DNA of 64,000 nt from Fodinicola acaciae (GTDB lineage Bacteria > Actinomycetota > Actinomycetes > Mycobacteriales > HKI-0501): positions 2,297,235-2,361,234 of the forward strand of contig NZ_WOTN01000001.1 of the NCBI RefSeq assembly GCF_010993745.1, in the 5' to 3' direction. The stretch's first letter is position 1. Each line of letters begins with the position of its first letter. Shown here one piece after another: positions 1 to 64,000 of the stretch. The position numbers were made by a program, and so were the translations under genes. The notes below the pieces were generated by a model. It saw only the letters and a program-made list of their open reading frames with translations, searched no databases and was not told the DNA's origin.

Positions 1-493
1 TGCTGGCGCGGTAGGCGACGAACCGGTCATAGAGCACCTCCGGCTTGAGCCGCTGCTGCACCGACACGACCGGCATCCCGCGATAGGCGGCCCAGGCGCC
101 GGCGTGGTCCCAGTTGCCGGAGTGCGTGAGCGCGACGATCACACCTTTGCCTTGTGCGTGCAGCTCGTCCAGCAGCTCCGGGTTGGCCATGTCCAGCGTC
201 GCGTGTAGCCGGCTCACCGGGACCGATGGAAAGCGGAAGGCCTCCAGCCAGTAGCGCGCGTACGACCGCATGCCGTCGCGTACCAACGCGTCCAGCTCCG
301 CCTCACCGACCTCGGCACCGACGACCCGGCGCAGGTTGGACCGCAGCCGCTGGACCCCCTTGCCGCCACGCCGCGTCGACCGGTCAGCGGCGGCCTGGAA
401 GATCCGTGCGGCCAGCCGCGCCGGCAACGCGCGTACGACCCGCCAGCCGGTCAGATAGCCGGCGGCCGCGGCCGCCTCCCCGAGCCGGCTCAT
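1..493 (-). CDS. Phosphatidylinositol mannoside acyltransferase (LpxL/PatA-like), 3' part off the window
   Basis: The reverse strand from an ATG at 493 gives 164 codons beginning MSRLGEAAAAAGYLTGW and staying open to the window edge. It contains ALTHSGNWDHAGAW at about residues 118-131, the H(x4)D-type catalytic motif of the lysophospholipid/lipid A acyltransferase family (HSGNWD; many members have HxGxWE). In actinobacteria this family acylates the mannose of phosphatidylinositol mannosides at the inner face of the membrane. The ATG overlaps the stop codon of the phosphatidyltransferase gene upstream (TGA/ATG sharing bases 491-492), so the two are translationally coupled, as expected for the pgsA-acyltransferase pair of PIM synthesis. 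The family is typically about 300 residues, so roughly half is missing. The substrate is inferred from family and neighbour. Confidence 0.85.
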   Translation of the reverse strand, partial: MSRLGEAAAAAGYLTGWRVVRALPARLAARIFQAAADRSTRRGGKGVQRLRSNLRRVVGAEVGEAELDALVRDGMRSYARYWLEAFRFPSVPVSRLHATLDMANPELLDELHAQGKGVIVALTHSGNWDHAGAWAAYRGMPVVSVQQRLKPEVLYDRFVAYRAS

Positions 494-1086
494 CGCGCCT
501 GCGTCCGGACGGCGTACATCCGCTGGCCGACGGTCACCGCGCAGGCGGCCGCGAGCAGCCAGAGGCCGACCTCCATCGCGTACGGCACGCCGAATGCCTC
601 CAGCAGGCCGATGACCCCGATGGCGATGAGTCGCTCGCCGCGCTCGGCGATGCCGACCTCGCAGGTGAAGCCGAGCCCTTCGGCACGGGCCTTCACGTAC
701 GACACGATCATCGCGCCGGCGACACACGCGAGCGCGCCGGTCGCGCCCATCGTGCGATGCGCGCCGAACAGCCAGAACGCCAGCGACCCGAAGATCGCCG
801 CGTCGGCGATCCGGTCGGCGGTCGAGTCCAGGAAGGCACCCCACTTCGAGCTCGTGCCGCTGGCGCGCGCGACCGCTCCGTCGAGCACGTCGGTGAAGGC
901 CGACAGCGTCACGATGATCACCGCGACCAGCACCTGGCCGCGCGCCGCGAAACCGATCGTGCCGACGAGTACGCCGAGCAGGCCCACCAGCGTCAGAGCG
1001 TCAGGGCTGACGTGAGCGCGGGCCAGCGCGCGGCCGACCGGCGCCAGCGCGGCCGACACCCGGGCCCGCGCGAACACGTTGAGCAT
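490..1086 (-). CDS. pgsA: Phosphatidylinositol phosphate synthase (CDP-alcohol phosphatidyltransferase)
   Basis: 198-residue integral membrane enzyme. It shows the full CDP-alcohol phosphatidyltransferase signature D(x2)DG(x2)AR(x8)G(x3)D(x3)D with Asp66, Asp69, Gly70, Arg74, Gly83, Asp87 and Asp91. These residues bind the metal and CDP-diacylglycerol. Hydrophobic segments follow at about 33-65, 95-125 and 150-190. In actinobacteria with phosphatidylinositol mannosides the enzyme joins inositol 1-phosphate to CDP-diacylglycerol; the neighbouring acyltransferase supports this assignment over phosphatidylglycerophosphate synthase. The stop overlaps the next start by two bases. The family match is certain; the inositol-phosphate substrate is inferred. 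Confidence 0.88.
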   Translation of the reverse strand: MLNVFARARVSAALAPVGRALARAHVSPDALTLVGLLGVLVGTIGFAARGQVLVAVIIVTLSAFTDVLDGAVARASGTSSKWGAFLDSTADRIADAAIFGSLAFWLFGAHRTMGATGALACVAGAMIVSYVKARAEGLGFTCEVGIAERGERLIAIGVIGLLEAFGVPYAMEVGLWLLAAACAVTVGQRMYAVRTQAR

Positions 1087-1271
1087 CGCAACCCCGATCC
1101 GAGGAGCCGGCGGGACGACAGCGGTGCCCCCGGCCGGGACGGCTGGACTTTGCGGCCAAGCCTAACGGCGGCCCCACTGTCGCCGGGATCTCACCTGCGG
1201 ATGGGCGATCTTCGCGGCGGGAATCCGTGGATTCGGCACGGCTTGCGGGGTTGTCCCGAGCGGCCATCGGG

Positions 1272-1287
1272 TGTGGGATCGATCACA
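1272..1287. promoter_or_regulatory. CRP-type palindrome upstream of the EF-G-like gene
   Basis: TGTGGGATCGATCACA matches the CRP-family consensus TGTGA-N6-TCACA at 9 of 10 defined positions and extends by one base pair outward (GTGTG...CACAC). It lies 32 bases before the ATG at 1320 in a 233-base gap (1087-1319) that otherwise shows only the ribosome binding site GGGAGG at about 1305-1310. Its position would suit repression or a leaderless-proximal promoter. Binding by a CRP/GlxR-like regulator is inference. Confidence 0.4.
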
Positions 1288-1319
1288 CGGCTGGTTAACG
1301 CTATCGGGAGGCGATTCGA

Positions 1320-3503
1320 ATGCCGGGTAAAGGAGCAGAGACAGGGCAGGTGAGCAGTGCCGGCAGGGCCGGTGCCGCGGCGGGTGCGGCGGTGGTCGCC
1401 GACGACCCGTCGAAGGTCCGCAACGTCGCGCTGGTCGGCCACTCCGGGTCGGGGAAGACGACACTGGCCGAGGCGCTGCTGGCGGCCTCCGGCACGATCG
1501 GCCGGCCAGGCAAGGTCGTCGACGGCACCACCGTGTGCGACTTCGACCCCGCCGCGATCAAGCAACAGCGGTCGGTGGCGCTCGCGGTGGCGCCGTTGCT
1601 GCACCAGGGCATCAAGATCAACGTCTTCGACACCCCCGGCTATGCCGACTTCACCGGCGAGCTGCGCGCCGGCCTGCGGGCCGCGGACGCCGCGCTCTTC
1701 GTGGTCGCCGCGCCGGACGGAGTGGACGCGACGACGTCCGGGCTGTGGGCCGAGTGTGCCGCGGTGGGTATGCCCCGCGCGGTGGTGATCACGCGCCTCG
1801 ACCACCCCCGCGCGGACTTCGACGCCGCCGTCGCGGCCTGCCGCGACGCCTTCGGCGACAACGTGCTGCCGCTCTACCTGCCGGTGGACCTCGGTGACGG
1901 ACCGGCCTCCGGCCTGCTCGGACTGCTCACCCAGCAGACGTACGACCACTGCGGCGGACAGGTCGCTCCCGAGGTCCACGATCCCGACGAGGACCAACGC
2001 GAGCGCATCACCGAGGCGCGCAACCAGCTGATCGAGGGCATCATCGCCGAGAGCGAGGACGAGTCCCTGATGGACCGTTACCTCGAAGGCGAGGACATCG
2101 ACGTCAAGGTGCTCATCGAGGACCTGGAGAAGGCCACCTGCAAAGGCACCTTCTATCCGGTGATCCCGGTCAGCGCGATGACCGGCGCCGGCCTGACCGA
2201 GCTGCTCGACGGCATCATCGCCGCCTGCCCGACGCCTGGCGAGCGCCCGCTGCCGGCGGTCACCACGCTGGACGGCAAGCCGGGCCCGAAGCTCACCGCC
2301 GACCCGGACGGACCGCTGGTCGCCGAGGTCGTACGCACCAGCATCGACCCGTACGTCGGCCGGGTGTCGCTCGTGCGCGTCTTCTCCGGCACGCTGCGGC
2401 CGGACCGCCCGGTGCACGTGGCCGGCCACGGCATGGCCGACCGCGGGCACGAGGATCACGACGCCGACGAACGCGTGGCGCACCTGCAGTCGCCGCTCGG
2501 CTCGACGCTGCGCGAGGTGCCGTACTGCGTCGCCGGAGACGTGTGCGCGCTGACCAAGGTCGCCTCCGCGGAGACGGGCGACACGGTGTCCGACGCTGAC
2601 CATCCGCTGCTGATGACGCCCTGGCGGATGCCGGAGCCGCTGCTGCCGGTCGCGGTGATCGCCAAGACCCGCAGCGACGAGGACACGCTGGCCAAGAACC
2701 TCGCCAAGCTGGTGGCCGGCGACCCCACGCTCCGGCTCGAGCGCAACGCCGAGACCCACCAGCTGGTGCTGTGGTGCATGGGTGAGGCGCACGCCGACGT
2801 CGTACTCGACCGGCTGCGCAGCGGCGGCGCCGACCTGGACACCGAGCAGGTGAGGGTGCCGCTGCGCGAGACCTTCGCCGGACCGGCCAAGGCACGCGGC
2901 CGGCACGTCAAGCAGTCCGGCGGCCACGGCCAGTACGCCATCTGCGACATCGAGGTCGAGCCGCTGCCGACCGGCAGCGGCTTCGAGTTCGTGGACAAGG
3001 TGGTCGGCGGCGCCGTACCGCGGCAGTTCATCCCGAGCGTGGAGAAAGGCGTACGCGCGCAGATGGAGCGCGGCCTGACCGCCGGCTCGACCGTGGTGGA
3101 CATCCGCGTGACGCTGGTCGACGGCAAGGCGCACAGCGTCGACTCCTCCGACGCCGCGTTCCAGGCCGCCGGCGCGCTGGCGCTGCGCGAGGCCGCCTCG
3201 GCCGGCATGGTGAGCCTGCTGGAGCCGGTCGACGAGGTCGCGGTCACGGTGCCGGACGAGTTCGTCGGCGCGGTGATGGGTGACCTGTCCGGCCGCCGCG
3301 GTCGCGTACTCGGCACCGAGCCGGATCCGTCGCTGGACGAGCGTACGGTCATCCGCGCCGAGGTGCCGTCCTCCGAGCTGCTCCGGTATGCGGTCGACCT
3401 GCGGTCGATCACCTCTGGCACCGCCGCGTTCACGCGCTCCTTCATCCGGTACGAGCCGGTGCCGCAGCACCTCGCGGCGAGCTTCGCCAGCTCCGACAGC
3501 TAG
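1320..3503 (+). CDS. Elongation factor G-like GTPase (EF-G2/FusA2 type)
   Basis: 727 residues with the five-domain EF-G architecture. The G domain has the P-loop GHSGSGKT (40-47) and DTPG (104-107). The base-recognition motif is TRLD (158-161) instead of NKxD, and switch I reads KQQRSVAL instead of the ERGITI of canonical EF-G. A spacer-like, Ala/Gly-rich leader of about 30 residues precedes the P-loop. Domains II-V follow, with a domain IV/V stretch AKARGRHVKQSGGHGQYA near 520-537. Actinobacteria carry such a second EF-G, whose role in translation is unsettled. Ribosome binding site GGGAGG is 9 bases before the ATG. It is not in the str operon and stands alone between pgsA and a PHP protein. 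A canonical translocase role is unlikely; a ribosome-associated GTPase is the safest reading. Confidence 0.85.
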   Translation: MPGKGAETGQVSSAGRAGAAAGAAVVADDPSKVRNVALVGHSGSGKTTLAEALLAASGTIGRPGKVVDGTTVCDFDPAAIKQQRSVALAVAPLLHQGIKINVFDTPGYADFTGELRAGLRAADAALFVVAAPDGVDATTSGLWAECAAVGMPRAVVITRLDHPRADFDAAVAACRDAFGDNVLPLYLPVDLGDGPASGLLGLLTQQTYDHCGGQVAPEVHDPDEDQRERITEARNQLIEGIIAESEDESLMDRYLEGEDIDVKVLIEDLEKATCKGTFYPVIPVSAMTGAGLTELLDGIIAACPTPGERPLPAVTTLDGKPGPKLTADPDGPLVAEVVRTSIDPYVGRVSLVRVFSGTLRPDRPVHVAGHGMADRGHEDHDADERVAHLQSPLGSTLREVPYCVAGDVCALTKVASAETGDTVSDADHPLLMTPWRMPEPLLPVAVIAKTRSDEDTLAKNLAKLVAGDPTLRLERNAETHQLVLWCMGEAHADVVLDRLRSGGADLDTEQVRVPLRETFAGPAKARGRHVKQSGGHGQYAICDIEVEPLPTGSGFEFVDKVVGGAVPRQFIPSVEKGVRAQMERGLTAGSTVVDIRVTLVDGKAHSVDSSDAAFQAAGALALREAASAGMVSLLEPVDEVAVTVPDEFVGAVMGDLSGRRGRVLGTEPDPSLDERTVIRAEVPSSELLRYAVDLRSITSGTAAFTRSFIRYEPVPQHLAASFASSDS

Positions 3504-3508
3504 CCGTA

Positions 3509-3544
3509 CGGAGGCCGCGTCGCGTACGCGCGGCGCGGCCTCCG
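3509..3544 (+). terminator. GC-rich hairpin after the EF-G-like gene
   Basis: A perfect 11-bp inverted repeat, CGGAGGCCGCG at 3509-3519 and CGCGGCCTCCG at 3534-3544, with a 14-base loop, begins 5 bases after the stop codon. There is no T-run, as is common for actinobacterial terminators. Confidence 0.6.
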
Positions 3545-3690
3545 CGTGTGCGCAGTTGTCAGGGAATCCGGTGATTGGCCTGCTCAGGCCATGTTTCTCC
3601 AGGTCGGAGTTCACCTGTTGGTGGTTCGCTGGTCGCTGGCCGGTCCTACTGTCCCGGAGGCGAGCCAGTCATACAGGTGCGGAGGAATGC

Positions 3691-5214
3691 ATGTCTGCTG
3701 GAGAGCTGAGTCGGCGTAACCTGCTGCGAGCCGGTGGGGTCCTGTCCGCCGGTGCGGCGGTGAACATGTTGCCTGGGGTGGCTTTCGCCGACCCGGCCCC
3801 GGACGCGCAACCCGGCACGACGCAGACCCGGTCGGTCAGCGGACACTTCGCGCCGGGCAACCCCGACTTCTACTACCTGCCGGTGCAGGTGCCGCGCGGC
3901 GTCAACCAGATCGACGTCGTCTACTCGTACGACCGTCCGACCGTGCCGGCCGGCACGCGCGGCAACGCCTGCGACATCGGGATGTTCGGCCCGGAGGGCT
4001 TCCAGCTCGGCAACAAGCGCGGCTTCCGCGGCTGGTCCGGCGGCTTCCGTGACCGGTTCACCATCACAGCCTCGCAGGCCACGCCGGCCTACATCGCCGG
4101 CCCGATCACACCGGGCACCTGGCACGTCATCCTCGGCCCGTACACGATCGCGCCGCAGGGGCTGGATTACAAGGTCGACATCACGCTGACCTTCGGACCA
4201 CAGGGCACGCCGTTCACGCCGCATCCCGCACCGCTGACCGCTCCGGCCAAGCAGCGCGGCAGGGCCTGGTATCGCGGCGACTCGCACCTGCACACCGTCT
4301 ACTCCGACGGCCGCCGTACGCCGGACCAGCTGGTCGCCGCAGCGCGCGCCGCCGGCCTCGACTTCATCGTGTCGACCGACCACAACACGCACAGCTCGCA
4401 GCTGATCTGGGGCGACTACGCGACCGACGACCTGCTGATCCTCAACGGCGAGGAGGTCACCACGCGATCCGGGCACTGGCCGGCCATCGGCCTGCCCGCC
4501 GGCACCTGGCTGGACTGGCGCTATCGCGCGTCCGACCCGGTCGACTTCCGCCGGTTCGTCGAGCAGACGCACCGTGCCGGCGGACTGGTGACCGCGGCGC
4601 ATCCGTTCGCCAACTGCTTCGGCTGCACGTACGAGTTCAGCTACGAGCTGGCCGACCTGGTCGAGGTCTGGAACGGGCCGTGGACGCTGGACGACGAGGC
4701 CGCGGTGACGCACTGGGACGGCCTGCTGCGCGGCGGCCGGTGGATCCCGGCGATCGGCGACTCGGACGCGCACAACCCCGACCACATCGTCGGCCTGCCG
4801 CACACCGTCGTACTCGCCGACAGCCTGGAGCGCGGGGCGCTGCTGCGCGGCCTGAAGGCCGGCCGGTCCTGGCTGGCCGAGTCGTCGGCGGTCACCCTCG
4901 ACTTCAGCGCGTCCGCCGGCGGCCAGAAGGCCGGCATCGGCGAGCGGCTGCCGGCCGACACCGGCACTCCGGTGCAGGTGAGGGCGACCGTCAGCGGCGC
5001 GCCAGGCACGACGATCACGATTCTCGACCAGCTCGGTCCGGAGACGTCCGCGGCGGTGCCGGCATCCGGCACGGCGACGCTCACCTGGACGACGTATCCC
5101 CGCTACACGCGCTGGGTCCGCGCAGAGGTGCGACGCGCGTCCGGTGGACCGAACACGACGCAGCCGAACGCGATGGTGGCGATGACCAACCCGATCTTCG
5201 TCGGCCGGAGCTGA
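3691..5214 (+). CDS. Tat-exported PHP-domain metal-dependent phosphoesterase
   Basis: 507 residues from an ATG 5 bases after a strong GGAGGAATGC ribosome binding site; a longer upstream reading is possible but has no such site. The N-terminus SRRNLLRAGGVLSAGAAV...AFA-DPAP is a twin-arginine signal peptide, cleaved near residue 32. A beta-rich region of about 150 residues precedes the PHP domain, which shows the metal ligands DSHLHTVYSDG (about 196), STDHNTH (about 228), GEE, AAHPF and DSDAHN (about 358). A C-terminal beta domain of about 120 residues completes the protein. PHP enzymes are trinuclear metal phosphoesterases; an exported, folded-before-export form could act on phosphorylated polymers or nucleotides outside the cell. 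The substrate is unknown. Confidence 0.8.
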   Translation: MSAGELSRRNLLRAGGVLSAGAAVNMLPGVAFADPAPDAQPGTTQTRSVSGHFAPGNPDFYYLPVQVPRGVNQIDVVYSYDRPTVPAGTRGNACDIGMFGPEGFQLGNKRGFRGWSGGFRDRFTITASQATPAYIAGPITPGTWHVILGPYTIAPQGLDYKVDITLTFGPQGTPFTPHPAPLTAPAKQRGRAWYRGDSHLHTVYSDGRRTPDQLVAAARAAGLDFIVSTDHNTHSSQLIWGDYATDDLLILNGEEVTTRSGHWPAIGLPAGTWLDWRYRASDPVDFRRFVEQTHRAGGLVTAAHPFANCFGCTYEFSYELADLVEVWNGPWTLDDEAAVTHWDGLLRGGRWIPAIGDSDAHNPDHIVGLPHTVVLADSLERGALLRGLKAGRSWLAESSAVTLDFSASAGGQKAGIGERLPADTGTPVQVRATVSGAPGTTITILDQLGPETSAAVPASGTATLTWTTYPRYTRWVRAEVRRASGGPNTTQPNAMVAMTNPIFVGRS

Positions 5215-5301
5215 GCTTCACGGTGAATGTGCCGGTTTGTCGGCCATCTTCACCGTCACCCAACGAAACTTGTCCAAGCGCGGCTGTCATGCTCGACTTT
5301 C

Positions 5302-6159
5302 GTGAGGTCCACACGGGGGTCGTACGGCCGGCTGTCCGCCGGTGCCGTGGTGGTGATCGCGCTCGCGATGGTCACCGGCTGCGGCTCCACTCCGCCAGCT
5401 CCGACACCGACAATGGCGCAACATCTCGCGGTGCCGAGTCCGACGCCTTCGAGCGACGGACAGGTCCCCGGCGCGACCGCCGCCGGCACGATCCCGCCGG
5501 TCATCTCGCACGGACCGGCGACCGGCCGGCGGATCGCGCTGACGTTCGACTCCAACATGACCGACCGGATGCTCGGCAAGCTCAACCGCGACCCGCGCAT
5601 CTCGTACGCCAACACGCACGTCCTGGACGAGCTCGACCGGGCACACGCGCCGGCGACGTTCTTCCTGGCGAGCCTCTGGGTCCAGCGCTATCCGGCGGTG
5701 ACCAGGCGGATCGCGGCGGACCCGCTCTTCGAGATCGCCAGCCACTCGTACGCGCACCACGGCTTCACCAGGACCTGCTATGACCTCGGCAGCCTGCCGG
5801 AGAGCCAGATGGCGGCGGACGTCGAGCGCTCGTTCGACGTACTGAAACCGTACGGCGGCCGGCAGACGCGCTATTTCCGGTTTCCCGGCGGCTGCTACGA
5901 CCAGGCCGCGCTGCGCGCGATCGCGCCGGCCGGCTGCACGGTGATCCAGTACAGCGACGTGGCCGGCGACCCGTTCAACCACGACGTACGGTCGATCGAG
6001 CGCAACGTGCTGTCGAAGGCCGCGCCGGGCGGCATCGTCGTCATGCACATCACCGAGGCCAACGCGCCGGAGACACACAAGGCGCTGCCGGCGATCATCG
6101 CCGGCCTGCGGCAGCGCGGCTACCAGCTCGTCACGCTCTCCGACCTGCTGGGTCAGTGA
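5302..6159 (+). CDS. Lipoprotein polysaccharide deacetylase (NodB domain)
   Basis: From GTG 5302 the protein is 285 residues and opens with a compact lipoprotein signal ending VVVIALAMVTGC. An in-frame ATG at 5227 would add 25 residues before the signal and is less plausible. The NodB motifs can all be found: TFDSN (first Asp), SHSYAHH (two His metal ligands), RFPGGCYD (active-site Arg), YSDVAGDPF and a late VVMHITEANAPE (His). TFDSN replaces the usual TFDD, but the following D-rich MTD could supply an acidic residue. A membrane-anchored carbohydrate esterase 4 enzyme probably removes acetyl groups from cell-wall glycan. It ends 3 bases before the convergent HEAT-type gene. Confidence 0.8.
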   Translation: MRSTRGSYGRLSAGAVVVIALAMVTGCGSTPPAPTPTMAQHLAVPSPTPSSDGQVPGATAAGTIPPVISHGPATGRRIALTFDSNMTDRMLGKLNRDPRISYANTHVLDELDRAHAPATFFLASLWVQRYPAVTRRIAADPLFEIASHSYAHHGFTRTCYDLGSLPESQMAADVERSFDVLKPYGGRQTRYFRFPGGCYDQAALRAIAPAGCTVIQYSDVAGDPFNHDVRSIERNVLSKAAPGGIVVMHITEANAPETHKALPAIIAGLRQRGYQLVTLSDLLGQ

Positions 6160-6162
6160 CCG

Positions 6163-9100
6163 CTATTCGCCGGCGGTGAAGACCGACCAGGCCGCGGCGC
6201 AGACGTCCTGCTCCGGATGGCGCCGCAGCCACCGCAGCGACGACACGACCTGCCCCGGCCAGCCGAGCCGCGCGCCGACGTACTTCGCGAGCTCCACGGC
6301 GACGAGGCCGCCGGCCAGGTCGCCGCGGCCGGGCAGCCGGTCGAGCGCCGGCTGGATCGCGGCCGGGTCGACGGCGCTCGGCTGGCTGCCCAGCATCCAC
6401 GCGACCTCCTCGGCGGCGCGCGCTGCCAGCAGCGGCCGGTTCTTGGCCAGGTCGGCGATCTCGCCGAGCTGCGCGGCGCAGTTCTCGTCGTCGAACCGTA
6501 CGTCCAGCACCAGCAGCCGTACCGCCAGCCAGCCGAACTCGGCGTCGGCTCGCAGGTCCTCCGCCGCCGCGCGCAACGGCTGACCGCGGCGAGCCCACAG
6601 CGGCGCGGCGGACCGTACGAGGCTGCCGAGCAGGTGCAGCCGCTGCCGTGCCGGCGCGTCGCGTTCGCGCTCCCCGTCGGCGTCATGCGCGGTGGCGGCG
6701 GTCAGCTCAGCGATCATTCCGGCCAGCAGCCGGTCGCTGCCGGCGGCCAGTCCTCGGCCGACCAGCGACCGCGCGGCGCCGCGCCACTGTGGGCAGTCGA
6801 GGTCGGTGACCATGCCGGCCAGCTCCGCGGCGACCTCCGGCGCGGCGGCGTGCCAGCGGTCGAGGCAGTCGCAGGCCACCGTTGCGACCTTGGCGTCCGG
6901 ATGGCGGGCCAAGCCGGTCAGCAATCGCGCGAACCGGCCGCGGTGCCGCACCGGCAGCCGGTCCGGATCCGTACGCAGCAGCCGGATCGCAGCGTCCGGC
7001 GAGTCGGCGATCGACTGCTCCACCAGCTGCCAGGCGAGCACGTCGTCCAGATACGCCGTGGCCGCGGCCGCGATGGCGATCCGTACGTCCCGATGCTCGT
7101 TACGCCGATCCCAGGCGTCCGCCAGCGCCGGCAGCGCACCCGGCACGCGATAGTGGCCGACCAGCCGCGCGGCCTCCTTGCGCGCCGTCACCTTGGTGGC
7201 GCTCTGCAGCACCTCGGCGAGCACGGTGGCCAGCGAGTCCGGCGGCATCCAGCGCGCCAGCCGGCTCATCGTCGGCGTCGCGACCACCGACCGGTCGCCG
7301 TCCAGGAGGTCGACGATCACCCGCATCGCGGCCGCCGGCTTGCGCGACTCGGCGAGGCCGACGAGCGCCGCCGTCGCCACCGCCGGATCCGGATGGGTCA
7401 GCAGCTGCCTGGCCTCCGGCTCGTCGCCGGCCATCAGGGTGACCCTCGTGTACGCGACCTGCCAGCGGTCGTCGGCCGCGGTGAGGTCGGCGCGCGCCAG
7501 CAGCCGCGCGTACGCCGTCTGCTGTGTGGTCGTCCAGTGTGTCGCCGCGTACGGCGTCACCGGAGCCCACAGCCGCCCGCTGGTGCGGAACAGGCCGCGT
7601 ACCGGAGCGCCGAACAGCACTTTGTCGAGCAGGTCGGTCCGTCGCGACGCCAGCTGGTCGAAGACCCCGGCGACCGTCGCCACCGACGGATCCCAGGCGA
7701 GCAGCTTCTCCAGCCAGTGATCGCGGTCCCGTGGCGAGGTCAGCAGCCAGCTGGCCGCGCGGCGAGCCATGCCTTCCTGGTCGAGCGACAACACCAGCTC
7801 GACCAGCTCCGGCAGCTCCTCGATGTCCCAGCCGCGGCGGCCGAGCGCTTCGGCGAAGTTCATCAGCGGCGCCGCGTTGGCGCGGTCCAGCGCGGCCACC
7901 AGATGACCGCGCGCCGCGTCGAAGAGCAGCCGCTCCTGTCCCGGGCGGAGCCGGTGCCGCAGGCCGCCGAGGTCCCACAGCTCACCGGTGCCGGCCCTGG
8001 CGCGCCGGCCGGTGGCGGTGCCCGCGACCCACTCCACCAGCCGCGGCCCGCAGTCCGGATGCTCGGTCAGAATCCGAATGGCGAGGGTGAGCAGCTGGTG
8101 CCAGGTCTGGCCGGACAGGTCGGCGGCGTTGAGCGCGTCCGTACGGATCGTCGTCAGGCCGTCGGCCGCGGCCTGGGTGAACATGGTGAGCGGCACGTCG
8201 TTCAGCGCCGCGACGACGGCTCCGCGCACCTTGTCCTGGTCGTTGCGCAGCCGGTCGAGGCCGGTCAGCAGGTCGGCGAACGCCTGCCGGTCGCGGCCGC
8301 GGCCGGCGCAGGCGATCAGCAGCGAATAGCCGAGCGCGCGCTGGTCGGCGTCGGCGGCCGCCGTCAACGACGTGAGCTTTCGGCGTGCCTCGGGCAGCGG
8401 CAGAAAGGCGGTGAGCCGCGCGGCCTGGTCCGGATCGGCCTTGACCGGCCGCAGCCGCAGCGTCCGGCGTGTCTCCTCGTGCCGGCGAGCCGCCGGCAGC
8501 AGGTCGAGCAGACCGTCCGAGAGGCGTACGGCGGCGATCTCCGTGCCGGCGACGATGCCGTCGAGGATCGCCGGACGGCGACGCGGCGCGACCGCGGCCA
8601 GCAGCTCCAGCACGCGACCGGAAAGCTCCTGGTCGCCGTCGATCGTCCGTACGACCCGGCCGAGCTCGATCACCGTCGCGTCGTCGAGGGCGGCAATCCG
8701 GCGTGCCTGCGACCGGGTCAGCCATCGTCCCCAGCCGGCGGTCCCGAGCCGGCCGGGTTGGCTCAGCAGGTTGACGGTCCGGCCGGCGCTCGCGCTGAGC
8801 AGCCGTCCCACGACAGCCGCCGGCAGCTCGCCGACCAGCGACCGCTCCAGCAGCCGCAGCAGGCCGGACGGCCGGTGGTCGGCCAACGCGGCGACCAGTT
8901 GGTGCCGGCGGCTCCACCAGCGCCGGCGACCGGTGTCGTCGAGGCCCTCCAGCTCCGCCTCCGCGTACGCCAGCACCGCGTCCGGATGGCGGCCGGCCAG
9001 CGCACTCCAGCCGCCGAGCGCGTGTCCGAGACGTGGCAGCCACTCGGCGACCGTCACCGGTCCGGCGGCCGGCAGGATCGTCGCGGCGGCCGCGTCACCC

Positions 9101-9501
9101 CACCACTGGCACACCTCCGGCAGCAGGTGGTCGGCCAGCGCCGTACGACGGCCGCGCCGCAGCTCGCGATAGACGGCCTTGCGGTGTCCGGCGGCCAGCC
9201 GCGGCAGCAGCTCGCCGATCTGGTCGTCCGAGGCGACCGGCAACGCTCGCGCCAGCGCCTCCTTGGCGACCACCGGATCGGGATCGCGGGCGGCCCACAC
9301 GAGCTGGTCGACCGCACCGGCCGCGGCCGCCAGGCCGACCGCGACCTGCCGCTCGTACCGGCTGCCGTGGCCGCGCAGGTCGACGATCACCGACGGCAGC
9401 TCGGCGCGGTCGAGACCGGCGCCGACCTCGGCGATCCGACGTCTGCGGTCAGGATGGGACAGCCGCTCGAGCTCCTCGAGCAACTCCGTCGCGCGGCTCA
9501 C
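6163..9501 (-). CDS. Large HEAT/ARM-repeat-like alpha-helical protein, function unknown
   Basis: 1112 residues from a GTG at 9501, preceded by ACGGAGA about 8 bases upstream and 16 bases after the stop of the HIT gene. The protein has no signal peptide or membrane segment. It is almost wholly helical, Leu/Ala/Arg-rich, with recurring units such as RDPDPVVAKEALARAL, HPDPAVATAALVGLAES and RHPDAKVATVACDCLD that look like HEAT repeats (a Pro-Asp turn followed by xVAxxAxxxL). No enzymatic motif was seen. Such solenoids usually act as protein scaffolds. It lies in the same transcription unit as the HIT hydrolase, inside what is elsewhere a compact PIM cluster; a functional link is not established. 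Confidence 0.75.
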   Translation of the reverse strand: MSRATELLEELERLSHPDRRRRIAEVGAGLDRAELPSVIVDLRGHGSRYERQVAVGLAAAAGAVDQLVWAARDPDPVVAKEALARALPVASDDQIGELLPRLAAGHRKAVYRELRRGRRTALADHLLPEVCQWWGDAAAATILPAAGPVTVAEWLPRLGHALGGWSALAGRHPDAVLAYAEAELEGLDDTGRRRWWSRRHQLVAALADHRPSGLLRLLERSLVGELPAAVVGRLLSASAGRTVNLLSQPGRLGTAGWGRWLTRSQARRIAALDDATVIELGRVVRTIDGDQELSGRVLELLAAVAPRRRPAILDGIVAGTEIAAVRLSDGLLDLLPAARRHEETRRTLRLRPVKADPDQAARLTAFLPLPEARRKLTSLTAAADADQRALGYSLLIACAGRGRDRQAFADLLTGLDRLRNDQDKVRGAVVAALNDVPLTMFTQAAADGLTTIRTDALNAADLSGQTWHQLLTLAIRILTEHPDCGPRLVEWVAGTATGRRARAGTGELWDLGGLRHRLRPGQERLLFDAARGHLVAALDRANAAPLMNFAEALGRRGWDIEELPELVELVLSLDQEGMARRAASWLLTSPRDRDHWLEKLLAWDPSVATVAGVFDQLASRRTDLLDKVLFGAPVRGLFRTSGRLWAPVTPYAATHWTTTQQTAYARLLARADLTAADDRWQVAYTRVTLMAGDEPEARQLLTHPDPAVATAALVGLAESRKPAAAMRVIVDLLDGDRSVVATPTMSRLARWMPPDSLATVLAEVLQSATKVTARKEAARLVGHYRVPGALPALADAWDRRNEHRDVRIAIAAAATAYLDDVLAWQLVEQSIADSPDAAIRLLRTDPDRLPVRHRGRFARLLTGLARHPDAKVATVACDCLDRWHAAAPEVAAELAGMVTDLDCPQWRGAARSLVGRGLAAGSDRLLAGMIAELTAATAHDADGERERDAPARQRLHLLGSLVRSAAPLWARRGQPLRAAAEDLRADAEFGWLAVRLLVLDVRFDDENCAAQLGEIADLAKNRPLLAARAAEEVAWMLGSQPSAVDPAAIQPALDRLPGRGDLAGGLVAVELAKYVGARLGWPGQVVSSLRWLRRHPEQDVCAAAWSVFTAGE

Positions 9502-9517
9502 CGCGAGGTCTCCGTGG

Positions 9518-10057
9518 TCAGGACGGCCAGGCCTCGGCGAGCAGTTGGCGCGTGTCGGACAGCAGCTGTGGCAACACGCGCGTGTGGCCGATGACCGGCA
9601 TGAAGTTGGTGTCGCCACCCCACCGCGGCACGACGTGCTGGTGCAGGTGCTCGGCGATCCCGGCGCCGGCGACGGTCCCCTGGTTCATGCCGATGTTGAA
9701 GCCGTGCGGCTTGCTCACCGACCGGATCACCCGCATGGCCGTCCGCGTGAAGCCGGCCAGCTCGGCGACCTCCTCGTCGGTCAGGTCGGTGTAGTCGGGC
9801 ACGTGCCGGTATGGCACCGCCATCAGGTGTCCGGGGTTGTACGGATAGAGGTTGAGCACCGCGTACACCAGCTTGCCGCGCGCCAGCACCAGGCCGTCCT
9901 GGTCGGACAGCTCCGGGATCGCGCAGAACGGACACGCGTCGCCGCGACCGGGACCGGAGACGTACGCGAGGCGGTGCGGTGTCCACATCCGCTGGAACGG
10001 GTCCGGCTCCCCCACCCCCGCCTGTTCGGTCGGCTCCGGCAGCTGTCCCGTTCCCAT
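9518..10057 (-). CDS. HIT-family nucleotide phosphorylase/hydrolase (AP4A phosphorylase-like)
   Basis: 179 residues. A zinc-binding Cys pair CPFC (42-45) and the histidine triad HLHQHVVPRW (His137, His139, His141) mark the HIT superfamily; NPGHLMAVPYRHV is the conserved strand before it. The sequence resembles the actinobacterial HIT protein encoded between thrS and pgsA in mycobacteria (Rv2613c type), reported to act on diadenosine tetraphosphate. Here it is still on the same strand between thrS and pgsA but separated from both by other genes. AGGA precedes the ATG by about 9 bases. A perfect palindrome lies just upstream. Confidence 0.88.
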   Translation of the reverse strand: MGTGQLPEPTEQAGVGEPDPFQRMWTPHRLAYVSGPGRGDACPFCAIPELSDQDGLVLARGKLVYAVLNLYPYNPGHLMAVPYRHVPDYTDLTDEEVAELAGFTRTAMRVIRSVSKPHGFNIGMNQGTVAGAGIAEHLHQHVVPRWGGDTNFMPVIGHTRVLPQLLSDTRQLLAEAWPS

Positions 10058-10115
10058 GGCCCGATCCTACGGTCGAGGTGCGAGCCCGAGCAGCCAACCG
10101 TACGCGGTCCGCCGA

Positions 10116-10134
10116 ACTGTCCACTGTGGACAGT
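10116..10134. promoter_or_regulatory. Perfect 19-bp palindrome upstream of the HIT gene
   Basis: ACTGTCCACTGTGGACAGT is a perfect 9+1+9 inverted repeat in the 87-base gap between the acetyltransferase stop and the HIT start. It could be an operator for the HIT/HEAT unit or a short hairpin terminator of the acetyltransferase gene; no T-run follows on the minus strand. Function is inference. Confidence 0.4.
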
Positions 10135-10144
10135 GTAGTGGCGG

Positions 10145-10612
10145 CTAGCCCCAGCAGGCGTGACTGGCCGCGCCGTTGAGGTTTTTCACGTAGACGACAC
10201 AACTTTCCGGATGCCGGACGGTCCGGCCGTCGGCCAGGTATTCGATCCGGAACGTGTCGATCAACCCGCCGGACCACTGGTTGTAGTGCAGTGCCTTGTA
10301 AAGGTCGACGGCTTCCAGGTTGTCCGGGTCGACGCCGAGCACCACCCGGTGGTGGCCTTCGCGTACCAGCCACCGCTCGGCCTCGCGGATCAGCGTGCTG
10401 CCGACCCCGCGGCGCCGGCAGTCCGCGCGTACCCACAGGTTCATGATCAGCGGCGCGCCGGGAAGCGCGTCCCGGATCTCCTGTTCCTCGGCCGGTTCCA
10501 GCCAGATGTAGACGTGTCCCAGGATCGTGCCGTCGGCGGCGGCGATCAGCAACTCGCCGTTGCCTGCCTCCCGGCGGCGCAGCCGGTCCCGCAGCAGGCT
10601 CAGCTGGCTCAC
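10145..10612 (-). CDS. GNAT-family N-acetyltransferase
   Basis: 155 residues from GTG 10612. The acetyl-CoA site is visible as NLWVRADCRRRGVGSTLI (about 58-75; RRxGxG type), followed by HHRVVLGVDPDNLEAVDLYKAL, the usual beta5-alpha4 region. The frame stays open 22 more codons upstream to 10678 and reads ITGNFTVRPANADDL, which looks like the missing first strand of a GNAT fold, yet it offers no ATG, GTG or TTG before the in-frame stop. Either the real start is a rare codon (ATT at 10678) or the protein begins at the internal GTG. The substrate is unknown. Confidence 0.75.
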   Translation of the reverse strand: MSQLSLLRDRLRRREAGNGELLIAAADGTILGHVYIWLEPAEEQEIRDALPGAPLIMNLWVRADCRRRGVGSTLIREAERWLVREGHHRVVLGVDPDNLEAVDLYKALHYNQWSGGLIDTFRIEYLADGRTVRHPESCVVYVKNLNGAASHACWG

Positions 10613-10735
10613 CTCGGCACCGGCGAGCGCGGACAGGTCGTCCGCGTTCGCCGGCCTGACAGTGAAGTTTCCAGTAATGCGGCCAGTTTACTTGTTCGAA
10701 GACGCGCACCATCGCGCGTTTTCCTACTTTTTACG

Positions 10736-10996
10736 TCAGTGCGTGACGGCCGTGACCAGGATGACCACGACCGCACCACCGACCACGACCAGCGTCAACG
10801 CGGTCATCACCACCATCCGGAACAGGTCGGCCACCAGGACCAACACCGGACGGATCCGGCGCAGGCCCCAGCCGACCAGCGCGACGACGGCCAGCACCAG
10901 CAGGCCGACGAACAGCAACGGCGACGGCGCCGCACCGGCGTCCGACGCGATGACCAGGTGATTTACCACGGCGTACGGGAGGGCTAACATCAACAT
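10736..10996 (-). CDS. Small two-helix membrane protein, unknown function
   Basis: 86 residues with a GAGG ribosome binding site 8 bases before the ATG. Two predicted transmembrane segments, about 27-45 (LLFVGLLVLAVVALVGWGL) and about 60-83 (MVVMTALTLVVVGGAVVVIL), flank a basic RRIRP turn. No family recognised. It is divergent from the XRE gene and shares the 288-base control region 10997-11284 with it. Short and hydrophobic genes are easily mispredicted, but the start site and hydrophobicity support it. Confidence 0.5.
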   Translation of the reverse strand: MLMLALPYAVVNHLVIASDAGAAPSPLLFVGLLVLAVVALVGWGLRRIRPVLVLVADLFRMVVMTALTLVVVGGAVVVILVTAVTH

Positions 10997-11168
10997 CGCA
11001 AGACCTCGCTCGGCAGAAGCAGGCTTGTGGATTCACGGCACCTCTGGTGGCAGCCAGGGGTGCCGTACCCTTTTCGCGGCTTGTCGCCGCGGTCCAGTGG
11101 CGTCAGATCTCGCCACACGGCAGTGGAGGCGATCGCTGTCGATCCGGAAACTTCATCTGCCGCCCGCC

Positions 11169-11254
11169 CTTCAGTCAACTTCAGTGAATTAAGCTGAACA
11201 GGCTCGACACGAGCGTAAGCTTAAGTTGTCAACTGAAGCAAGCTGTAGTACACA
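11169..11254 (+). promoter_or_regulatory. Promoter and operator region of the XRE/glycosyltransferase pair
   Basis: An A/T-richer stretch with three copies of CTTCAGT: direct at 11169-11175 and 11179-11185, inverted (ACTGAAG) at 11232-11238. The last sits in a near-perfect 19-bp palindrome, CTTAAGTTGTCAACTGAAG at 11220-11238 (8 of 9 pairs). TTGTCA at 11226-11231 can serve as -35 with TACACA at 11249-11254 as a weak -10, 17 bases apart, so the palindrome would cover the -35. TTCAG-N8-CTGAA at 11180-11197 is a second small palindrome. Autoregulation by the XRE protein is inferred. Confidence 0.5.
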
Positions 11255-11284
11255 TAGGGGACGCAACGCGGCGGAAGGAGGGGG

Positions 11285-12361
11285 ATGGCCTCCAACGCTG
11301 CTGCCGCCACGGCGCTGGCCCGGCGCCTGAAAGCACTCCGCACCGGCCGCGGCATCAAGCAGGCACAGCTCGCCAACGTGATGGGGGTCAGCGGTCCGCT
11401 GATCTCCGCCTGGGAGAACGCCGACAACCCCACCCCACCGCCGGTCGAGCGTCTGAAGACGTACGCGGAGCTCTTCGCCAGCACACGCTCCGCCGACGCG
11501 CGCCGGTGGCAGCCGGTGCCGGTCGCCGACCTGACCGGCGAGGAGCTGGCCCGGCGCGACGAGCTGGAAGCCGAGCTGCTCGAGCTGCGCGCCACGGCCA
11601 CCGGCGAGGCGCCGCCGGCCACGCCGACCGAGATCAACCAGATCGGCGGCGGTCCGTGGCGGTTTCCCGACGGCGAGAACGTGACCATCGTCTGCGCTCA
11701 GCTGCCGGACGACATCCGCGGCAAGATGCCGTACGCGGATCCGGCGGACCCCGACTACGTGCGGCTCTACGACTACGCCGACCTGGACTCGCTGGTGGAG
11801 CTGTTCGGCCACGTACGCGCGACCAACCCGAACGCCAACGTGCGCTTCAAGCTGGCAAACCACCTCAGCGAGGACGACTACACCACCCACCTGATCATGC
11901 TGGGTGGCGTCGACTGGAACGTGGTCACCAGGCAGCTGCTGCGGTCGCTGCCGCTGCCGGTCAGGCAGGCCCGCCGCGAGGACGACACCGCCGAGGCCGC
12001 CTTCGAGGTGCGCACCGACGATGGCGTGACCCGGTTCTCGCCGCAGTTCGACGCCGACGAACGCAGGACACTGCGAGCGGACGTGGCGCAGTTCGTGCGA
12101 GGCCTCAACCCGTTCAACCGCAAACGCACGGTGACCATCTGCAACGGCATGTACGGCCAGGGGACCTACGGCGCGGTGCGAGCGCTGACCGACGTGCGGT
12201 TCCGTGACCGTAACGGTGCCTACATCGCGTCGGAGTTTCCGGCCGCCTGGACCTACAGCCTGCTTTTCCGCGTCGGCATCTTCGAGGCCATCGCGCTGAC
12301 ACCGGACTGGACGGCCCCCGGTACGGTGCTGCACAAGTGGTCGGAGCCGCCGAATGCCTAG
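11285..12361 (+). CDS. XRE-family DNA-binding protein with C-terminal alpha/beta sensor-like domain
   Basis: 358 residues. Residues about 10-65 are a Cro/C1-type helix-turn-helix (LARRLKALRTGRGIKQAQLA, VSGPLISAWENAD). A charged linker (about 85-115) leads to an alpha/beta region with ENVTIVCAQLPDD (about 128), DYADLDSLVELFGHV, HLIMLGGVDWN (about 202) and RTVTICNGMYGQGTYGAVR (about 280). Glycine-rich loops after hydrophobic strands suggest a nucleotide- or small-molecule-binding fold, but I cannot name the family. AAGGAGG lies only 3 bases before the ATG, a short spacing. The glycosyltransferase gene follows after 42 bases. It is probably the ligand-controlled regulator of the pair. Confidence 0.75.
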   Translation: MASNAAAATALARRLKALRTGRGIKQAQLANVMGVSGPLISAWENADNPTPPPVERLKTYAELFASTRSADARRWQPVPVADLTGEELARRDELEAELLELRATATGEAPPATPTEINQIGGGPWRFPDGENVTIVCAQLPDDIRGKMPYADPADPDYVRLYDYADLDSLVELFGHVRATNPNANVRFKLANHLSEDDYTTHLIMLGGVDWNVVTRQLLRSLPLPVRQARREDDTAEAAFEVRTDDGVTRFSPQFDADERRTLRADVAQFVRGLNPFNRKRTVTICNGMYGQGTYGAVRALTDVRFRDRNGAYIASEFPAAWTYSLLFRVGIFEAIALTPDWTAPGTVLHKWSEPPNA

Positions 12362-12403
12362 CGTCCCGAGTCGACCCACCGAGGCCGTTGGAGGCCATGT
12401 CCA

Positions 12404-13636
12404 GTGAACGGCGTCAACGTCGATGCCTCGCGAGAGCAGATCGGCCACCACAGTTCGCACACGCACCTGCTCGCACCGGCACCGGTCGCGCTGGACCCCT
12501 CCGATCGCATCGACGCGATCGTCGTTCCGACCGTACGGCCGACCAGAAACCTGCGTAATGCGATAGCGCTGGCCAGAAACCTCGAATGCGCGCTCGTCGT
12601 GCTCTGCAGCCGAAACGCCAGAGCGCGACAGGCGGTGCGCTATGCGACCGACGTTCCGGGCTTCATGGCGCTGGACATCGCCAAGCCGCGCGTGCCGGCG
12701 TTCGCCACCTCCACCCTGCCGGTCAACCAGAAGCTGCGGCGGCCCACCGACACCAGCCTCAAGCGCAACGTCGGACTCGCGGTCGCCGCTATGGCCGGCT
12801 GGCAGCGAATCCTGTTCCTCGACGACGACATCACCGTGCCAAGCCCGCGCAGCGTACGCACGGCCGCCGGCCTGCTGGACAGTTTCGCCGCCGTGGGACT
12901 GAAAAACACCGGCTTCCCGGACAACTCCGTGGTCTGTCACGCGTGGCGCGCCATCGGCGAGGAGCAGGAGACCTTCATCGGCGGCGGCGCACTGGCCGTG
13001 CCAGCCGGCCGGTCCGCCTCGTTTTTCCCCACCATCTACAACGAAGACTGGTTCTTCCTGGTCGACAGCGACCGGCTCAACCCGGTGACCGCGATGGGGT
13101 CGGTGAAGCAGGCGCCGTTCGACCCGTACGCGGATCCCGCCCGCGCCGGCTCGGAGGAGTTCGGCGACTGCCTGGCCGAAGGCGTGTTCGCGTTGCTGGA
13201 CAACGGCCGGCCGGTGCACGACGCGGACGAGCCGTACTGGGAGGGATTCCTGGCGGCGCGCGCGGAGATGATCGCGACGATCCTCCGGCGCATCCCGGCG
13301 ATTTCCTGTGGTGAGCAACAAAAGGAGCGGATGCGCCGCGCGCTGCGGGCCTCCCGCGACCGGCTGCGGATGATCACGCCGCGGATCTGCGTCCAGTATC
13401 TGGAGGCGCTGGAACGCGATCGCACCGTGTGGGCCGACTTTCTCAACGGCCTCCCACCGGCGCCGCCGGCGGAGGCGGCACGCATCCTCGGCCTGCATCC
13501 GGTCCTGCCCGAAAGTGAGCCGACGGCCGTAGGCAGGATTGCCGGCGTGGCGAGGATGCCGGCCTTCGACCGTGCCTTCGATGCCAAGCAGAGCCAGGAA
13601 ACGCGGCTGGACGCCGAGGTCGGCGTCAGCGCGTAA
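12404..13636 (+). CDS. GT-A-like glycosyltransferase paired with the XRE protein
   Basis: 410 residues from GTG 12404, with GGAGG 9 bases upstream. An alpha/beta core begins DAIVVPTVRPTRNL (about 36). RILFLDDDITVP (about 140-151) carries a DDD metal motif typical of GT-A folds, and NEDWFFLVD (about 213) resembles the ED(W) acceptor/base motif of family 2 enzymes. FIGGGALAVP lies between them. The C-terminal third is helical. There is no membrane segment, so it is probably cytosolic. The N-terminal codons include two AGA, one ATA and AAT in a short run (12541-12590), unusual for this GC-rich genome. Donor and acceptor are unknown. Confidence 0.65.
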   Translation: MNGVNVDASREQIGHHSSHTHLLAPAPVALDPSDRIDAIVVPTVRPTRNLRNAIALARNLECALVVLCSRNARARQAVRYATDVPGFMALDIAKPRVPAFATSTLPVNQKLRRPTDTSLKRNVGLAVAAMAGWQRILFLDDDITVPSPRSVRTAAGLLDSFAAVGLKNTGFPDNSVVCHAWRAIGEEQETFIGGGALAVPAGRSASFFPTIYNEDWFFLVDSDRLNPVTAMGSVKQAPFDPYADPARAGSEEFGDCLAEGVFALLDNGRPVHDADEPYWEGFLAARAEMIATILRRIPAISCGEQQKERMRRALRASRDRLRMITPRICVQYLEALERDRTVWADFLNGLPPAPPAEAARILGLHPVLPESEPTAVGRIAGVARMPAFDRAFDAKQSQETRLDAEVGVSA

Positions 13637-13695
13637 GAGCCTGTTGGTAAACCCTGGCACGCGATAGCCGAGCACCATATTTTGCCAACAGGCTC
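13637..13695. repeat. 15-bp inverted repeat immediately after the glycosyltransferase stop
   Basis: GAGCCTGTTGGTAAA (13637-13651) and TTTGCCAACAGGCTC (13681-13695) match at 14 of 15 pairs around a 29-base interior. The left arm abuts the TAA stop. The loop is long for a terminator; it may be a small terminal-inverted-repeat remnant or a regulatory RNA hairpin. Confidence 0.5.
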
Positions 13696-13700
13696 CAAAA

Positions 13701-13727
13701 CTCCGGCACAACGGGTGTGTGCCGGAG
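13701..13727. terminator. Perfect hairpin between convergent glycosyltransferase and thrS
   Basis: CTCCGGCACA (13701-13710) pairs perfectly with TGTGCCGGAG (13718-13727) around a 7-base loop. It lies between convergent genes, so it can end transcription from both sides. The minus-strand side has a TTTT run (complement of AAAA at 13697-13700) just past the stem, fitting a terminator for thrS. Confidence 0.7.
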
Positions 13728-13733
13728 CTGCAC

Positions 13734-15719
13734 TCAGACCTGTTTGCGGGTGGCGACCGCGTCGACGATCTCGGCGACCGCCTCGTCGATGGACACGCCG
13801 TTTTTCTGCGTACCGTCGCGATAACGGAAGCTGACCGCGTCCTTGTCGACGTCGTCGTCGCCGGCGATCAGCATGTACGGCACCTTCTGCTTCTGCGCCG
13901 TGCGGATCTTCTTCTGCATGCGGTCGTCGGAGGTGTCCACCTCGACCCGGATCCGCTTCTCGCGCAGCCGCGCGGCGACCTTCTCCAGGTGGTCGACGTG
14001 CGCGTCGGACACCGGGATGCCGACGACCTGGACCGGCGCGAGCCAGGGCGGGAAAGCACCGGCGTAGTGCTCCAGCAGGATGCCGAAGAAGCGTTCGATG
14101 GAGCCGAAGAGCGCGCGGTGGATCATCACCGGCTGCTTACGTGTGCCATCGGCGGCCTGGTATTCCAGCTCGAAGCGTTTCGGCTGGTTGAAGTCGAGCT
14201 GGATGGTCGACATCTGCCAGGTGCGGCCGAGCGCGTCGCGGGCCTGCACGGAGATCTTCGGACCGTAGAACGCCGCACCGCCGGGGTCCGGCACCAGCTC
14301 CAGGCCGGAGTCGAGCGCGGCCTGCCGCAGCGTCTCGGTGGCCTCCTCCCACTCCTGGTCGGAGCCGAGGAACTTCGGGCCGTCGCCACGGGTGGACAGC
14401 TCCAGGTAGAAGTCGTCCAGGCCGTAGTCGCGCAGCAGGTCGAGCACGAAGGCGAGCAGGCTGCGCAGCTCGCCGGGCATCTGCTCCTGCGTGCAGTAGA
14501 TGTGCGAGTCGTCCATGGTGAGGCCGCGTACGCGGGTGAGACCGTGGACCACGCCGGACTTCTCGTAGCGGTAGACCGTGCCGAACTCGAACAGCCGCAG
14601 CGGCAGCTCCCGGTAGGACCGGCCGCGGGACCGGAACACCAGGTTGTGCATCGGGCAGTTCATCGCCTTCAGGTAGTACTCGGCGCCTTCCAGCTCCATC
14701 GGCGGGAACATCGTGTCGGCGTAGTACGGCAGGTGGCCCGAGGTCTCGAACAGGTGGCCCTTGGTGATGTGCGGCGTGTTGACGAACTCGTAGCCGGAGT
14801 CCTCGTGGCGTACGCGCGAGTAGTTCTCCAGCTCTCGGCGCACGATGCCGCCGCGCGGGTGGAAGACCGGCAGGCCGGAGCCGATCTCGTCAGGAAAGGA
14901 GAACAGGTCCAGCTCGGCGCCGAGCTTGCGGTGGTCGCGTTTCTCCGCCTCGGCGAGCAGCGCGAGGTAGTTCTTCAGCGCGTCGCGGCTCTCCCAGGCG
15001 GTGCCGTAGATCCGCTGCAACTGCGGGTTTTTCTCGCTTCCCCGCCAGTACGCGGCGGCCGAGCGCATCAGCTTGAACGCCGGGATGTGCCGGGTCGAGG
15101 GCAGGTGCGGACCGCGGCACAGGTCACCCCAGACCCGCTCGCCGGTCTTGCGGTCGAGGTTGTCGTACGCGGTCAGCTCGCCGCCACCGACCTCCATCAC
15201 CTCGTCGGTGTCGACCTCCGACTTCAGGTCGACCAGCTCCAGCTTGTACGGCTCGGCCGCCAGCTCGGCCCTGGCTTCGTCGAGCGATGGATAGACGCGG
15301 CGGCGGAAGCGCTGGCCGGACTTGACGATGTCCCCCATCTTCTTCTCGATGGCGGCCAGGTCGTCCGGGGTGAACGGCTTCGGCACGTCGAAGTCGTAGT
15401 AGAAGCCGTCCTTGATCGGCGGCCCGATGCCGAGCCGTGCCTCGCCGAACAGCTCCTGCACGGCCTGCGCCATGACGTGCGCGGTCGAGTGCCGCAGGAC
15501 CGCGCGGCCGTCGTCGGTGTCGATGGCCACCGCCTCGACGCGCTCCTCGGCGGCCGGCGTCCACTCCAGATCGCGCAGCTTGCCGTCGCTGTCGCGTACG
15601 ACGACGATCGCCTGCGCGCCGGTCGTGGGCAGGCCCGCTTTCTCCACCGCCTCCGCCGCCGTCGTGCCGGCCGGCACCACGACGGTGGCGGACACGGCGG
15701 GACTGACGGATGCGGACAC
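13734..15719 (-). CDS. thrS: Threonine--tRNA ligase
   Basis: 661 residues from GTG 15719, with GGGAGA 7 bases upstream; an ATG at 15761 would add 14 residues without such a site. An N-terminal TGS domain (about 1-65) is followed by the editing domain with HSTAHV (HxxxH) and its partner CRGPH, the class II catalytic core with MNCPMH (zinc Cys), [17 protein letters not shown] (motif 2), and [17 protein letters not shown] (motif 3), and a C-terminal anticodon domain ([12 protein letters not shown] onward). It charges tRNA-Thr and hydrolyses Ser-tRNA-Thr. I saw no T-box leader in the 97 bases upstream. Confidence 0.96.
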
Positions 15720-15816
15720 GGTGATCTCCCAGATTCGGTAGCGGTGCATGTGAAACTGCACGCCGATCGTATCCAGGCCGTCGACGACGCCCGCACGGGA
15801 TTCCCCTGGCGCTCGC

Positions 15817-16176
15817 CTACTCGGGGACGACCTGGCGGTCCGCCGACGAGAACGCGATCACGAAGATCGCCTCGGCGGTGCCGATGTTGCGCGCGTTGTG
15901 TACGGCTCCACGGGGAATGCTGATCGTGTCGCCGGCTGTCATCCGTACGCGATCGTCGTCGACACTGTGCTCGATCGTGCCCTGCAGCACGTGCAGGACC
16001 TCGTCGCAGTTGGGGTGATGGTGACGCGGATTCTGCCGGCCAGGTCGGATGTAGCAGCGGCCGACGGTCATCTCGGTCGAGTTGCCCAGCCGGCCGGACA
16101 CCATCCAGACCAGCCGCCCCCAGTCATGGTCCTCGACCTCGTTGTCGGCCGGCCGCGCCGGCACCACGTCACTCAT
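15817..16176 (-). CDS. Cupin-domain protein
   Basis: 119 residues from ATG 16176, preceded by GGAGAG at 6 bases. The small double-stranded beta-helix shows the cupin motifs [16 protein letters not shown] (about 54-69; His metal ligands and Glu) and [17 protein letters not shown] (about 84-100; PxGxxH). The start overlaps the stop of the Gfo/Idh gene by 8 bases (ATGAGTGA), so the two are translationally coupled. Together they suggest a sugar or polyol pathway, with the cupin as isomerase, epimerase or ligand sensor; activity cannot be assigned. Confidence 0.82.
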
Positions 16177-17299
16177 TGGACTCTCCAGGTGCTCGATTGG
16201 CTGCTTGCGTGACATCCAATGGCAACGAATTGGACTCTCCCGTGGAGACGCGCCGGTAGGCGTCGAAGAGCCGCATGATGGCCAGCGAGTCCGCCAGCGT
16301 GCCCTTCTCCGGCGGCCGGCCGTCCCGTACGGCGTCGCAGAAGTGCTGGAGCTCCGGCACATAGCCGAGATAGAAGAGGTTCTTGTTGGACAGCTGGCCG
16401 AGCGAGAACTCCGGCTCCCAGTGCAGCGGCGCCGCCGCGTCGTCGACGAGGAAGCTGCCCGTGCGGCCGTACTCGCCGTGGCTGCCGCGCCGGTAGTACG
16501 TGAGCTTCACACCGTTGTCCAGCACGGCGTTGGCGCCGTCGCCGATGACCTCGACGCGCTCCAGCGGACTCGCCGGACCGATGCCGGCCGCCAGGTGCAG
16601 TGTGCCGACCGCGCCGGAGGCGAACCGCAGCATCGCCACGCTGGCGCCGGAGATGGGTTCCCATTGGAAACCCATCTCGGCGACCGGGCCCATCAGATAA
16701 TGCAGGATCGCGGCCGGATGGTAGATGTGGTCGAGGAACCCACGCATCGCGTTGAGGTCGCGGCGCTGCTCCGGCGCCGGCAGGGCCTGCGGATAGCGCA
16801 CGCTGATCGACGTCGGCCGGCCAAACTCCGGGCTGTGCACGATCGAGTGCAGCTTCTCCATCGCCGGAGCGAAGATCTTCTTCAGGCCGGTCATCACATA
16901 CCGGCCGGTCGTCGCGCTGAGGTCGGCGAGCATCTCGACCTCGGCGACAGAGGCGGCGGTCGGCTTCTCCATCCACACGTGTACGCCGGCACGCAGGCAG
17001 TCCGCGGCGATCTCGGTCGCCTGCACGCGGCCGTCGTCGTGGTATCCGGTGACGATGAACGCGACGGTCGGCCGCTCGCGCTCCAGCATCTCGCGGTGAT
17101 CGGTGTAGCTGGCCGCCGCGCCGAACATCCGCGCGTACGTCCCGGCCCGGTCGGCCTGCTGGTCGCACACGGCACGCAGGTCCACCGGGACGTACTGGAG
17201 GCTCGGATAGATGTTCCGGTAGGAGTGACCACCGGCCCCGACGAACACCGCGGACAGCCGGTCCGCGTACTCGAACTGGTAGGTGACCGCGTCGCTCAT
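16169..17299 (-). CDS. Gfo/Idh/MocA-family NAD(P)-dependent oxidoreductase
   Basis: 376 residues. The N-terminal Rossmann domain starts SAVFVGAGGHSYRNIYPSL (about 16-34) with the GxGG dinucleotide loop and continues to HVWMEKPTAAS (about 106-116), whose EKP is the family hallmark. The C-terminal alpha/beta substrate domain contains GFLDHIYHPAAILHYLMGP (about 186-204), with the D(x2)xHP-type catalytic Asp/His. Members oxidise sugars, inositols or related hydroxy compounds. GGGAGAG lies 4 bases before the ATG. It is first in a two-gene operon with the cupin protein and divergent from an amino acid permease. The substrate is unknown. Confidence 0.85.
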   Translation of the reverse strand: MSDAVTYQFEYADRLSAVFVGAGGHSYRNIYPSLQYVPVDLRAVCDQQADRAGTYARMFGAAASYTDHREMLERERPTVAFIVTGYHDDGRVQATEIAADCLRAGVHVWMEKPTAASVAEVEMLADLSATTGRYVMTGLKKIFAPAMEKLHSIVHSPEFGRPTSISVRYPQALPAPEQRRDLNAMRGFLDHIYHPAAILHYLMGPVAEMGFQWEPISGASVAMLRFASGAVGTLHLAAGIGPASPLERVEVIGDGANAVLDNGVKLTYYRRGSHGEYGRTGSFLVDDAAAPLHWEPEFSLGQLSNKNLFYLGYVPELQHFCDAVRDGRPPEKGTLADSLAIMRLFDAYRRVSTGESNSLPLDVTQAANRAPGESNE

Positions 17300-17451
17300 G
17301 CACTCTCCCGCCGGATCCGGTCCGTCACTCGTCTCACCCTAGGTCGGCGACCGGCGCCGCCGGCGATCCTGACTAGACCAGCGGCGTGCCGGTCCGGGGC
17401 TGGCGTACGCTGGCCGACCCTGGCGTGATTCCCGGCCGTCGAGGAGGATCC

Positions 17452-18906
17452 GTGGCCGATTCTCGACCCGCTCCGTCCCGCCTGCTGGCGGCGCTGGTCC
17501 GCCGCAAACCGGTCGCCACGATGGCCGCCGAGACCGGCGCGGACACCGGCGGCGGACAGCTGAGCCGGTCGATCGGACTGTTCCAGCTCTCCACCATCGG
17601 CATCGGTGCGGTCATCGGCACCGGCATCTTCTTCGTGCTGTCGCAGGCCGTGCCGATGGCCGGCCCGGCGGTGGTCTGGTCGTTCGTGATCGCCGCGGTC
17701 GTCGCCGGCCTGACCGCAGTCTGCTACGCCGAGCTGGCCAGCGCCGTGCCGGTCTCCGGCTCGTCGTACTCCTACGCGTACGCGACCATGGGCGAGCTCG
17801 CCGCGATGGTCGTGGCCGCATGTCTGCTGCTGGAGTACGGCGTGTCCACCGCCGCCGTGGCGGTCGGCTGGTCGCAGTATCTGAACCAACTGCTGGACAA
17901 CCTGTTCGGCCTGCGGCTGCCGGAACTGCTGGCCTCCGCGCCGAACGAAGGCGGCATCGTCAACCTGCCGGCGGTCGTGCTGGTGGCGCTGTGCGCGCTG
18001 CTGCTGATCCGCGGCACGAGCGAGTCCGCGCGGGTCAACGCGACCATGGTGATGATCAAGATCGCCGTGCTGGCGCTGTTCGTGGTGCTCGGCATCGCCG
18101 GATGGAAAGCCGACAACCTGGCCAACTTCGCGCCGTACGGCCTGGCCGGCGTGATCGGCGCGTCCGGCGTCATCTTCTTCACCTTCGTCGGCCTGGACGC
18201 GGTGTCGACGGCCGGCGAGGAGGTGAAGAACCCTCGGCGGACGATGCCGCTGGCGATCCTGATCGCGCTCGGCGCGGTGACCGCCGTCTACGTCCTGGTC
18301 GCCGTCGTCGCGGTCGCCGCTCAGCCGTCCGCGAGGTTCAAGGACCAGGAGGCCGGACTGGCCGCGATCCTGCAGAACATCGTCGGCGCCAGTTGGCCGG
18401 GGACCGTACTGGCGGCCGGCGCGATCATCTCGATCTTCAGCGTCACGCTGGTGACGCTCTACGGCCAGACGCGCATCCTGTTCGCGATGAGCCGCGACGG
18501 TCTCGCGCCGAAGGTGTTCCGCCGGGTCAACGCCCGTACGGTCACGCCGGTCCGGAACACGCTCATCGTGTCCGTCGCGGTGGCGGTGCTGGCCGGCCTG
18601 ATCCCGATCGACTTCCTGTCCGAGATGACCAGCATCGGCACGCTCGTCGCGTTCATCGTGGTCTCGATCGGCGTGATCGTGCTGCGGTTCACCGCGCCAG
18701 ACCTGCCACGCGGCTTCAAGGTGCCCGGCTATCCGGTCACGCCGGTCCTGTCGGTGCTCGGCTGCCTGGTCATCATCCGCAACCTGCGGCCGGTCACCAT
18801 CCTGGCCTTCGTCGTGTGGACCGCCGTCGTCCTGGTCTGGTATTTCAGCTGGGGGATCCGGCATTCCGAGCTGGCGAAGGCCGAGCGCGACGAGGTGTCG
18901 TCATGA
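17452..18906 (+). CDS. APC-superfamily amino acid permease (cationic amino acid/polyamine type)
   Basis: 484 residues from GTG 17452, with GAGGAGG 4-5 bases upstream. About 12 hydrophobic segments follow a cytoplasmic leader. TM1 reads IGIGAVIGTGIFFVL (about 52), the consensus G-A-(I/V)-I-G-x-G-I-F substrate loop of basic amino acid transporters; FFTFVGLDAVSTAGEEVKNP (TM6 and loop, about 240) is also characteristic. The four-base overlap with the next gene (ATGA) couples it to a universal stress protein, a common arrangement in which the Usp domain is thought to modulate transporter activity. The exact substrate is not determinable. Confidence 0.88.
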   Translation: MADSRPAPSRLLAALVRRKPVATMAAETGADTGGGQLSRSIGLFQLSTIGIGAVIGTGIFFVLSQAVPMAGPAVVWSFVIAAVVAGLTAVCYAELASAVPVSGSSYSYAYATMGELAAMVVAACLLLEYGVSTAAVAVGWSQYLNQLLDNLFGLRLPELLASAPNEGGIVNLPAVVLVALCALLLIRGTSESARVNATMVMIKIAVLALFVVLGIAGWKADNLANFAPYGLAGVIGASGVIFFTFVGLDAVSTAGEEVKNPRRTMPLAILIALGAVTAVYVLVAVVAVAAQPSARFKDQEAGLAAILQNIVGASWPGTVLAAGAIISIFSVTLVTLYGQTRILFAMSRDGLAPKVFRRVNARTVTPVRNTLIVSVAVAVLAGLIPIDFLSEMTSIGTLVAFIVVSIGVIVLRFTAPDLPRGFKVPGYPVTPVLSVLGCLVIIRNLRPVTILAFVVWTAVVLVWYFSWGIRHSELAKAERDEVSS

Positions 18907-19829
18907 CCGTCGTCGTCGGTCTCCCCCGTGGCCAACGTGCCTCCGCCGCTCTGCATTTGGCCGCGCTGCTGGCACGCTCCAGCGGCGACAGCCTCGTCGT
19001 CTGCGCGGTGGCGCCGGCGGCGTGGCCGCCTGGCCCGGCTCGCGTCGACGAGGAATACCAGCAGTACGTCGAGAAGACCAACCGCGAGGCGCTGGAGTCG
19101 GCCGGCCTGGTGCTGCCGTCCGACCTCGACATCATCCTGGAGAGCACGCGGGCCAGGTCGGTGCCGGCCGGTCTGCTGGAGACCGCCGCCAAGCACCGCG
19201 CCCGTGTGCTGGTGCTCGGCTCCACGTCGGTCGGCAGGGTCGGCCGGGTCTCGCTCGGCGGCGTAGCCGACCAGGTGCTGCACAGTGCGCCGGTGCCGGT
19301 GGCGTTGACACCGTACGGCTTCCGCGCCGAGCCGGACACGACCGTACGCCGGATCACCGCGAGCTATGGCGCGACCAGCGGCGCCGATCAGTTCGCGATC
19401 GCCGCAGCGGAGCTCGCCATCGAGCTCAATGCGGCACTGCGACTGGCGTCCTTCGCCGTACGCCCTGGTCCGGTCGTCTCGGCCGGCGTCGGTCTGCACG
19501 CCGAGGACACTGTCGTCGGCGAGTGGCGCGATCACATCGAGCAGCTGCATCACCGGGCGCTGACAAGGCTCGCCAGCCGTCCGGCGGTGCCCCGTTCGGT
19601 GGACACGGCGGTCGGCTTCGGCGCGGACTGGCGAGAGGCCGTCGCCGACATCGGCTGGTCGACAGGAGACCTGCTCGCCGTCGGCTCCAGCTCGGTCGGA
19701 CCGCTGTCCCGCGTCTTCCTCGGCTCGCGTGCCTCCAAGATCGTCCGCAACTCCCCAGCGCCGGTGCTCGTACTGCCGCGCGGCGCGGTCGACGACCTGA
19801 CCGACCGCGCCGACCAGCCGCCGGCCTGA
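18903..19829 (+). CDS. Tandem universal stress protein (UspA-like), permease partner
   Basis: 308 residues with two Usp domains, about 1-140 and 150-300. Each ends with the nucleotide-binding motif: GSTSVGRVGRVSLGGVADQ (domain 1) and GSSSVGPLSRVFLGSRASK (domain 2), close to G-2x-G-9x-G(S/T). The N-terminal MTVVVGLPRGQRAS is the first strand and loop. ATP binding is likely in at least one domain. The gene is coupled to the APC permease by an ATGA overlap, so it probably regulates or is tethered to that transporter. Confidence 0.85.
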   Translation: MTVVVGLPRGQRASAALHLAALLARSSGDSLVVCAVAPAAWPPGPARVDEEYQQYVEKTNREALESAGLVLPSDLDIILESTRARSVPAGLLETAAKHRARVLVLGSTSVGRVGRVSLGGVADQVLHSAPVPVALTPYGFRAEPDTTVRRITASYGATSGADQFAIAAAELAIELNAALRLASFAVRPGPVVSAGVGLHAEDTVVGEWRDHIEQLHHRALTRLASRPAVPRSVDTAVGFGADWREAVADIGWSTGDLLAVGSSSVGPLSRVFLGSRASKIVRNSPAPVLVLPRGAVDDLTDRADQPPA

Positions 19830-19876
19830 CCGGAAAATCAGGTGGCCTGCGTACGCGATCTGGATACGGTTGCGCG

Positions 19877-20386
19877 GTGCCTGAGCTGAAGCGGCTGGAC
19901 GCCGAACTTGGTCCAGCGGTCCTGGCCTTCGAACTGGCGAACCGCGCGTACTTCGCGGCCTCGATCTCCGACCGCGGCGACGACTACTACGAACGGTTCG
20001 CCGACTGGCACGGCGACATGCTCGCCGAGCAGGAGGGCGGCACCGGCGCCTTCTACGTGCTCGTCGGTGAGGATGGCGCGGTTCTCGGCCGGTTCAACCT
20101 TTATCGCATCGACGACGGGTCCGCCGATCTCGGTTATCGGGTCGCGCGGGAGGTCGCCGGCCGCGGAGTGGCGACCGCGGCGGTCCGGGACCTGTGCCGG
20201 CTGGCGGCCGAACGACACGGCCTGCGGAGGCTGCGCGCGGCCACCTCCAGCGCGAACATCGCGTCGCAGAAGGTGCTGGCCAAGGCCGGCTTCGTCGCGG
20301 TCGGTCCGGCCGATCCCGCCGACCTCGGTGGCAAGCCCGGCACCTGGTACGAGCGCGATCTGCGAGCGTTGCGCGCCATAGGCTGA
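19877..20386 (+). CDS. GNAT-family N-acetyltransferase (RimJ/RimL-like)
   Basis: 169 residues from GTG 19877. The acetyl-CoA loop is visible as REVAGRGVATAAVRDL (about 92-107), preceded by LGRFNLYRIDDGSADLGYRV and followed by LRRLRAATSSANIASQKVLAKAGF, the conserved strand-helix of ribosomal-protein-type acetyltransferases. There is no convincing ribosome binding site, so translation may be leaderless. The dimethylargininase-like gene begins 4 bases after the stop, suggesting co-transcription. Target unknown. Confidence 0.82.
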   Translation: MPELKRLDAELGPAVLAFELANRAYFAASISDRGDDYYERFADWHGDMLAEQEGGTGAFYVLVGEDGAVLGRFNLYRIDDGSADLGYRVAREVAGRGVATAAVRDLCRLAAERHGLRRLRAATSSANIASQKVLAKAGFVAVGPADPADLGGKPGTWYERDLRALRAIG

Positions 20387-20390
20387 CCAC

Positions 20391-21245
20391 ATGGACTCGA
20401 CTCACTACGGCGTGCGGTCGATGAGCGCACCGCTGCGGCGTGTGCTCCTCCGCAAGCCGTCCACGACAGGCAATTTCGCGGCGGCCGACTGGCGTACGCC
20501 CGATCCACGGCTGCTGATCGACCAGCACGAGGCATTCGCCACGCTGCTGGCCTCACTTGGCTGCGAGGTCGTGGTCGCCGACGCAGTCGACGGCCTTGTC
20601 GACTCCGTGTATGCACGCGATCCCGCGCTGGTCACCGGCCGCGGCGCGGTCCTGTTCCAGATGACCAAGCCGGTGCGCCAGCCGGAGCCGGAGCTGCTCG
20701 GCGCCGCCTTCGAACAGGCCGGCGTGCCGGTCATCGGCCGGCTCACCGGTGACGCGTACGCCGACGGCGGCGACTTCATCTGGCTCGACGAGCGGACGCT
20801 GGTGGTCGGCCGCAGCTATCGCACCAGCGAGTCGGCCGTGACGCAGCTGCGTGAGCTGCTGGCCCCTGAAGACGTCACGGTCGTCCCGGTGGACATCCCG
20901 CACGCCACCGGACCAGAGCACGTGCTGCACCTGATGTCGTTCATCTCGCCGGTCGCCGACGACCTCGCGGTGGTCTATCCGCCGCTCGCTCCGGTCAGCC
21001 TCATGCAGACGCTCGCCGCGCGCGGCATCACCATCGTGCCGGTGGACGACGAGGAATACCTGACGATGGGATGCAACGTCCTGGCCGTACGGCCGCGCGT
21101 CGCGGTGCTCGTCGACGGCAACCCGCGGATCCGCGCGGCGCTGGAGACACACGGCTGCCAGACGCACACGTACGACGGCTCCGACGTGTCGGTGAAAGGC
21201 GACGGCGGACCGACCTGTCTCACCGCACCGCTCTGGCGCGGCTGA
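20391..21245 (+). CDS. Dimethylarginine dimethylaminohydrolase-like amidinotransferase-fold enzyme
   Basis: 284 residues of the five-bladed amidinotransferase/deiminase fold. Expected catalytic elements are present: DPALVTGRGAVL near 82, DGGDFIWLDERTLVVG near 124-139, the catalytic His in GPEHVLHLMSFIS near 176, and the nucleophilic Cys in GGPTCLTAPLWRG at the C-terminus. The family includes dimethylargininases, arginine deiminases and ornithine-releasing enzymes; the GGP(x)C ending and length fit the DDAH branch. It could release citrulline from methylarginines or hydrolyse arginine-like substrates. The upstream acetyltransferase may be part of the same unit. Confidence 0.82.
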   Translation: MDSTHYGVRSMSAPLRRVLLRKPSTTGNFAAADWRTPDPRLLIDQHEAFATLLASLGCEVVVADAVDGLVDSVYARDPALVTGRGAVLFQMTKPVRQPEPELLGAAFEQAGVPVIGRLTGDAYADGGDFIWLDERTLVVGRSYRTSESAVTQLRELLAPEDVTVVPVDIPHATGPEHVLHLMSFISPVADDLAVVYPPLAPVSLMQTLAARGITIVPVDDEEYLTMGCNVLAVRPRVAVLVDGNPRIRAALETHGCQTHTYDGSDVSVKGDGGPTCLTAPLWRG

Positions 21246-21248
21246 CCG

Positions 21249-23009
21249 TCAGAGGCCGATGCGCGCGGCGCGGCGCAGCACCGCCGGTGAGACGCGCGAC
21301 AGCAGCCGCGCGACCTTCGCCTCCACGGTGACAGGCACGACCGCACGGCCGTGCCACACCGCGCGGACGATCTCCTTGGCCACGCCTTCGGGACCGAAGT
21401 TGCGCCGCGCGTACGCCTTGCTGACACGGGCGCGCTGGCGCTGCTGTTCCGCCTCCGGCATGGCCGAGAACGTGCTGGTCCGCGTGATGTTGGTGTTGAC
21501 CATGCCCGGACAGATCGCCGAGACGCCGATGTCGTGGTCGGCCATCTCGGCCCGCAGGCAGTCCGACAGCATGAAGACGGCGGACTTGCTGGTCGCGTAT
21601 GCGGTGAGCAGCTTCGTCGGCAGATACGCGGCGGCCGACGACACGTTGACGATGTGGCCGCCCTCGCCGCGCTCGGCCATCGCGGTGCCGAAGGCCTGGC
21701 AGCCGTAGATCACACCCCAGAGGTTGACGTCCAGGACGCGCTGCCACTCCTCGGTGGTGGTGTTGAGGAACGTGCCGGAGTGGCCGATGCCGGCGTTGTT
21801 CACCAGTACGTCCGGCACGCCGTGCGTCGCGATCACGTCGGCGGCCCATCCGTGCATTGCCTTCTCGTCGGCCACGTTCACCTCGTACGCGTGCGCCGGT
21901 GGTCCGACCAGGGCGGCCAGCGTGGCCGTACGCTCCGCCGCCGCCAGGTCGATGTCGCCCACGACGACCCTGGCGCCCAGCCGCGCGAAGGCGAGCGCGG
22001 TGGCGCGGCCGATGCCGCTGCCGGCACCGGTGACGACGACCAGCTTGCGGTCGAACGCGCGCTTCTTCGGCGCTCCGACGCGCGCTCGTGCGAGCTCCGG
22101 CGACGCGTCACCGCCGCCGACGTGGTCGATGAGCTCGGTGACCATCCGCGCCACCGCCGGCGCGTGCGTCAGCGGAGCCCAGTGCCGCGCCGCGAGACTG
22201 CGCCGCCACAGCCGTGGCGCGTGCATTTCCAGGTCCTCGCTGAGCGCCGCGGACACGTAGTGGTCGCCGCTCGGATGGATGACCTGCACCGGCACCTCGG
22301 TCGACCGTGGCCGCGGGTCACTCAACCGCGGCCGCATGTTGGCGCGATAGAGCGAGATGCCGCGTACCGCGTCGCTGGTCAGCGTCGGCGCCGGATGGCC
22401 GGCGCTGGGCCGCACGCCTTCGACCGTACGAAGAATGCGGCTCCACCTGGACGACAGGCCGAGCCGCCAGGCCAGCGGCGCGAGCACCGGCAGGTGGAAG
22501 GCCACGATGTACCAGGAGTGCAGCTGCTGCACGGCCAGCTGCCGCAGGTGCTTCGGCGTCGGGTTGGTGAGCCGGCGCTGGATCCACTCGCCGACGTGGT
22601 CGAGGCAGGGACCGGAGATCGACGTGTACGAGGCGATCCGCCGGTGCGCGCCGGGCTCGGTGACCGCTTCCCAGGCCTGGATCGACCCCCAGTCGTGGGC
22701 GACCACGTGCACCGGACGGTCGGGACTGACCGCGTCGGCGACGGCGAAGAAGTCGGCGGCCAGCCGGTCGAGCTGATAGCCGGCCTTGTCCTTCGGTGGC
22801 TCGGAGCCGCCGGCGCCGCGCACGTCGTAGGTCACGACGTTGAAGCGCTCGGACAGCTCGGCCACGACCTCGTCCCAGACGATGTGCGTGTCCGGATAGC
22901 CGTGCACCAGGACCACGGTCGGCGCGTCCGGATCGCCGGCCCGCTGCGGGGTCGTCCACACCGCCAGCCGGACCTCGCCGGACTGGACCGTCGTCGGCTC
23001 AGCGGTCAC
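21249..23009 (-). CDS. ephD: EphD-like fusion: alpha/beta hydrolase plus short-chain dehydrogenase
   Basis: 586 residues from a GTG sharing bases with the stop of the peptidase gene. The N-terminal half (about 10-295) is an epoxide-hydrolase-type alpha/beta hydrolase with oxyanion motif HGYPD, nucleophile elbow VAHDWGS (Asp nucleophile, not Ser) and late PSGDHYV and ARHWAPLTHAP. The C-terminal half (about 310-586) is a classical SDR with TGAGSGIGRA, NNAGIGHSG, NVSSAAAYLP and the catalytic YATSK. Mycobacterial EphD (about 590 residues) has the same order and is implicated in lipid/mycolate modification. The substrate here is unknown, probably a lipid-derived epoxide or hydroxy/keto compound. 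Last gene of a four-gene operon. Confidence 0.88.
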   Translation of the reverse strand: MTAEPTTVQSGEVRLAVWTTPQRAGDPDAPTVVLVHGYPDTHIVWDEVVAELSERFNVVTYDVRGAGGSEPPKDKAGYQLDRLAADFFAVADAVSPDRPVHVVAHDWGSIQAWEAVTEPGAHRRIASYTSISGPCLDHVGEWIQRRLTNPTPKHLRQLAVQQLHSWYIVAFHLPVLAPLAWRLGLSSRWSRILRTVEGVRPSAGHPAPTLTSDAVRGISLYRANMRPRLSDPRPRSTEVPVQVIHPSGDHYVSAALSEDLEMHAPRLWRRSLAARHWAPLTHAPAVARMVTELIDHVGGGDASPELARARVGAPKKRAFDRKLVVVTGAGSGIGRATALAFARLGARVVVGDIDLAAAERTATLAALVGPPAHAYEVNVADEKAMHGWAADVIATHGVPDVLVNNAGIGHSGTFLNTTTEEWQRVLDVNLWGVIYGCQAFGTAMAERGEGGHIVNVSSAAAYLPTKLLTAYATSKSAVFMLSDCLRAEMADHDIGVSAICPGMVNTNITRTSTFSAMPEAEQQRQRARVSKAYARRNFGPEGVAKEIVRAVWHGRAVVPVTVEAKVARLLSRVSPAVLRRAARIGL

Positions 23010-23860
23010 GCCGCACCATCCTGTCGTGTCAGCTCGCTCCACCCGCGTACGTGCGGAAGATCGTCGTCCAGCCAGTACGCCGGGTTGTCCGGATCGTCGG
23101 TGACGACCAGCAGCTCCTCGAACTTTATGCCGACATCGCCAAAGCCGATGTGCGGCTCGACGGCCCACAGGCCCGGCGTCGGCGCGTGCCGCGACGAGCG
23201 TCCGTCGGCCCACAGTGGCGAGCGCCCGTGCATCCGCTCGGAGATCAGCTCGCGACCGAGCGTCTGCAGGGTCCGTACGCCGAAGCCGAAGACCGTGAGG
23301 CCGCGCGGGCCCGCCGCCTTGATCCGCGTCACCTGGTGGCCGATGACCCGGCCCGGATAGACGCGGTGCCGGTTGTCGTAGCCGTGCCTGGCGATCAGCG
23401 CGTCCACGTCGGCATAGATGTCGTCCAGCGTCGCGCGTTCGCGTACGCGCCGCAGGATCAGGTCGCGGTATTCGCGCAGGTCGGCGAAGAGCTGGTCCCA
23501 GATCCGGTTGTCGCCGATCCGGCCGCCGTAGCCGATGTCGGCCGTGTAGCCGTCGATGACCGGCGCGCAGTCCAGCACGAACGGCATCCCCTCGCGGAGC
23601 GTGCGGCCGCTGGCGAAGAAGTCCAACGGGCCACGGAAATGCCGGAAGGCCGTACGGTCGCCGAACCAGGCGAACGGCACGTGGAAGAAGTCGTCGACGC
23701 CGCTCGCGACCAGCTCGTGCCGCAGCTTGCCGGCGGCCTGCCGCTCGGTGACGCCGGGCTCCAGCCAGTCGGCGACCTTCTGCGCACAGGCGTACGCGAG
23801 CTGCTGCGCCTCGCGGAAGCCCCCCAGATCGCGGTCGGTGTACGTGAACACGGCGGTCAT
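23006..23860 (-). CDS. M24-family metallopeptidase-like (Xaa-Pro aminopeptidase/creatinase fold)
   Basis: 284 residues from ATG 23860, with GAGGGG 6 bases upstream. The pita-bread fold is indicated by the five expected metal ligands: Asp in PFVLDCAPVIDG and Asp in YTADIGYGG, His in RVIGHQV, Glu in LWAVEPHIGF, and Glu in KFEELLVV. It lacks the long N-terminal domain of aminopeptidase P and starts directly with the catalytic domain. Homologues of this short form are often called M24 family or creatinase-like without proven activity. It starts 10 bases after the reductase stop and its stop overlaps the EphD-like start by 4 bases (GTGA), so all belong to one operon. Confidence 0.8.
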   Translation of the reverse strand: MTAVFTYTDRDLGGFREAQQLAYACAQKVADWLEPGVTERQAAGKLRHELVASGVDDFFHVPFAWFGDRTAFRHFRGPLDFFASGRTLREGMPFVLDCAPVIDGYTADIGYGGRIGDNRIWDQLFADLREYRDLILRRVRERATLDDIYADVDALIARHGYDNRHRVYPGRVIGHQVTRIKAAGPRGLTVFGFGVRTLQTLGRELISERMHGRSPLWADGRSSRHAPTPGLWAVEPHIGFGDVGIKFEELLVVTDDPDNPAYWLDDDLPHVRGWSELTRQDGAA

Positions 23861-23870
23861 GCGCATCCCC

Positions 23871-24956
23871 TCACAGGTCCAGCACAAGGCGGTCGCCGTG
23901 CACACGCGACACGCAGATCAACATGTCGCCGGCGGCGCGTTGCGCGTCGGTCAGCCGGCGGTCGCGGTGGTCGACCGGGTCGCTGCCTGGCAGCACGCGC
24001 GCTCGGCAGGTGCCGCAGAAACCCTGCTGGCAGGAGTACGCGACGTTCGGGCGCGCGTCGCGTACGACGCTGAGCACCGATCGGTCCGCCGGCACGCGGA
24101 GCACGCCGCCGCTGCGACGCAGTTCCACGTCGAGCGGCCGGCCGTCGACCACCGGCGGCGGCGAGAAGCGTTCGAAGTGCAGCGAGCGCGCGCCGGTCGC
24201 GCGGAAGCCTGCGCGTACGAGCGCCAGCATCGGCGCCGGACCGCAGCAGTAGACGCTGCCGCCGGCGGCCGCCCCGGCCAGCAGGTCGTCAACAGACGGG
24301 ACGCCGTACTCGTCGTCTGGCCGGATGAACGCGCGGTCTCCCAGCCTCTCGAGTTCCCCGAGGAAACTCATCGACGCGCGCGTCCGGCCCGTGTAGACCA
24401 GTCGCCAGTCCAGCCCGCGGCGAGCCCCTTCCCGTGCCATCGGCAGGACCGGCGTTATGCCGATGCCGCCGGCGATCAGGAGCAGCGGTCCCTCGGCGAC
24501 GAACGGAAAAGCGTTGCGCGGTCCGCGCACCGTCACGGTCTCGCCGGCTGTCAGGCGGTGGATCTCCCGCGATCCCCCGCCGCCTGTGGAGAGCCGGCGG
24601 ACGGCGATCCGGTACGCGCGGCGATCCGCGGGGTCGCCACACAGCGAGTACTGCCGGCGACGACTGGACGGCAACGTGACGTCCAGATGGCAACCCGGCT
24701 GCCATGCCGGCAGCGGCCCGCCGTCCGGACGTACCAGCCGCAAGCTCACGACCTCGTCGGCCTCGACCCGGCGTTCGGCGATGCGCAGGCGCAGATCGGC
24801 CGGACCCGCACCGGGATCCGGCCTGCTGGAGCGGAAGAACCGGAGAGCGCGGGTGTAGCGGTCGCCGACCGCGGTCACCACGCTCAGCATCCGGTCCGGC
24901 GGCATGACACGCGGAATCTCTGTCTCGTGGAGTCGGCGGTCGGCCGCGGATGGCAT
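23871..24956 (-). CDS. Flavin reductase with C-terminal 2Fe-2S ferredoxin domain (oxygenase electron donor)
   Basis: 361 residues in the phthalate-dioxygenase-reductase order. An FAD/FMN-binding barrel has RRQYSLCGDP (about 100-109; RxYSL flavin motif). An NAD-binding domain has LLLIAGGIGITPVLPM and YCCGPAPML. A C-terminal plant-type ferredoxin domain carries YSCQQGFCGTCRARV and a later MLICVSR (four Cys cluster ligands). Such proteins pass electrons from NAD(P)H to a di-iron or Rieske oxygenase. The gene directly upstream encodes a ferritin-like di-iron protein, the obvious partner. The first 45 residues are basic and may be a leader. Start choice is uncertain. Confidence 0.88.
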   Translation of the reverse strand: MPSAADRRLHETEIPRVMPPDRMLSVVTAVGDRYTRALRFFRSSRPDPGAGPADLRLRIAERRVEADEVVSLRLVRPDGGPLPAWQPGCHLDVTLPSSRRRQYSLCGDPADRRAYRIAVRRLSTGGGGSREIHRLTAGETVTVRGPRNAFPFVAEGPLLLIAGGIGITPVLPMAREGARRGLDWRLVYTGRTRASMSFLGELERLGDRAFIRPDDEYGVPSVDDLLAGAAAGGSVYCCGPAPMLALVRAGFRATGARSLHFERFSPPPVVDGRPLDVELRRSGGVLRVPADRSVLSVVRDARPNVAYSCQQGFCGTCRARVLPGSDPVDHRDRRLTDAQRAAGDMLICVSRVHGDRLVLDL

Positions 24957-24968
24957 CGCCGGCCGCCG

Positions 24969-25871
24969 TCAGTGCGCGGCCTGAGCGGCCGGCGAGGAGG
25001 CGAGGTACGCGACCGCCTGGCTGGTCGAATATTCCTGGCTCGGATGGAAGCCGGGACGCAGATAGCGGAGCGCGGCGGCGGCCAACTGGCGGCGCTTCGG
25101 CAGCAGGCCGCGCTTGGCGGCACGGCCGACATCGCGCCAGCGCAGCCGCTGACCGCGCAGCTCCGGGTCGTTGGCGATCATGAATCTGGTGCCGCGGATC
25201 CACATCAGGCCGATCATCGGCGCGACGATCGCCATGGCACGCAGCCGCCGCACGTACCGCCGGTCCAGGTGCCGCGCCAGGTCGAACGCGACGGCGCGAT
25301 GCTCGACCTCCTCGGCCGCGTGCCAGCGGAGCAGGTCGAGCATGGTCGGGTCGATGCCGGCCTCGTCCAGCGCCGAGGCGTTGAGCATCCAGTCGCCCAT
25401 GTGCGCGGTGAACTGCTCGATCGCCGCGACGATCGCGACCCGCTCGACGAGATACTGCTGTACCGTACGCTCCGGCAGGTCGTCGCGGGTGCCGAGCACG
25501 CGGCGGAAGATCCACTCGACGCGATCGGTGAACGGCCGCGGGTCCAGGCCGCGCGCCAGCAGGTGGTCGAGCACCTCGCTGTGCGCCTCGGCGTGCACCG
25601 CCTCCTGGCCGATGAACCCGAGCACCTGCTCGCGCAGCGTGTCGTCGCGGATCTGCGGCAGCGCCTCCTGGAAGAGCCGTACGAACCAGCGCTCGCCTTC
25701 CGGCAACAGCAGATGCAGCACGTTCATCACGTGGGTCGCCATCGGCTCACCGGGGACCCAGTGCATCGGAAGCGCGGACCAGTCGAAACGTACGTCCCGT
25801 GGCTGCAGGACCAGGTTGTCCGGCTCGCACCTACCAGGAGCCTCGTCGGTGGTCACGTCGGTCGCCTCCAT
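24969..25871 (-). CDS. Ferritin-like di-iron protein (metal-dependent hydrolase family), probable oxygenase component
   Basis: 300 residues. The family is usually called metal-dependent hydrolase, but the sequence shows a complete di-iron carboxylate pattern: Glu60 (LPEGERWF), E90-A-V-H93, Glu142 (AAIEQFTAH) and E178-V-E-H181. A hydrophobic stretch at about 210-228 may touch the membrane. The next gene, 12 bases downstream, is a flavin/2Fe-2S reductase, so I infer an O2-dependent hydroxylase or desaturase-like enzyme. Two starts are possible: ATG 25871, or GTG 25856 with GGAGG 8 bases before it. The 203-base gap upstream is divergent from the Mce operon. Confidence 0.78.
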   Translation of the reverse strand: MEATDVTTDEAPGRCEPDNLVLQPRDVRFDWSALPMHWVPGEPMATHVMNVLHLLLPEGERWFVRLFQEALPQIRDDTLREQVLGFIGQEAVHAEAHSEVLDHLLARGLDPRPFTDRVEWIFRRVLGTRDDLPERTVQQYLVERVAIVAAIEQFTAHMGDWMLNASALDEAGIDPTMLDLLRWHAAEEVEHRAVAFDLARHLDRRYVRRLRAMAIVAPMIGLMWIRGTRFMIANDPELRGQRLRWRDVGRAAKRGLLPKRRQLAAAALRYLRPGFHPSQEYSTSQAVAYLASSPAAQAAH

Positions 25872-26074
25872 CCGTCACCCGGCCGGCTTACCTGCTACCA
25901 AGTGTCGCATGAACTACTTTCAGCACGGTAACTTACTGTGGAGTAGATAGCAATGATAGAAATTCCGTCGGATCTATCGCCAACGACCTGACTCATGAGT
26001 AGGGTCCGGGTCGGAGCGTGTGACGCGCACCACCCCCAGGACAGCCAGCCCTCCCACCGAGCAAGGGGTCGCCA

Positions 26075-26896
26075 GTGGTCGATGCCCGGTTGAGGCAGTC
26101 GCCGATAGCGCGCGGACCGGTCGCGAGCGCCGCGGCCGAGGTGGGGCTGCTGCTCGGGTTCGCCGTTGAGACCGCGATGGCCGTCGGCCGGGTCGTACGC
26201 CGGCGCCGGTTCGCCTGGCGGGAGTGCCTGGAGCAGACCTGGTTCCTGGCCGCGGTCACCAGCATCCCGTCGGTGCTGGTGATGATCCCGCTCGGCGTGG
26301 CGGTGGCCATCACGGTCGGCTCGTTCGCCAGCCAGATCGGCGCCGAACGCTACAGCGGAGCGGTGGTCGCCTTCGTGATCATCGGCCAGGCGGCACCGCT
26401 GGTCTGCGCACTGATGATCTCCGGCGTCGGCGGCTCGGCGATCTGCTCCGACCTCGGCGCACGCAAGATCCGCGAGGAGACCGACGCGCTGGAGGTGCTC
26501 GGCGTGTCTCCGGTGGAGCGCCTGGTCCTGCCCCGGATGATCGCCGCGGTCGTCGTGACGGTCCTGCTCGACGGCGTGGTGATGGCGGTCGGCATCGGCG
26601 CGACGCTGATCTTTCACGTCCAGGTGCTGCACGGCACCGCCGGCAGCTTTCTGGCGACCCTGACGCAGTACGCGCGTCCGGAGGACTTCGTGCTCGCCGA
26701 GATCAAGGCGGCGACCTTCGCGGTCATCGCCGCGATCGTCGCGAGCTTCAAGGGCCTCACCGCCAAAGGCGGACCGCAAGGCGTCGGCGACGCGGTCAAC
26801 GAGTCGGTGGTGCTCTCGTTCATCCTGGTCTTCGTCGCCAACACCGCGATGACCGAGCTCTATCCGCTCATCGTGCCGGCCCGGGGCGCGTACTGA
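26075..26896 (+). CDS. yrbEA: MlaE/YrbE-family permease A of the Mce lipid transporter
   Basis: 273 residues from GTG 26075, with AAGGGG 6 bases upstream. Five to six hydrophobic segments span about 50-270. The conserved permease core GARKIREETDALEVLGVSP (about 128-146; EExDAL coupling motif) and LVLPRMIAA mark the MlaE/YrbE family. It forms the membrane channel of a Mce transporter with the second permease and an ATPase encoded elsewhere. First gene of a nine-gene operon in which almost every junction overlaps. Confidence 0.92.
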   Translation: MVDARLRQSPIARGPVASAAAEVGLLLGFAVETAMAVGRVVRRRRFAWRECLEQTWFLAAVTSIPSVLVMIPLGVAVAITVGSFASQIGAERYSGAVVAFVIIGQAAPLVCALMISGVGGSAICSDLGARKIREETDALEVLGVSPVERLVLPRMIAAVVVTVLLDGVVMAVGIGATLIFHVQVLHGTAGSFLATLTQYARPEDFVLAEIKAATFAVIAAIVASFKGLTAKGGPQGVGDAVNESVVLSFILVFVANTAMTELYPLIVPARGAY

Positions 26897-27753
26897 TGGC
26901 CGGCCCGTACGTCGCCGGCGTCTGGGCGGTCCGCGCGTACCAGCGGACTGTCGACGCGCTGGCGATGGTCGGCCGGCAGTTCACCTTCTACGTACGTGCA
27001 CTCGCCGCCATCCCGCGTACGCTGCGCCGCTATGGCAAGGACGTGGCCAGGCTGGTCGCCGACATCAGCTTCGGCTCCGGCTCGCTGCTGGCCGGCGGCG
27101 GCACCGTCGGCGTCATCTTCGCCATGTCCTTCGTCGCGAGTACGCAGGTCGGCCTCGGCGGTTACCAGGGGCTCGACCTGATCGGCCTGTCGCCGATCAC
27201 CGGCCTGGTGGCCGCGCTGGCCAACACACGGGAGATCGCGCCGGTCGTCGCGAGCATCGCGCTGGCCGCGAAGGTCGGCACCGGATTCACCGCTCAGCTC
27301 GGCGCGATGCGGATCGGCGAGGAGGTCGACGCGCTCGAGTCGATGGCCGTGCCGTCGCTGCCATATCTGGTGACGACCCGGATGATCGCCGCGTTCGTCG
27401 CGGTCATCCCGCTCTACCTGATCGGCCTGTTCGGCTCGTACGTGGCGACCGGCTTCGCGGTGGTGTTCCTGTCCGGGCAGTCCGCCGGCACGTACGACTA
27501 TTACTTCCACCTGCTGCTCACACCCACGGACGTCCTCTACTCGCTGGCGAAGGCACTCATCCTGGCGGTCGTGGTGACGCTGGTGCACTGCTTCTATGGC
27601 TACACCGCGACCGGTGGGCCGGCCGGCGTCGGCAAGGCGGCCGGCCGGGCACTGCGGGTCAGCATCGTGATGATCATGCTGGTCGACGTGCTCCTGACGC
27701 TCACGTTCTGGGGTCTGCGGCCGACCCTGCCAGGCGTCGGAGGCACCACATGA
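26896..27753 (+). CDS. yrbEB: MlaE/YrbE-family permease B of the Mce lipid transporter
   Basis: 285 residues. The start ATG shares one base with the preceding stop (TGATG). The family core AQLGAMRIGEEVDALESM (about 133-150) and YLVTTRMIAAF are intact, with about six hydrophobic segments. It pairs with YrbEA as a heterodimeric permease for lipid or sterol uptake across the inner membrane. Its last four bases overlap the first Mce gene (ATGA). Confidence 0.92.
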   Translation: MAGPYVAGVWAVRAYQRTVDALAMVGRQFTFYVRALAAIPRTLRRYGKDVARLVADISFGSGSLLAGGGTVGVIFAMSFVASTQVGLGGYQGLDLIGLSPITGLVAALANTREIAPVVASIALAAKVGTGFTAQLGAMRIGEEVDALESMAVPSLPYLVTTRMIAAFVAVIPLYLIGLFGSYVATGFAVVFLSGQSAGTYDYYFHLLLTPTDVLYSLAKALILAVVVTLVHCFYGYTATGGPAGVGKAAGRALRVSIVMIMLVDVLLTLTFWGLRPTLPGVGGTT

Positions 27754-28970
27754 CGCGGCGCGGCACGCTGGCGGTCCGCGGCGGCCTGGCACTCCTGCTG
27801 ATGCTGGCCGCGACCGTCGCCCTGATCGTCAACAGCACCGGCGCGTTCAACCGCGATCCCGTGGTCACCGCGACCGTACCGGCGACCGGCGGATCCATCG
27901 CGCCACTGTCGTCGGTGCAACACCACGGCGTCGTCGTCGGCACACTGCTGGCCGTCGAGGCCGGCACGCGTACGTCCAAACTGGTGATCCGCCTACGGCC
28001 GGCCGCCGTCGACGCGATCCCCGCCAACGTCCAGGTGCGGCTGCTGCCGCGTACGGTCTTCGGCCAGGCGTACGTCGACCTCGTCACGCCACAGTCGGGA
28101 CCGCACGGCGAGCTGCGCGACGGGTCGATCCTGCGTGCCGACATGTCCGCCGAGACGATCCAGCTCTACCAGGCGTTCAACCGGATCTACGACCTGCTCA
28201 CCGCGCTGCAGCCGGCGCAGCTGGACGCGGCACTGACCGCGGTCGCCGACGCCGTACGCGGTCGCGGCGATGACCTCGGCACGACGATCGCCGAGCTGGA
28301 CACCCTGACCCGCCAGCTGCGGCCGACCATCCAGTCCGTCGGCCCCAACCTGCGCGCTCTGGCCACGCTCAGCGAGCAGCTGGCCCAAAGCGCACCGGAC
28401 GCGTTCCACGCGCTCGACGACGCGGTCGCGATCTCCGCGGTGATCGTCCAGAAGCAGCAGAGCCTGCGCCAGCTGCTCAGCGCCGGCACGTCGCTGGCCG
28501 ACGAGTCCGACCGGCTGCTCGGCGACAACTCCGGCCGGCTCATCCAGCTGGTCCGGCTCACCGGCCCCACACTGGCGGCGCTGTCCGGCCGGTCGGACCG
28601 GATCAGCGACACGCTCACCTCGCTGCACTCCTTCCTGGACAAGGGAAACCAGGTGTTCGCCAGCGGCCGCCTGAAGATGCGCGCGCCGATCGTCTTTCCG
28701 CCGCCGCAGGCGTACTCGGCGGCCGACTGTCCGCGCTATCCCGGACTAGCCGGTCCCAACTGCGGCTCGGCGCCGCCTCCGGCCGCGGCGCCGCCACCGG
28801 CACCGCCGTCCGGCGGGACCGCCGGACCGGTCGGCAGCAACCAGGAGCAGAACACCATCGGAGCGCTCTTCCCGGACATCGTCGACCCGGCGGCGCCGGG
28901 CCGCACGGCCGGTCTGCTGGACATCCTGGCCGGACCGATCCTGCGCGGCTCGCAGGTGGTGACGCCGTGA
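27750..28970 (+). CDS. mceA: MceA-position Mce-family substrate-binding protein
   Basis: 406 residues. One N-terminal membrane anchor (about 10-28) is followed by the Mce/MlaD beta domain (about 38-120; VVVGTLLAVEAGTRTSKLVI, FGQAYVDLVTP). A long alpha-helical segment (about 130-300) follows, rich in regularly spaced Leu, then a Pro/Ala-rich tail (PPPAAAPPPAPP about 345). Six Mce proteins are thought to form a tunnel delivering lipid to the YrbE permease. It starts in an ATGA overlap with yrbEB and ends in a GTGA overlap with mceB. Confidence 0.88.
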   Translation: MTRRGTLAVRGGLALLLMLAATVALIVNSTGAFNRDPVVTATVPATGGSIAPLSSVQHHGVVVGTLLAVEAGTRTSKLVIRLRPAAVDAIPANVQVRLLPRTVFGQAYVDLVTPQSGPHGELRDGSILRADMSAETIQLYQAFNRIYDLLTALQPAQLDAALTAVADAVRGRGDDLGTTIAELDTLTRQLRPTIQSVGPNLRALATLSEQLAQSAPDAFHALDDAVAISAVIVQKQQSLRQLLSAGTSLADESDRLLGDNSGRLIQLVRLTGPTLAALSGRSDRISDTLTSLHSFLDKGNQVFASGRLKMRAPIVFPPPQAYSAADCPRYPGLAGPNCGSAPPPAAAPPPAPPSGGTAGPVGSNQEQNTIGALFPDIVDPAAPGRTAGLLDILAGPILRGSQVVTP

Positions 28971-29983
28971 CCCGTACGCTCGTCAAGCTCTCGTTGTTTC
29001 TGCTGGCGTCCGTGCTGTCCACGGTCCTGGTGGTCAACACGTTGTCGCAGCCGCTGAACGCACCGGCCAACGGCTATCGCGCGGTCTTCACCGACGCGCA
29101 GGGACTGGTGCCAGGCAGCGACGTGCTGATCGCCGGCATACGTGTCGGCCGTGTCGACGCCGTCCGGCTGGTCCGTACGCGGGCCGAGGTCAGCTTCGAG
29201 ATCACCGACGACCAGCAGCTGCCGGCCGACGCGCACGCGATCATCCGCTACGCCGACCTGGCCGGCGGTCGCTATCTGTCAATCACCCCGGGGAGCGGCC
29301 ACAACGCCGGCGTTCTCCGTCCCGGCGACACGATCCCGGTCTCCCGCACCAGGCCGGCGCTCGACCTCACCGCGCTGCTCAACGGCTTCAAGCCGCTCTT
29401 CGACGCGATCGACCCGAAGGAGGTCAACCAACTAGCCGGCGAGATCGTCACGGTCCTGCAGGGGCAGTCCGGCACCATCGCCGACCTGCTCAACCGGCTG
29501 GTCGCGGTGACCGCCAACCTGGCCGGCCGCGACCAGGTCATCGGCGCGATCCTGTCCAACCTCAACGCCGTACTCGACACGATGACCCGCAACCAGGCCA
29601 ACTTCCGCGCGTTGCTGACCGGCCTCGCATCGCTCGCGAGCGCGGCGGCGGGCGACCGCCAGCAGATCGCCGCCGCGATCGACGGCACCGCCGCACTGGC
29701 CGGCTCGCTGTCCACACTGGCGACCCAGCTGCGCGCGCCGGCGACCACCGATCTGCGTCAGCTCAACCGCGCGGCCGGCATGGTGACGGCCAATCGCGCC
29801 GCGCTCGACCGCGCGCTCAAAGGCGCGCCGCGGCTGATCGGCACGGTTGGCAAAGCGCTGGACTATGGCACCTGGCTGAACATCTACATTTGCAACCTGA
29901 GTGTCTCGGTCGGCACCGAGGACGGCCCCGGCGCGACCCTGCCGGTCGCGGTCAGCGGCGCCAGATCGCCGGTGTGCCAATGA
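28967..29983 (+). CDS. mceB: MceB-position Mce-family protein
   Basis: 338 residues from GTG 28967. An N-terminal anchor (about 7-26) is followed by a clear Mce domain: YRAVFTDAQGLVPGSDVLIAG (about 37-57), IRVGRVDAV and GRYLSITPG. A helical repeat region follows, ending in a conserved WLNIYICNLSVSV motif near the C-terminus, typical of MceB/C proteins. Overlaps with both neighbours indicate strict co-translation and probably fixed stoichiometry. Confidence 0.9.
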   Translation: MTRTLVKLSLFLLASVLSTVLVVNTLSQPLNAPANGYRAVFTDAQGLVPGSDVLIAGIRVGRVDAVRLVRTRAEVSFEITDDQQLPADAHAIIRYADLAGGRYLSITPGSGHNAGVLRPGDTIPVSRTRPALDLTALLNGFKPLFDAIDPKEVNQLAGEIVTVLQGQSGTIADLLNRLVAVTANLAGRDQVIGAILSNLNAVLDTMTRNQANFRALLTGLASLASAAAGDRQQIAAAIDGTAALAGSLSTLATQLRAPATTDLRQLNRAAGMVTANRAALDRALKGAPRLIGTVGKALDYGTWLNIYICNLSVSVGTEDGPGATLPVAVSGARSPVCQ

Positions 29984-30972
29984 GGATCTTCGGACGCGGT
30001 CAAACGCCGACCGCGGTGACCCGCGGCATGGTCGGCGGACTCGTGCTGGTGCTCATCGGTGTGCTCGCGGTCGCCGGACCGCAGGTGCTGTTCTGGTTGC
30101 GGACCAGCGACTACACCGCCGACTTCGGCAACGCCAGCGGCCTGGCCGCCGGCGACCAGGTGTACGTGGCCGGCGTCGCGACCGGCCGGGTCACCGCGGT
30201 CAACCTGGCCGGCGACCACGTCGAGGTGCACTTCCGGCTCGACCGAGCGCAGCCGCTCGGTGACCGTACGACCGCGTCGATCAAGGTCGCGACGCTGCTC
30301 GGCCGGCGCTACCTGGCGATCGTGCCGGCCGGCGACGGCGACTCCGGCGCGATCCCGGTGGCGCGTACGTCCGTGCCGTACACGCTGGACGACCTCAGCC
30401 GCGACACCACCAGCACGACCGCACAACTGGACCTGCCGGCGCTGCAACGGATGCTGGCGACCATCACCGAGGTCACCCCGACCGACAACGGCGTCGTCAA
30501 CAAGACACTCACCGGCGTCTCCGCGGTCGCGGCGATCGTCGCGCAACGCGAAGGCCAGATCCGCACGCTGCTGACCTCCGCGCAGACCGTGACCACCTCG
30601 CTGCTCCAGCAGCAGGCCACGCTGGTGACGCTGCTCGGTGACGCCGGGCTGGTGGCGCAGATGCTCAGCCAGCGCCGCCAGGTGATCCGTACGATGATCG
30701 CCGACCTGGCCGCGCTCACCGCGCAGGTCAGCCAGTTTCTGAAAGCCAACGGAGCGGCGGTCGACCAGCTGCTGACCCGGCTGCACTCGATCACCGCGCT
30801 GCTCGCGCAGAACGACCAGGCGATCGGTGCGACGCTCACGCAGCTGGCGCCGACCGTACGCTATCTGGCCAACGCCACCGGGAATGGTCCATGGGGCGAC
30901 GTGTCCGGTCCGGCCGGACCGCTGCCCGACAACCTGCTGTGCGTCGCCGCGCTGGTCAGGGGTTGCCGATGA
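29980..30972 (+). CDS. mceC: MceC-position Mce-family protein
   Basis: 330 residues from ATG 29980 (ATGA overlap with mceB). A membrane anchor (about 18-38) precedes the Mce domain with SDYTADFGNASGLAAGDQVY (about 43-62), VAGVATGRVTAV and GRRYLAIVPAG. Helical repeats rich in Gln, Leu and Ala extend from about 140 to 300, and a short tail has LLCVAALVRGC. Periplasmic tunnel component. Confidence 0.9.
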   Translation: MRIFGRGQTPTAVTRGMVGGLVLVLIGVLAVAGPQVLFWLRTSDYTADFGNASGLAAGDQVYVAGVATGRVTAVNLAGDHVEVHFRLDRAQPLGDRTTASIKVATLLGRRYLAIVPAGDGDSGAIPVARTSVPYTLDDLSRDTTSTTAQLDLPALQRMLATITEVTPTDNGVVNKTLTGVSAVAAIVAQREGQIRTLLTSAQTVTTSLLQQQATLVTLLGDAGLVAQMLSQRRQVIRTMIADLAALTAQVSQFLKANGAAVDQLLTRLHSITALLAQNDQAIGATLTQLAPTVRYLANATGNGPWGDVSGPAGPLPDNLLCVAALVRGCR

Positions 30973-32039
30973 GGTCACAGCGGATCATCGCCGTCATCGC
31001 CGGCCTGGCTGTCCTGATCGGCGGCGGTTACGTCTTTCTCCGGCCGGATCCGGCGCTGACCGTGTCGGCCGACTTCGCGCACGCCGACGGCGTCTTCGCC
31101 GGCAGCAAGGTGGCGATCCTCGGCGTGCCGGTCGGCCAGGTGACCGCGGTCGAGCCGCGCGGCGCCGTCGTACGCGTCTTCATGCGGCTGCCGCGCGACC
31201 TGAAGATCCCGGCAAACGCGCAAGCCTGGATCACCACGCCGTCGGTGATCGCCGATCACACTGTGGAGTTCACTCCTGCCTATCGCGGCGGCTCGAGCCT
31301 CGAACCTGGCGCGATCATCCCGGCCGCGCGTACGCACTCACCGATCAAATGGGCCGAGCTGGTGCGATCGCTGGACACCCTGCTGACCGGCCTCGGACCC
31401 AACGGACTGGACCAGAACGGCTCGCTCGGCACGGCGTTGCACAGCGCGGCGACGGCACTGCGCGGAAACGGCACGCCGTTCCGCTCCGCCGTACAGAATC
31501 TCGCGCAGGCCAGCGGCGTGCTGGCCAACGACAGCGACGATGTCGGCGCGCTGATCACCAGCCTCAACAAGCTCGTCTCGCTGCTGGTCGTGCACCGGTC
31601 GAGCATCACCACGCTGACCACGACAGTGACCGCGGTCGCGGGTGACCTCAACGACGAGCGCGCGACGATCAGCGCCGCGTTGAGCCAGCTGGCGACCGTG
31701 TTGACGCAGGTCGCGGCGCTGGTCAGGACGCATGGCAGCGCGGTCGGCGCAGACCTCACCCGGCTCAACCAGCTGACCGGCACGCTGGTCGCGCACCAGC
31801 AGGACCTCGCCGAGATCCTCGACGTCCTGCCGCTGGCCTCGGACAACCTCGGCCGGGCGGTCGGGCCGGACGGCCGCCTGCGCGTACGGCTGGACATCTC
31901 CACGACGCTGACGCAGTTGGACGCGACCCGGCAGCTGTGCCAGCGGTTGCCGGTGCCGCTGTGTGCCGCGCCAGGTGTGGTCAACCCGATCCCGTTCCCA
32001 CCGAGCCTGTCCAACCCGCTCACCGGAGGCGGCCGATGA
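30969..32039 (+). CDS. mceD: MceD-position Mce-family protein
   Basis: 356 residues, ATGA overlap with mceC. The N-terminal anchor (about 6-23) is followed by the Mce domain with SADFAHADGVFAGSKVAILG (about 33-52) and VPVGQVTAV. A helical region with many Ser/Thr-Leu repeats (about 130-300) ends in a Pro-rich tail (VVNPIPFPPSLSNPLTGG). Same complex as its neighbours. Confidence 0.9.
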   Translation: MRSQRIIAVIAGLAVLIGGGYVFLRPDPALTVSADFAHADGVFAGSKVAILGVPVGQVTAVEPRGAVVRVFMRLPRDLKIPANAQAWITTPSVIADHTVEFTPAYRGGSSLEPGAIIPAARTHSPIKWAELVRSLDTLLTGLGPNGLDQNGSLGTALHSAATALRGNGTPFRSAVQNLAQASGVLANDSDDVGALITSLNKLVSLLVVHRSSITTLTTTVTAVAGDLNDERATISAALSQLATVLTQVAALVRTHGSAVGADLTRLNQLTGTLVAHQQDLAEILDVLPLASDNLGRAVGPDGRLRVRLDISTTLTQLDATRQLCQRLPVPLCAAPGVVNPIPFPPSLSNPLTGGGR

Positions 32040-33082
32040 GGAGACTGGCCGCGTTCCTGGCGACCGCCGCACTGCTCCTGGGCGGCTGCGGCCTCAGCTT
32101 CCAGAACCTGCCGCTGACCCAGGCCGGCGGCTCGTCGTACGCGCTGACCGCGGTGTTCACCGACGCGGCGCAGCTGCCGCTCGGCGGGCAGGTCCGCATC
32201 GGGCAGGCGGTCGTCGGCCGGGTGACCAGCCTGCACGCCCGCGACTTCCAGGCGGTGGTCGGCATGCGCATCGACTCCGGCACGCGGCTGCCGGTCGGCA
32301 CGACCGCGCGGCTGGAGCTCACATCGGTGCTCGGCGAGGAGTACGTGCTGCTCGTGCCGCCCGAACGCGCCGACCGCGGCTTCCTGGCCGACACCGCGAC
32401 CATCGGCATCGACGACACCTCGCGTGCGCCGGATGTGGAAAACACGCTGGCCGCCGTCGGCGCGCTGCTGTCCGGCAGCGGCCTGGACCAGGTGCGCACG
32501 ATCGTCACCGAGACCAACCGCGCGCTCGCCGGTCACGAGCAGCAGGTGCGTACGCTCCTCGGCCAGCTCGACACGCTGCTGCGGTCGCTCGACGCGCACA
32601 AGGACGACATCAACCGGACGATCACCGCGCTCAACACCTTTGCCGCCGCCGGCGCCGGCAACCGCGCCACGCTGCAGGCGGCGCTGACTCACATCACGCC
32701 GGCGCTGGACGTCCTTCTCGGCCAACGCACCGAATTCACCGCACTGCTGGTCAGCATCAGCCGGCTCGCCAAGACCACCACCGGCGTGCTTTCGCGGACC
32801 AGCAGCGGAATCGTGGCCAGAGCGAAGCAGCTGCAGCCCGTGCTGAGCTCGCTGGCGAGTTTCGACTCCGAGCTCGGCTCGACGCTGATGTCGTTGCGCA
32901 CCTTCCAACAGCTGCTCGGACAGACGATCCCGGGCGACTACCTGACGCTCGACGCGACGCTTGACGTGTCCGGCACGGTCGCCGCGCTGCTGTCCGGCGG
33001 TGGCCGGATCGCGCCGAGCGCGCCAACCGGGCGGTCGAGCGCCGGCGGCGTCGGCGGACTGCTTTCCGGAGGCCTGCGATGA
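32036..33082 (+). CDS. mceE: MceE-position Mce-family lipoprotein
   Basis: 348 residues. The signal ends in the lipobox LLLGGC (Cys about 18), so unlike its neighbours it is lipid-anchored, as MceE proteins usually are (LprK type). The Mce domain reads YALTAVFTDAAQLPLGGQVR (about 36-55), QAVVGRVTSL and GEEYVLLVPP. A helical repeat region and a Gly/Ser-rich tail follow. ATGA overlaps on both sides. Confidence 0.9.
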   Translation: MRRLAAFLATAALLLGGCGLSFQNLPLTQAGGSSYALTAVFTDAAQLPLGGQVRIGQAVVGRVTSLHARDFQAVVGMRIDSGTRLPVGTTARLELTSVLGEEYVLLVPPERADRGFLADTATIGIDDTSRAPDVENTLAAVGALLSGSGLDQVRTIVTETNRALAGHEQQVRTLLGQLDTLLRSLDAHKDDINRTITALNTFAAAGAGNRATLQAALTHITPALDVLLGQRTEFTALLVSISRLAKTTTGVLSRTSSGIVARAKQLQPVLSSLASFDSELGSTLMSLRTFQQLLGQTIPGDYLTLDATLDVSGTVAALLSGGGRIAPSAPTGRSSAGGVGGLLSGGLR

Positions 33083-34308
33083 ACCGCCGCTCCCCTGCCA
33101 TCCGGCTCGTGGTTTTCACGTTGATCGGCGCGTTGTGCACGGCGTACGTCGGTGTGCAGCTGTTTGGTGCGAGCGCACTGCGCGGCACCTTCCAGGTGAC
33201 CGTACGGATGGCCGACGCCGCCGGCTTGGTGACGCAGTCGCTGGTGACCTATCGAGGCGTACGCGTCGGAACCGTCCGCGAGGTCAGCCTCGACAAGGAC
33301 GACGCCGGAGTGTCGGTGGTGCTCGGCATCGACGCCGGTCAGCGCATCCCGGCCAATGCCAGGGCGGTCGTCGACATGGACACGCCGATCGACATCCAGC
33401 ACGTGGATCTGCAGCCAGCCAACGGAAACCCGCCATATCTCAGCGACGGCGACGTCATCCGGGGAAACCGCACGGCGACGCCGCTGCCGTTGGAAACGTT
33501 GCTGGTGCACCTGATGCGTTTCGCCGACAGCATCGACACCAAAGACGTGGCGACGCTGACCACCGAGCTCTCGACCGGACTGGCCGGCATGGGACCGACC
33601 CTGCGGCAGCTGCTGGACAACCTGGTGATCGTGCTGCGCGGCCTGCAGACCTACCAGCCGCGGTTTCTGGCGCTGGTCAACAACACCAACATGCTGCTGA
33701 ACCCGGCGAACCCGGGATCCGTCGACCTGCCGGCGCTGGCGTCGGCGCTGCGCGGGCTGTCCGGCCAGATCCGCGCGCACAGCGGCCAGATCGGCACGCT
33801 GCTCGACCAGGGCACCGGTGTCGCCAACCAGCTCGTACCGCTGCTGCGGGACAACCAGCAGTCTTTCGCCGCGCTGCTTGGAAACACGGTGACGACCGCG
33901 CAGATCGTCAGCATCCGTACGCCGGCGGTGACCGAGCTGCTGATCTCGTTGCCGGACACCTTCACGAAAGTCGGCGGCATCGTGGACGGCGACACGGCGA
34001 ATTTCTCTTTGCTGGCCGCACAAGGACCCGTCTGTTACTACACGACGCCACGCCGTACGCCGACGCAGACCGCGCCGCGCGCCATCCAGCCCAACTATCT
34101 CTGCGATTCGGACCTGCCGGATCTCCAGCAGCGCGGTGCGCAGAACGCGCCGACACCGCAGCGACGCAGCACCGGCACGTACGACCCGGTGTCCGGCCAG
34201 GCCTCGGACGCCGACGGCAAACGGTTCCGCCTCGGTTCCAACGGCGGCCAGGCGGCCGCCTTCGGATCGCAGTCGTGGTCCGCGTTGCTCATGCAGGGTG
34301 TCCAGTAA
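33079..34308 (+). CDS. mceF: MceF-position Mce-family protein
   Basis: 409 residues. The anchor (about 9-28) precedes the Mce domain with VRMADAAGLVTQSLVTYRGV (about 42-61), RVGTVREVSLD and IDIQHVDLQP. Long helical repeats follow, and a hydrophilic tail of about 100 residues holds YLCDSDLPDLQQRGAQNAP, which would extend furthest from the membrane. It overlaps mceE by 4 bases and is followed after 12 bases by the Mce-associated protein. Confidence 0.9.
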   Translation: MNRRSPAIRLVVFTLIGALCTAYVGVQLFGASALRGTFQVTVRMADAAGLVTQSLVTYRGVRVGTVREVSLDKDDAGVSVVLGIDAGQRIPANARAVVDMDTPIDIQHVDLQPANGNPPYLSDGDVIRGNRTATPLPLETLLVHLMRFADSIDTKDVATLTTELSTGLAGMGPTLRQLLDNLVIVLRGLQTYQPRFLALVNNTNMLLNPANPGSVDLPALASALRGLSGQIRAHSGQIGTLLDQGTGVANQLVPLLRDNQQSFAALLGNTVTTAQIVSIRTPAVTELLISLPDTFTKVGGIVDGDTANFSLLAAQGPVCYYTTPRRTPTQTAPRAIQPNYLCDSDLPDLQQRGAQNAPTPQRRSTGTYDPVSGQASDADGKRFRLGSNGGQAAAFGSQSWSALLMQGVQ

Positions 34309-34320
34309 GGAGTCCGCGCA

Positions 34321-34932
34321 ATGTCCCAGAACGCCACCCGATCGCGGCCGTCACCCAAACCGCGACTGGAGAAGGACGAGCCGGTCGAGCAGGAGGAGGT
34401 GGCGCCGGAAATCAGTGTCGGCACGGCCGTCCGCCGGATCGGCCGCGCATTGGTGCCACGCGCCGGAATCCGTACGATCGCCATGGTCGCACTCATCGTC
34501 GCGCTGGCCGCCGTGGCGGCGTATTTCGGCTGGCAGACCTACGATCGCGCCAACACCACCAAGGCGCAGGCCACGGCGTTGGCGGCGGCACGCACGTACG
34601 CCGGCGACCTGTCGACCTACGACTACCGGTCGCTGGACCGCAACTTCACCAAGGTCACCGCCAACTCGACCGGCGATTTCGCCCAGCAGTACAAGAAAGT
34701 CAGCCAGAACCTGACCAAGCTGATCCAGCAGTATCACGCGACGTCCAAAGGCACCGTCGTACGCGCGGGAGTCAGCGAAGGCACCGCGGACCGGGTCGTG
34801 GTGGTGTTGTTCGTCGACCAGCAGATCACCAACACCAACAGTCCGCAGGCCAGGGTCGACCGCAACCGGATGCAGATGGTGCTGGTGAAATCCGCCGGCC
34901 GCTGGCTGATTTCCGACGTGGCCCTGATTTAG
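34321..34932 (+). CDS. Mce-associated membrane protein (Mam-type)
   Basis: 203 residues with AAGGAG upstream of the ATG. A charged cytoplasmic N-terminus (about 1-55) is followed by a single transmembrane helix (IAMVALIVALAAVAAYFGW, about 57-75) and an extracytoplasmic NTF2-like domain of about 120 residues ending QMVLVKSAGRWLISDVALI. This is the usual layout of Mam/OmamA-like proteins, which stabilise Mce complexes. It ends 1 base before the convergent TetR gene stop. Confidence 0.85.
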   Translation: MSQNATRSRPSPKPRLEKDEPVEQEEVAPEISVGTAVRRIGRALVPRAGIRTIAMVALIVALAAVAAYFGWQTYDRANTTKAQATALAAARTYAGDLSTYDYRSLDRNFTKVTANSTGDFAQQYKKVSQNLTKLIQQYHATSKGTVVRAGVSEGTADRVVVVLFVDQQITNTNSPQARVDRNRMQMVLVKSAGRWLISDVALI

Positions 34933-34933
34933 G

Positions 34934-35578
34934 CTATTTCGCCGACACGACCAGCGGCGCGATGTGCCGGCGCGCGAACTCGCGGGTCTTTTCGTCGTCG
35001 CCGCTCGGAATGCGGCCGTCCGGAGTGAGCACCATCGACTGCGCGAGCCGGGCGAACATCTCGGCCACCATGTCGACGTCGTCGGCGTTCGCGATCGGGC
35101 TTCCACGCAGCCGGCGGATTTTCTGCGCCACGTACTCGCGGCCGAGCGCGATCACCGGTCCACCGGCAATCGTCAATGCCGGCAGCACGATCTCCGGCTC
35201 GGTGTCCAGAATGCGGCGCAGCAGCGGATGTTCGCGCGCGCCGACGACGAACGCGACGAAACACTCCACCACTTCCTCGACCGGCGTACTCGCGTGCGCG
35301 ATCTTGCTGTCCACGTCGGCGATGAACCGCTGCACCTCACGGGTCACGGTGGCCTGCACCAAGCCGCCTTTCTGCGGAAAACGCCGGTAAACCGTGGCGA
35401 CGCCGACACCGGCGCGGCGGGCGATCTCGGTCATCGTGGCGCGCTTGATACCGAAATCCAGGAAGGTGTCCATCGCGGCGTCCAGCACCTGGCCGGCGTC
35501 GGCCGAGCCGCGCGGCGCCGGCACGACACTTTCCGCGCCACCGACCGGCGGCTGGCACCTTTCGTCCACTGACAGCAT
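34934..35578 (-). CDS. TetR-family regulator at the end of the Mce operon
   Basis: 214 residues from ATG 35578, with AGGA about 10 bases upstream; the frame extends further but lacks better start signals. The N-terminal helix-turn-helix reads MTEIARRAGVGVATVYRRFP (about 46-65). The C-terminal ligand domain (about 90-210) has VVECFVAFVVGAREHPLLRR. Converging on the Mce operon with its stop 1 base away, it is a good candidate for a lipid-responsive repressor of that operon, although no matching operator was identified with certainty. Confidence 0.82.
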   Translation of the reverse strand: MLSVDERCQPPVGGAESVVPAPRGSADAGQVLDAAMDTFLDFGIKRATMTEIARRAGVGVATVYRRFPQKGGLVQATVTREVQRFIADVDSKIAHASTPVEEVVECFVAFVVGAREHPLLRRILDTEPEIVLPALTIAGGPVIALGREYVAQKIRRLRGSPIANADDVDMVAEMFARLAQSMVLTPDGRIPSGDDEKTREFARRHIAPLVVSAK

Positions 35579-35760
35579 GAGCCACGATCCTACCGCCGCC
35601 ATCACCGTACGGCGGCGGCCAAAGCACATCTCAGCAGGGAATTCGTCCGATTTGCCGGCCACCGAACGACCCGCTCGCGGAAAGTGTCCGACCCGAGGCG
35701 CATCGTGGAAATCGGGGGTGCCACCAACTGGTCAGCAATATTTTCGGATAGGCATTTTCG

Positions 35761-36477
35761 TCATAACGTGACGCCGAGCAGATGACCGACGCCGTACGTG
35801 ACGGCCATCGCCAGCGCTCCACCGGCGACCGTACGCACAGTCGCGCGCGCGATCCGCGCGCCGCCGAGCCGCGCGCTGATCGCACCGGTGATCGCGAGCG
35901 CGACCAGCACGGCACCGAAACACAGCGGCGCGCGGATCGGCGAGGGCAGCATGATGACCAGCAGCGGCAGCAATGCGCCGATCACAAACGAGACGGCCGA
36001 CGCGGCGACCGCCTGCCACGGGTTGGTGAGATCGTCCGGGTCGATCCCCAGCTCGACCTCCGCGTGTGCGCGCAGCGCGTCGTGTTTGGTCAGCGCCTCG
36101 GCGACCTCCATGGCCAGCGCCGGCGGCAGGCCCTTCTCCTGGTAGATCTCGGCCAGCTCGCGCAGCTCCGCGTCCGGCATGGTGCGCAGTTCCCACTTCT
36201 CCTTGGCCAGCAGGGCCTTCTCGCTGTCGCGCTGCGTACTCACCGAGACGTACTCGCCGGCCGCCATCGACAGTGCGCCGGCGAGCAGGCCGGCGACTCC
36301 CGCGGTCAGGATGGTGCCGCGGTCGGCGGTCGCGGCGGCGACGCCGAGCACGATGCCGGCCACCGAGACGATGCCGTCGTTGGCGCCGAGTACGCCGGCA
36401 CGCAGCCAGTTCAGCCGGTTGGACAGGCCGCCACCAGTGTGTTGGTCCGGCTCTCCGGCGTGCGTCACCTGAGTCAT
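35761..36477 (-). CDS. VIT1/CCC1-family Fe(II)/Mn(II) transporter
   Basis: 238 residues from ATG 36477. The first membrane helix, LRAGVLGANDGIVSVAGIVLG (about 26-46), is the family signature. The second, LLAGALSMAAGEYVSVSTQRD (about 62-82), carries the conserved Met and GEYVSV. A cytoplasmic metal-binding domain with Glu-rich helices (ELRELAEIYQEKGLPPALAM) follows, then three more hydrophobic segments. It moves ferrous iron or manganese out of the cytosol. Start choice is uncertain because no ribosome binding site is evident. It stands alone. Confidence 0.85.
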   Translation of the reverse strand: MTQVTHAGEPDQHTGGGLSNRLNWLRAGVLGANDGIVSVAGIVLGVAAATADRGTILTAGVAGLLAGALSMAAGEYVSVSTQRDSEKALLAKEKWELRTMPDAELRELAEIYQEKGLPPALAMEVAEALTKHDALRAHAEVELGIDPDDLTNPWQAVAASAVSFVIGALLPLLVIMLPSPIRAPLCFGAVLVALAITGAISARLGGARIARATVRTVAGGALAMAVTYGVGHLLGVTL

Positions 36478-36606
36478 GACAGCGACGGTAAACCGCGCCG
36501 CGCCGGCCCTCACACTCAGCGAAGCCTAAGAACCCAGGTAACGCAGGCGGTCACGACAGCGGTCGGTCAGCGTTGGTGGCTTGGCCGCAGAGCCGACCGC
36601 TGACCG

Positions 36607-37065
36607 TCATCGGCTTGCGGCGACTTCCTCGGCTCGGCGCGCCAGGCCGTCGACCAACCCCCGTACGGTCCCGGTGAGCTGCCGGCGATAGAGCCAGCCG
36701 GTGCCGATGACCTTGGGGTCGAAGGAGGAGTGCCAGCTGATCCGCGTGCCACCGCCGGCCGGTTCCAGGTCGATGTCGGCGCGGTAGTCACGCAACGCGA
36801 GACCTTCCAGCAACACGTAGCTCAGCCGCCGGTCCTGGACCAGCTCGACGATCTGCTCGCGGACGTGATAGCGGCCGGTGTGGAAATACCGCACCTCGCC
36901 GAGCTCGTCCGGCTGGCCGGTCTGCGCGCCGCATCCGGGCGTGATGAGCTCGTACGCGCCGAGTGACGAGAAGGTCGGCCACGTGCTGCCGTCGCGGAGC
37001 ACGCTGAACACCGTCGCCGGGTCCGCGCTGCTGGTCGCGCTCGCTCTGATGTGCTGGCTGGGCAT
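36607..37065 (-). CDS. SRPBCC/polyketide-cyclase-like lipid-binding protein
   Basis: 152 residues from ATG 37065, with GGAGGATACG directly upstream. The START-like fold opens IRASATSSADPATVFSVLRD (about 6-25) and shows GSTWPTFSSLG and later RISWHSSFDPKVIGTGW. It binds small hydrophobic ligands; no catalytic residues are apparent. It is divergent from a TetR gene with a twin palindrome between them, so it is very likely a target of that regulator. Confidence 0.82.
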   Translation of the reverse strand: MPSQHIRASATSSADPATVFSVLRDGSTWPTFSSLGAYELITPGCGAQTGQPDELGEVRYFHTGRYHVREQIVELVQDRRLSYVLLEGLALRDYRADIDLEPAGGGTRISWHSSFDPKVIGTGWLYRRQLTGTVRGLVDGLARRAEEVAASR

Positions 37066-37082
37066 CGTATCCTCCACATGGT

Positions 37083-37112
37083 GTACCACCTGGTACATGT
37101 ACCATATGGTAC
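37083..37112. promoter_or_regulatory. Twin palindromic operator between SRPBCC and TetR genes
   Basis: Two 14-bp palindromes, GTACCACCTGGTAC (37083-37096) and GTACCATATGGTAC (37099-37112), are separated by 2 bases (16-bp repeat spacing). The second is perfect and the first has one mismatch pair. The whole block is nearly symmetric about its centre. It lies 18 bases from the SRPBCC start and 28 bases from the TetR start, ideal for binding of two dimers of the adjacent TetR protein and repression of both genes. Confidence 0.75.
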
Positions 37113-37140
37113 GTCGACCGGCCGAGGATCGGAGGGTGAC

Positions 37141-37743
37141 GTGACCGACGCGCCGGAGGCGACCACGGCGAAGGAACGGCTGCTCGGCGGGGCGATCGAC
37201 TACATCGCGACGCACGGCTCCGCCGACCTCAGCCTGCGGCAGCTGGCCAAGGCGACCGGGACCAGCCACCGGATGTTGCTCTATCACTTCGGCTCCAAGG
37301 AAGGCCTGCTGATCGAGGTGGTCAGGGCCGTCGAGGAGCGGCAGCGGCGGATCTTCGCCGAGCTCGACGCCGACGTCGACACCGACGACCCGGCGGCGGT
37401 CGGCGAGATGGCCAGGCGGTTCTGGCGGCGGCTGAGCGCGCCGGAGAACTGGCCGTACGTCCGGCTGCTGTTCGAGATCTACGGCCGCGCATTGCAGGGC
37501 GACCAGCGGACGGCGCCGCTGCTGGACGGGATCGTGTCGAGCTGGGTCGAGCCGCTCACGCAGTGGGCCGCGCGCCGTGGACTGCCGCCGGCGAAGGCAC
37601 GCGCGTTCGCGCGGCTGGGCGTCGCGGTGCCACGCGGCCTGCTGCTCGACCTGATGGCGACCGGCGATCACCAGGCCGTCGACGAGGCGATGGGGCTGTT
37701 CATCGACACGTACGAGGCGCTGGCCGCCACGGCGCGTCTCTAG
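37141..37743 (+). CDS. TetR-family regulator of the divergent SRPBCC gene
   Basis: 200 residues from GTG 37141, with GGAGGG 4 bases upstream. The helix-turn-helix reads [26 protein letters not shown] (about 30-55, split here only by convention). The C-terminal ligand domain follows, with [15 protein letters not shown] and [17 protein letters not shown]. The stop codon TAG coincides with the antisense TAG of the VOC gene (CTAG at 37740-37743), so the two genes are tail to tail without any gap. Confidence 0.85.
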
Positions 37744-38171
37744 ACCGCGAACACCTGCGAGTCGTCCGCGAACGCCTTGAACTCCAGTGCGTTGCCAGCC
37801 GGGTCGAGCAGGAACATCGTCCACTGCTCACCGGTCTGGCCTTCGAAGCGCACATACGGCTCGATGACGAACGACGTCCCAGCCGCACGCAGCCGGTCGG
37901 CCAGCTCCTGGAACTCCGGGACGGTCAGTACGAGGCCGAAGTGCGGCACCGGCACGTCGTGGCCGTCGACCGGATTGTGGACCCCGCTCGTCCGCTTCGC
38001 CGCGAGGTGCGTGACGAACTGGTGGCCGCGCAGGTTCCAGTCGATCCAGGTCGGCGCGCTCCGACCCTGCTCCAGGCCGAGCACCTCGCCGTAGAAGTGC
38101 CGCGCGGCGTCCAGGTCGTCCACCGGCATGGCCAGGTGGAACCGCGGGATCGGCGAGTCGAGGACGGTCAT
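37740..38171 (-). CDS. VOC-family (glyoxalase/bleomycin-resistance/dioxygenase fold) protein
   Basis: 143 residues from ATG 38171, with GGAAGG 8 bases upstream. A two-module fold: [20 protein letters not shown] (about 8-27; His metal ligand) and [19 protein letters not shown] (about 76-94; His), ending [15 protein letters not shown] (Glu ligand). Three metal ligands can be placed, so a metal enzyme is likely. It is divergent from a GntR-type regulator with an operator between them; it may handle a small hydroxylated or aldehyde substrate. Confidence 0.85.
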
Positions 38172-38198
38172 GGACGACACCTTCCGTCGGCAGAGTAT

Positions 38199-38220
38199 GT
38201 CTGGATGTTAACATTCAGAC
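38199..38220. promoter_or_regulatory. Palindromic operator between VOC and GntR genes
   Basis: A 22-bp near-perfect inverted repeat, GTCTGGATGTT/AACATTCAGAC (10 of 11 pairs), ends one base before the ATG of the GntR gene and 27 bases from the VOC start. FCD-type GntR proteins commonly bind such sites. The position implies autorepression and a leaderless or very short-leadered GntR transcript. Confidence 0.7.
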
Positions 38221-38221
38221 A

Positions 38222-38899
38222 ATGAACGCGAGCGGGGCGGACGACACACTGGCACCGGCACGCCGGCGAGGCTTGGCCGACGAGGTCGGCGACCGCATCC
38301 GCGAGGCGATCTTCGCCGGGATCTATCCGCCGGGAGCGGCGCTCCGGGAGGTCGACCTGGCAACCATCCTGGATGTCAGCCGCGGTCCGGTGCGCGAGGC
38401 GTTGCTCCGGCTGGAGCGTGAGGGCCTGGTCAGCACCGCGTGGCATCGCGGCGCGACCGTGACGACCCTGTCCCCCGCGGACATCGCCGAGTTGGACAGT
38501 CTCCGCGGTGCACTGGAGCAGCTCGCAGTGCAGCGTGTCGTCGCGTACGCGTCAAAAGCGGACATCGCGGTGATCGCTCGCACCGTCGAGCTGATGGAAC
38601 GAGCCGAGGATGAGGCCGCGATGGTCGCCTGCGACATCGCCTTCCACGACGCCGTGTACGCGGCGGCGCGCCACCGGCGCCTGCTGGACGCGTGGAACGC
38701 GATCCGCTCGCAAGTCCAGCTGTTTCTGCTGACCCGCGTCGGCGTCAGCTCGGCCGGCTATCTCGCACAGATCCCGGCCGAGCACCGCGACCTCGTGGCC
38801 ACGCTGCGAAAGCGCGACGCCGAGGCGGCGCTGCGCCACTTCGCACAGCACCGCCAGCGCGCACTCGCCGTCCTCACGGAAAGCGAGTCCGCACCTTAG
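38222..38899 (+). CDS. GntR-family (FadR/FCD subfamily) regulator
   Basis: 225 residues. The winged helix (about 15-85) contains DEVGDRIREAIFAGIYPPGA, VSRGPVREALLRLEREGLV and HRGATVTTLSP. The FCD ligand domain (about 95-215) has the metal-binding residues D in ACDIAFHDAVY and H in IPAEHRDLV and HFAQHRQ. There is no ribosome binding site before the ATG, and the operator abuts it. It probably controls the divergent VOC gene in response to an organic acid. Confidence 0.86.
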   Translation: MNASGADDTLAPARRRGLADEVGDRIREAIFAGIYPPGAALREVDLATILDVSRGPVREALLRLEREGLVSTAWHRGATVTTLSPADIAELDSLRGALEQLAVQRVVAYASKADIAVIARTVELMERAEDEAAMVACDIAFHDAVYAAARHRRLLDAWNAIRSQVQLFLLTRVGVSSAGYLAQIPAEHRDLVATLRKRDAEAALRHFAQHRQRALAVLTESESAP

Positions 38900-38902
38900 G
38901 CG

Positions 38903-41056
38903 TCAGCCCAGCGGCTCGTGCGGCGCTCCGGCGATGTCGATGATCCACGCGTACATCCGCGCGATCTCCCGCCAGGCGTCATAGCGGCCGCTCCGGCCGC
39001 CGTGTCCGGCCTCCATCTCGATGTGCATGACGACCGGCTTGGCGCCGGCGTTTTCCGAGTTCACCGCGCGCAGCCTCGCGACCCACTTGGCCGGCTCGTG
39101 GTAGAGCACGCGCGTGTCGTTGAGGCTGGTCTCCACGAAGATCGCCGGATAGTCGGTGGCGCGGACGTTCTCGTACGGCGAGTACGACTTCATGTACGCG
39201 TAGACCTCGGGGTCGTGCAGCGGGTCGCCCCATTCCTCCCACTCCAGCACGGTGAGCGGCAGCGACGGGTCGAGGATGGAGTTGAGCGCGTCGACGAACG
39301 GCACCGATGCGACGATCGCGCCGAACGCCTCCGGCGCCAGGTTGGCGACGGCCCCCATCAGCAGGCCGCCGGCGCTGCCGCCGTACGCCACCAGCCGGTC
39401 CTGACTCGTCCATCCCCGCTCCACGAGATACCGCGCACACGCCACGAAGTCGGTGAACGTGTTCTTCTTCTTGAGCAGCTTGCCGTCCTCGTACCAGTGC
39501 CGGCCGAGCTCGCCGCCGCCGCGGATGTGCGCGATCGCGTACACGAAGCCGCGGTCCAGCAGCGACAGCCGCGGCACCGCCATCCGCGGGTCCATGGACG
39601 ACTCGTAGCTGCCGTAGCCGTAGATCAGGCACGGCGCCGAGCCGTCCAGCGGCACGCCTTTGCGCCGCACGATCGACAGCGGTACGCGCGTGCCGTCGTC
39701 TGCCGTGGCCCACTCGCGCGACTGCTCGTAGCGTTCGGGGTCGTAGCCGCCGAGCACCGGTTGCTGCTTGCGCAGCGTCAGCTCGCCGGTCGTGAGGTCG
39801 CAGTCGTAGACCGTACGCGGCGTGACCAGCGAGCCGTACGACAGGCGGAACGTGCCGGTGCGGTATTCGAGGTTGGTGTCCACGCCGACCGTGTAGAGCG
39901 GCTCCGGGAAGGTGATCGGCCGCGGCTCGGCCAGGCCGCCGTCGACCTCCACCGGGTAGACCCGCAGACCAGTCAGTGCGTCATGACGCAGATGCACGAC
40001 GACATGGTTTTCGAAAACGTCGAGGTCGAGCAGCCGCGTGTCCTCGCGGTGCTCCACCAGCGGCGTCCAGGCCTCGGGCTTGTCCGCCGGCGCCGCCGCG
40101 ACTGCGAAGTTGGGACCGCCCCCGCATTCCGGGTCGTTGTGCACGATCAGGAACCGGTCACCGGCGATCTGGTGGTCGACCGAGTACTCGACGCCTTGCC
40201 GGCGACCGCGCAGCACGACCGGCTCGGCGGCGGGGTCGCCTGCGTCCAGCAGCCGCGTCTCGCTGGTGATCTTGCTGCGCAGGTCTATCAGCACGTAGCG
40301 CTCGCTGCGGGTCAGTCCGATGCCGACCCAGAACCGCTCGTCGGCTTCCTCGTACACCACCGTGTCCTCGGCCGCCGGCGTGCCGATGCGGTGCCGCCAG
40401 ACCCGGTACGGCCGCCACGCGTCGTCGACGGTCAGGTAGTACAGCACCGAGGAGTCCAGCGACCACGCCGTGTCGTAGAAGGTGTCCGGGACCTCGTCGC
40501 CGAGCAGCTCGCCGGTCTCCAGGTCCTTCACCCGCAGCGTGAAACGCTCGTTGCCGTCGAAGTCCACCGCGTACGCGAGCAACCGGCCGTCCGGGCTCAC
40601 GTCGAAGGTGCCGACGGACAGGAAGTCGTGTCCCTCCGCGAGCTCGTTCTCGTCCAGCAGGACCTGCTCGCCGTCGACCGCCTCGCCGGTGGCCGGAGGC
40701 TCGTCGCCGGTGACCGCGGCACGGCAGTGGATCGAATACTGCTGGCCTTCGACCGTACGAGAGTAATACCACCAGTCGCCCTTGCGCGCCGGCACCGACA
40801 GGTCGGTCTCCTGCGTACGGTCCTTGATCTCGGTGAAGATCCGCTCGCGGAGGTCGGCCAGGCCGGCGGTCAGCTGCTCCGCGTACGCGTTCTCGGCGTG
40901 CAGGTATGCCAGCGTGTCCGGGTCGTCCTTGGCGGCCAGCCACGCGTACTCGTCGATCACGGTGTCGCCGTGGTGCGTACGGGTCGAAGGGACGCGCTTG
41001 GCCACTGGTGGCGGCACGGTGGTCCCCGGCCTCTCCGGTGCGGTGGGTTCGTTCAT
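38903..41056 (-). CDS. ptrB: Oligopeptidase B-like S9 prolyl oligopeptidase
   Basis: 717 residues from ATG 41056. An N-terminal helix-rich segment with HHGDTVIDEYAWLAAKDDP (about 26-44) leads into a seven-bladed beta-propeller (about 80-430). The C-terminal alpha/beta-hydrolase domain has the nucleophile AYGGSAGGLLMG (Ser about 550), Asp in ETSLNDTRV and His in EAGHGGRSG. IRGGGELGRHWYEDGK is characteristic of the oligopeptidase B branch, which cleaves short peptides after basic residues in the cytosol. It stands alone, tail to tail with the GntR gene (3-base gap). Confidence 0.9.
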   Translation of the reverse strand: MNEPTAPERPGTTVPPPVAKRVPSTRTHHGDTVIDEYAWLAAKDDPDTLAYLHAENAYAEQLTAGLADLRERIFTEIKDRTQETDLSVPARKGDWWYYSRTVEGQQYSIHCRAAVTGDEPPATGEAVDGEQVLLDENELAEGHDFLSVGTFDVSPDGRLLAYAVDFDGNERFTLRVKDLETGELLGDEVPDTFYDTAWSLDSSVLYYLTVDDAWRPYRVWRHRIGTPAAEDTVVYEEADERFWVGIGLTRSERYVLIDLRSKITSETRLLDAGDPAAEPVVLRGRRQGVEYSVDHQIAGDRFLIVHNDPECGGGPNFAVAAAPADKPEAWTPLVEHREDTRLLDLDVFENHVVVHLRHDALTGLRVYPVEVDGGLAEPRPITFPEPLYTVGVDTNLEYRTGTFRLSYGSLVTPRTVYDCDLTTGELTLRKQQPVLGGYDPERYEQSREWATADDGTRVPLSIVRRKGVPLDGSAPCLIYGYGSYESSMDPRMAVPRLSLLDRGFVYAIAHIRGGGELGRHWYEDGKLLKKKNTFTDFVACARYLVERGWTSQDRLVAYGGSAGGLLMGAVANLAPEAFGAIVASVPFVDALNSILDPSLPLTVLEWEEWGDPLHDPEVYAYMKSYSPYENVRATDYPAIFVETSLNDTRVLYHEPAKWVARLRAVNSENAGAKPVVMHIEMEAGHGGRSGRYDAWREIARMYAWIIDIAGAPHEPLG

Positions 41057-41251
41057 GATCTGGGACGCTACCGCCGCGCGCCCGGTCGTGTCGGCCACCC
41101 CGTTGGATCGTCCGCCGCGACACCTCTCATCGGGCCGTCCGTCAGTCGCCGGCCGCTGTCTCGTACGCCTCGACCGTCCGCACGAAGGCCTCTCTTTCGC
41201 CGGCCGACAAGGGTTGGAAGGCACGCCTCCAGCTCCCGAGTCCCGGGCGGC

Positions 41252-42910
41252 TCAGTCCCGGCGGCTGCGCAACTCGCGACGCAGCACCTTGCCGCTGACG
41301 GTTTTCGGGATCTCGTCGAGGATCTCCAGCTGCCGCGGATACTTGTACGCGGCCATCCGCTCCTTGGCGAAGCCGATGATCTCCTCCGGCGTCGCCGCGG
41401 CACCGGCTCTCAGCGACACGAACGCCTTGACGGTCTCGCCGCGGTAGTCGTCCGGCACGCCGACGACCGCGGCCTCGCGCACCGCCGGATGCTCGTACAA
41501 CACGTCCTCGACCTCGCGTGGCCAGATCTTGTAGCCGCCGGCGTTGATCTGGTCCTTCTTACGGTCGACGATGTAGAACCAGCCGTCGGCGTCCATGTAG
41601 CCGACATCGCCGGTGTGCAGCATCCCGCCTGGCAGCGTCTTCTCGGTTTCCTCCGGTTTGTTCCAGTAGCCGACGACCACCTGCGGCCCGGCGGTGACCA
41701 GCTCGCCGATCTCGCCAGGCGGCAGGTCGTCACCGTTCTCGTCGACGATTCGTACGACGGTGTTGTAGATCGGCACACCGACCGACAACGCTCCGGAGGC
41801 CGAGTCGATCGGCGCAGTGGCGTGAAAAGGCACGCCATGCGACGGCGACGTCGTTTCGGTCAGACCGTAGATGTTGTGGATGTAGTGACCGTACGCGTCG
41901 GAAAAGGCCTGCACGGTGCTCGGTGGAATCGGCGCTCCGCCCGAATAGACCTTGGTCAGCGTGGCGAGCTTGCCCCTGTCCGCGTTCGGCGCGTTCATCA
42001 GCGCGATGAAAACCGTGATGGAGCCGACCGTGAATGTCGCGCCTTCGCTTTCGACGGTGTCGAGCGTCAGCGAAGGATCCAGGCGATACATGAGAACCAG
42101 CGGCGCGTTTGTCAGCAACGCCACCGCGATATGGCCGATCAGTCCGGTGATGTGGAAAAGCGGCGCGATTCCGAGCACCACGTCATCGCGACCGATGCCG
42201 ATCCAGTCGCGATAGGACTGTGCGTTGAAAACGACGTTCCGGTGCGTCGTCATCGCGCCTTTCGGCGGACCGGTCGTGCCCGAGGTGTACGTCAGGAAAG
42301 CCACGTCGTCGGGGCCGACCGAGACGGCCGGTGGCGCGACATCCTTGTATCTGTCCAGAAACTCCAGCAGATCCGTCGTGCCAGGACAGTCGATCCGTTC
42401 CACCCCGGCGAAAACCCGCTGGTCGTCACGCGACTGCAGATCCAGCTCGGAGGTGGTGATCACCAGCCGTACGGCACTGCCTGACACGACTTTCGAGGCG
42501 ACGTCCCGATAAAGTGACTGAAGGCTGACCAGCACGGTCGCGCCGCTGTCGGCCAGCAGCTCGCGCAGTTCACGTTCCTTGTTCATCGGGTTGATCGACA
42601 CGGCGATGCCGCCGGCCTTCCAGGTGCCGATCTGCGCGATGACGAACTGTGGCACGTTCTGCGCGAAAATCGCCACCCGTTCGCCGGCCGCGAAACCGTT
42701 GCCGGCCAGGCCCGCCGCGAACGCGTCGGTCAGCACGTCCAGCTCCGCATAGCTGATTTTGCCGTCGAAATAACGGATCGCGTCCGCCGACGGGTCCCGC
42801 GCCACCGATGCCGCGAACATCGCCACGGCTGTGGCGTACTCCGGCGTGATCTCGGCCGGCTGGCCGGCGTCATAGCGACCCAACCAGGGTTTGTGGTCGT
42901 ACGCGCTCAT
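41252..42910 (-). CDS. AMP-forming acyl-CoA synthetase/ligase
   Basis: 552 residues from ATG 42910, overlapping the cyclase stop by four bases (ATGA). All ANL-superfamily motifs are present: P-loop TYTSGTTGPPKGA (about 190), YGLTETTSPSH (about 330), HTGDVGYMDADGWFYIVDRK (about 427), GYKIWPREVE and the catalytic Lys in KTVSGKVLRREL near the C-terminus. It activates a carboxylic acid as acyl-AMP and transfers it to CoA. No targeting sequence. Being second in the operon with a damaged cyclase, it may have served ring-cleavage or carboxylate catabolism. The substrate is unknown. Confidence 0.9.
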   Translation of the reverse strand: MSAYDHKPWLGRYDAGQPAEITPEYATAVAMFAASVARDPSADAIRYFDGKISYAELDVLTDAFAAGLAGNGFAAGERVAIFAQNVPQFVIAQIGTWKAGGIAVSINPMNKERELRELLADSGATVLVSLQSLYRDVASKVVSGSAVRLVITTSELDLQSRDDQRVFAGVERIDCPGTTDLLEFLDRYKDVAPPAVSVGPDDVAFLTYTSGTTGPPKGAMTTHRNVVFNAQSYRDWIGIGRDDVVLGIAPLFHITGLIGHIAVALLTNAPLVLMYRLDPSLTLDTVESEGATFTVGSITVFIALMNAPNADRGKLATLTKVYSGGAPIPPSTVQAFSDAYGHYIHNIYGLTETTSPSHGVPFHATAPIDSASGALSVGVPIYNTVVRIVDENGDDLPPGEIGELVTAGPQVVVGYWNKPEETEKTLPGGMLHTGDVGYMDADGWFYIVDRKKDQINAGGYKIWPREVEDVLYEHPAVREAAVVGVPDDYRGETVKAFVSLRAGAAATPEEIIGFAKERMAAYKYPRQLEILDEIPKTVSGKVLRRELRSRRD

Positions 42911-43404
42911 CGGATCGCGACCGGGTTGACCGGAGCACCGGTGCCACTCACGACTTTCAGCGGTGCGGCAACGTACAAAAACGTCCACCGATCGTCGGCG
43001 GCGCACGCGTCCGCGCCCGGCTCGCAGAAGCCGGCGAAGAAGCTGTCCGGATCGTCGAGCTCGTACCAGTAACGCATCCATCCGGTCCGGACCACCAGGA
43101 TGTCGTGCGGCTCGATCCATACACCTTGCGCCTCGGCGGCGGCCTCCAGGTCCGTGTGGTCGAAGGTTTCGCCCTTTTCCAGGGATTCCTTGCCGCGGTG
43201 GCGAGCCATGTCGGTGAGTACGCCGCGGCCGGCGGCGCCTTTCGCCGCGATCGGCAGGACGGATGCCTTCTCCATCGCACCGATGGTGCTGCGCGCGTCG
43301 TAGCGGTTCCACAGCTGGCCGTCGTACCCGGCGTGACCCAGCGCGTCGTACTTCCTCGGCGCGTCGTCACCGAGCAGTTCGCGCATGGACGGAGCGTCAG
43401 GCAT
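42907..43404 (-). CDS. Cyclase-family protein with large internal deletions (probably degraded)
   Basis: 165 residues from ATG 43404, with GAGGAGG 7 bases upstream. Recognisable cyclase/kynurenine-formamidase-like pieces are YDALGHAGYDGQLWNRYDAR (about 23), GRGVLTDMARHRGKESLEKG (about 59) and FLYVAAPLKVVSGTGAPVNP (about 143). The family is normally about 300-330 residues and has a HxGTHxDxPxH metal site before the DALGH segment. Here the N-terminal block between LLGDDAPRK and YDALGH and a second block between FCEPG and ADACAADD are missing, yet the frame is kept. Catalytic metal binding is therefore unlikely. The operon with the acyl-CoA ligase is intact. The description rests on family memory, not an alignment run. 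Confidence 0.7.
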   Translation of the reverse strand: MPDAPSMRELLGDDAPRKYDALGHAGYDGQLWNRYDARSTIGAMEKASVLPIAAKGAAGRGVLTDMARHRGKESLEKGETFDHTDLEAAAEAQGVWIEPHDILVVRTGWMRYWYELDDPDSFFAGFCEPGADACAADDRWTFLYVAAPLKVVSGTGAPVNPVAIR

Positions 43405-43432
43405 CACAACCTCCTCGACTGAATTATCAAAC

Positions 43433-44302
43433 ATGACGCGAGGGTCGACGACGGTTCCGGATGCCGACGAGGCACTGGGAGCCCAGGTGCGCGCGGCACG
43501 CGCGGCGTGCGGAGTCAGCCTGCGTGCGCTTGCCGGCCGGATCGGCGTGAGCCCGGCGACGCTCAGCCAGATCGAGAACGGCCACACCAGGCTCAGCGTG
43601 ACGCGGCTGCACCGGATCGCCGACGCGCTCGAGCTGACGGTCGGCCAGATCCTGGACATCTCGACCGCGCCAGCGCAGGCCACCTGCGATGTCGCGGCGA
43701 CCGCCGAGCCGGCGCCTGCGGTCGACTGGCGGACGTACGGTCCACTGGACTTCGATCCGGTGCTCCACGCGGCGCTCGACGAGTTTCTGGAGATCGGCTA
43801 TCACGGCGCGACGGTCCGCGGCATCGCCCGGCGGTCCGGGCTGTCGGTGCCGGGATCTATCACTACTACACGAGTCAAACAACAAATGTTGGTGAGCATT
43901 CTCGACCGGACGATGAGCGAGCTGCTGGCTCGCGCGTACGCGGCGCGCGACGAGGGCCGTGACCCGGTCGAGCATCTCGCGCTCTATCACACCAACCGTC
44001 GCGAGCTCGGTTTCGTCGGTGCCGCCGAGATGCGCAGCCTGGGGCCGGCGACCGCCGCCGGATCGCCGGCCAGCGGACCACTCAGCAGCGGCTGGTCGAC
44101 CACGAGGTCGAGCAGGCCGTACGCGACGGCCGTTTCCGCACCGACCACCCTCTTGAGGCGGCGCGCGCGATCGTCACGATGTGCACCGCACCTGCCGACC
44201 TGGTGGCGACCCGGCGGGCCGTACACGCCGGAGCAGATCGCCAGCCAGTATGTCCGCTTCGCGCTCGACCTGATGACAACCGCCGCCAACTCTGCCCGAT
44301 AA
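43433..44302 (+). CDS. XRE-TetR fusion regulator with compensated frameshifts (probably damaged)
   Basis: 289 residues from ATG 43433, divergent from the cyclase with only 28 bases between. Residues about 14-70 are an intact XRE helix-turn-helix (VSLRALAGRIGVSPATLSQI). A TetR-like domain starts at GYHGATVRGIARRSGLSVPG (about 123). Its recognition helix should read IYHYYTSKQQM; instead the frame reads SITTTRVKQQM between a -1 near 43854 and a +1 near 43875. A second shifted segment runs from about 44050 to 44190: the other frame there reads RRRIAGQRTTQQRLVDHEVE, the expected TetR-C sequence. The frame is then restored at LPTWWRPGGPYTPEQIASQY. No stop codon arises, so a protein may be made, but the TetR DNA-reading helix is lost. 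Confidence 0.65.
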   Translation: MTRGSTTVPDADEALGAQVRAARAACGVSLRALAGRIGVSPATLSQIENGHTRLSVTRLHRIADALELTVGQILDISTAPAQATCDVAATAEPAPAVDWRTYGPLDFDPVLHAALDEFLEIGYHGATVRGIARRSGLSVPGSITTTRVKQQMLVSILDRTMSELLARAYAARDEGRDPVEHLALYHTNRRELGFVGAAEMRSLGPATAAGSPASGPLSSGWSTTRSSRPYATAVSAPTTLLRRRARSSRCAPHLPTWWRPGGPYTPEQIASQYVRFALDLMTTAANSAR

Positions 44303-44364
44303 AATCGACAAATAGCACCAAGTCAACCAAAAAGTCGATCCGCGCGACGCATATTGTGGGTAAC

Positions 44365-44402
44365 AAAAAAAGATCCCTGTCCGCGGTCTTCGCGGACAGG
44401 GA
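44365..44402 (-). terminator. Intrinsic terminator of tRNA-Val(CAC)
   Basis: A perfect 12-bp stem (TCCCTGTCCGCG at 44374-44385, CGCGGACAGGGA at 44391-44402, 5-base loop) is followed on the minus strand by a run of seven T (complement of 44365-44371). This is a textbook Rho-independent terminator 12 bases past the tRNA 3' end. Confidence 0.9.
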
Positions 44403-44414
44403 CAACCCATCGGT

Positions 44415-44489
44415 TGGTGGGCGATACTGGGATCGAACCAGTGACCTCTCGCGTGTGAGGCGAGCGCTCTCCCGCTGAGCTAATCGCCC
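44415..44489 (-). tRNA. tRNA-Val (anticodon CAC)
   Basis: Reading the minus strand, 72 bases fold as a full cloverleaf: acceptor GGGCGAT/ATCGCCC, D arm GCTC...GAGC, anticodon arm CTCGC-CTCACAC-GCGAG with anticodon CAC, T arm ACTGG-TTCGATC-CCAGT, discriminator A. The 3' CCA is encoded (44415-44417). It is almost identical to tRNA-Val(GAC) at 45628 outside the anticodon arm. Confidence 0.97.
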
Positions 44490-44716
44490 GGGAGACTTCA
44501 CAAACCTTACCCGACGGGGTTTGCGGCATTTTCACCGGGGCCAGCCACCCCGACCGTCGCACAGATCGCCGCAATCGTTTGTTTTCCGCGTCGAGGATGA
44601 CGTTCCGGTCTCAAAAGACCACCGATTCGGATTACATGTTTGCCGTTTCGGCCAGGGTGGTATGCCAATAGACGACGACGGCGGGGCTTTCAGCCAGGGG
44701 GAGAAAGGCGGCCGAA

Positions 44717-45157
44717 ATGGCGCGTACGCGGCCAGTTGCGGTCCAGGTGGACACGGCCTTGCGGCTGGTGGTTCCGGATGGTTCAGGCGTGCCGGTGCAG
44801 GCGACGCTGCGGTATGAACCGTCCGATCCCTACGCGGTTCATGTCATTTTCTGTGCGGACCTGGCCGACAGCGACGAGCCGGAACCGTCGGTCGCGTGGT
44901 CCTTCGCGCGGGACCTCCTGCTGGCCGGTCTGACCGAGCCGGCCGGGATGGGAGACGTACGCGTGTGGCCGTGGACCGGACAGGACGGTCAGGTGGTCGC
45001 GCTGGCACTGTCCTCCCCCGACGGCCACGCGCTGTTCGAGGTGCCGATCGCGACGCTGGACGACTTCCTGCAACGCAGCTACGCGGAGGTGCCGGCCGGC
45101 GAGGAAGCCGCGTACGTCGACCTGGACGCGGTCGTCACGGAGCTGCTCCGCGCCTGA
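44717..45157 (+). CDS. ssgB: SsgA/SsgB-family sporulation and cell-division regulator
   Basis: 146 residues with AAAGG about 9 bases before the ATG. The family signature is clear: RLVVPDGSGVPVQATLRYEP (about 16-35), DPYAVHVIF (about 37-45), WSFARDLLLAGL (about 61-72), GDVRVWPW (about 79-86) and VALALSSPDGHALFEVP. SsgB recruits FtsZ to sporulation septa in streptomycetes; this protein is of similar length but has a short acidic insertion (DLADSDEPEP). The family is restricted to morphologically complex actinomycetes. I judge SsgB the best member because it is the most conserved one; a paralogue is possible. The 227-base leader (44490-44716) holds a small perfect GGTCT-CAAA-AGACC hairpin at 44607-44620. 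Confidence 0.85.
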   Translation: MARTRPVAVQVDTALRLVVPDGSGVPVQATLRYEPSDPYAVHVIFCADLADSDEPEPSVAWSFARDLLLAGLTEPAGMGDVRVWPWTGQDGQVVALALSSPDGHALFEVPIATLDDFLQRSYAEVPAGEEAAYVDLDAVVTELLRA

Positions 45158-45175
45158 GCCCAACGAGCTCCACCA

Positions 45176-45205
45176 CCAGCCGATCGCCGTCAGGTGATCG
45201 GCTGG
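45176..45205 (+). terminator. Hairpin after the SsgB-like gene
   Basis: CCAGCCGATC (45176-45185) pairs perfectly with GATCGGCTGG (45196-45205) around a 10-base loop, 19 bases after the stop codon. The T-run is weak. Confidence 0.65.
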
Positions 45206-45379
45206 CTTCGTTTCGGGTGACGCCCGCCACGTCCTGGCCGTACGCCGAGCACCTCGCCACGCCGCCGGGACGGGCCTCCTGGCCGCCTTCTCGCATGTCA
45301 GGGCCGCACTGAGGGGTCGTGCGCGACCGACCCGGCGGTGACACCACCGGAGCCGCCGGCCGCGAAAGGTGAACCCCCT

Positions 45380-45409
45380 TTGTCGAGCGCGTAGCGCGTT
45401 CGGTACAGT
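45380..45409 (+). promoter_or_regulatory. Promoter of the tRNA-Gly/Cys/Val transcript
   Basis: TTGTCG at 45380-45385 and TACAGT at 45404-45409, 18 bases apart, fit a housekeeping sigma promoter. Transcription would start near 45416, about 28 bases before tRNA-Gly. The rest of the 45206-45379 gap shows no gene. Confidence 0.6.
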
Positions 45410-45443
45410 TCTTTTCGTCGCCGGGAGCAAGCGCCGGGACAAT

Positions 45444-45516
45444 GCGGACGTAGCGCAGCTGGTAGCGCATCACCTTGCCAAGGTGAGGGTCGCGGGTTCG
45501 AATCCCGTCGTCCGCT
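45444..45516 (+). tRNA. tRNA-Gly (anticodon GCC)
   Basis: 73 bases: acceptor GCGGACG/CGTCCGC, D arm, anticodon arm CACC-TTGCCAA-GGTG with GCC, T arm GCGGG-TTCGAAT-CCCGT, discriminator T. The 3' CCA is not encoded. First of three plus-strand tRNAs. Confidence 0.97.
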
Positions 45517-45545
45517 CGGAAACCACATGAGGCCGAAACCCTCGC

Positions 45546-45616
45546 GGTGGAGTGGCCGAGAGGCGAGGCAACGGCCTGCAAAGCCGTCTACACGGGTTCG
45601 AATCCCGTCTCCACCT
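45546..45616 (+). tRNA. tRNA-Cys (anticodon GCA)
   Basis: 71 bases: acceptor GGTGGAG/CTCCACC, anticodon arm ACGGC-CTGCAAA-GCCGT with GCA, T arm ACGGG-TTCGAAT-CCCGT, discriminator T, no encoded CCA. It lies 29 bases after tRNA-Gly and 11 before tRNA-Val, so all three share a transcript. Confidence 0.97.
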
Positions 45617-45627
45617 CTGCTTCGCAC

Positions 45628-45702
45628 GGGCGATTAGCTCAGCGGGAGAGCGCTTCCCTGACACGGAAGAGGTCACTGGTTCAATCCCAGTATCGCCCAC
45701 CA
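45628..45702 (+). tRNA. tRNA-Val (anticodon GAC)
   Basis: 72 bases plus encoded CCA (45700-45702). Acceptor GGGCGAT/ATCGCCC, anticodon arm CTTCC-CTGACAC-GGAAG with GAC, T arm ACTGG-TTCAATC-CCAGT. It differs from the minus-strand tRNA-Val(CAC) only in the anticodon arm and one T-loop base. Confidence 0.97.
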
Positions 45703-45712
45703 GCAACCAAAG

Positions 45713-45742
45713 GCTCCGATCCGAGACGGGATCGGAGCTTTT
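45713..45742 (+). terminator. Intrinsic terminator of the tRNA operon
   Basis: GCTCCGATCC (45713-45722) pairs perfectly with GGATCGGAGC (45729-45738), 6-base loop, followed by TTTT at 45739-45742. It starts 11 bases after the tRNA-Val 3' end. Confidence 0.9.
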
Positions 45743-45890
45743 GTCGGCTTTCGGCGCGTACGTCGGCCGACCGGTTCGAGTTATGGCCTAGACCAAATCG
45801 ACGGCGGCGGTCTAAGGTCACCGGCGACGGGGGCCAGCGTCCCTTGCCACCGACATCCGCGAGCGATCCATTGGCACGCGTGGAGGTCCG

Positions 45891-46865
45891 ATGACGGTTC
45901 CCGCCGCCGAGCCGACCGGCGTCGACGAGGCCGACCTGGACACGCCGGTGTCCCAGGCCGGTTGGAGTCTGCGCGAGGTGCTCGACCGGCTGGAGTGCGT
46001 ACGCGGCCGGCGTTCGCGCGTGTCGCTGCTGTCCGGTGGGCTGACGAACCGCAACTACCGGGTCACGACCGACGACGCGGATCTGGTCGTCCGGATCTCT
46101 CCCCCGGACGACTCGCCGCTGGCCATCGACCGGATCGCCGAGCACGCGAACAGCCAGATCGCCGCGGGCACGGGCGTCGGTGCCGCGGTCGTGGAGTTCC
46201 TGCCCGGCGAAGGCATCATGGCCGTGGCGTACATTCCAGGCCGGACGCTCACCGAGGACGACGTGCGCAGCGGCGTCCATGTCGAGGCGATCGCCGAGGC
46301 CTGCCGGCGACTGCACGCCGGGCCGCGGTTCGTCAACGACTTCGACATGTTCCAGGTGCAAGCCCGGTATCTGTCGATCGTCCGCGAACGAGGTTTCGCC
46401 ATCCCCGCCGACTACCTCGACTTCGCGCCGGCGGTCGAGCGCATCCGGGCCGCGCTTGCCGCCAACCCGGTGCCGACGGTGCCGTGCAACAACGACCTGC
46501 TCGCCGGCAACATGATCGACGAGGCCGGCACGATCCGGCTGATCGATTACGAGTACAGCGGGAACAACGATCCCTGTTTCGAGATCGGCAACGTCTGGAG
46601 CGAGTCCACATTGGACGCAGACCAGCTGGAGCCGTTGGTCACCGCGTACTACCGCGGGCCGCGGCCGGACAGGGTGGCGCGAGCACGGTTGCTCGGGCTG
46701 ATGTCCAAGTACGGCTGGACGCTGTGGGCCGCCATCCAGCACGCCAGCTCCGACATCGACTTCGACTTCTGGTCGTGGGGGATGGAAAAGTACGACCGCG
46801 CGCGGCAGGAGTTCACCCGCGACGGGTTCGACCGGCTGCTGGACCAGGCAGCAGGCGGCACCTGA
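45891..46865 (+). CDS. Choline/ethanolamine-kinase-like phosphotransferase
   Basis: 324 residues with GGAGG 7 bases before the ATG. The aminoglycoside-phosphotransferase/choline-kinase fold: SLLSGGLTNRNYRV (about 46-59; nucleotide loop), LVVRISPP (Lys position replaced by Arg), the catalytic loop PCNNDLLAGNMI (about 199-210; the usual HxD is NND) and RLIDYEYSGNNDPCFEIGN (about 216-234; metal Asp). SGGLTNxNY and DYEYSGxN are choline-kinase hallmarks. It heads a four-gene set with a permease and two dehydrogenases, suggesting phosphorylation of choline or an amino alcohol, or a specialised small-molecule kinase. The NND substitution leaves activity uncertain. Confidence 0.8.
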   Translation: MTVPAAEPTGVDEADLDTPVSQAGWSLREVLDRLECVRGRRSRVSLLSGGLTNRNYRVTTDDADLVVRISPPDDSPLAIDRIAEHANSQIAAGTGVGAAVVEFLPGEGIMAVAYIPGRTLTEDDVRSGVHVEAIAEACRRLHAGPRFVNDFDMFQVQARYLSIVRERGFAIPADYLDFAPAVERIRAALAANPVPTVPCNNDLLAGNMIDEAGTIRLIDYEYSGNNDPCFEIGNVWSESTLDADQLEPLVTAYYRGPRPDRVARARLLGLMSKYGWTLWAAIQHASSDIDFDFWSWGMEKYDRARQEFTRDGFDRLLDQAAGGT

Positions 46866-46881
46866 CACCTCGGAGGCGAGC

Positions 46882-48402
46882 ATGCCGGACACACCGAGAG
46901 CCGACCGCGACAGCAGCGACCTGGCCGGCTTCGGCTATCACCAGCGGCTGTCGCGTACGCTCGGCAGCTTCTCCTCGTTCGCCGCCGGATTCAGCTACAT
47001 CTCGATTCTCACCGGGATGTTCCAGCTGTTCGGATTCGGCTATGGCTTCGGCGGGCCGGGGCTGTTCTGGACGTGGCTGTTCGTACTCGCCGGCCAGTTC
47101 GCGGTGGCGTTGTGCTTCGCCGAGCTCGGTGCGCGCTTCCCGATCGCCGGCTCGGTCTATCAGTGGTCCAAGCAGTTGGCCGGACGGGCCGGTGCGTGGA
47201 CCGCAGGGTGGGCGATGCTGGTCGGCTCCATCGTGACGGTCGCCGCGGTGTCGATCGCGCTGCAGATCGTGCTGCCGCCGATCTGGTCCGGTTTCCAGGT
47301 CTTCTCCGACAACGCCGTCAACGCGGTGTTCCTCGGCTGCTGCCTGCTGGTCGCCACGACCGTCATCAACATCCTCGGCGTACGCGTCATCTCGATCGTC
47401 AACAACGTCGGCGTCTTCGTCGAGCTGGTCGGCGCGGTGGCGATCATCGTGCTGTTGCTGTTCGCCGCGCGACGCGGGCCGGACGTTGTGCTGCACACGC
47501 AGAACGCTGGCGTCGACCTGCCTGGCTACGGCATTTTCGGCTACGGCGCCGCGTTCGTCGTCGCGGTGATCATGCCGGCGTACGTCATGTTCGGCTTCGA
47601 CACCGCCTCGTCGCTGGCCGAGGAGACCCGTGACCCCCGCCGGCGCGTACCGCGAGCGATCCTCAACGCGCTTGGCGCCGCCGGGATCGCCGGTGCGCTG
47701 CTGCTGCTGTTCGCGCTGATGGCGGCGCCGACGCTGGACGTCGCCGCGCTCCAGAAAGGCGGCCTGCCGCTCGTCCTCGAGTCCGCGCTCGGCCCGCTCG
47801 TCGCCAAGCTGCTGCTCGTGGACGTCGCGATCGCGATCTCGGTCTGCACTCTGGCGATCCACACGGCCAGCATCCGCATCATGTTCTCGATGGCCAGGGA
47901 CGACAACCTGCCGTTCTCGGCGCGGCTGGCGCACGTGTCCGCGCATCGCAAGTCCCCGGTGGCGCCGGCGGTCGTCGTCGGTCTGGTCGCCGCGCTGATC
48001 CTGCTGGTCAACATCGGCAACGCGCAGGTCTTCACGCTGGTCACCAGCGTGGCGATCATCACGGTCTACATCGCCTACCTGCTCGTCACCGCTCCGCTGC
48101 TGCGCCGGCGGCTGCGCGGCTGGCCGGAAGACCGCGGCACCGGGTTGTTCAACCTCGGCCGGTTCGGCCTCGCCGTCAACGTCTTCGCCGTCGCGTACGG
48201 CCTGGTGATGGCGGTGAACCTGGTCTGGCCGCGGACGCAGATCTATGGCGAGGGCTGGTTCGCCTGGGGTGGCGTGCTGTTCGTCGCCGGGATCCTCGCT
48301 GTCGGCGCGATCTATTACGCCGCCGTACAGCGTCGCCGCGAGTCCGGCGTGCTGTCCGACCATCGTGCGGCCGGCGCGGTGCCGGCGACCGTCGAAGACT
48401 GA
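46882..48402 (+). CDS. APC-superfamily permease (amino acid/choline-type, GABA-permease-like)
   Basis: 506 residues, with GGAGG 8 bases before the ATG and 16 bases after the kinase gene. About 12 transmembrane segments. The N-terminus LAGFGYHQRLSRTLGSFSSF (about 14-33) and GFSYISILTGMFQLFGFGY match the ACT/GABA-choline subfamily. FGFDTASSLAEETRDPRRRVP (about 231-251) is the conserved loop after TM6. It probably imports a quaternary amine, amino alcohol or amino acid that feeds the two downstream dehydrogenases. Confidence 0.86.
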   Translation: MPDTPRADRDSSDLAGFGYHQRLSRTLGSFSSFAAGFSYISILTGMFQLFGFGYGFGGPGLFWTWLFVLAGQFAVALCFAELGARFPIAGSVYQWSKQLAGRAGAWTAGWAMLVGSIVTVAAVSIALQIVLPPIWSGFQVFSDNAVNAVFLGCCLLVATTVINILGVRVISIVNNVGVFVELVGAVAIIVLLLFAARRGPDVVLHTQNAGVDLPGYGIFGYGAAFVVAVIMPAYVMFGFDTASSLAEETRDPRRRVPRAILNALGAAGIAGALLLLFALMAAPTLDVAALQKGGLPLVLESALGPLVAKLLLVDVAIAISVCTLAIHTASIRIMFSMARDDNLPFSARLAHVSAHRKSPVAPAVVVGLVAALILLVNIGNAQVFTLVTSVAIITVYIAYLLVTAPLLRRRLRGWPEDRGTGLFNLGRFGLAVNVFAVAYGLVMAVNLVWPRTQIYGEGWFAWGGVLFVAGILAVGAIYYAAVQRRRESGVLSDHRAAGAVPATVED

Positions 48403-48424
48403 CCGCAGAGAAGGGGTTTCCCGC

Positions 48425-50890
48425 GTGCCGGAAGACCAGTCCGTCCCGTCCGCCGCTCGGATCGTCGTGATCGGCGGCGGTGTCGGCGGCGCCAGCGTCG
48501 CGTACCACCTGGCGAAGCTGGGTGAGCGCGACGTCGTCGTCCTCGACCGCGATGAGCTGACCAGCGGATCGACGTTTCACTCGGCCGGGCTGATCGGGCA
48601 GCTGCGCGCCGACCCGACGCTGACCCGGATGAACATGTACTCCGTCGAGCTCTACCGCGAGCTGCAACGGACCGTGCATCCGCCCGGCTTCGTCGAGTGC
48701 GGCGGGATCAAGCTGGCGGCGACCGCCGAGCGGATGGCCGAGATCCGCCGGCAGGTGGGCTGGGCCCGGACGTTCGGCCTGCCGCTGGAGGAGATCTCGG
48801 TCGCCGAGGCCAAGGACCTGTTTCCGCTCATGGACACGGCCGGCGTCGTCGGCGCCGCGTATCTGCCGACCGACGGCTACATCGACCCGTCGCAGCTGAC
48901 GTACTCGCTGATCGCCGGCGCGCGTGCCGGCGGTGTCCGCGTCTTCACCAGGACACGGGTTCTCGGGATCGAGACCGCGGACCAGCGCGTGAGGACGGTC
49001 CGTACCGACCGCGGAGACATCGCCGCGGAGATCGTCGTGGACTGCGGTGGCATGTTCGCCGCGGAGATCGCGCGGATGGCCGGCGTACGGATCCCGGTCG
49101 TGCCGATGTCGCACCAGTATTTGGTGACCGACGCCTTCCGCGAGCGCACCGGCACGCCGCTGCCGACGCTGCGCGACCCGGACCATCTCATCTACTTCCG
49201 CGAGGAGGTGGACGGGTTGATCATGGGTGGCTACGAGCGGAACGCGAAGCCGTTCGCGCTGGACGAGCGTGGCCTGGACGCGGTGCCGGCGGACTTCAAC
49301 GGCCGGCTGCTCGCCGAGGACTGGCCGCGGTTCGAGGAGATCATGGACAACGCGCAGCAGCGCGTGCCGGTGCTCGCCGACGTCGGCGTACGCACCTTCA
49401 TCAACGGTCCGGAGGCGTTCACTCCCGACAACGAGTTCTGCCTCGGCGAGACCGAGGTCGGCGGCTTCTTCGTGGCGGCAGGATTCTGCGCGCACGGCAT
49501 CGCCGGTGCCGGCGGCATCGGCCGCGTGATGGCCGAGTGGATCGTGGACGGCGAGCCGTCGTACGACGTGTGGCACATGGACATCCGCCGGTTCGGCCGG
49601 CACTACGCGTCGCCGTCGTACACGCTGGCCCGGGTCCTGGAGAACTACGAGACGTACTACGACATCCGCTATCCGCACCACGAGCGGAGCGCCGGCCGAC
49701 CGTTGCGGGTCTCCCCCGCGTATCCGTGGCATGTCGACCACGGCGCCTTCTTCGGTGAGAAGGCCGGCTGGGAGCGGGTGAACTATTACGAGTCGAATGC
49801 CGCGGCCGGCGACGAGGGCCGGCGGCCGCGCGGCTGGGCCGGACAGCACTGGTCGCCAGCCATCGGCGCCGAGCACCGCGCCACCAGAGAGCGCGCCGGT
49901 CTGTTCGACGAGTCGTCCTTCGCGAAGCTGGAGGTGACCGGACCGGGTGCCGCCAAGCTGATGAGCTGGCTGTGCGACAACGACGTGGCGCGCGACGTCG
50001 GCAGGATCACGTACACGCAGGCGCTGAACCAACGCGGCGGCATCGAATGCGACTTCACGGTGACGCGGCTCGGTCCGGAGGAGTTCTGGGTCGTCACCGG
50101 CACCGCCTTCGGCACTCACGACGGCGACTGGATCCGCCGGCACGCGCGACGGGATCCGTCCGTGCGCGTCGCGGACGTGACCAGCCAGTGGGCCTGCTTC
50201 GCGCTGTGGGGTCCCGCCTCACGGATGATCCTGGCGAGCCTGACGCCGGCGGATCTCGGCGAAGTTGCCTTTCCGTTCATGACGATGCGCGAGATCTCGG
50301 TCGGTGCCGTCCCCGTGCGCGCGCTCCGCGTGACGTTCGTCGGAGAGCTCGGCTGGGAGCTCTACTGCCCGAGCGAGTACGGCGCCACGCTCTGGCGGAC
50401 ACTGTGGACGGCCGGTCAGCCTCACGGACTGGTCGCCGGCGGATACCGGGCGATCGACAGCCTGCGGCTGGAGAAGGGCTATCGCGTGTGGGGTGCCGAC
50501 ATCGGTCCGGCGCGTACGCCGTACGACGCCGGACTCGGCTTTTGCGTCAAGCTGGACAAGGCTGGCGGTTTCCTCGGCCGCGAGGCCTTGCTGGAGGCTC
50601 GCGAACGAGGCGTCAGCGAGCATCTGCGGTGCATCACGCTCGCCGACCCACTCGCGATCGCGCTCGGCAACGAACCGGTCAGCGTCGGAGACGAGGTGGT
50701 CGGCAGGGTCACGTCTGGCGGCTTCGGCTACACGATCGGCACGTCGATCGCCTACGCATACCTGCCGACCGACGTCGCGAAGCCGGGGACGCCGGTGACG
50801 GTGGAGATCTTCGGTGAGACGGTCGATGGCGAGGTCGTCGCGGAGCCGTTGTTCGACCCGTCCGGCGAGCGCGTACGACCGGCGAGCTAG
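48425..50890 (+). CDS. Dimethylglycine-dehydrogenase-like FAD oxidoreductase with GcvT folate domain
   Basis: 821 residues from GTG 48425, with AGAAGGGG about 9 bases upstream. Domain order: an FAD-binding DAO domain with IVVIGGGVGGASVAYHL (about 13-29) and STFHSAGLIGQLR (about 50; His at the covalent-FAD position of the family), an FAO-M linker (about 370-430), then GcvT (about 430-710) and its C-terminal barrel (about 720-815). DMGDH and sarcosine dehydrogenases demethylate N-methyl amino acids and pass the methyl group to tetrahydrofolate on the GcvT domain. The permease and kinase upstream suggest a betaine/dimethylglycine-like substrate. Confidence 0.88.
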   Translation: MPEDQSVPSAARIVVIGGGVGGASVAYHLAKLGERDVVVLDRDELTSGSTFHSAGLIGQLRADPTLTRMNMYSVELYRELQRTVHPPGFVECGGIKLAATAERMAEIRRQVGWARTFGLPLEEISVAEAKDLFPLMDTAGVVGAAYLPTDGYIDPSQLTYSLIAGARAGGVRVFTRTRVLGIETADQRVRTVRTDRGDIAAEIVVDCGGMFAAEIARMAGVRIPVVPMSHQYLVTDAFRERTGTPLPTLRDPDHLIYFREEVDGLIMGGYERNAKPFALDERGLDAVPADFNGRLLAEDWPRFEEIMDNAQQRVPVLADVGVRTFINGPEAFTPDNEFCLGETEVGGFFVAAGFCAHGIAGAGGIGRVMAEWIVDGEPSYDVWHMDIRRFGRHYASPSYTLARVLENYETYYDIRYPHHERSAGRPLRVSPAYPWHVDHGAFFGEKAGWERVNYYESNAAAGDEGRRPRGWAGQHWSPAIGAEHRATRERAGLFDESSFAKLEVTGPGAAKLMSWLCDNDVARDVGRITYTQALNQRGGIECDFTVTRLGPEEFWVVTGTAFGTHDGDWIRRHARRDPSVRVADVTSQWACFALWGPASRMILASLTPADLGEVAFPFMTMREISVGAVPVRALRVTFVGELGWELYCPSEYGATLWRTLWTAGQPHGLVAGGYRAIDSLRLEKGYRVWGADIGPARTPYDAGLGFCVKLDKAGGFLGREALLEARERGVSEHLRCITLADPLAIALGNEPVSVGDEVVGRVTSGGFGYTIGTSIAYAYLPTDVAKPGTPVTVEIFGETVDGEVVAEPLFDPSGERVRPAS

Positions 50891-50893
50891 CCG

Positions 50894-52108
50894 ATGATCC
50901 GGGACGCCGCGACGACGATCATCGGCGCCGGTGCAGTGGGGTGCGCGGTCGCGTACCACCTGGCGCGGGACGGCTGGCGGGACGTTCAGGTCGTCGACGC
51001 ACGCGACGTGGCCGAGGCGACCACCGCGCAGGCCGCGGGACTGGTCGGCCAGGTGCGGTCCACCGTCGAGCGCACGCGGCTGGCGATGGCCTCCGTACGG
51101 CTGTTCTCGCGGCTCGAGGCCGAGACCGGCTATCCACCGGACTGGCGGCAGACCGGCAGCATCCGGATCGCGCTGACCGACGAGCGGGTCGCCGAGTTCC
51201 GCCGGATGGCCACGATCGCCGAATCCGCCGGCCTCGAGACAGCGTTTCTCACGCCGGAAGAGCTGCGCGACCGGTTCCCGCTCATCGACACCGGCACCGT
51301 ACGGGCCGCTCTGTGGTGTCCGACCGACGGCTACCTCCAGCCGCACAGTCTCACGACGGCGTACTCGCGCGCTGCGCGGGACCTCGGCGTGACGTTCCAT
51401 CCGCGCGTGACCGTCACTGGTCTGTCCGTACGCGCCGGCGCCATCGATGGCCTCCGGACGGACGCCGGCGACGTGCACACGGAGCTGGTCGTCGACGCGG
51501 CCGGACCGTGGGCCGCCGCGATCGCCGCGATGGCCGGCGCGGAACTGCCGATCGTCCCCGTGCGCCACGAGTATTTCGTGAGTACTCCGGTCGCCGGCTG
51601 GTCCGCCGGCCTGCCGGTGCTCCGGATCCCGGACCTGCGGTTGTACGTCCGCGCCGAAGGCTCTGCGGTGCTGTGCGGTGGTTGGGAGGCCGCCGCGGTG
51701 AGCCGCGATCCGCGTTCGATCGTTCGCGCGGATGCTATGCCGGTCGATCCCGACTGGGACGTACTGGCCAGATTCGCGAGCGACCTGGCGTCCGTCGTCG
51801 CCAGCGCCGACGGAGTGCGACCCTCAGCGGTGTTCCGTGGTTGGCCGGCCTTCGCGCCGGACGGTCGGTTCGTCGTCGGGCCGGTGCCGGGGATCCGCGG
51901 ATTCGTGATGGCCGCGGCCTGCAACGCCCACGGAGTCTCCGGATCCGCCGGACTGGCAGAGCACGTCCTGGAGAGCATGGGACCCGACCCGTCGCCGTAC
52001 GTCCGGTCGCTGAGTCCTGCGCGGTTCATGGCACAGCCCGTCGACTGGGAACAGGCGCAGACCCGTGCGCGGTCGGTCTACGAGAACTACTACGCGGTCA
52101 CACCATGA
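50894..52108 (+). CDS. FAD-dependent amine oxidoreductase (DAO family), short paralogue of the preceding enzyme
   Basis: 404 residues, ATG 4 bases after the preceding stop. TTIIGAGAVGCAVAYHLARD (about 7-26) is the FAD loop; TTAQAAGLVGQVRST (about 43) corresponds to the SGSTFHSAGLIGQLR segment of its neighbour, but with Gln in place of the His, so covalent flavin is unlikely. CNAHGVSGSAGL near 352 is the late FAD contact. It lacks the GcvT half. It may oxidise a related secondary amine or form a complex with the neighbour. It ends 44 bases before the convergent glnE. Confidence 0.85.
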   Translation: MIRDAATTIIGAGAVGCAVAYHLARDGWRDVQVVDARDVAEATTAQAAGLVGQVRSTVERTRLAMASVRLFSRLEAETGYPPDWRQTGSIRIALTDERVAEFRRMATIAESAGLETAFLTPEELRDRFPLIDTGTVRAALWCPTDGYLQPHSLTTAYSRAARDLGVTFHPRVTVTGLSVRAGAIDGLRTDAGDVHTELVVDAAGPWAAAIAAMAGAELPIVPVRHEYFVSTPVAGWSAGLPVLRIPDLRLYVRAEGSAVLCGGWEAAAVSRDPRSIVRADAMPVDPDWDVLARFASDLASVVASADGVRPSAVFRGWPAFAPDGRFVVGPVPGIRGFVMAAACNAHGVSGSAGLAEHVLESMGPDPSPYVRSLSPARFMAQPVDWEQAQTRARSVYENYYAVTP

Positions 52109-52152
52109 TCCAAGGACCGGACCGCAGTCCATTAAGGCTCCACGGGAAGTCT

Positions 52153-55100
52153 TCAGGCGCCGAAGATGTCCTCGACGGCGCGGCGCGCATGTCTCGCCGT
52201 CCGCAGATACCTGTCGACGAACGCCTGCGGATCCTCCGTCTCGCGCTCGATCACCCAGGCGACACCGGCGAGGTCCGCGCCGTACCGCGGCAACTGGTCC
52301 GACGGCCGTCCGCGGACCAGCATGAGCGCGTTCCGGACACGGCTGGCGAGTTTCCACGCCTCCACCATGTCCGCGGCGCAGTGGCGGGAGATGAGTCCGG
52401 CCTCGGCCGCCGCCTCGAGCGCGTCGAGTGTGCTCGTCGAGCGCAGGCCGGGCGCCGGCACCTGCCGCGCGTGCTGCATCTGTACGAGCTGGATGGTCCA
52501 CTCCACATCGCCGAGACCACCCCGGCCGAGCTTCGTGTGCAGCGCCGGATCCGCGCCACGCGGCAGGCGCTCGGAATCAACACGTGCCTTGAGCCGGCGG
52601 ATCTCGGTCACCCCGGCCGGATCCAGGCCGTTCTCCGGATAGCGCAGATCGTCGGCGATCCAGAGCAAGCGCTCGCCGATCTCCGGGTCTCCGGCGGCGA
52701 CTCGCGCACGTAGCAGCGCCTGAGCCTCCCAGACGCTCGACCAGCGCCGGTAGTATGCCTCGTACGAAGCGAGGCTGCGCGACAGCGGCCCCTGCCGGCC
52801 CTCCGGCCGCAGTCCCGCGTCGACGGTGAGCGGCGGGTCCACCGACCGTGCGGCCAGCAGCCGCTGCACACGCTCGGCGACCGCGATGGCCGCCGCAGCC
52901 GCCTCAGCGTCGCCTGCACCTCCGACCGGCTCGTGCACGAACAGCACATCCGCGTCCGACGCGTACCCGATCTCCTGACCACCGAGCCGGCCGAGCGCCA
53001 CGATCGCCACGCGTACCGGCGGGGGCGCGCCGCGCTCCGTCGTCACGCCACGGATCGCCGCGCGCAGCGTCGCCTCCAGGACGGCGTCGGCCACATCGGA
53101 CAACGCCTGTCCGACCTCGCGTACGTCGAGCAGCTGCAGGAGGTCGGCGCAGGCGATCCGCAGAAGCTCGCGCCGCCGTAAGGTCCGTACGGCGGTCACC
53201 GCCGCGACCGGCTCGGTGGACCGGTCCGCCGCCGCGAGCATCGCCGTCAGCAAGGTGTCCAGGCCACGTGGCGCCAGCTCGGCATCGTCGGCGAGCAGTT
53301 GCAGCGCCTCCGGATCGCGGGACAGCAGGTCGGCCACATAGCGGCTGGCGCCGAGCAACTGCGCCGTACGCTCCGCCACCGGACCGCTGTCGCGCAGCAG
53401 CCGCAGGTACCACGGCGTACGGCCGAGCAGTTCGGACACCTTGCGATAGGCCAGCAGGCCGGCGTCGGGATTCGGCGAATCCGCGAAGGTGTAGAGCATC
53501 GCCGGCAACAGCGTCCGCTGGATCGCCGCCGTGCGGCTGACACCGCTGGTCAGCGCCTCGACATGACGCAACGCGCTGGCCGGGTCGGCGAACCCGAGCA
53601 CCCCCAGCCGGCTGCGGGCCGCGTCCGGACTGAGCCGGTAGGCCTCCGACGGCACGCGCGCCACCGCCTCCAGCAGCGGTCGATAGAACAGCTTCTCGTG
53701 CAGCCGTCGCACCTGCCGCGCGACCTGGGCCCACTGGTCCAGGAACGCTTCGACCGGCCCCTTCTCCGCCGAACCGGTGATCCCGAGCGTCCGCGCCAGC
53801 CAGCGGACTCCGTCCGAATCGTCCGGGATGCGGTGCGTACGCCGTAGCCGCTGCAGTTGCAGGCGATGCTCCACGGTCCGCAGGAACCGATACGCGTCCC
53901 CGAGCGCGGCACCGTCGGCCAGCCCCACGTAACCACCGTCGCGCAGCTTGGCCAAAGCCTCCAACGTGTTGCCACTGCGGATCTCCGGATCCGACCGGCC
54001 GTGCACCAGCTGCAGGAGCTGGACGGCGAACTCGATGTCCCGCAAACCGCCCGGACCGAGCTTGACCTCCTTCGCCGCGTCGCCCGGCGGCAGGTGGTCG
54101 AGCACCTTGCGTCGCATCGCGCGTACGTCGGCGACCACCCCGTCAGCATCGGCGGCACGCCAGACCAACGGCGACACCATGTCCCACCACTCGCGCCCCA
54201 GCGCGAGATCCCCCGCCGCCGGCCGCGCTTTGATGAGCGCCTGGAACTCCCAGGTGCGAGCCCACTTCTCGTAGTACGCACGATGACTGGCGAGCGTCCG
54301 TACGAGCGGCCCGTCCTTGCCTTCCGGTCGCAACGCCGCGTCCACCGGCCAGGCCGCCTGCTGACAGATCCGCATCATGCTGCTGGCCAGTGTCGTGGCC
54401 GTCCGCAGAGCCGCGGCGGGGTCGGTGTCGGCATCGACCGGCTCCGCCACGAACAGGACGTCGACGTCACTGACGTAATTGAGCTCGCGTCCGCCGCACT
54501 TCCCCATCGCGATCACCGCCATGCGGGCCTCCGGCCGGCCAGGTGCCAGGGTCGCGGTCGCGACGGCTAGCGCCGCCTGAAGGAGAGCGTCGGCGAGATC
54601 TGCGAGCTCTGCGGTCACAACGTCCAATCCGGACGCGCCGGTGATGTCCCGCGCTGCTAGGCAGAGCAGTCGTCGCTGGTATTCCTGGCGCAACGCGAGC
54701 ACTGCGGCTGGTCCCGTCACGCCGGCCATCGCGCAGCCGTTCCGGATCGACTCGCCGTCCTTCGCACCGACAGCCGCGAGCAACGCTTGGCGAAGCTCAC
54801 CGTGATCCGGCCGGTGCGCGTACGCGCCGGGATCAGTCAGCTCTCGCCACAGCTCCGGCCGCGCCGCGAGCAGGTCGCCGAACGCGGCCGAGGCTCCGAG
54901 CACACCGAGCAGGCGCCGACGCAACCCTCGGTCGCCACGCAACTCCGAGACGACCTGGGGGTCCGCGGCCGCCAGCCGGTGCAGCGACAGCAGCGCCAGA
55001 TCGGGGTCGCCGACCGCACCGAGCTCGGCGAGAATCCCGGCAGCGGTCTCGTCGAGCGGCGCCGCCTTGTCGATGTCCCAGAACGACAGCGGGTCACCGG

Positions 55101-55176
55101 TGAGCAGGTCGGTTGCTCGGTCGGTCTGCAGCAGGCCGTACCGGGTCAGCCGGACGGCACCGCGAGGACGCGTCAC
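52153..55176 (-). CDS. glnE: Glutamine synthetase adenylyltransferase/adenylyl-removing enzyme
   Basis: 1007 residues from GTG 55176. Two nucleotidyltransferase domains are present with intact active sites: GKCGGRELNYVSDVDVLFV (about 225-243; adenylyl-removing half) and LGRLGGQEIGYASDADVLFV (about 731-750; adenylylating half). Each has the GG-x11-DxD pattern. Helical GlnD_UR_UTase domains follow each (about 290-430 and 810-960). It controls glutamine synthetase by reversible Tyr adenylylation in response to nitrogen status. It is the last gene of the glnA2-amidotransferase-glnE set, 9 bases after the amidotransferase stop. Confidence 0.95.
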   Translation of the reverse strand: MTRPRGAVRLTRYGLLQTDRATDLLTGDPLSFWDIDKAAPLDETAAGILAELGAVGDPDLALLSLHRLAAADPQVVSELRGDRGLRRRLLGVLGASAAFGDLLAARPELWRELTDPGAYAHRPDHGELRQALLAAVGAKDGESIRNGCAMAGVTGPAAVLALRQEYQRRLLCLAARDITGASGLDVVTAELADLADALLQAALAVATATLAPGRPEARMAVIAMGKCGGRELNYVSDVDVLFVAEPVDADTDPAAALRTATTLASSMMRICQQAAWPVDAALRPEGKDGPLVRTLASHRAYYEKWARTWEFQALIKARPAAGDLALGREWWDMVSPLVWRAADADGVVADVRAMRRKVLDHLPPGDAAKEVKLGPGGLRDIEFAVQLLQLVHGRSDPEIRSGNTLEALAKLRDGGYVGLADGAALGDAYRFLRTVEHRLQLQRLRRTHRIPDDSDGVRWLARTLGITGSAEKGPVEAFLDQWAQVARQVRRLHEKLFYRPLLEAVARVPSEAYRLSPDAARSRLGVLGFADPASALRHVEALTSGVSRTAAIQRTLLPAMLYTFADSPNPDAGLLAYRKVSELLGRTPWYLRLLRDSGPVAERTAQLLGASRYVADLLSRDPEALQLLADDAELAPRGLDTLLTAMLAAADRSTEPVAAVTAVRTLRRRELLRIACADLLQLLDVREVGQALSDVADAVLEATLRAAIRGVTTERGAPPPVRVAIVALGRLGGQEIGYASDADVLFVHEPVGGAGDAEAAAAAIAVAERVQRLLAARSVDPPLTVDAGLRPEGRQGPLSRSLASYEAYYRRWSSVWEAQALLRARVAAGDPEIGERLLWIADDLRYPENGLDPAGVTEIRRLKARVDSERLPRGADPALHTKLGRGGLGDVEWTIQLVQMQHARQVPAPGLRSTSTLDALEAAAEAGLISRHCAADMVEAWKLASRVRNALMLVRGRPSDQLPRYGADLAGVAWVIERETEDPQAFVDRYLRTARHARRAVEDIFGA

Positions 55177-55185
55177 GGCCGCGAC

Positions 55186-55962
55186 CTAGTGTCCGGCGCC
55201 GATGATCGGCAGTCCCGGCCGGCCGGACGGCAGCTCGCCGCGGACCACCGAGGCGAACCGCTCGGCGAACGGCCGCCACGCCTCCTCCACGTCGTCGAGC
55301 ACGGCGACGAAGCGTTCCAGCAGCTCGTCCGGGTCGTATCCGTGTGCCGCGACCAGATCGGGGACCTCGGCGATCCAAGCGGCCAGCATCTCCGCGTCGC
55401 ACTCGATGTGGAACTGCAATCCCCATACCCGGTCACCGATCCGGAACGCCTCGTTGGCACATCGCGGCGACGCCGCCAGCAACAGCGACTCCGGTGGAAG
55501 TGCGACGACCTCGTCGACGTGGAACTGCAGCACGTCCGGCGCGAGCGGCATCGGCCCGAACAGCGGGTCGCTCTCCGCGCGATCACGCTTGCCGACCAGT
55601 CGAGGGCCGATGTCGCCGCCGTTGTCCGCGCGCGCCACCCGGCCGCCGAAGGCCTGCGCGACCAGCTGGCCGCCGAGACACACGCCGAGCACCGGCCGGC
55701 GGTGTTGCCGAGCCGTCCGGATCAGCCCGGCCAGCTCCGGAAACCACTGCGTCCTGGTCGCCGGGTCGGGGACTGCGAAGGCGTCCTGCGCGCCACCCAT
55801 CACCAGCATCCCGGAGTGCCCGTCGAGCGTGGCCGGCAGTGGCTCGCCGGCGTACGGACGCACCAGATCCAGCTCCAGGCCAGCACCGGTCAGCCAGTCA
55901 CCGAGCCGGCACGGCCCATCGGTCGGATCGTTCTCGACCACCAGAAGGGGGCTCGTCGTCAC
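55186..55962 (-). CDS. Class I glutamine amidotransferase
   Basis: 258 residues. The triad is visible: nucleophilic Cys in LGVCLGGQLVAQAFGG (about 94), and His and Glu in WGLQFHIECD (about 183-192). There is no synthetase domain, so it is a free-standing amidotransferase-fold protein of the GMP-synthase-like branch. Such proteins between glnA-type genes often act as gamma-glutamyl hydrolases of glutamylated amines. Next to glnA2 this suggests removal of gamma-glutamyl groups, but that is inference. Confidence 0.88.
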   Translation of the reverse strand: MTTSPLLVVENDPTDGPCRLGDWLTGAGLELDLVRPYAGEPLPATLDGHSGMLVMGGAQDAFAVPDPATRTQWFPELAGLIRTARQHRRPVLGVCLGGQLVAQAFGGRVARADNGGDIGPRLVGKRDRAESDPLFGPMPLAPDVLQFHVDEVVALPPESLLLAASPRCANEAFRIGDRVWGLQFHIECDAEMLAAWIAEVPDLVAAHGYDPDELLERFVAVLDDVEEAWRPFAERFASVVRGELPSGRPGLPIIGAGH

Positions 55963-56063
55963 GACCCAACCCTACGTCCGCCCGACCATCCGAAGATGTC
56001 CGTCACGATGAGTTCCCTGAAGAAACTCACGCGAGGGCGGCCTCGGTCGTGCCGGCAAGACGG

Positions 56064-57419
56064 CTACAGCGACGGCAGGTAGCGCCGCCGCTCGTACGGC
56101 GTGACCTGACTGCGGTAGTCCTCCCACTCGGCGCGCTTGTTCTTCAGGAAGAAGTCGAAGACATGCTCACCGAGCGTCTCGGCGACCAACTCGCTGGTCT
56201 CCATAGCCCGCAGGGCCTCCGACAGGTTGTGCGGAAGATCGGTGAAGCCGAGGGCCCGCCGCTCGGCCTCGGTCAGGGCCGACACGTCGTCCTCGGCACC
56301 GGCCGGCAGCTCGTAGCCCTTCTCGATGCCGCGCAGACCGGCCGCCAGCAGGACGGCGAAGGTCAGGTACGGGTTGCACGCGGAGTCGATCGACCGCACC
56401 TCGACGCGCGCCGAGTTGGCTTTGCCGTACGCCGGCACGCGGACCAGCGCCGACCGGTTCAGGTGACCCCAGCACACGTACGCCGGCGACTCGGTGATCC
56501 GGCCGTCCAGCGGCGCACCGAACAGCCGCTTGTACGAGTTGACCCACTGGTTGGTCACCGCGGTGAACTCGCGCGCGTGCACCAGCAGGCCGGCGATGAA
56601 CTGCCGCCCGACCGTCGACAGCTTCATGCCGTCGGCCGGATCGTGGAACGCGTTGTTCTCGCCGGTGAACAGCGAAAGGTGCGTGTGCATGCCGGAGCCG
56701 GGTTGGTCGGAGAACGGCTTCGGCATGAAGGTCGCGTGCACCCCCTGGGACAGCGCGACCTCCTTCACGACGTGGCGGAAGGTCATCACGTTGTCTGCGG
56801 TCGCCAGCGCGTCGGCGTACCGCAGGTCGATCTCCTGCTGCCCCGGTGCCACCTCGTGATGGCTGAACTCCACCGAGATGCCGATCCGCTCGAGCGCGAG
56901 CACGGCCTGACGCCGGAAGTCACGCGCGGACGAGTGGGTGGTGTGGTCGAAGTAGCCGCCGCTGTCCACCGGGACCGGCGGCGAGCCATCTTCGGGGATG
57001 TCGTGCATCAGATAGAACTCGATCTCCGGGTGCGTGTAGAAGCTGAAGCCCTTCTCTGCCGCGCGGTCCAACGCGCGGCGCAGCACGTGCCGAGGGTCGG
57101 CCCAGGACGGTGAGCCGTCCGGCATCTTGATGTCGCAGAACATCCGCGCGCTCTCGCCGTGCAGGCCGCCTTCGAACGGGAAGACCTGGAACGTCCCCGG
57201 ATCCGGCATCGCCACCATGTCCGACTCGTGTACGCGCGCGAAGCCCTCGATCGCCGAGCCGTCGAAGCCGATGCCCTCCTCGAACGCGGCTTCCAGCTCG
57301 GCCGGCGCCACCGACACGGACTTGAGCGTGCCGAGAATGTCGGTGAACCACAGCCGGACGAACCGGATGTCACGTTCTTCCAGGGTCCGCAGCACGAACT
57401 CCTGCTGGCGGTCCACCAT
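56064..57419 (-). CDS. glnA2: Glutamine synthetase family protein, GlnA2 type
   Basis: 451 residues, with AGGGGG 4 bases before the ATG. Catalytic motifs of glutamine synthetase are all present: GFDGSAIEGFARVHESDMV (about 50-68), EIEFYLM, FMPKPFSDQPGSGMHTHLSL (about 229-248), NRSALVRVPAYG and RVEVRSIDSACNPYL. The adenylylation loop NLYDLPPEE of GlnA is absent; the region reads FTDLPHNLSEAL. In actinobacteria the GlnA2 branch sits next to glnE, and GlnA2 of streptomycetes has been described as a gamma-glutamylpolyamine synthetase. So true glutamine synthesis should not be assumed here. Confidence 0.9.
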   Translation of the reverse strand: MVDRQQEFVLRTLEERDIRFVRLWFTDILGTLKSVSVAPAELEAAFEEGIGFDGSAIEGFARVHESDMVAMPDPGTFQVFPFEGGLHGESARMFCDIKMPDGSPSWADPRHVLRRALDRAAEKGFSFYTHPEIEFYLMHDIPEDGSPPVPVDSGGYFDHTTHSSARDFRRQAVLALERIGISVEFSHHEVAPGQQEIDLRYADALATADNVMTFRHVVKEVALSQGVHATFMPKPFSDQPGSGMHTHLSLFTGENNAFHDPADGMKLSTVGRQFIAGLLVHAREFTAVTNQWVNSYKRLFGAPLDGRITESPAYVCWGHLNRSALVRVPAYGKANSARVEVRSIDSACNPYLTFAVLLAAGLRGIEKGYELPAGAEDDVSALTEAERRALGFTDLPHNLSEALRAMETSELVAETLGEHVFDFFLKNKRAEWEDYRSQVTPYERRRYLPSL

Positions 57420-57439
57420 CTATCCCCCTACAACGCGTG

Positions 57440-57461
57440 TTGACGACTGCTTGACGACTGC
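57440..57461 (+). repeat. Perfect tandem 11-bp repeat in the glnA2/nadE divergent region
   Basis: TTGACGACTGC occurs twice back to back (57440-57450, 57451-57461), 21 bases upstream of the glnA2 start. Each copy contains a -35-like TTGACG on the plus strand. It may be a tandem activator or regulator site; no matching -10 at standard spacing was found. The rest of the 234-base gap (57420-57653) shows no gene. Confidence 0.6.
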
Positions 57462-57653
57462 ATCGTGTCCATAGTGACCGGTCCAGTGACCGGCCCAGCG
57501 GCTGCCGCCACCTCGGGTGCAGTCTGCCGCCGCCGTGTTTCCGGCTCGTTACGGGGGTTGTCCGAGGCTCCAGGATGCGATGGTCGTACGGAGCCAGGTC
57601 ACCTGCGCCACAACCAGCGGCCTCCGGCGATCGTCGTACGCGACAATGGCGCC

Positions 57654-59420
57654 ATGCTCACGCTGCGTTTGGCCATGGCCCAGATCGACCCGGTCGTCGG
57701 TGACATCCCCGGCAACGCCGACCTCATCCTTGCCGCCGCGCGCGAGGCCCGCGGCGCCGGAGCCGCGATCGTCGCGGTCGGCGAGATGGCCCTCACCGGC
57801 TATCCGGCCGAGGACCTGCTCTACCGCGACTCCTTCGCGGCGGCCAGCCAGGCCGAGCTGGAGCGGTTGGCCGAGCGGCTGGACCAGGAAGGGCTCGGTT
57901 CACTGATCGTCGTCACTGGTTACTACGACCTGGACGGCCCGCTGACCCGTGGCCCCGACGACGGTGCAGGCGGCGGCCCACGCAACGCCGCCGCGCTGCT
58001 GCACGGCGGCAAGGTCATCACGCGCTACTTCAAGCACTACCTGCCGAACTACGGCGTCTTCGACGAGGACCGCTACTTCAACCCCGGTGACCGGCTGCCG
58101 GTCGTCCGGCTCGGCCTCGCCGATGGCGAAGTCGACGTGGCGATCGTGATCTGCGAGGACATGTGGGCCACCGGCGGCCCGGTCACCGCCGCCGCGGAGG
58201 CCGGCGTCAACCTCGTGCTCAGCATCAACGCGTCGCCGTACGAGCAGACCAAGAGCGACGAGCGGCTGGAGCTGTGCCAGCGCCGGGCCCGCGAGGCGCG
58301 CGCTCCCCTCGCGTACGTGAACATCGTGGGCGGTCAGGATGAACTCGTATTCGACGGCGACTCGGTGGTGGTCGACGCCGACGGCACGGTGCTCGCGCGC
58401 GCGACCCAGTTCGCGCCGGAGATGTTGGTCGCCGACGTCGAGGTCGGGACGTCGTTCTCCGACCGCGACGGTGTGCTGGCCGGAATGACCGTGGAGCGCC
58501 TGCGCCTGGACGTACCGGACCTGCCGGCCGTGACCGAGCCCGCGCCGGCGCGGATCGCTGAGCGGCTGTCCGCGGATGGCGAGGTGTGGTCGGCGCTTGT
58601 CCTTGGGCTGCGCGACTACGTCCGCAAGAACGGCTTCCGCTCGGTCGTGCTCGGCCTGTCTGGCGGCATCGACTCCAGTGTGGTCGCCGCGATCGCCGCC
58701 GACGCGATCGGCGCCGACAATGTCGTCGGCGTGTCGATGCCGAGCAAATACTCCTCCGATCATTCGCAGAGCGACGCGGCCGACCTCGCCGAGCGGATCG
58801 GCCTGGACTACCGCGTCGTACCGATCGCCAACTTCGTCGAGGCGATCAACTCCGAGCTCGGATTCAGCGGACTCGCCGAGGAAAACCTGCAGGCTCGGAT
58901 CCGCGGCGCGATCATCCTGATGGGCCTGTCCAACTCGGCCGGACACCTGGTGCTGACGACCGGCAACAAGAGCGAGCTGGCGGTCGGCTATTCGACGCTC
59001 TACGGCGACTCCTGCGGCGGCTTCAACCCCATCAAGGACGTGCTGAAGACCGCGGTCTGGCGGATCGCGCGATGGCGCAACGCCGAGGCGGAACGGCGTG
59101 GCGAGACCCCGCCGATCCCCGAGTCGGCCATCACCAAACCGCCGTCCGCGGAGCTGCGGCCCGGCCAGGTCGACGAGGACTCGCTGCCGCCGTACGAGCA
59201 ACTCGACGCGATCCTCGCCGGTTACGTCGACGGCGACATGTCCCGCCGCGACCTGCTGGCGGCCGGTCACGACCCGACCGTCGTGGACCGGGTCGTACGG
59301 ATGGTCGACCTCGCCGAGTACAAGCGCCGGCAGTCCGCACCAGGACCGAAGATCACCGGCAAGGCCTTCGGTCGCGACCGCCGGTTGCCGATCACCAACG
59401 GCTGGCGCGAGCACGGCTGA
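57654..59420 (+). CDS. nadE: Glutamine-dependent NAD+ synthetase
   Basis: 588 residues from ATG 57654. The N-terminal nitrilase-fold glutaminase (about 1-275) has its Glu-Lys-Cys triad in VGEMALTGYPAEDL (about 42), RYFKHYLPNYGVFDE (about 123) and VICEDMWATG (about 164). The C-terminal synthetase has the PP-loop LGLSGGIDSSVVAAI (about 338) and LVLTTGNKSELAVGYSTLYGD. It makes NAD from deamido-NAD, ATP and glutamine. No ribosome binding site is evident; GACAAT 8 bases upstream could be a -10 for a leaderless message. Confidence 0.95.
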   Translation: MLTLRLAMAQIDPVVGDIPGNADLILAAAREARGAGAAIVAVGEMALTGYPAEDLLYRDSFAAASQAELERLAERLDQEGLGSLIVVTGYYDLDGPLTRGPDDGAGGGPRNAAALLHGGKVITRYFKHYLPNYGVFDEDRYFNPGDRLPVVRLGLADGEVDVAIVICEDMWATGGPVTAAAEAGVNLVLSINASPYEQTKSDERLELCQRRAREARAPLAYVNIVGGQDELVFDGDSVVVDADGTVLARATQFAPEMLVADVEVGTSFSDRDGVLAGMTVERLRLDVPDLPAVTEPAPARIAERLSADGEVWSALVLGLRDYVRKNGFRSVVLGLSGGIDSSVVAAIAADAIGADNVVGVSMPSKYSSDHSQSDAADLAERIGLDYRVVPIANFVEAINSELGFSGLAEENLQARIRGAIILMGLSNSAGHLVLTTGNKSELAVGYSTLYGDSCGGFNPIKDVLKTAVWRIARWRNAEAERRGETPPIPESAITKPPSAELRPGQVDEDSLPPYEQLDAILAGYVDGDMSRRDLLAAGHDPTVVDRVVRMVDLAEYKRRQSAPGPKITGKAFGRDRRLPITNGWREHG

Positions 59421-59615
59421 CACCGCTGGCGAGCTGATCGACCGGTTTCGGCACGCGGTGTCGGGCCACCTGACGATTCCTGGCTGTTCGTTACGTCTTG
59501 ACTGTCCACGTGTCATCCACGCGCCGTCGCGATGCGTACGCGCAGACGTTTCTTCTCCCAGAACTCTTCAATCGGCGGGTCACGGTCGCTATGGTTCGTT
59601 CACCATGCGTATGAG

Positions 59616-59632
59616 TGTTCGCAATACGAACA
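59616..59632. promoter_or_regulatory. Operator-like palindrome upstream of the MFS transporter
   Basis: TGTTCG-CAATA-CGAACA, perfect 6-bp arms with a 5-base spacer, centred 26 bases before the GTG at 59650. Sites of this shape are bound by IclR-type regulators of aromatic-acid transporters; no regulator gene is adjacent. Its position argues against the upstream in-frame ATGs (59605, 59611) being the start. Confidence 0.5.
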
Positions 59633-59649
59633 TGATCTTGGGAGGCGCC

Positions 59650-60906
59650 GTGAGCACCACCGAGTCATCGTCCGGGACAGGTGCGCGCCGAGGTCGGGTC
59701 GTGCCGCTCTGCTGGACGGCGATCCTGCTGGACGGGTTTGACCTTGTCGTCCTCGGCAGCGTCTTGCCGGTGCTGCTCGCCGGCCATGTCTGGGGTCTCA
59801 CCCCGGCCAGTGGTGCATTGATTTCCACGCTCGGTCTGGTCGGCATGACGATCGGCGCGATGGTCATCGGTACGGTCACCGAGCGGATCGGCCGGCGCCG
59901 CGCGGTGATCTTCTCCGTCATCACGTTCTCGCTCTTCACGCTGCTCTGCGCGTTCGCGCCGTCCGTGATGATCTTCGGCCTGCTGCGGCTGCTCGCCGGC
60001 ATCGGGCTCGGCGGCTGTCTGCCGATGTCGATCACGCTCACGGCCGAGCACTACGCCGGCACTCGGCGCGCAAACAGTGCCACGACGGTCATCATGACCG
60101 GCTACCACGTAGGCGCGATGGCCACCGCGCTGCTCGGCATCCTGTTCATCGACAGCCTCGGATGGAGGTCGCTGTTCGTCTTCGGCGCTCTTCCGGCCCT
60201 CGTCCTCGTACCGCTGATGCTTCGCTATCTGCCGGACTCGCCGACCGCGGTCACCGCCGATGACGCGAAGCCATCGATCAGGGCGGCGGTCGCGACGCTG
60301 TTCTCGCGTGGCCTGCTGTGGCCGACGATCGCCTTCTGGGTCACCTCGTTCATGGGCCTGATCCTGGTGTACGGACTCAACACCTGGCTGCCGGAGATCA
60401 TGCGGCAGGCCGGCTATCCGCTCGGAGCCGCGCTCGGACTGTTGCTGACCCTCAACTTCGGTGGCGTGGCCGGTCTGCTGGTCGCCGGCTTCGTCGCCGA
60501 CCGTGTCGGCATCGGACGTTCCACGATCGGCTGGTTCGTCGGCGGCGCGCTGTTTCTCGCGCTGCTCAGCGTTCGGATCCCGGCTGTCGGCCTGTACGTC
60601 GCGGTGTTCCTGGCCGGCGCCTTCGTCTTCAGCGCGCAGGTCCTGGTCTACGCGTACGTCACCCGGGCCTACCCGGACAAGGCGCGCGCAACTGGTCTCG
60701 GCTGGACCGCCGGCGTCGGCCGGGTCGGCGCGATCTGCGGCCCGCTGATCGGTGGCGCGCTGCTGACCGCCGGCATCGCCTATCCATGGGGCTTCTATGT
60801 CTTCGCCGCGGTCGCCGGGCTCGCTGCCATCGCGGTGGCGGCTGTCGGCAACGCCCAGCCGGCGCCGGCTACCAACGCGATCCGGGAGAAGTCCCAGGCG
60901 CTGTGA
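59650..60906 (+). CDS. MFS transporter, aromatic acid:H+ symporter (AAHS) type
   Basis: 418 residues from GTG 59650, with GGGAGG 5-6 bases upstream. Twelve transmembrane segments. TM1 has the AAHS signature [17 protein letters not shown] (about 24-40), and the loop 2-3 motif reads [13 protein letters not shown] (about 75-87). [20 protein letters not shown] and RYLPDSP mark the end of TM6. Members take up benzoate-like or protocatechuate-like acids. There is no catabolic gene next to it. panB lies 130 bases downstream with its own ribosome binding site. Confidence 0.88.
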
Positions 60907-61036
60907 GGTGTTTCTCAGCGCAGCGGTGACCGGGTCGTGCCACGCTGGTGACAACCCGGGGACGCGGCTCCACTGGTCGGATCACCAGGGTCCACGTCAG
61001 CAGTGGCCGCGCTTCGAGGCACCTCAGGAGGCTGCG

Positions 61037-61891
61037 ATGACACCGAACCGACCCCCGACCCCGCCGGCCGAGCCCGGCCTGTACGGCGGCATCACCAGCA
61101 GGCGGGTACGCGTACGCGACCTGACCTCCGCCAAGGAGCGTGGCGAGCGCTGGCCGATGCTCACCAGCTACGACCAGTACACCGCCGGCATCTTCGACGA
61201 GGCGGGCATCCCGGTGTTGCTGGTCGGCGACTCCGCGGCCAACAACGTCTACGGCTACGAGACGACGCTGCCGGTGACCATGGACGAACTGCTGCCGCTG
61301 GTGCGAGCCGTGGTACGGAGCACCAGCAGGGCTCTCGTCGTGGCCGACATGCCGTTCGGGTCCTTCGAGGCGTCGGCGGAGCAGGCGCTGGCCAGCGCCG
61401 TGCGGTTCATGAAGGCCGGTGCTCAGGCGGTGAAGCTGGAAGGCGGCCGCCGGGTCGCTCCACAGGTCGAGGCTCTGACTGGCGCCGGCATCCCGGTCAT
61501 GGCGCACATCGGCTTCACGCCGCAGCACGAGCACACGATCGGCGGCTATCGCGTACAGGGACGCGGGTCCGATGGCGACCGGTTGGTCGGCGACGCCATC
61601 TGTCTCGCTGAGGCCGGCGCGTTCGCGGTGGTCCTGGAGATGGTCCCGAGCGACGTGGCCAAGCGGATCACCGGCGAGCTGCGGATCCCGACCGTCGGAA
61701 TCGGCGCCGGCCCGCACTGCGACGCGCAGGTGCTGGTGTGGCAGGACATGGCCGGTATGCGTGGCGGCCGGATGCCGCGGTTCGTCAAGCAGTACGCGGA
61801 CCTGCGGACGATCCTCGCCGACGCGGTCAACCATTACGCCGACGACGTACGGTCCGGTGCGTTCCCGACCGACGTGCACTCGTTCGACTGA
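61037..61891 (+). CDS. panB: 3-methyl-2-oxobutanoate hydroxymethyltransferase (pantothenate synthesis)
   Basis: 284 residues, with AGGAGG 6 bases before the ATG. Conserved blocks: [20 protein letters not shown] (about 40-59), [20 protein letters not shown] (metal Asp), [15 protein letters not shown] (Lys/Glu), HIGFTPQ and [20 protein letters not shown] (about 220-239). It transfers a hydroxymethyl group from methylene-tetrahydrofolate to ketoisovalerate, the first committed step to pantothenate and CoA. The N-terminus has a Pro-rich extension of about 15 residues. It lies in the glnE-glnA2-panB neighbourhood shared with mycobacteria. Confidence 0.95.
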
Positions 61892-61942
61892 GCACGACGC
61901 TCGGGTCACGTCCCCGCGGAGACGTGACCCGAGCCGTACGAC

Positions 61943-62947
61943 CTACTGGAGAGTGCGCAGCTTCGGCAGCACGTCTTCGGAGAACTGGGTCAGGAACCGC
62001 TCCTGGTCGGCGCCGGGGCCGTGCAGCACGAGATGGTTCAGTCCGGCATCGACGTACGGCTTGATCTGCGCGACCGCGTCGTCCGGATCGGAGGCCACGA
62101 TCCATCGCTTGGCGACCTGCTCGATCGGCAGCTCGTCGGCCAGCCGCTCCATCTCCTGCGCCGAGTCGACCGAGTGCTTCTGCTCGGCGGTCAGCGACAG
62201 TGGGGCCCAGAACCGCGTGTTCTCCAGCGCGGCAGCGGGGTCGCGGTCGTAGGAGATCTTGATCTCGATCATCCGGTCGATCTCCACGGAGTCACGCTCG
62301 GCGGCAGCGGCGCCTTCCGCGACGGCCGGCATCAGCTTGTCGGTGTAGAGCTCCATCCCTTTACCGGACGTGCAAATGACACCGTCGCCGGCGCGACCCG
62401 CGTATTTGGCGACGACCGGGCCACCTGCCGCGATGTAGATCGGCACCGGCTTCTCCGGCCGGTCATAGATCTGCGCGTTGACCAGTTGGTAGTAGTCGCC
62501 CTTGAAGTTCACGACGTCCTCGGTCCAGAGCTCACGGATGAGGCGTACGGCCTCCCGCAGCCGCGCGAACCTTTCCTTGAACTCCGGCCAGTCTCGACCG
62601 GACACCGCGATCTCGTTCAGCGCCTCACCGGTGCCGACGCCCAGCATCACCCGGTCGTTGTACAGCAGCGCCATCGTCGCGAACGCCTGCGCGATCACCG
62701 CCGGGTTGTAGCGAAACGTCGGCGTCAGCACGCTGGTGCCGATCTGTACACGATTGGTCCGCTCGCCGACCGCGGCCATCCAGGAAAGCGCGAACGGCGC
62801 GTGTCCGCCTTCGTGACGCCACGGCAGGAAGTGGTCGGACACCACCACGCTGTCCAGGCCCACCTCCTCGGCCCGTACGGCGTACTCCACCAGGTCGCGC
62901 GGACCGAACTGCTCCGCCGACGCCTTGTATCCGACCTTCAGGCCCAC
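61943..62947 (-). CDS. fgd: F420-dependent glucose-6-phosphate dehydrogenase
   Basis: 334 residues from GTG 62947, with AGGAGAG 4 bases upstream. The luciferase-like TIM barrel begins [20 protein letters not shown]. Key Fgd features are [18 protein letters not shown] (about 38-55; the catalytic His, plus Trp), [13 protein letters not shown] (about 105-117; catalytic Glu) and [20 protein letters not shown] (about 170-189). It oxidises glucose-6-phosphate while reducing cofactor F420, so the organism makes F420. Tail to tail with panB, 51 bases apart. Confidence 0.93.
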
Positions 62948-63038
62948 GTTCTCTCCTAGTTCCTGTCGCGCGAGTGTCGCCAGTTCGTCTCCGGCATAAC
63001 ACCAGATCCGCGCCGGCACATCCCCGGGGGTCGGCGAC

Positions 63039-64000
63039 TCAGATCGCCTCGCCGCCGACCGCGCCACCCTCGCGGACCGGCAGCTCGGCGAAGATCGCCG
63101 GCGGCTCGCGCCAGAGATCCGGCAAAGTGCCGGCCCGCGCATCACGGATCGCCGTCCACACGCGCTGCGAGGTGCACGGCATGTCGATGTGCCGCACTCC
63201 GAGGTGGGACAGCGCGTCCACGACGGCGTTCTGCACCGCTGGCGTGGAACCGACCGTCGGTGACTCGCCGATCCCCTTGGCACCGAGCGGGTTCAGGCTC
63301 GTCGGAGTCTGGGTGTTCACCGCCTCCAGGGTCGGCAGGTCGGCCGCGGTCGGGATCGTGTAGTCGACCAGCGTGCCTGTCTGCGGATTGCCGTCCTCGT
63401 CGTACGCGTACTGCTCCCACAGCGCCTGAGCGATGCCTTGCGCGATGCCGCCGTGCTGCTGGCCCTGGACGATCAACGGGTTGAGGATCCGACCGCAGTC
63501 GTCGACCGCGACGTGCCGGACCGGCGTCACGTGTCCGGTCTCCGTGTCGACCTCCACCACGGCCAGGTGCGCGCCGAACGGGAAGGTGCCATCGGCCTGC
63601 TTGAAGTCCAACGCCGCCGCCAGTGGTCCGCCGTCGGCGCTTGCCGCCTGCGCGAGCTGGGGCCAGCTGACCATCGCACCTGGCACGCCGCGTACGCCGA
63701 GGCCGGCTTCGGTGGAGCCGTCGGCCGCCACGACCTCGATGTCCTCCGCGTTGGCTTCCAGCAGCGTCGCGGCAAGCTCGCGAGCTCGGTCGAGGACAGC
63801 TCCGGCGGCCTGGTTCACCGCGCTTCCACCGACCTGCAGCGAGCGCGATCCGCCGGTGCCACCACCGCGCGGCACGAGCGCGGTGTCGGACTGGACGAAG
63901 CTGATCCGTTCCAGCGGGATGCCGAGCGTGTCCGCGACGATCATCGAGAAGGACGTGGCGTGGCCCTGTCCGTGCGCCGACGTGCCGACCGAGATGGTCG
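63039..64000 (-). CDS. Xanthine dehydrogenase/CoxL-family molybdenum-binding subunit, N-terminal part off the window
   Basis: The minus-strand frame is open from the window edge to TGA at 63039 (320 codons). It contains [20 protein letters not shown] (molybdopterin contact) and [16 protein letters not shown]. It also has [21 protein letters not shown] and the catalytic-Glu segment [20 protein letters not shown] near the C-terminus. These belong to the large subunit of molybdenum hydroxylases (aerobic CO dehydrogenase-like, xanthine dehydrogenase, others). Substrate-defining residues of CO dehydrogenase (the AYRCSFR loop) would be outside the window, so the substrate is open. Full family length is about 780, so about 60 percent is missing. 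It ends 91 bases upstream of fgd. Confidence 0.88.

Follow-up and report, generated by a model that had tools for sequence, protein, structure and literature searches.

What a regulator and a glycosyltransferase might do together is the question raised by a gene pair lying between HIT and thrS in the 64,000-nucleotide stretch of Fodinicola acaciae DNA analysed here (the window). The original prediction, made from the sequence alone, described the pair as a self-contained and possibly acquired module in which an XRE-type regulator senses a ligand and controls a cytosolic sugar transferase, perhaps in a stress or anti-phage circuit.

The gene pair and its setting

The ORF coordinates agree with the predicted arrangement of two co-oriented genes 42 bp apart on the + strand, opposite to the - strand of thrS and HIT. 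The features of the region are as follows.

9518-10057, - strand: HIT
10076-13731, unstranded: genus-variable interval between HIT and thrS, with the whole block inside (BLASTN)
10145-10612, - strand: GNAT-family acetyltransferase gene, 155 aa (Pfam Acetyltransf_1, E 3.5e-16)
10736-10996, - strand: small two-TM ORF, 86 aa, divergent from XRE (position and hydropathy)
11170-11188, unstranded: main operator array, putative, TTCAGTCAACTTCAGTGAA (PWM score 16.0)
11228-11245, unstranded: weaker operator-like site closer to the XRE start, at -57 (PWM score 10.0)
11285-12361, + strand: XRE-HTH regulator, 358 aa, with a C-terminal alpha/beta sensor-like domain at about residues 122-358 (Pfam HTH, AlphaFold2, fold search)
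12404-13636, + strand: GT-A-fold glycosyltransferase (GT), 410 aa, GTG start, DDD at 140-142 and YNEDW at 212-216 (AlphaFold2, fold search, conserved motifs)
13637-13695, unstranded: palindromic MITE-like element of 59 bp, a short copy of a dispersed repeat, abutting the GT stop and outside the module
13734-15761, - strand: thrS

The two-TM ORF (10736-10996, -) and the GNAT gene (10145-10612, -) within the interval were absent from the original list of genes. BLASTN homology with a genome of the same genus, G296, ends at window positions 10075 and 13732, and in six of the seven relatives read, HIT and thrS are collinear, with 12-156 bp between the aligned ends.

Pairing was assessed in the best 80 of 203 relatives. 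XRE lies directly upstream of GT in 74 of these 80 loci, and the two frames overlap in 64 of 76 pairs, with start codons chosen by script and the second GTs of L073 and L094 included in the count. The pair is thus found together in other genomes and survives the test posed for it at the outset; it is real and conserved, and recurs across many actinomycete genera. Full-length GT is present in 6 of 296 genomes of the class, the window's own included, all of which carry the sensor domain at E<1e-80, a level reached by no genome outside those six; the remaining genomes include three with partial or weak GT matches and one with a weak sensor match. XRE and GT distances are correlated over 68 loci (Mantel r 0.76, a value reached in 0 of 999 permutations), a correlation to which shared species history contributes.

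Two further signs had been read as marks of a bounded, acquired module. A local run of rare codons is present in GT, where five AGA, CGT, AAT or ATA codons fall within 17 codons, the densest run among the 46 window ORFs compared (at most four in any other). Gene-wide codon usage is ordinary: the CAI is 0.770 for XRE and 0.700 for GT against a mean of 0.706 (sd 0.082) for 37 background ORFs, and GC3 is 0.911 and 0.866 against 0.865 (sd 0.067), the background being a crude ORF list that includes wrong-strand ORFs and from which one ORF antisense to XRE and GT was excluded. Codons therefore give no evidence of acquisition, and codon usage was rejected as a sign of transfer. Statistically normal codons had been named in the original prediction as an outcome that would refute it. 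The inverted repeat predicted at the second stop codon is present there (arms 13637-13651 and 13681-13695), but it is one short copy among many of a repeat dispersed across the genome (54 matches of any strength at E<=10, counting the copy itself; full copies of about 165 bp by eye) and so does not bracket the module. As a terminator or module boundary it was rejected, a terminator scan having returned no hit to it.

The operator and the divergent gene

The AT-rich region ahead of XRE, predicted to be rich in operators, contains a conserved array of TTCA/TGAA half-sites repeated every 5 bp. The motif is found in 75 of 79 XRE upstream regions, which are also its training set, versus 3 of 628 control genes. 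When trained on the 39 loci of one family group it is found in 35 of 40 other loci versus 2 of 313 control genes, a test that is held out in training and not in seed, since the EM seed was picked after viewing words from all families; thresholds were likewise set after a first look. Two or more sites more than 16 bp apart occur in 51 of 79 loci. Among ten further XRE starts outside the 79 training regions (from L012-L016, L190 and L191), five score at least 11.3 and five at most 8.2, the latter being L014, L015 and a single XRE in each of L016, L190 and L191; among six XRE starts in order relatives, with positions inferred from tblastn, three score at least 11.7 and three at most 9.5. The operator is thus weaker in these sets, where 5 of 10 and 3 of 6 starts, respectively, reach a score of 10. 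A four-unit pattern allowing one mismatch has a single place in the window's own genome, at 11170-11188. In a scan of ten whole genomes the pattern matched in three and marked the XRE locus in two of the eight that carry XRE; one match, in G242, lies away from the XRE locus and a reversed control pattern matched in four of the ten, so that the single occurrence in the window's own genome carries weight only in combination with position. From its conservation and position, the array is a candidate binding site for XRE.

The setting extends beyond the predicted pair: a two-TM or cyclase-like gene also lies there in divergent orientation, and GNAT is often present too. The slot divergent from XRE holds a small two-TM ORF in 39 of 78 loci and a cyclase-like gene in 28 of 78. 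Small hydrophobic divergent ORFs occur in 39 of the 50 non-cyclase loci versus 21 of 488 control genes, the two-TM class being defined by position and hydropathy, not by homology. Common descent within this class is not established, as an alignment of 18 two-TM proteins has 0 invariant columns; a tblastn search with the window's small ORF over 80 loci gave a best E of 0.076. No two-TM ORF was found in the 1.1 kb scanned in cyclase loci, an absence that is partly mechanical because the cyclase-like gene fills most of that distance. An array lies 20-40 bp ahead of the cyclase-like start in 13 of the 28 such loci, and in L047 this array also adjoins XRE. In the window, no array adjoins the start of the two-TM ORF. 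A profile of eight cyclase-like proteins matches the cyclase structures 3mr7 (E 0.0019) and 5d0g (E 0.014), and none of the eight members has a cyclase Pfam match.

GNAT relatives lie near the pair in 55 of the 80 loci (the best 80 of 203 relatives), and no GNAT of the same family was found near it in the other 25. None of 56 GNAT upstream regions contains the operator, and membership of GNAT in the regulon is accordingly unsupported.

Predicted folds of the two proteins

The Pfam matches and the AlphaFold2 model agree with the predicted joining of a helix-turn-helix to an alpha/beta domain. The N-terminal part of XRE matches Pfam HTH_31 and HTH_3 (HTH_31 35.6 bits, cut-off 27), nothing outside the HTH exceeds a Pfam cut-off, and the model has a mean pLDDT of 92.5 and a pTM of 0.71. 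The fold searches proposed with the original prediction place the C-terminal domain nearest to BcsB (Z 10.0) and the N-domains of GH67 and GH84, with the archaeal S-layer anchor domain 9fsa at Z 9.2; a distant stand-alone relative of the domain matches Pfam S_layer_C weakly (E 0.0072, 16.4 bits, cut-off 23.9). One distant sensor-domain protein has an overlapping GT25-family gene directly downstream. The XRE alignment (A3) comprises the window XRE and 75 of 78 XRE proteins, L054, L069 and L089 being omitted. The domain may sense a ligand.

The window GT was compared with Pfam, NCBIfam, PADLOC and PHROGs and matched none of them at E<=1. Its AlphaFold2 model (mean pLDDT 89.8, pTM 0.88) resembles GT-A enzymes at Z 13-19, the closest solved fold being MtdL (Z 18.9, rmsd 3.3, 253 aligned). 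The predicted DDD metal motif is confirmed at residues 140-142 and is kept in all 78 rows of alignment A4, which holds the window GT and 77 of 84 GTs (omitting L050, L066, L069, L080, L089, L091 and the upstream GT of L094). Also invariant in 78/78 rows are P42, R45, D116, K120-R121-N122, D173, S175, H179, Y212, N213, D215 and Q236. The family thus has the GT-A hallmark of a GT-A fold, a DDD metal motif and a downstream aspartate, Asp215, in every row. GT would be a cytosolic, metal-dependent and probably inverting sugar transferase.

The similarity to MtdL raises the alternative of a GT75-type (MtdL/UAM) mutase that interconverts the pyranose and furanose forms of nucleotide sugars. The nearest fold, the similarity to plant UAM (Z 14.8), and a shared segment of RN-x-G followed by DDD all speak for it. 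The glycosylated arginine of GT75, described in PMC9937993, is MtdL Arg159, the residue ahead of the G(F/Y)P turn. By motif alignment this residue is Arg in only 1 of 78 GT rows and Thr169 in the window, and the position of MtdL Arg257 is Tyr212, a Tyr in 78/78 rows; catalytic residues were placed by motif because the profile alignment of GT with GT75 covers 33 columns only. With 0 of 78 members matching Pfam RGP (PF03214) at E<=0.1, the catalytic arginine of GT75 missing and the profile similarity confined to 33 columns, GT75 membership was rejected and a mutase of this kind is very improbable. More improbable still is the glycosylation of DNA bases in the manner of TET-associated glycosyltransferases (TAGT): hits to Pfam TAGT (PF20691) occur in 7 of the 78 members, yet with a best E of 0.0057, the window GT has no such match at E<=1, and no relative was found in viral contigs. 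The TAGT identity was dropped, the scores being too weak and the members too few.

Function and relation to known systems

The explanation that we favor, with a probability of about one half, is a locally autoregulated cassette consisting of a probably ligand-responsive repressor, a sugar transferase acting in the cytosol, and a partner encoded divergently. XRE would bind the TTCA/TGAA arrays close to where its own XRE-GT operon begins and, in many of the genomes, those close to the start of the divergent two-TM or cyclase-like gene, repressing both, and a small ligand in the conserved alpha/beta domain would lift the repression. GT would then move sugar from an NDP-sugar onto a soluble acceptor, whether small molecule, nucleotide, or protein, and the nearby GNAT may be a frequent second modifying enzyme. 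Instead of a ligand, the sensor domain could bind GT itself. Counting against the favored explanation are the two-TM start in the window, which lacks an array, the operator-free GNAT upstream regions and the 25 loci without a nearby GNAT of this family, the weaker operator outside the training set, the whole-genome scan, in which the four-unit pattern marked few XRE loci and the reversed control matched as well, and two loci, L063 and L042, in which GT persists beside a reduced XRE.

These two loci also bear on a toxin-antitoxin-like arrangement, in which the sensor domain of XRE restrains a GT that is harmful once freed and XRE autorepresses the operon. The regulator-first order, the mostly overlapping frames, the operator ahead of the regulator's own gene, the patchy distribution, and the XRE-GT co-variation are consistent with such an arrangement. 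However, L063 retains an intact GT although the XRE at the locus is reduced to its last 29 residues, and L042 has two GT genes with XRE remnants only at the locus. Position is moreover stable within several genera, all 36 Saccharothrix locus pairs and all 6 Kibdelosporangium pairs having at least two flanking families in common. In one genus, that of G307, GT is present in all four genomes, and XRE is far bigger than usual antitoxins. We consider this arrangement unlikely.

If the cassette served in anti-phage defence or in conflict, XRE would sense infection and release GT, along with either a two-TM effector or a cyclase-like producer of a signal. Such a role would account for the divergent slot being filled by one or the other gene according to locus and for the insertion site varying within the window's genus. 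The searches of defence and mobile-element records argue against it. Matches to PADLOC-DB 2.0.0 are confined to the HTH region of XRE (HTH_VI and RmrA models), with none for GT or for the six other proteins searched (GNAT, two-TM, and cyclase-like), and are not specific to any system; GT has no match in phage or plasmid records, XRE matches a single 11.85-Mb plasmid record over 18% of its length, and viral contigs contain no relative of either protein. Flanks are also shared within several genera. The anti-phage role of the original prediction is quite unlikely on these grounds. The observations of that prediction hold as to the ORFs, domains, operator, and codon run and are corrected as to gene-wide codon usage and the repeat as boundary. 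The conserved pair, its own operator, and the genus-variable interval support its interpretation in part, with ligand sensing and sugar transfer as putative functions.

For the autoregulated cassette, no description of such a make-up was found in the open-licence full-text literature. A fuller picture, which we put forward tentatively and regard as rather doubtful, is an undescribed actinomycete signalling or conflict cassette combining an XRE having an S-layer/BcsB-like ligand domain, two opposed promoters, half-turn-spaced arrays, a new cytosolic GT family, and an exchangeable two-TM effector or cyclase-like enzyme, with GT making or destroying the sensed molecule. The finding of a two-TM ORF or a cyclase-like gene in one divergent, operator-flanked slot is unusual, and this exchange points to a part in signalling or at the membrane that annotation by itself had concealed. 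A GT family and a sensor domain that both lack Pfam models are thereby placed in a firm genomic context, with a defined operator and a membrane protein as likely partner, which makes the ligand and the acceptor directly testable.

The cyclase-like proteins widely keep VDIEGST- and DRGDG-type motifs, which we take to be the motifs of class III nucleotidyl cyclases, but the usual active-site Asn is often Asp (by eye). Mannosyl-3-phosphoglycerate and glucosyl-3-phosphoglycerate synthases, GT-A enzymes with small acceptors, resemble GT in fold (Z about 15 and 13, respectively) but are absent from the sequence matches of the GT profile at E<=10. The AvpGT-type nucleoside 3'-O-glucosyltransferases of GT2, as described in PMC11959488, likewise share the GT-A fold (Z 13.2, 19% identity over 214 residues); their solved chain of 306 residues is shorter than GT, and they are absent from its HMMER matches. 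The HTH matches and an operator ahead of its own gene are common to XRE and to XRE/HTH_31 repressors such as P22 c2 and DdrO, from which the window XRE differs in having a large additional C-terminal alpha/beta domain.

The XRE–GT cassette and its neighbours

The genes considered here, in window coordinates, are listed below; HIT and thrS were named by eye, in agreement with homology searches.

9518–10057, minus strand, HIT gene
10736–10996, small two-TM ORF, window copy of the divergent partner
11285–12361, plus strand, XRE regulator gene (Pfam HTH; rest of the protein without assignment)
12404–13636, plus strand, glycosyltransferase (GT) gene, starting 42 bp after XRE
13734–15761, minus strand, thrS

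The original prediction described XRE and GT as a self-contained module, and the survey of relatives bears out their pairing across genera. Scanning named genomes yielded 203 GT relatives, the best 80 of which were retained as loci, representing 22 named genera and one further actinomycete. Among these best 80 of 203, an XRE ORF is found at 78 loci and lies immediately upstream of GT on the same strand at 74. In the non-adjacent cases a GNAT gene sits between XRE and GT (L030), XRE adjoins a second GT (L073 and L094), ∼0.85 kb separates the two genes (L023), XRE is present as remnants only (L042), or an intact GT is preceded by just the last 29 XRE residues (L063). The reading of the cassette as a toxin-antitoxin module is weakened because L063 keeps an intact GT without XRE. 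With script-chosen start codons, 64 of 76 pairs have overlapping frames, and in 71 the gap does not exceed 50 bp. XRE and GT distances are correlated (Mantel r = 0.76, 0/999 permutations, 68 loci), with a contribution from shared species history.

Searching 296 genomes of the class with GT returned nine matches: six full-length (Fodinicola acaciae and five others), one partial and two weak. XRE lies directly upstream of GT in all five other genomes with a full-length match. The sensor domain alone gave seven matches in the same 296 genomes, six of them at E < 1e-80 and in the genomes carrying full-length GT. Among 296 genomes drawn phylum-wide the only match is in F. acaciae itself, where XRE and GT are each single-copy. 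Extra GT paralogues on a separate long tree branch lie close to the main GT in L042 and L073, one in L073 being oppositely oriented. Around the GT/GNAT genes of the f20 genomes (L014, L016, L190, L191) stand two XRE genes whose HTH types differ, and L191 has two XRE–GT pairs.

Relatives of the window GNAT lie close to the pair at 55 of the best 80 loci, all within about 3.2 kb of GT in loci of up to 17 kb each: convergent downstream in 28, same-strand downstream in 16, divergent upstream, as in the window, in 10, and otherwise placed in one. Less similar GNATs adjoin the pair in L014 and L016 (by Pfam) and L015 (by eye).

A putative operator before XRE and the divergent partners

The 8-letter words AACTTCAG and GAACTTCA occur in 61 and 55 of 79 XRE upstream regions, respectively, against 0.6 expected from shuffles and 0–1 in a coding control, and they build arrays of TTCA/TGAA half-sites at 5-bp steps. 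A position matrix reaches a score of at least 10 in 75 of the 79 XRE upstreams, which are its training set, in 3/628 control genes and in 0/56 GNAT upstreams; with GNAT upstreams devoid of the operator, the GNAT–pair link is one of neighbourhood only. A matrix built from 39 Pseudonocardiaceae/Nocardiaceae loci, its seed word picked with all loci in view, scores at least 10 at 35 of 40 other loci, the window among them, versus 2/313 controls. XRE starts outside the training set reach this score in 5/10 cases and, in a second group, 3/6; the second XRE type of the f20 genomes scores low.

A two-unit pattern is present in 63/79 XRE upstreams, 1/628 controls and a mean of 0.24/79 shuffled regions, and the strict three-unit form was counted 26 times in the 250 bp upstream of XRE, with a single further occurrence in the rest of 1.2 Mb of flanking DNA. 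Allowing one mismatch, the four-unit pattern marks a single place in the F. acaciae genome, 11170–11188; three of ten genomes searched contain it, at the XRE locus in 2 of the 8 XRE carriers among the ten, and its reversed control matches in 4/10. Sites total 143, versus 4 after shuffling, with 61 at −50 to 0 and 69 at −250 to −150 from XRE, and 51/79 loci have at least two sites more than 16 bp apart; the window has its sites at −116 and −57. There is good support for a dedicated operator and for local regulation of the cassette. Beyond this, we infer repression, a ligand, GT activity and an acceptor.

At 28 of the 80 retained loci, XRE has a divergent cyclase-like neighbour. Its profile matches cyclase structures weakly (E = 0.0019), and it matched no cyclase Pfam family. 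The operator array stands 20–40 bp before its start at 13 of the 28, in L047 as the same array as that of XRE; in seven near-identical Amycolatopsis loci the array is beside XRE only. A small hydrophobic ORF of two-TM type runs divergently at 39 of the remaining 50 XRE-bearing loci, versus 21/488 control genes (Fisher p = 5e-34, the loci not being independent). These proteins are alike in build, not in residues. The ORF is found in 0/28 cyclase loci, in part mechanically, because the cyclase-like gene occupies the scanned stretch. No operator array adjoins the start of the window copy.

Variability of the thrS–HIT site

Besides the same-genus genome G296, seven relatives were read from among the other HIT-matching genomes; six have thrS and HIT collinear with 12–156 bp between them, HIT being inverted in the seventh. 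G296 (74% complete) has 2.3 kb of other DNA in this interval, and window homology ends at 10075 and 13732. By eye only, the genes of that interval (L142:4503–6786) are beta-lactamase-like and exonuclease-like. No GT was found in G296 at this completeness or in the sole other family member searched. The original suggestion was that the pair may have been acquired; acquisition or shuffling at this site is likely, and codon usage gives no sign of it.

The highest identity of the window GT is 51%, to a Nonomuraea GT. In a quick GT tree Micromonosporaceae rows come closest to it by path and no starred set contains it; a starred branch (98) parts it from order family f53 and only an unstarred one (87) from f57. 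Positional stability differs among other genera: at least two flanking families are common to 36/36 locus pairs in Saccharothrix, 6/6 in Kibdelosporangium, 44/105 in Amycolatopsis, 26/55 in Nonomuraea and 1/21 in Actinoplanes, and GT is present in 4/4 genomes of one genus. An anti-phage role, one of those originally suggested, has a low probability; the positive evidence for it is limited to the variable insertion site and the existence of two types of divergent partner.

Directly after GT, 13637–13695 (59 bp) is a shortened copy of a dispersed, nearly palindromic ∼165-bp repeat with 54 matches in the genome (all strengths, E ≤ 10); several copies (L156–L163 examined) begin, by eye, directly after TAA/TGA.

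Predicted folds and comparison with GT75

The XRE model has a mean pLDDT of 92.5. Its C-terminal domain best matches BcsB residues 537–726 (Z 10.0, rmsd 3.6, 168 aligned), followed, each with 126 aligned, by a GH67 N-domain (Z 9.5) and a Methanococcus S-layer anchor domain (Z 9.2). Since the tool's usual best Z without a clear match is 7–8, these matches are taken as a hint of fold, not of function. The seventh class match, in G088 (L174:5677–7996), is a distant protein with the sensor domain, to which it shows 27% identity; it has no HTH match and no Pfam match at E ≤ 0.1, and is followed by an overlapping GT25-family gene. Though a single case, this links the domain to an unrelated glycosyltransferase. 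A stand-alone relative of the sensor domain (L189:6437–7189) has a weak S_layer_C match and an adjoining CutA1 gene.

For the window GT, there was no Pfam, NCBIfam, PADLOC or PHROGs match at E ≤ 1 and no PDB match at E ≤ 10 in a single-sequence search. Its model (mean pLDDT 89.8) has a GT-A fold nearest to MtdL (Z 18.9, rmsd 3.3, 253 aligned), with further matches to mannosyl-3-phosphoglycerate synthases (Z about 15), plant UAM (14.8) and AvpGT (13.2). Compared with the key residues of MtdL, as described in PMC9937993, the DDD motif is present in 78/78 rows, as in GT75; at the position of the GT75 arginine, 1/78 rows has Arg, and just 33 columns align between the two profiles. Identity as a GT75 mutase was rejected on these grounds, and the GT is instead predicted, from model and alignment, to be a GT-A enzyme of unassigned family.
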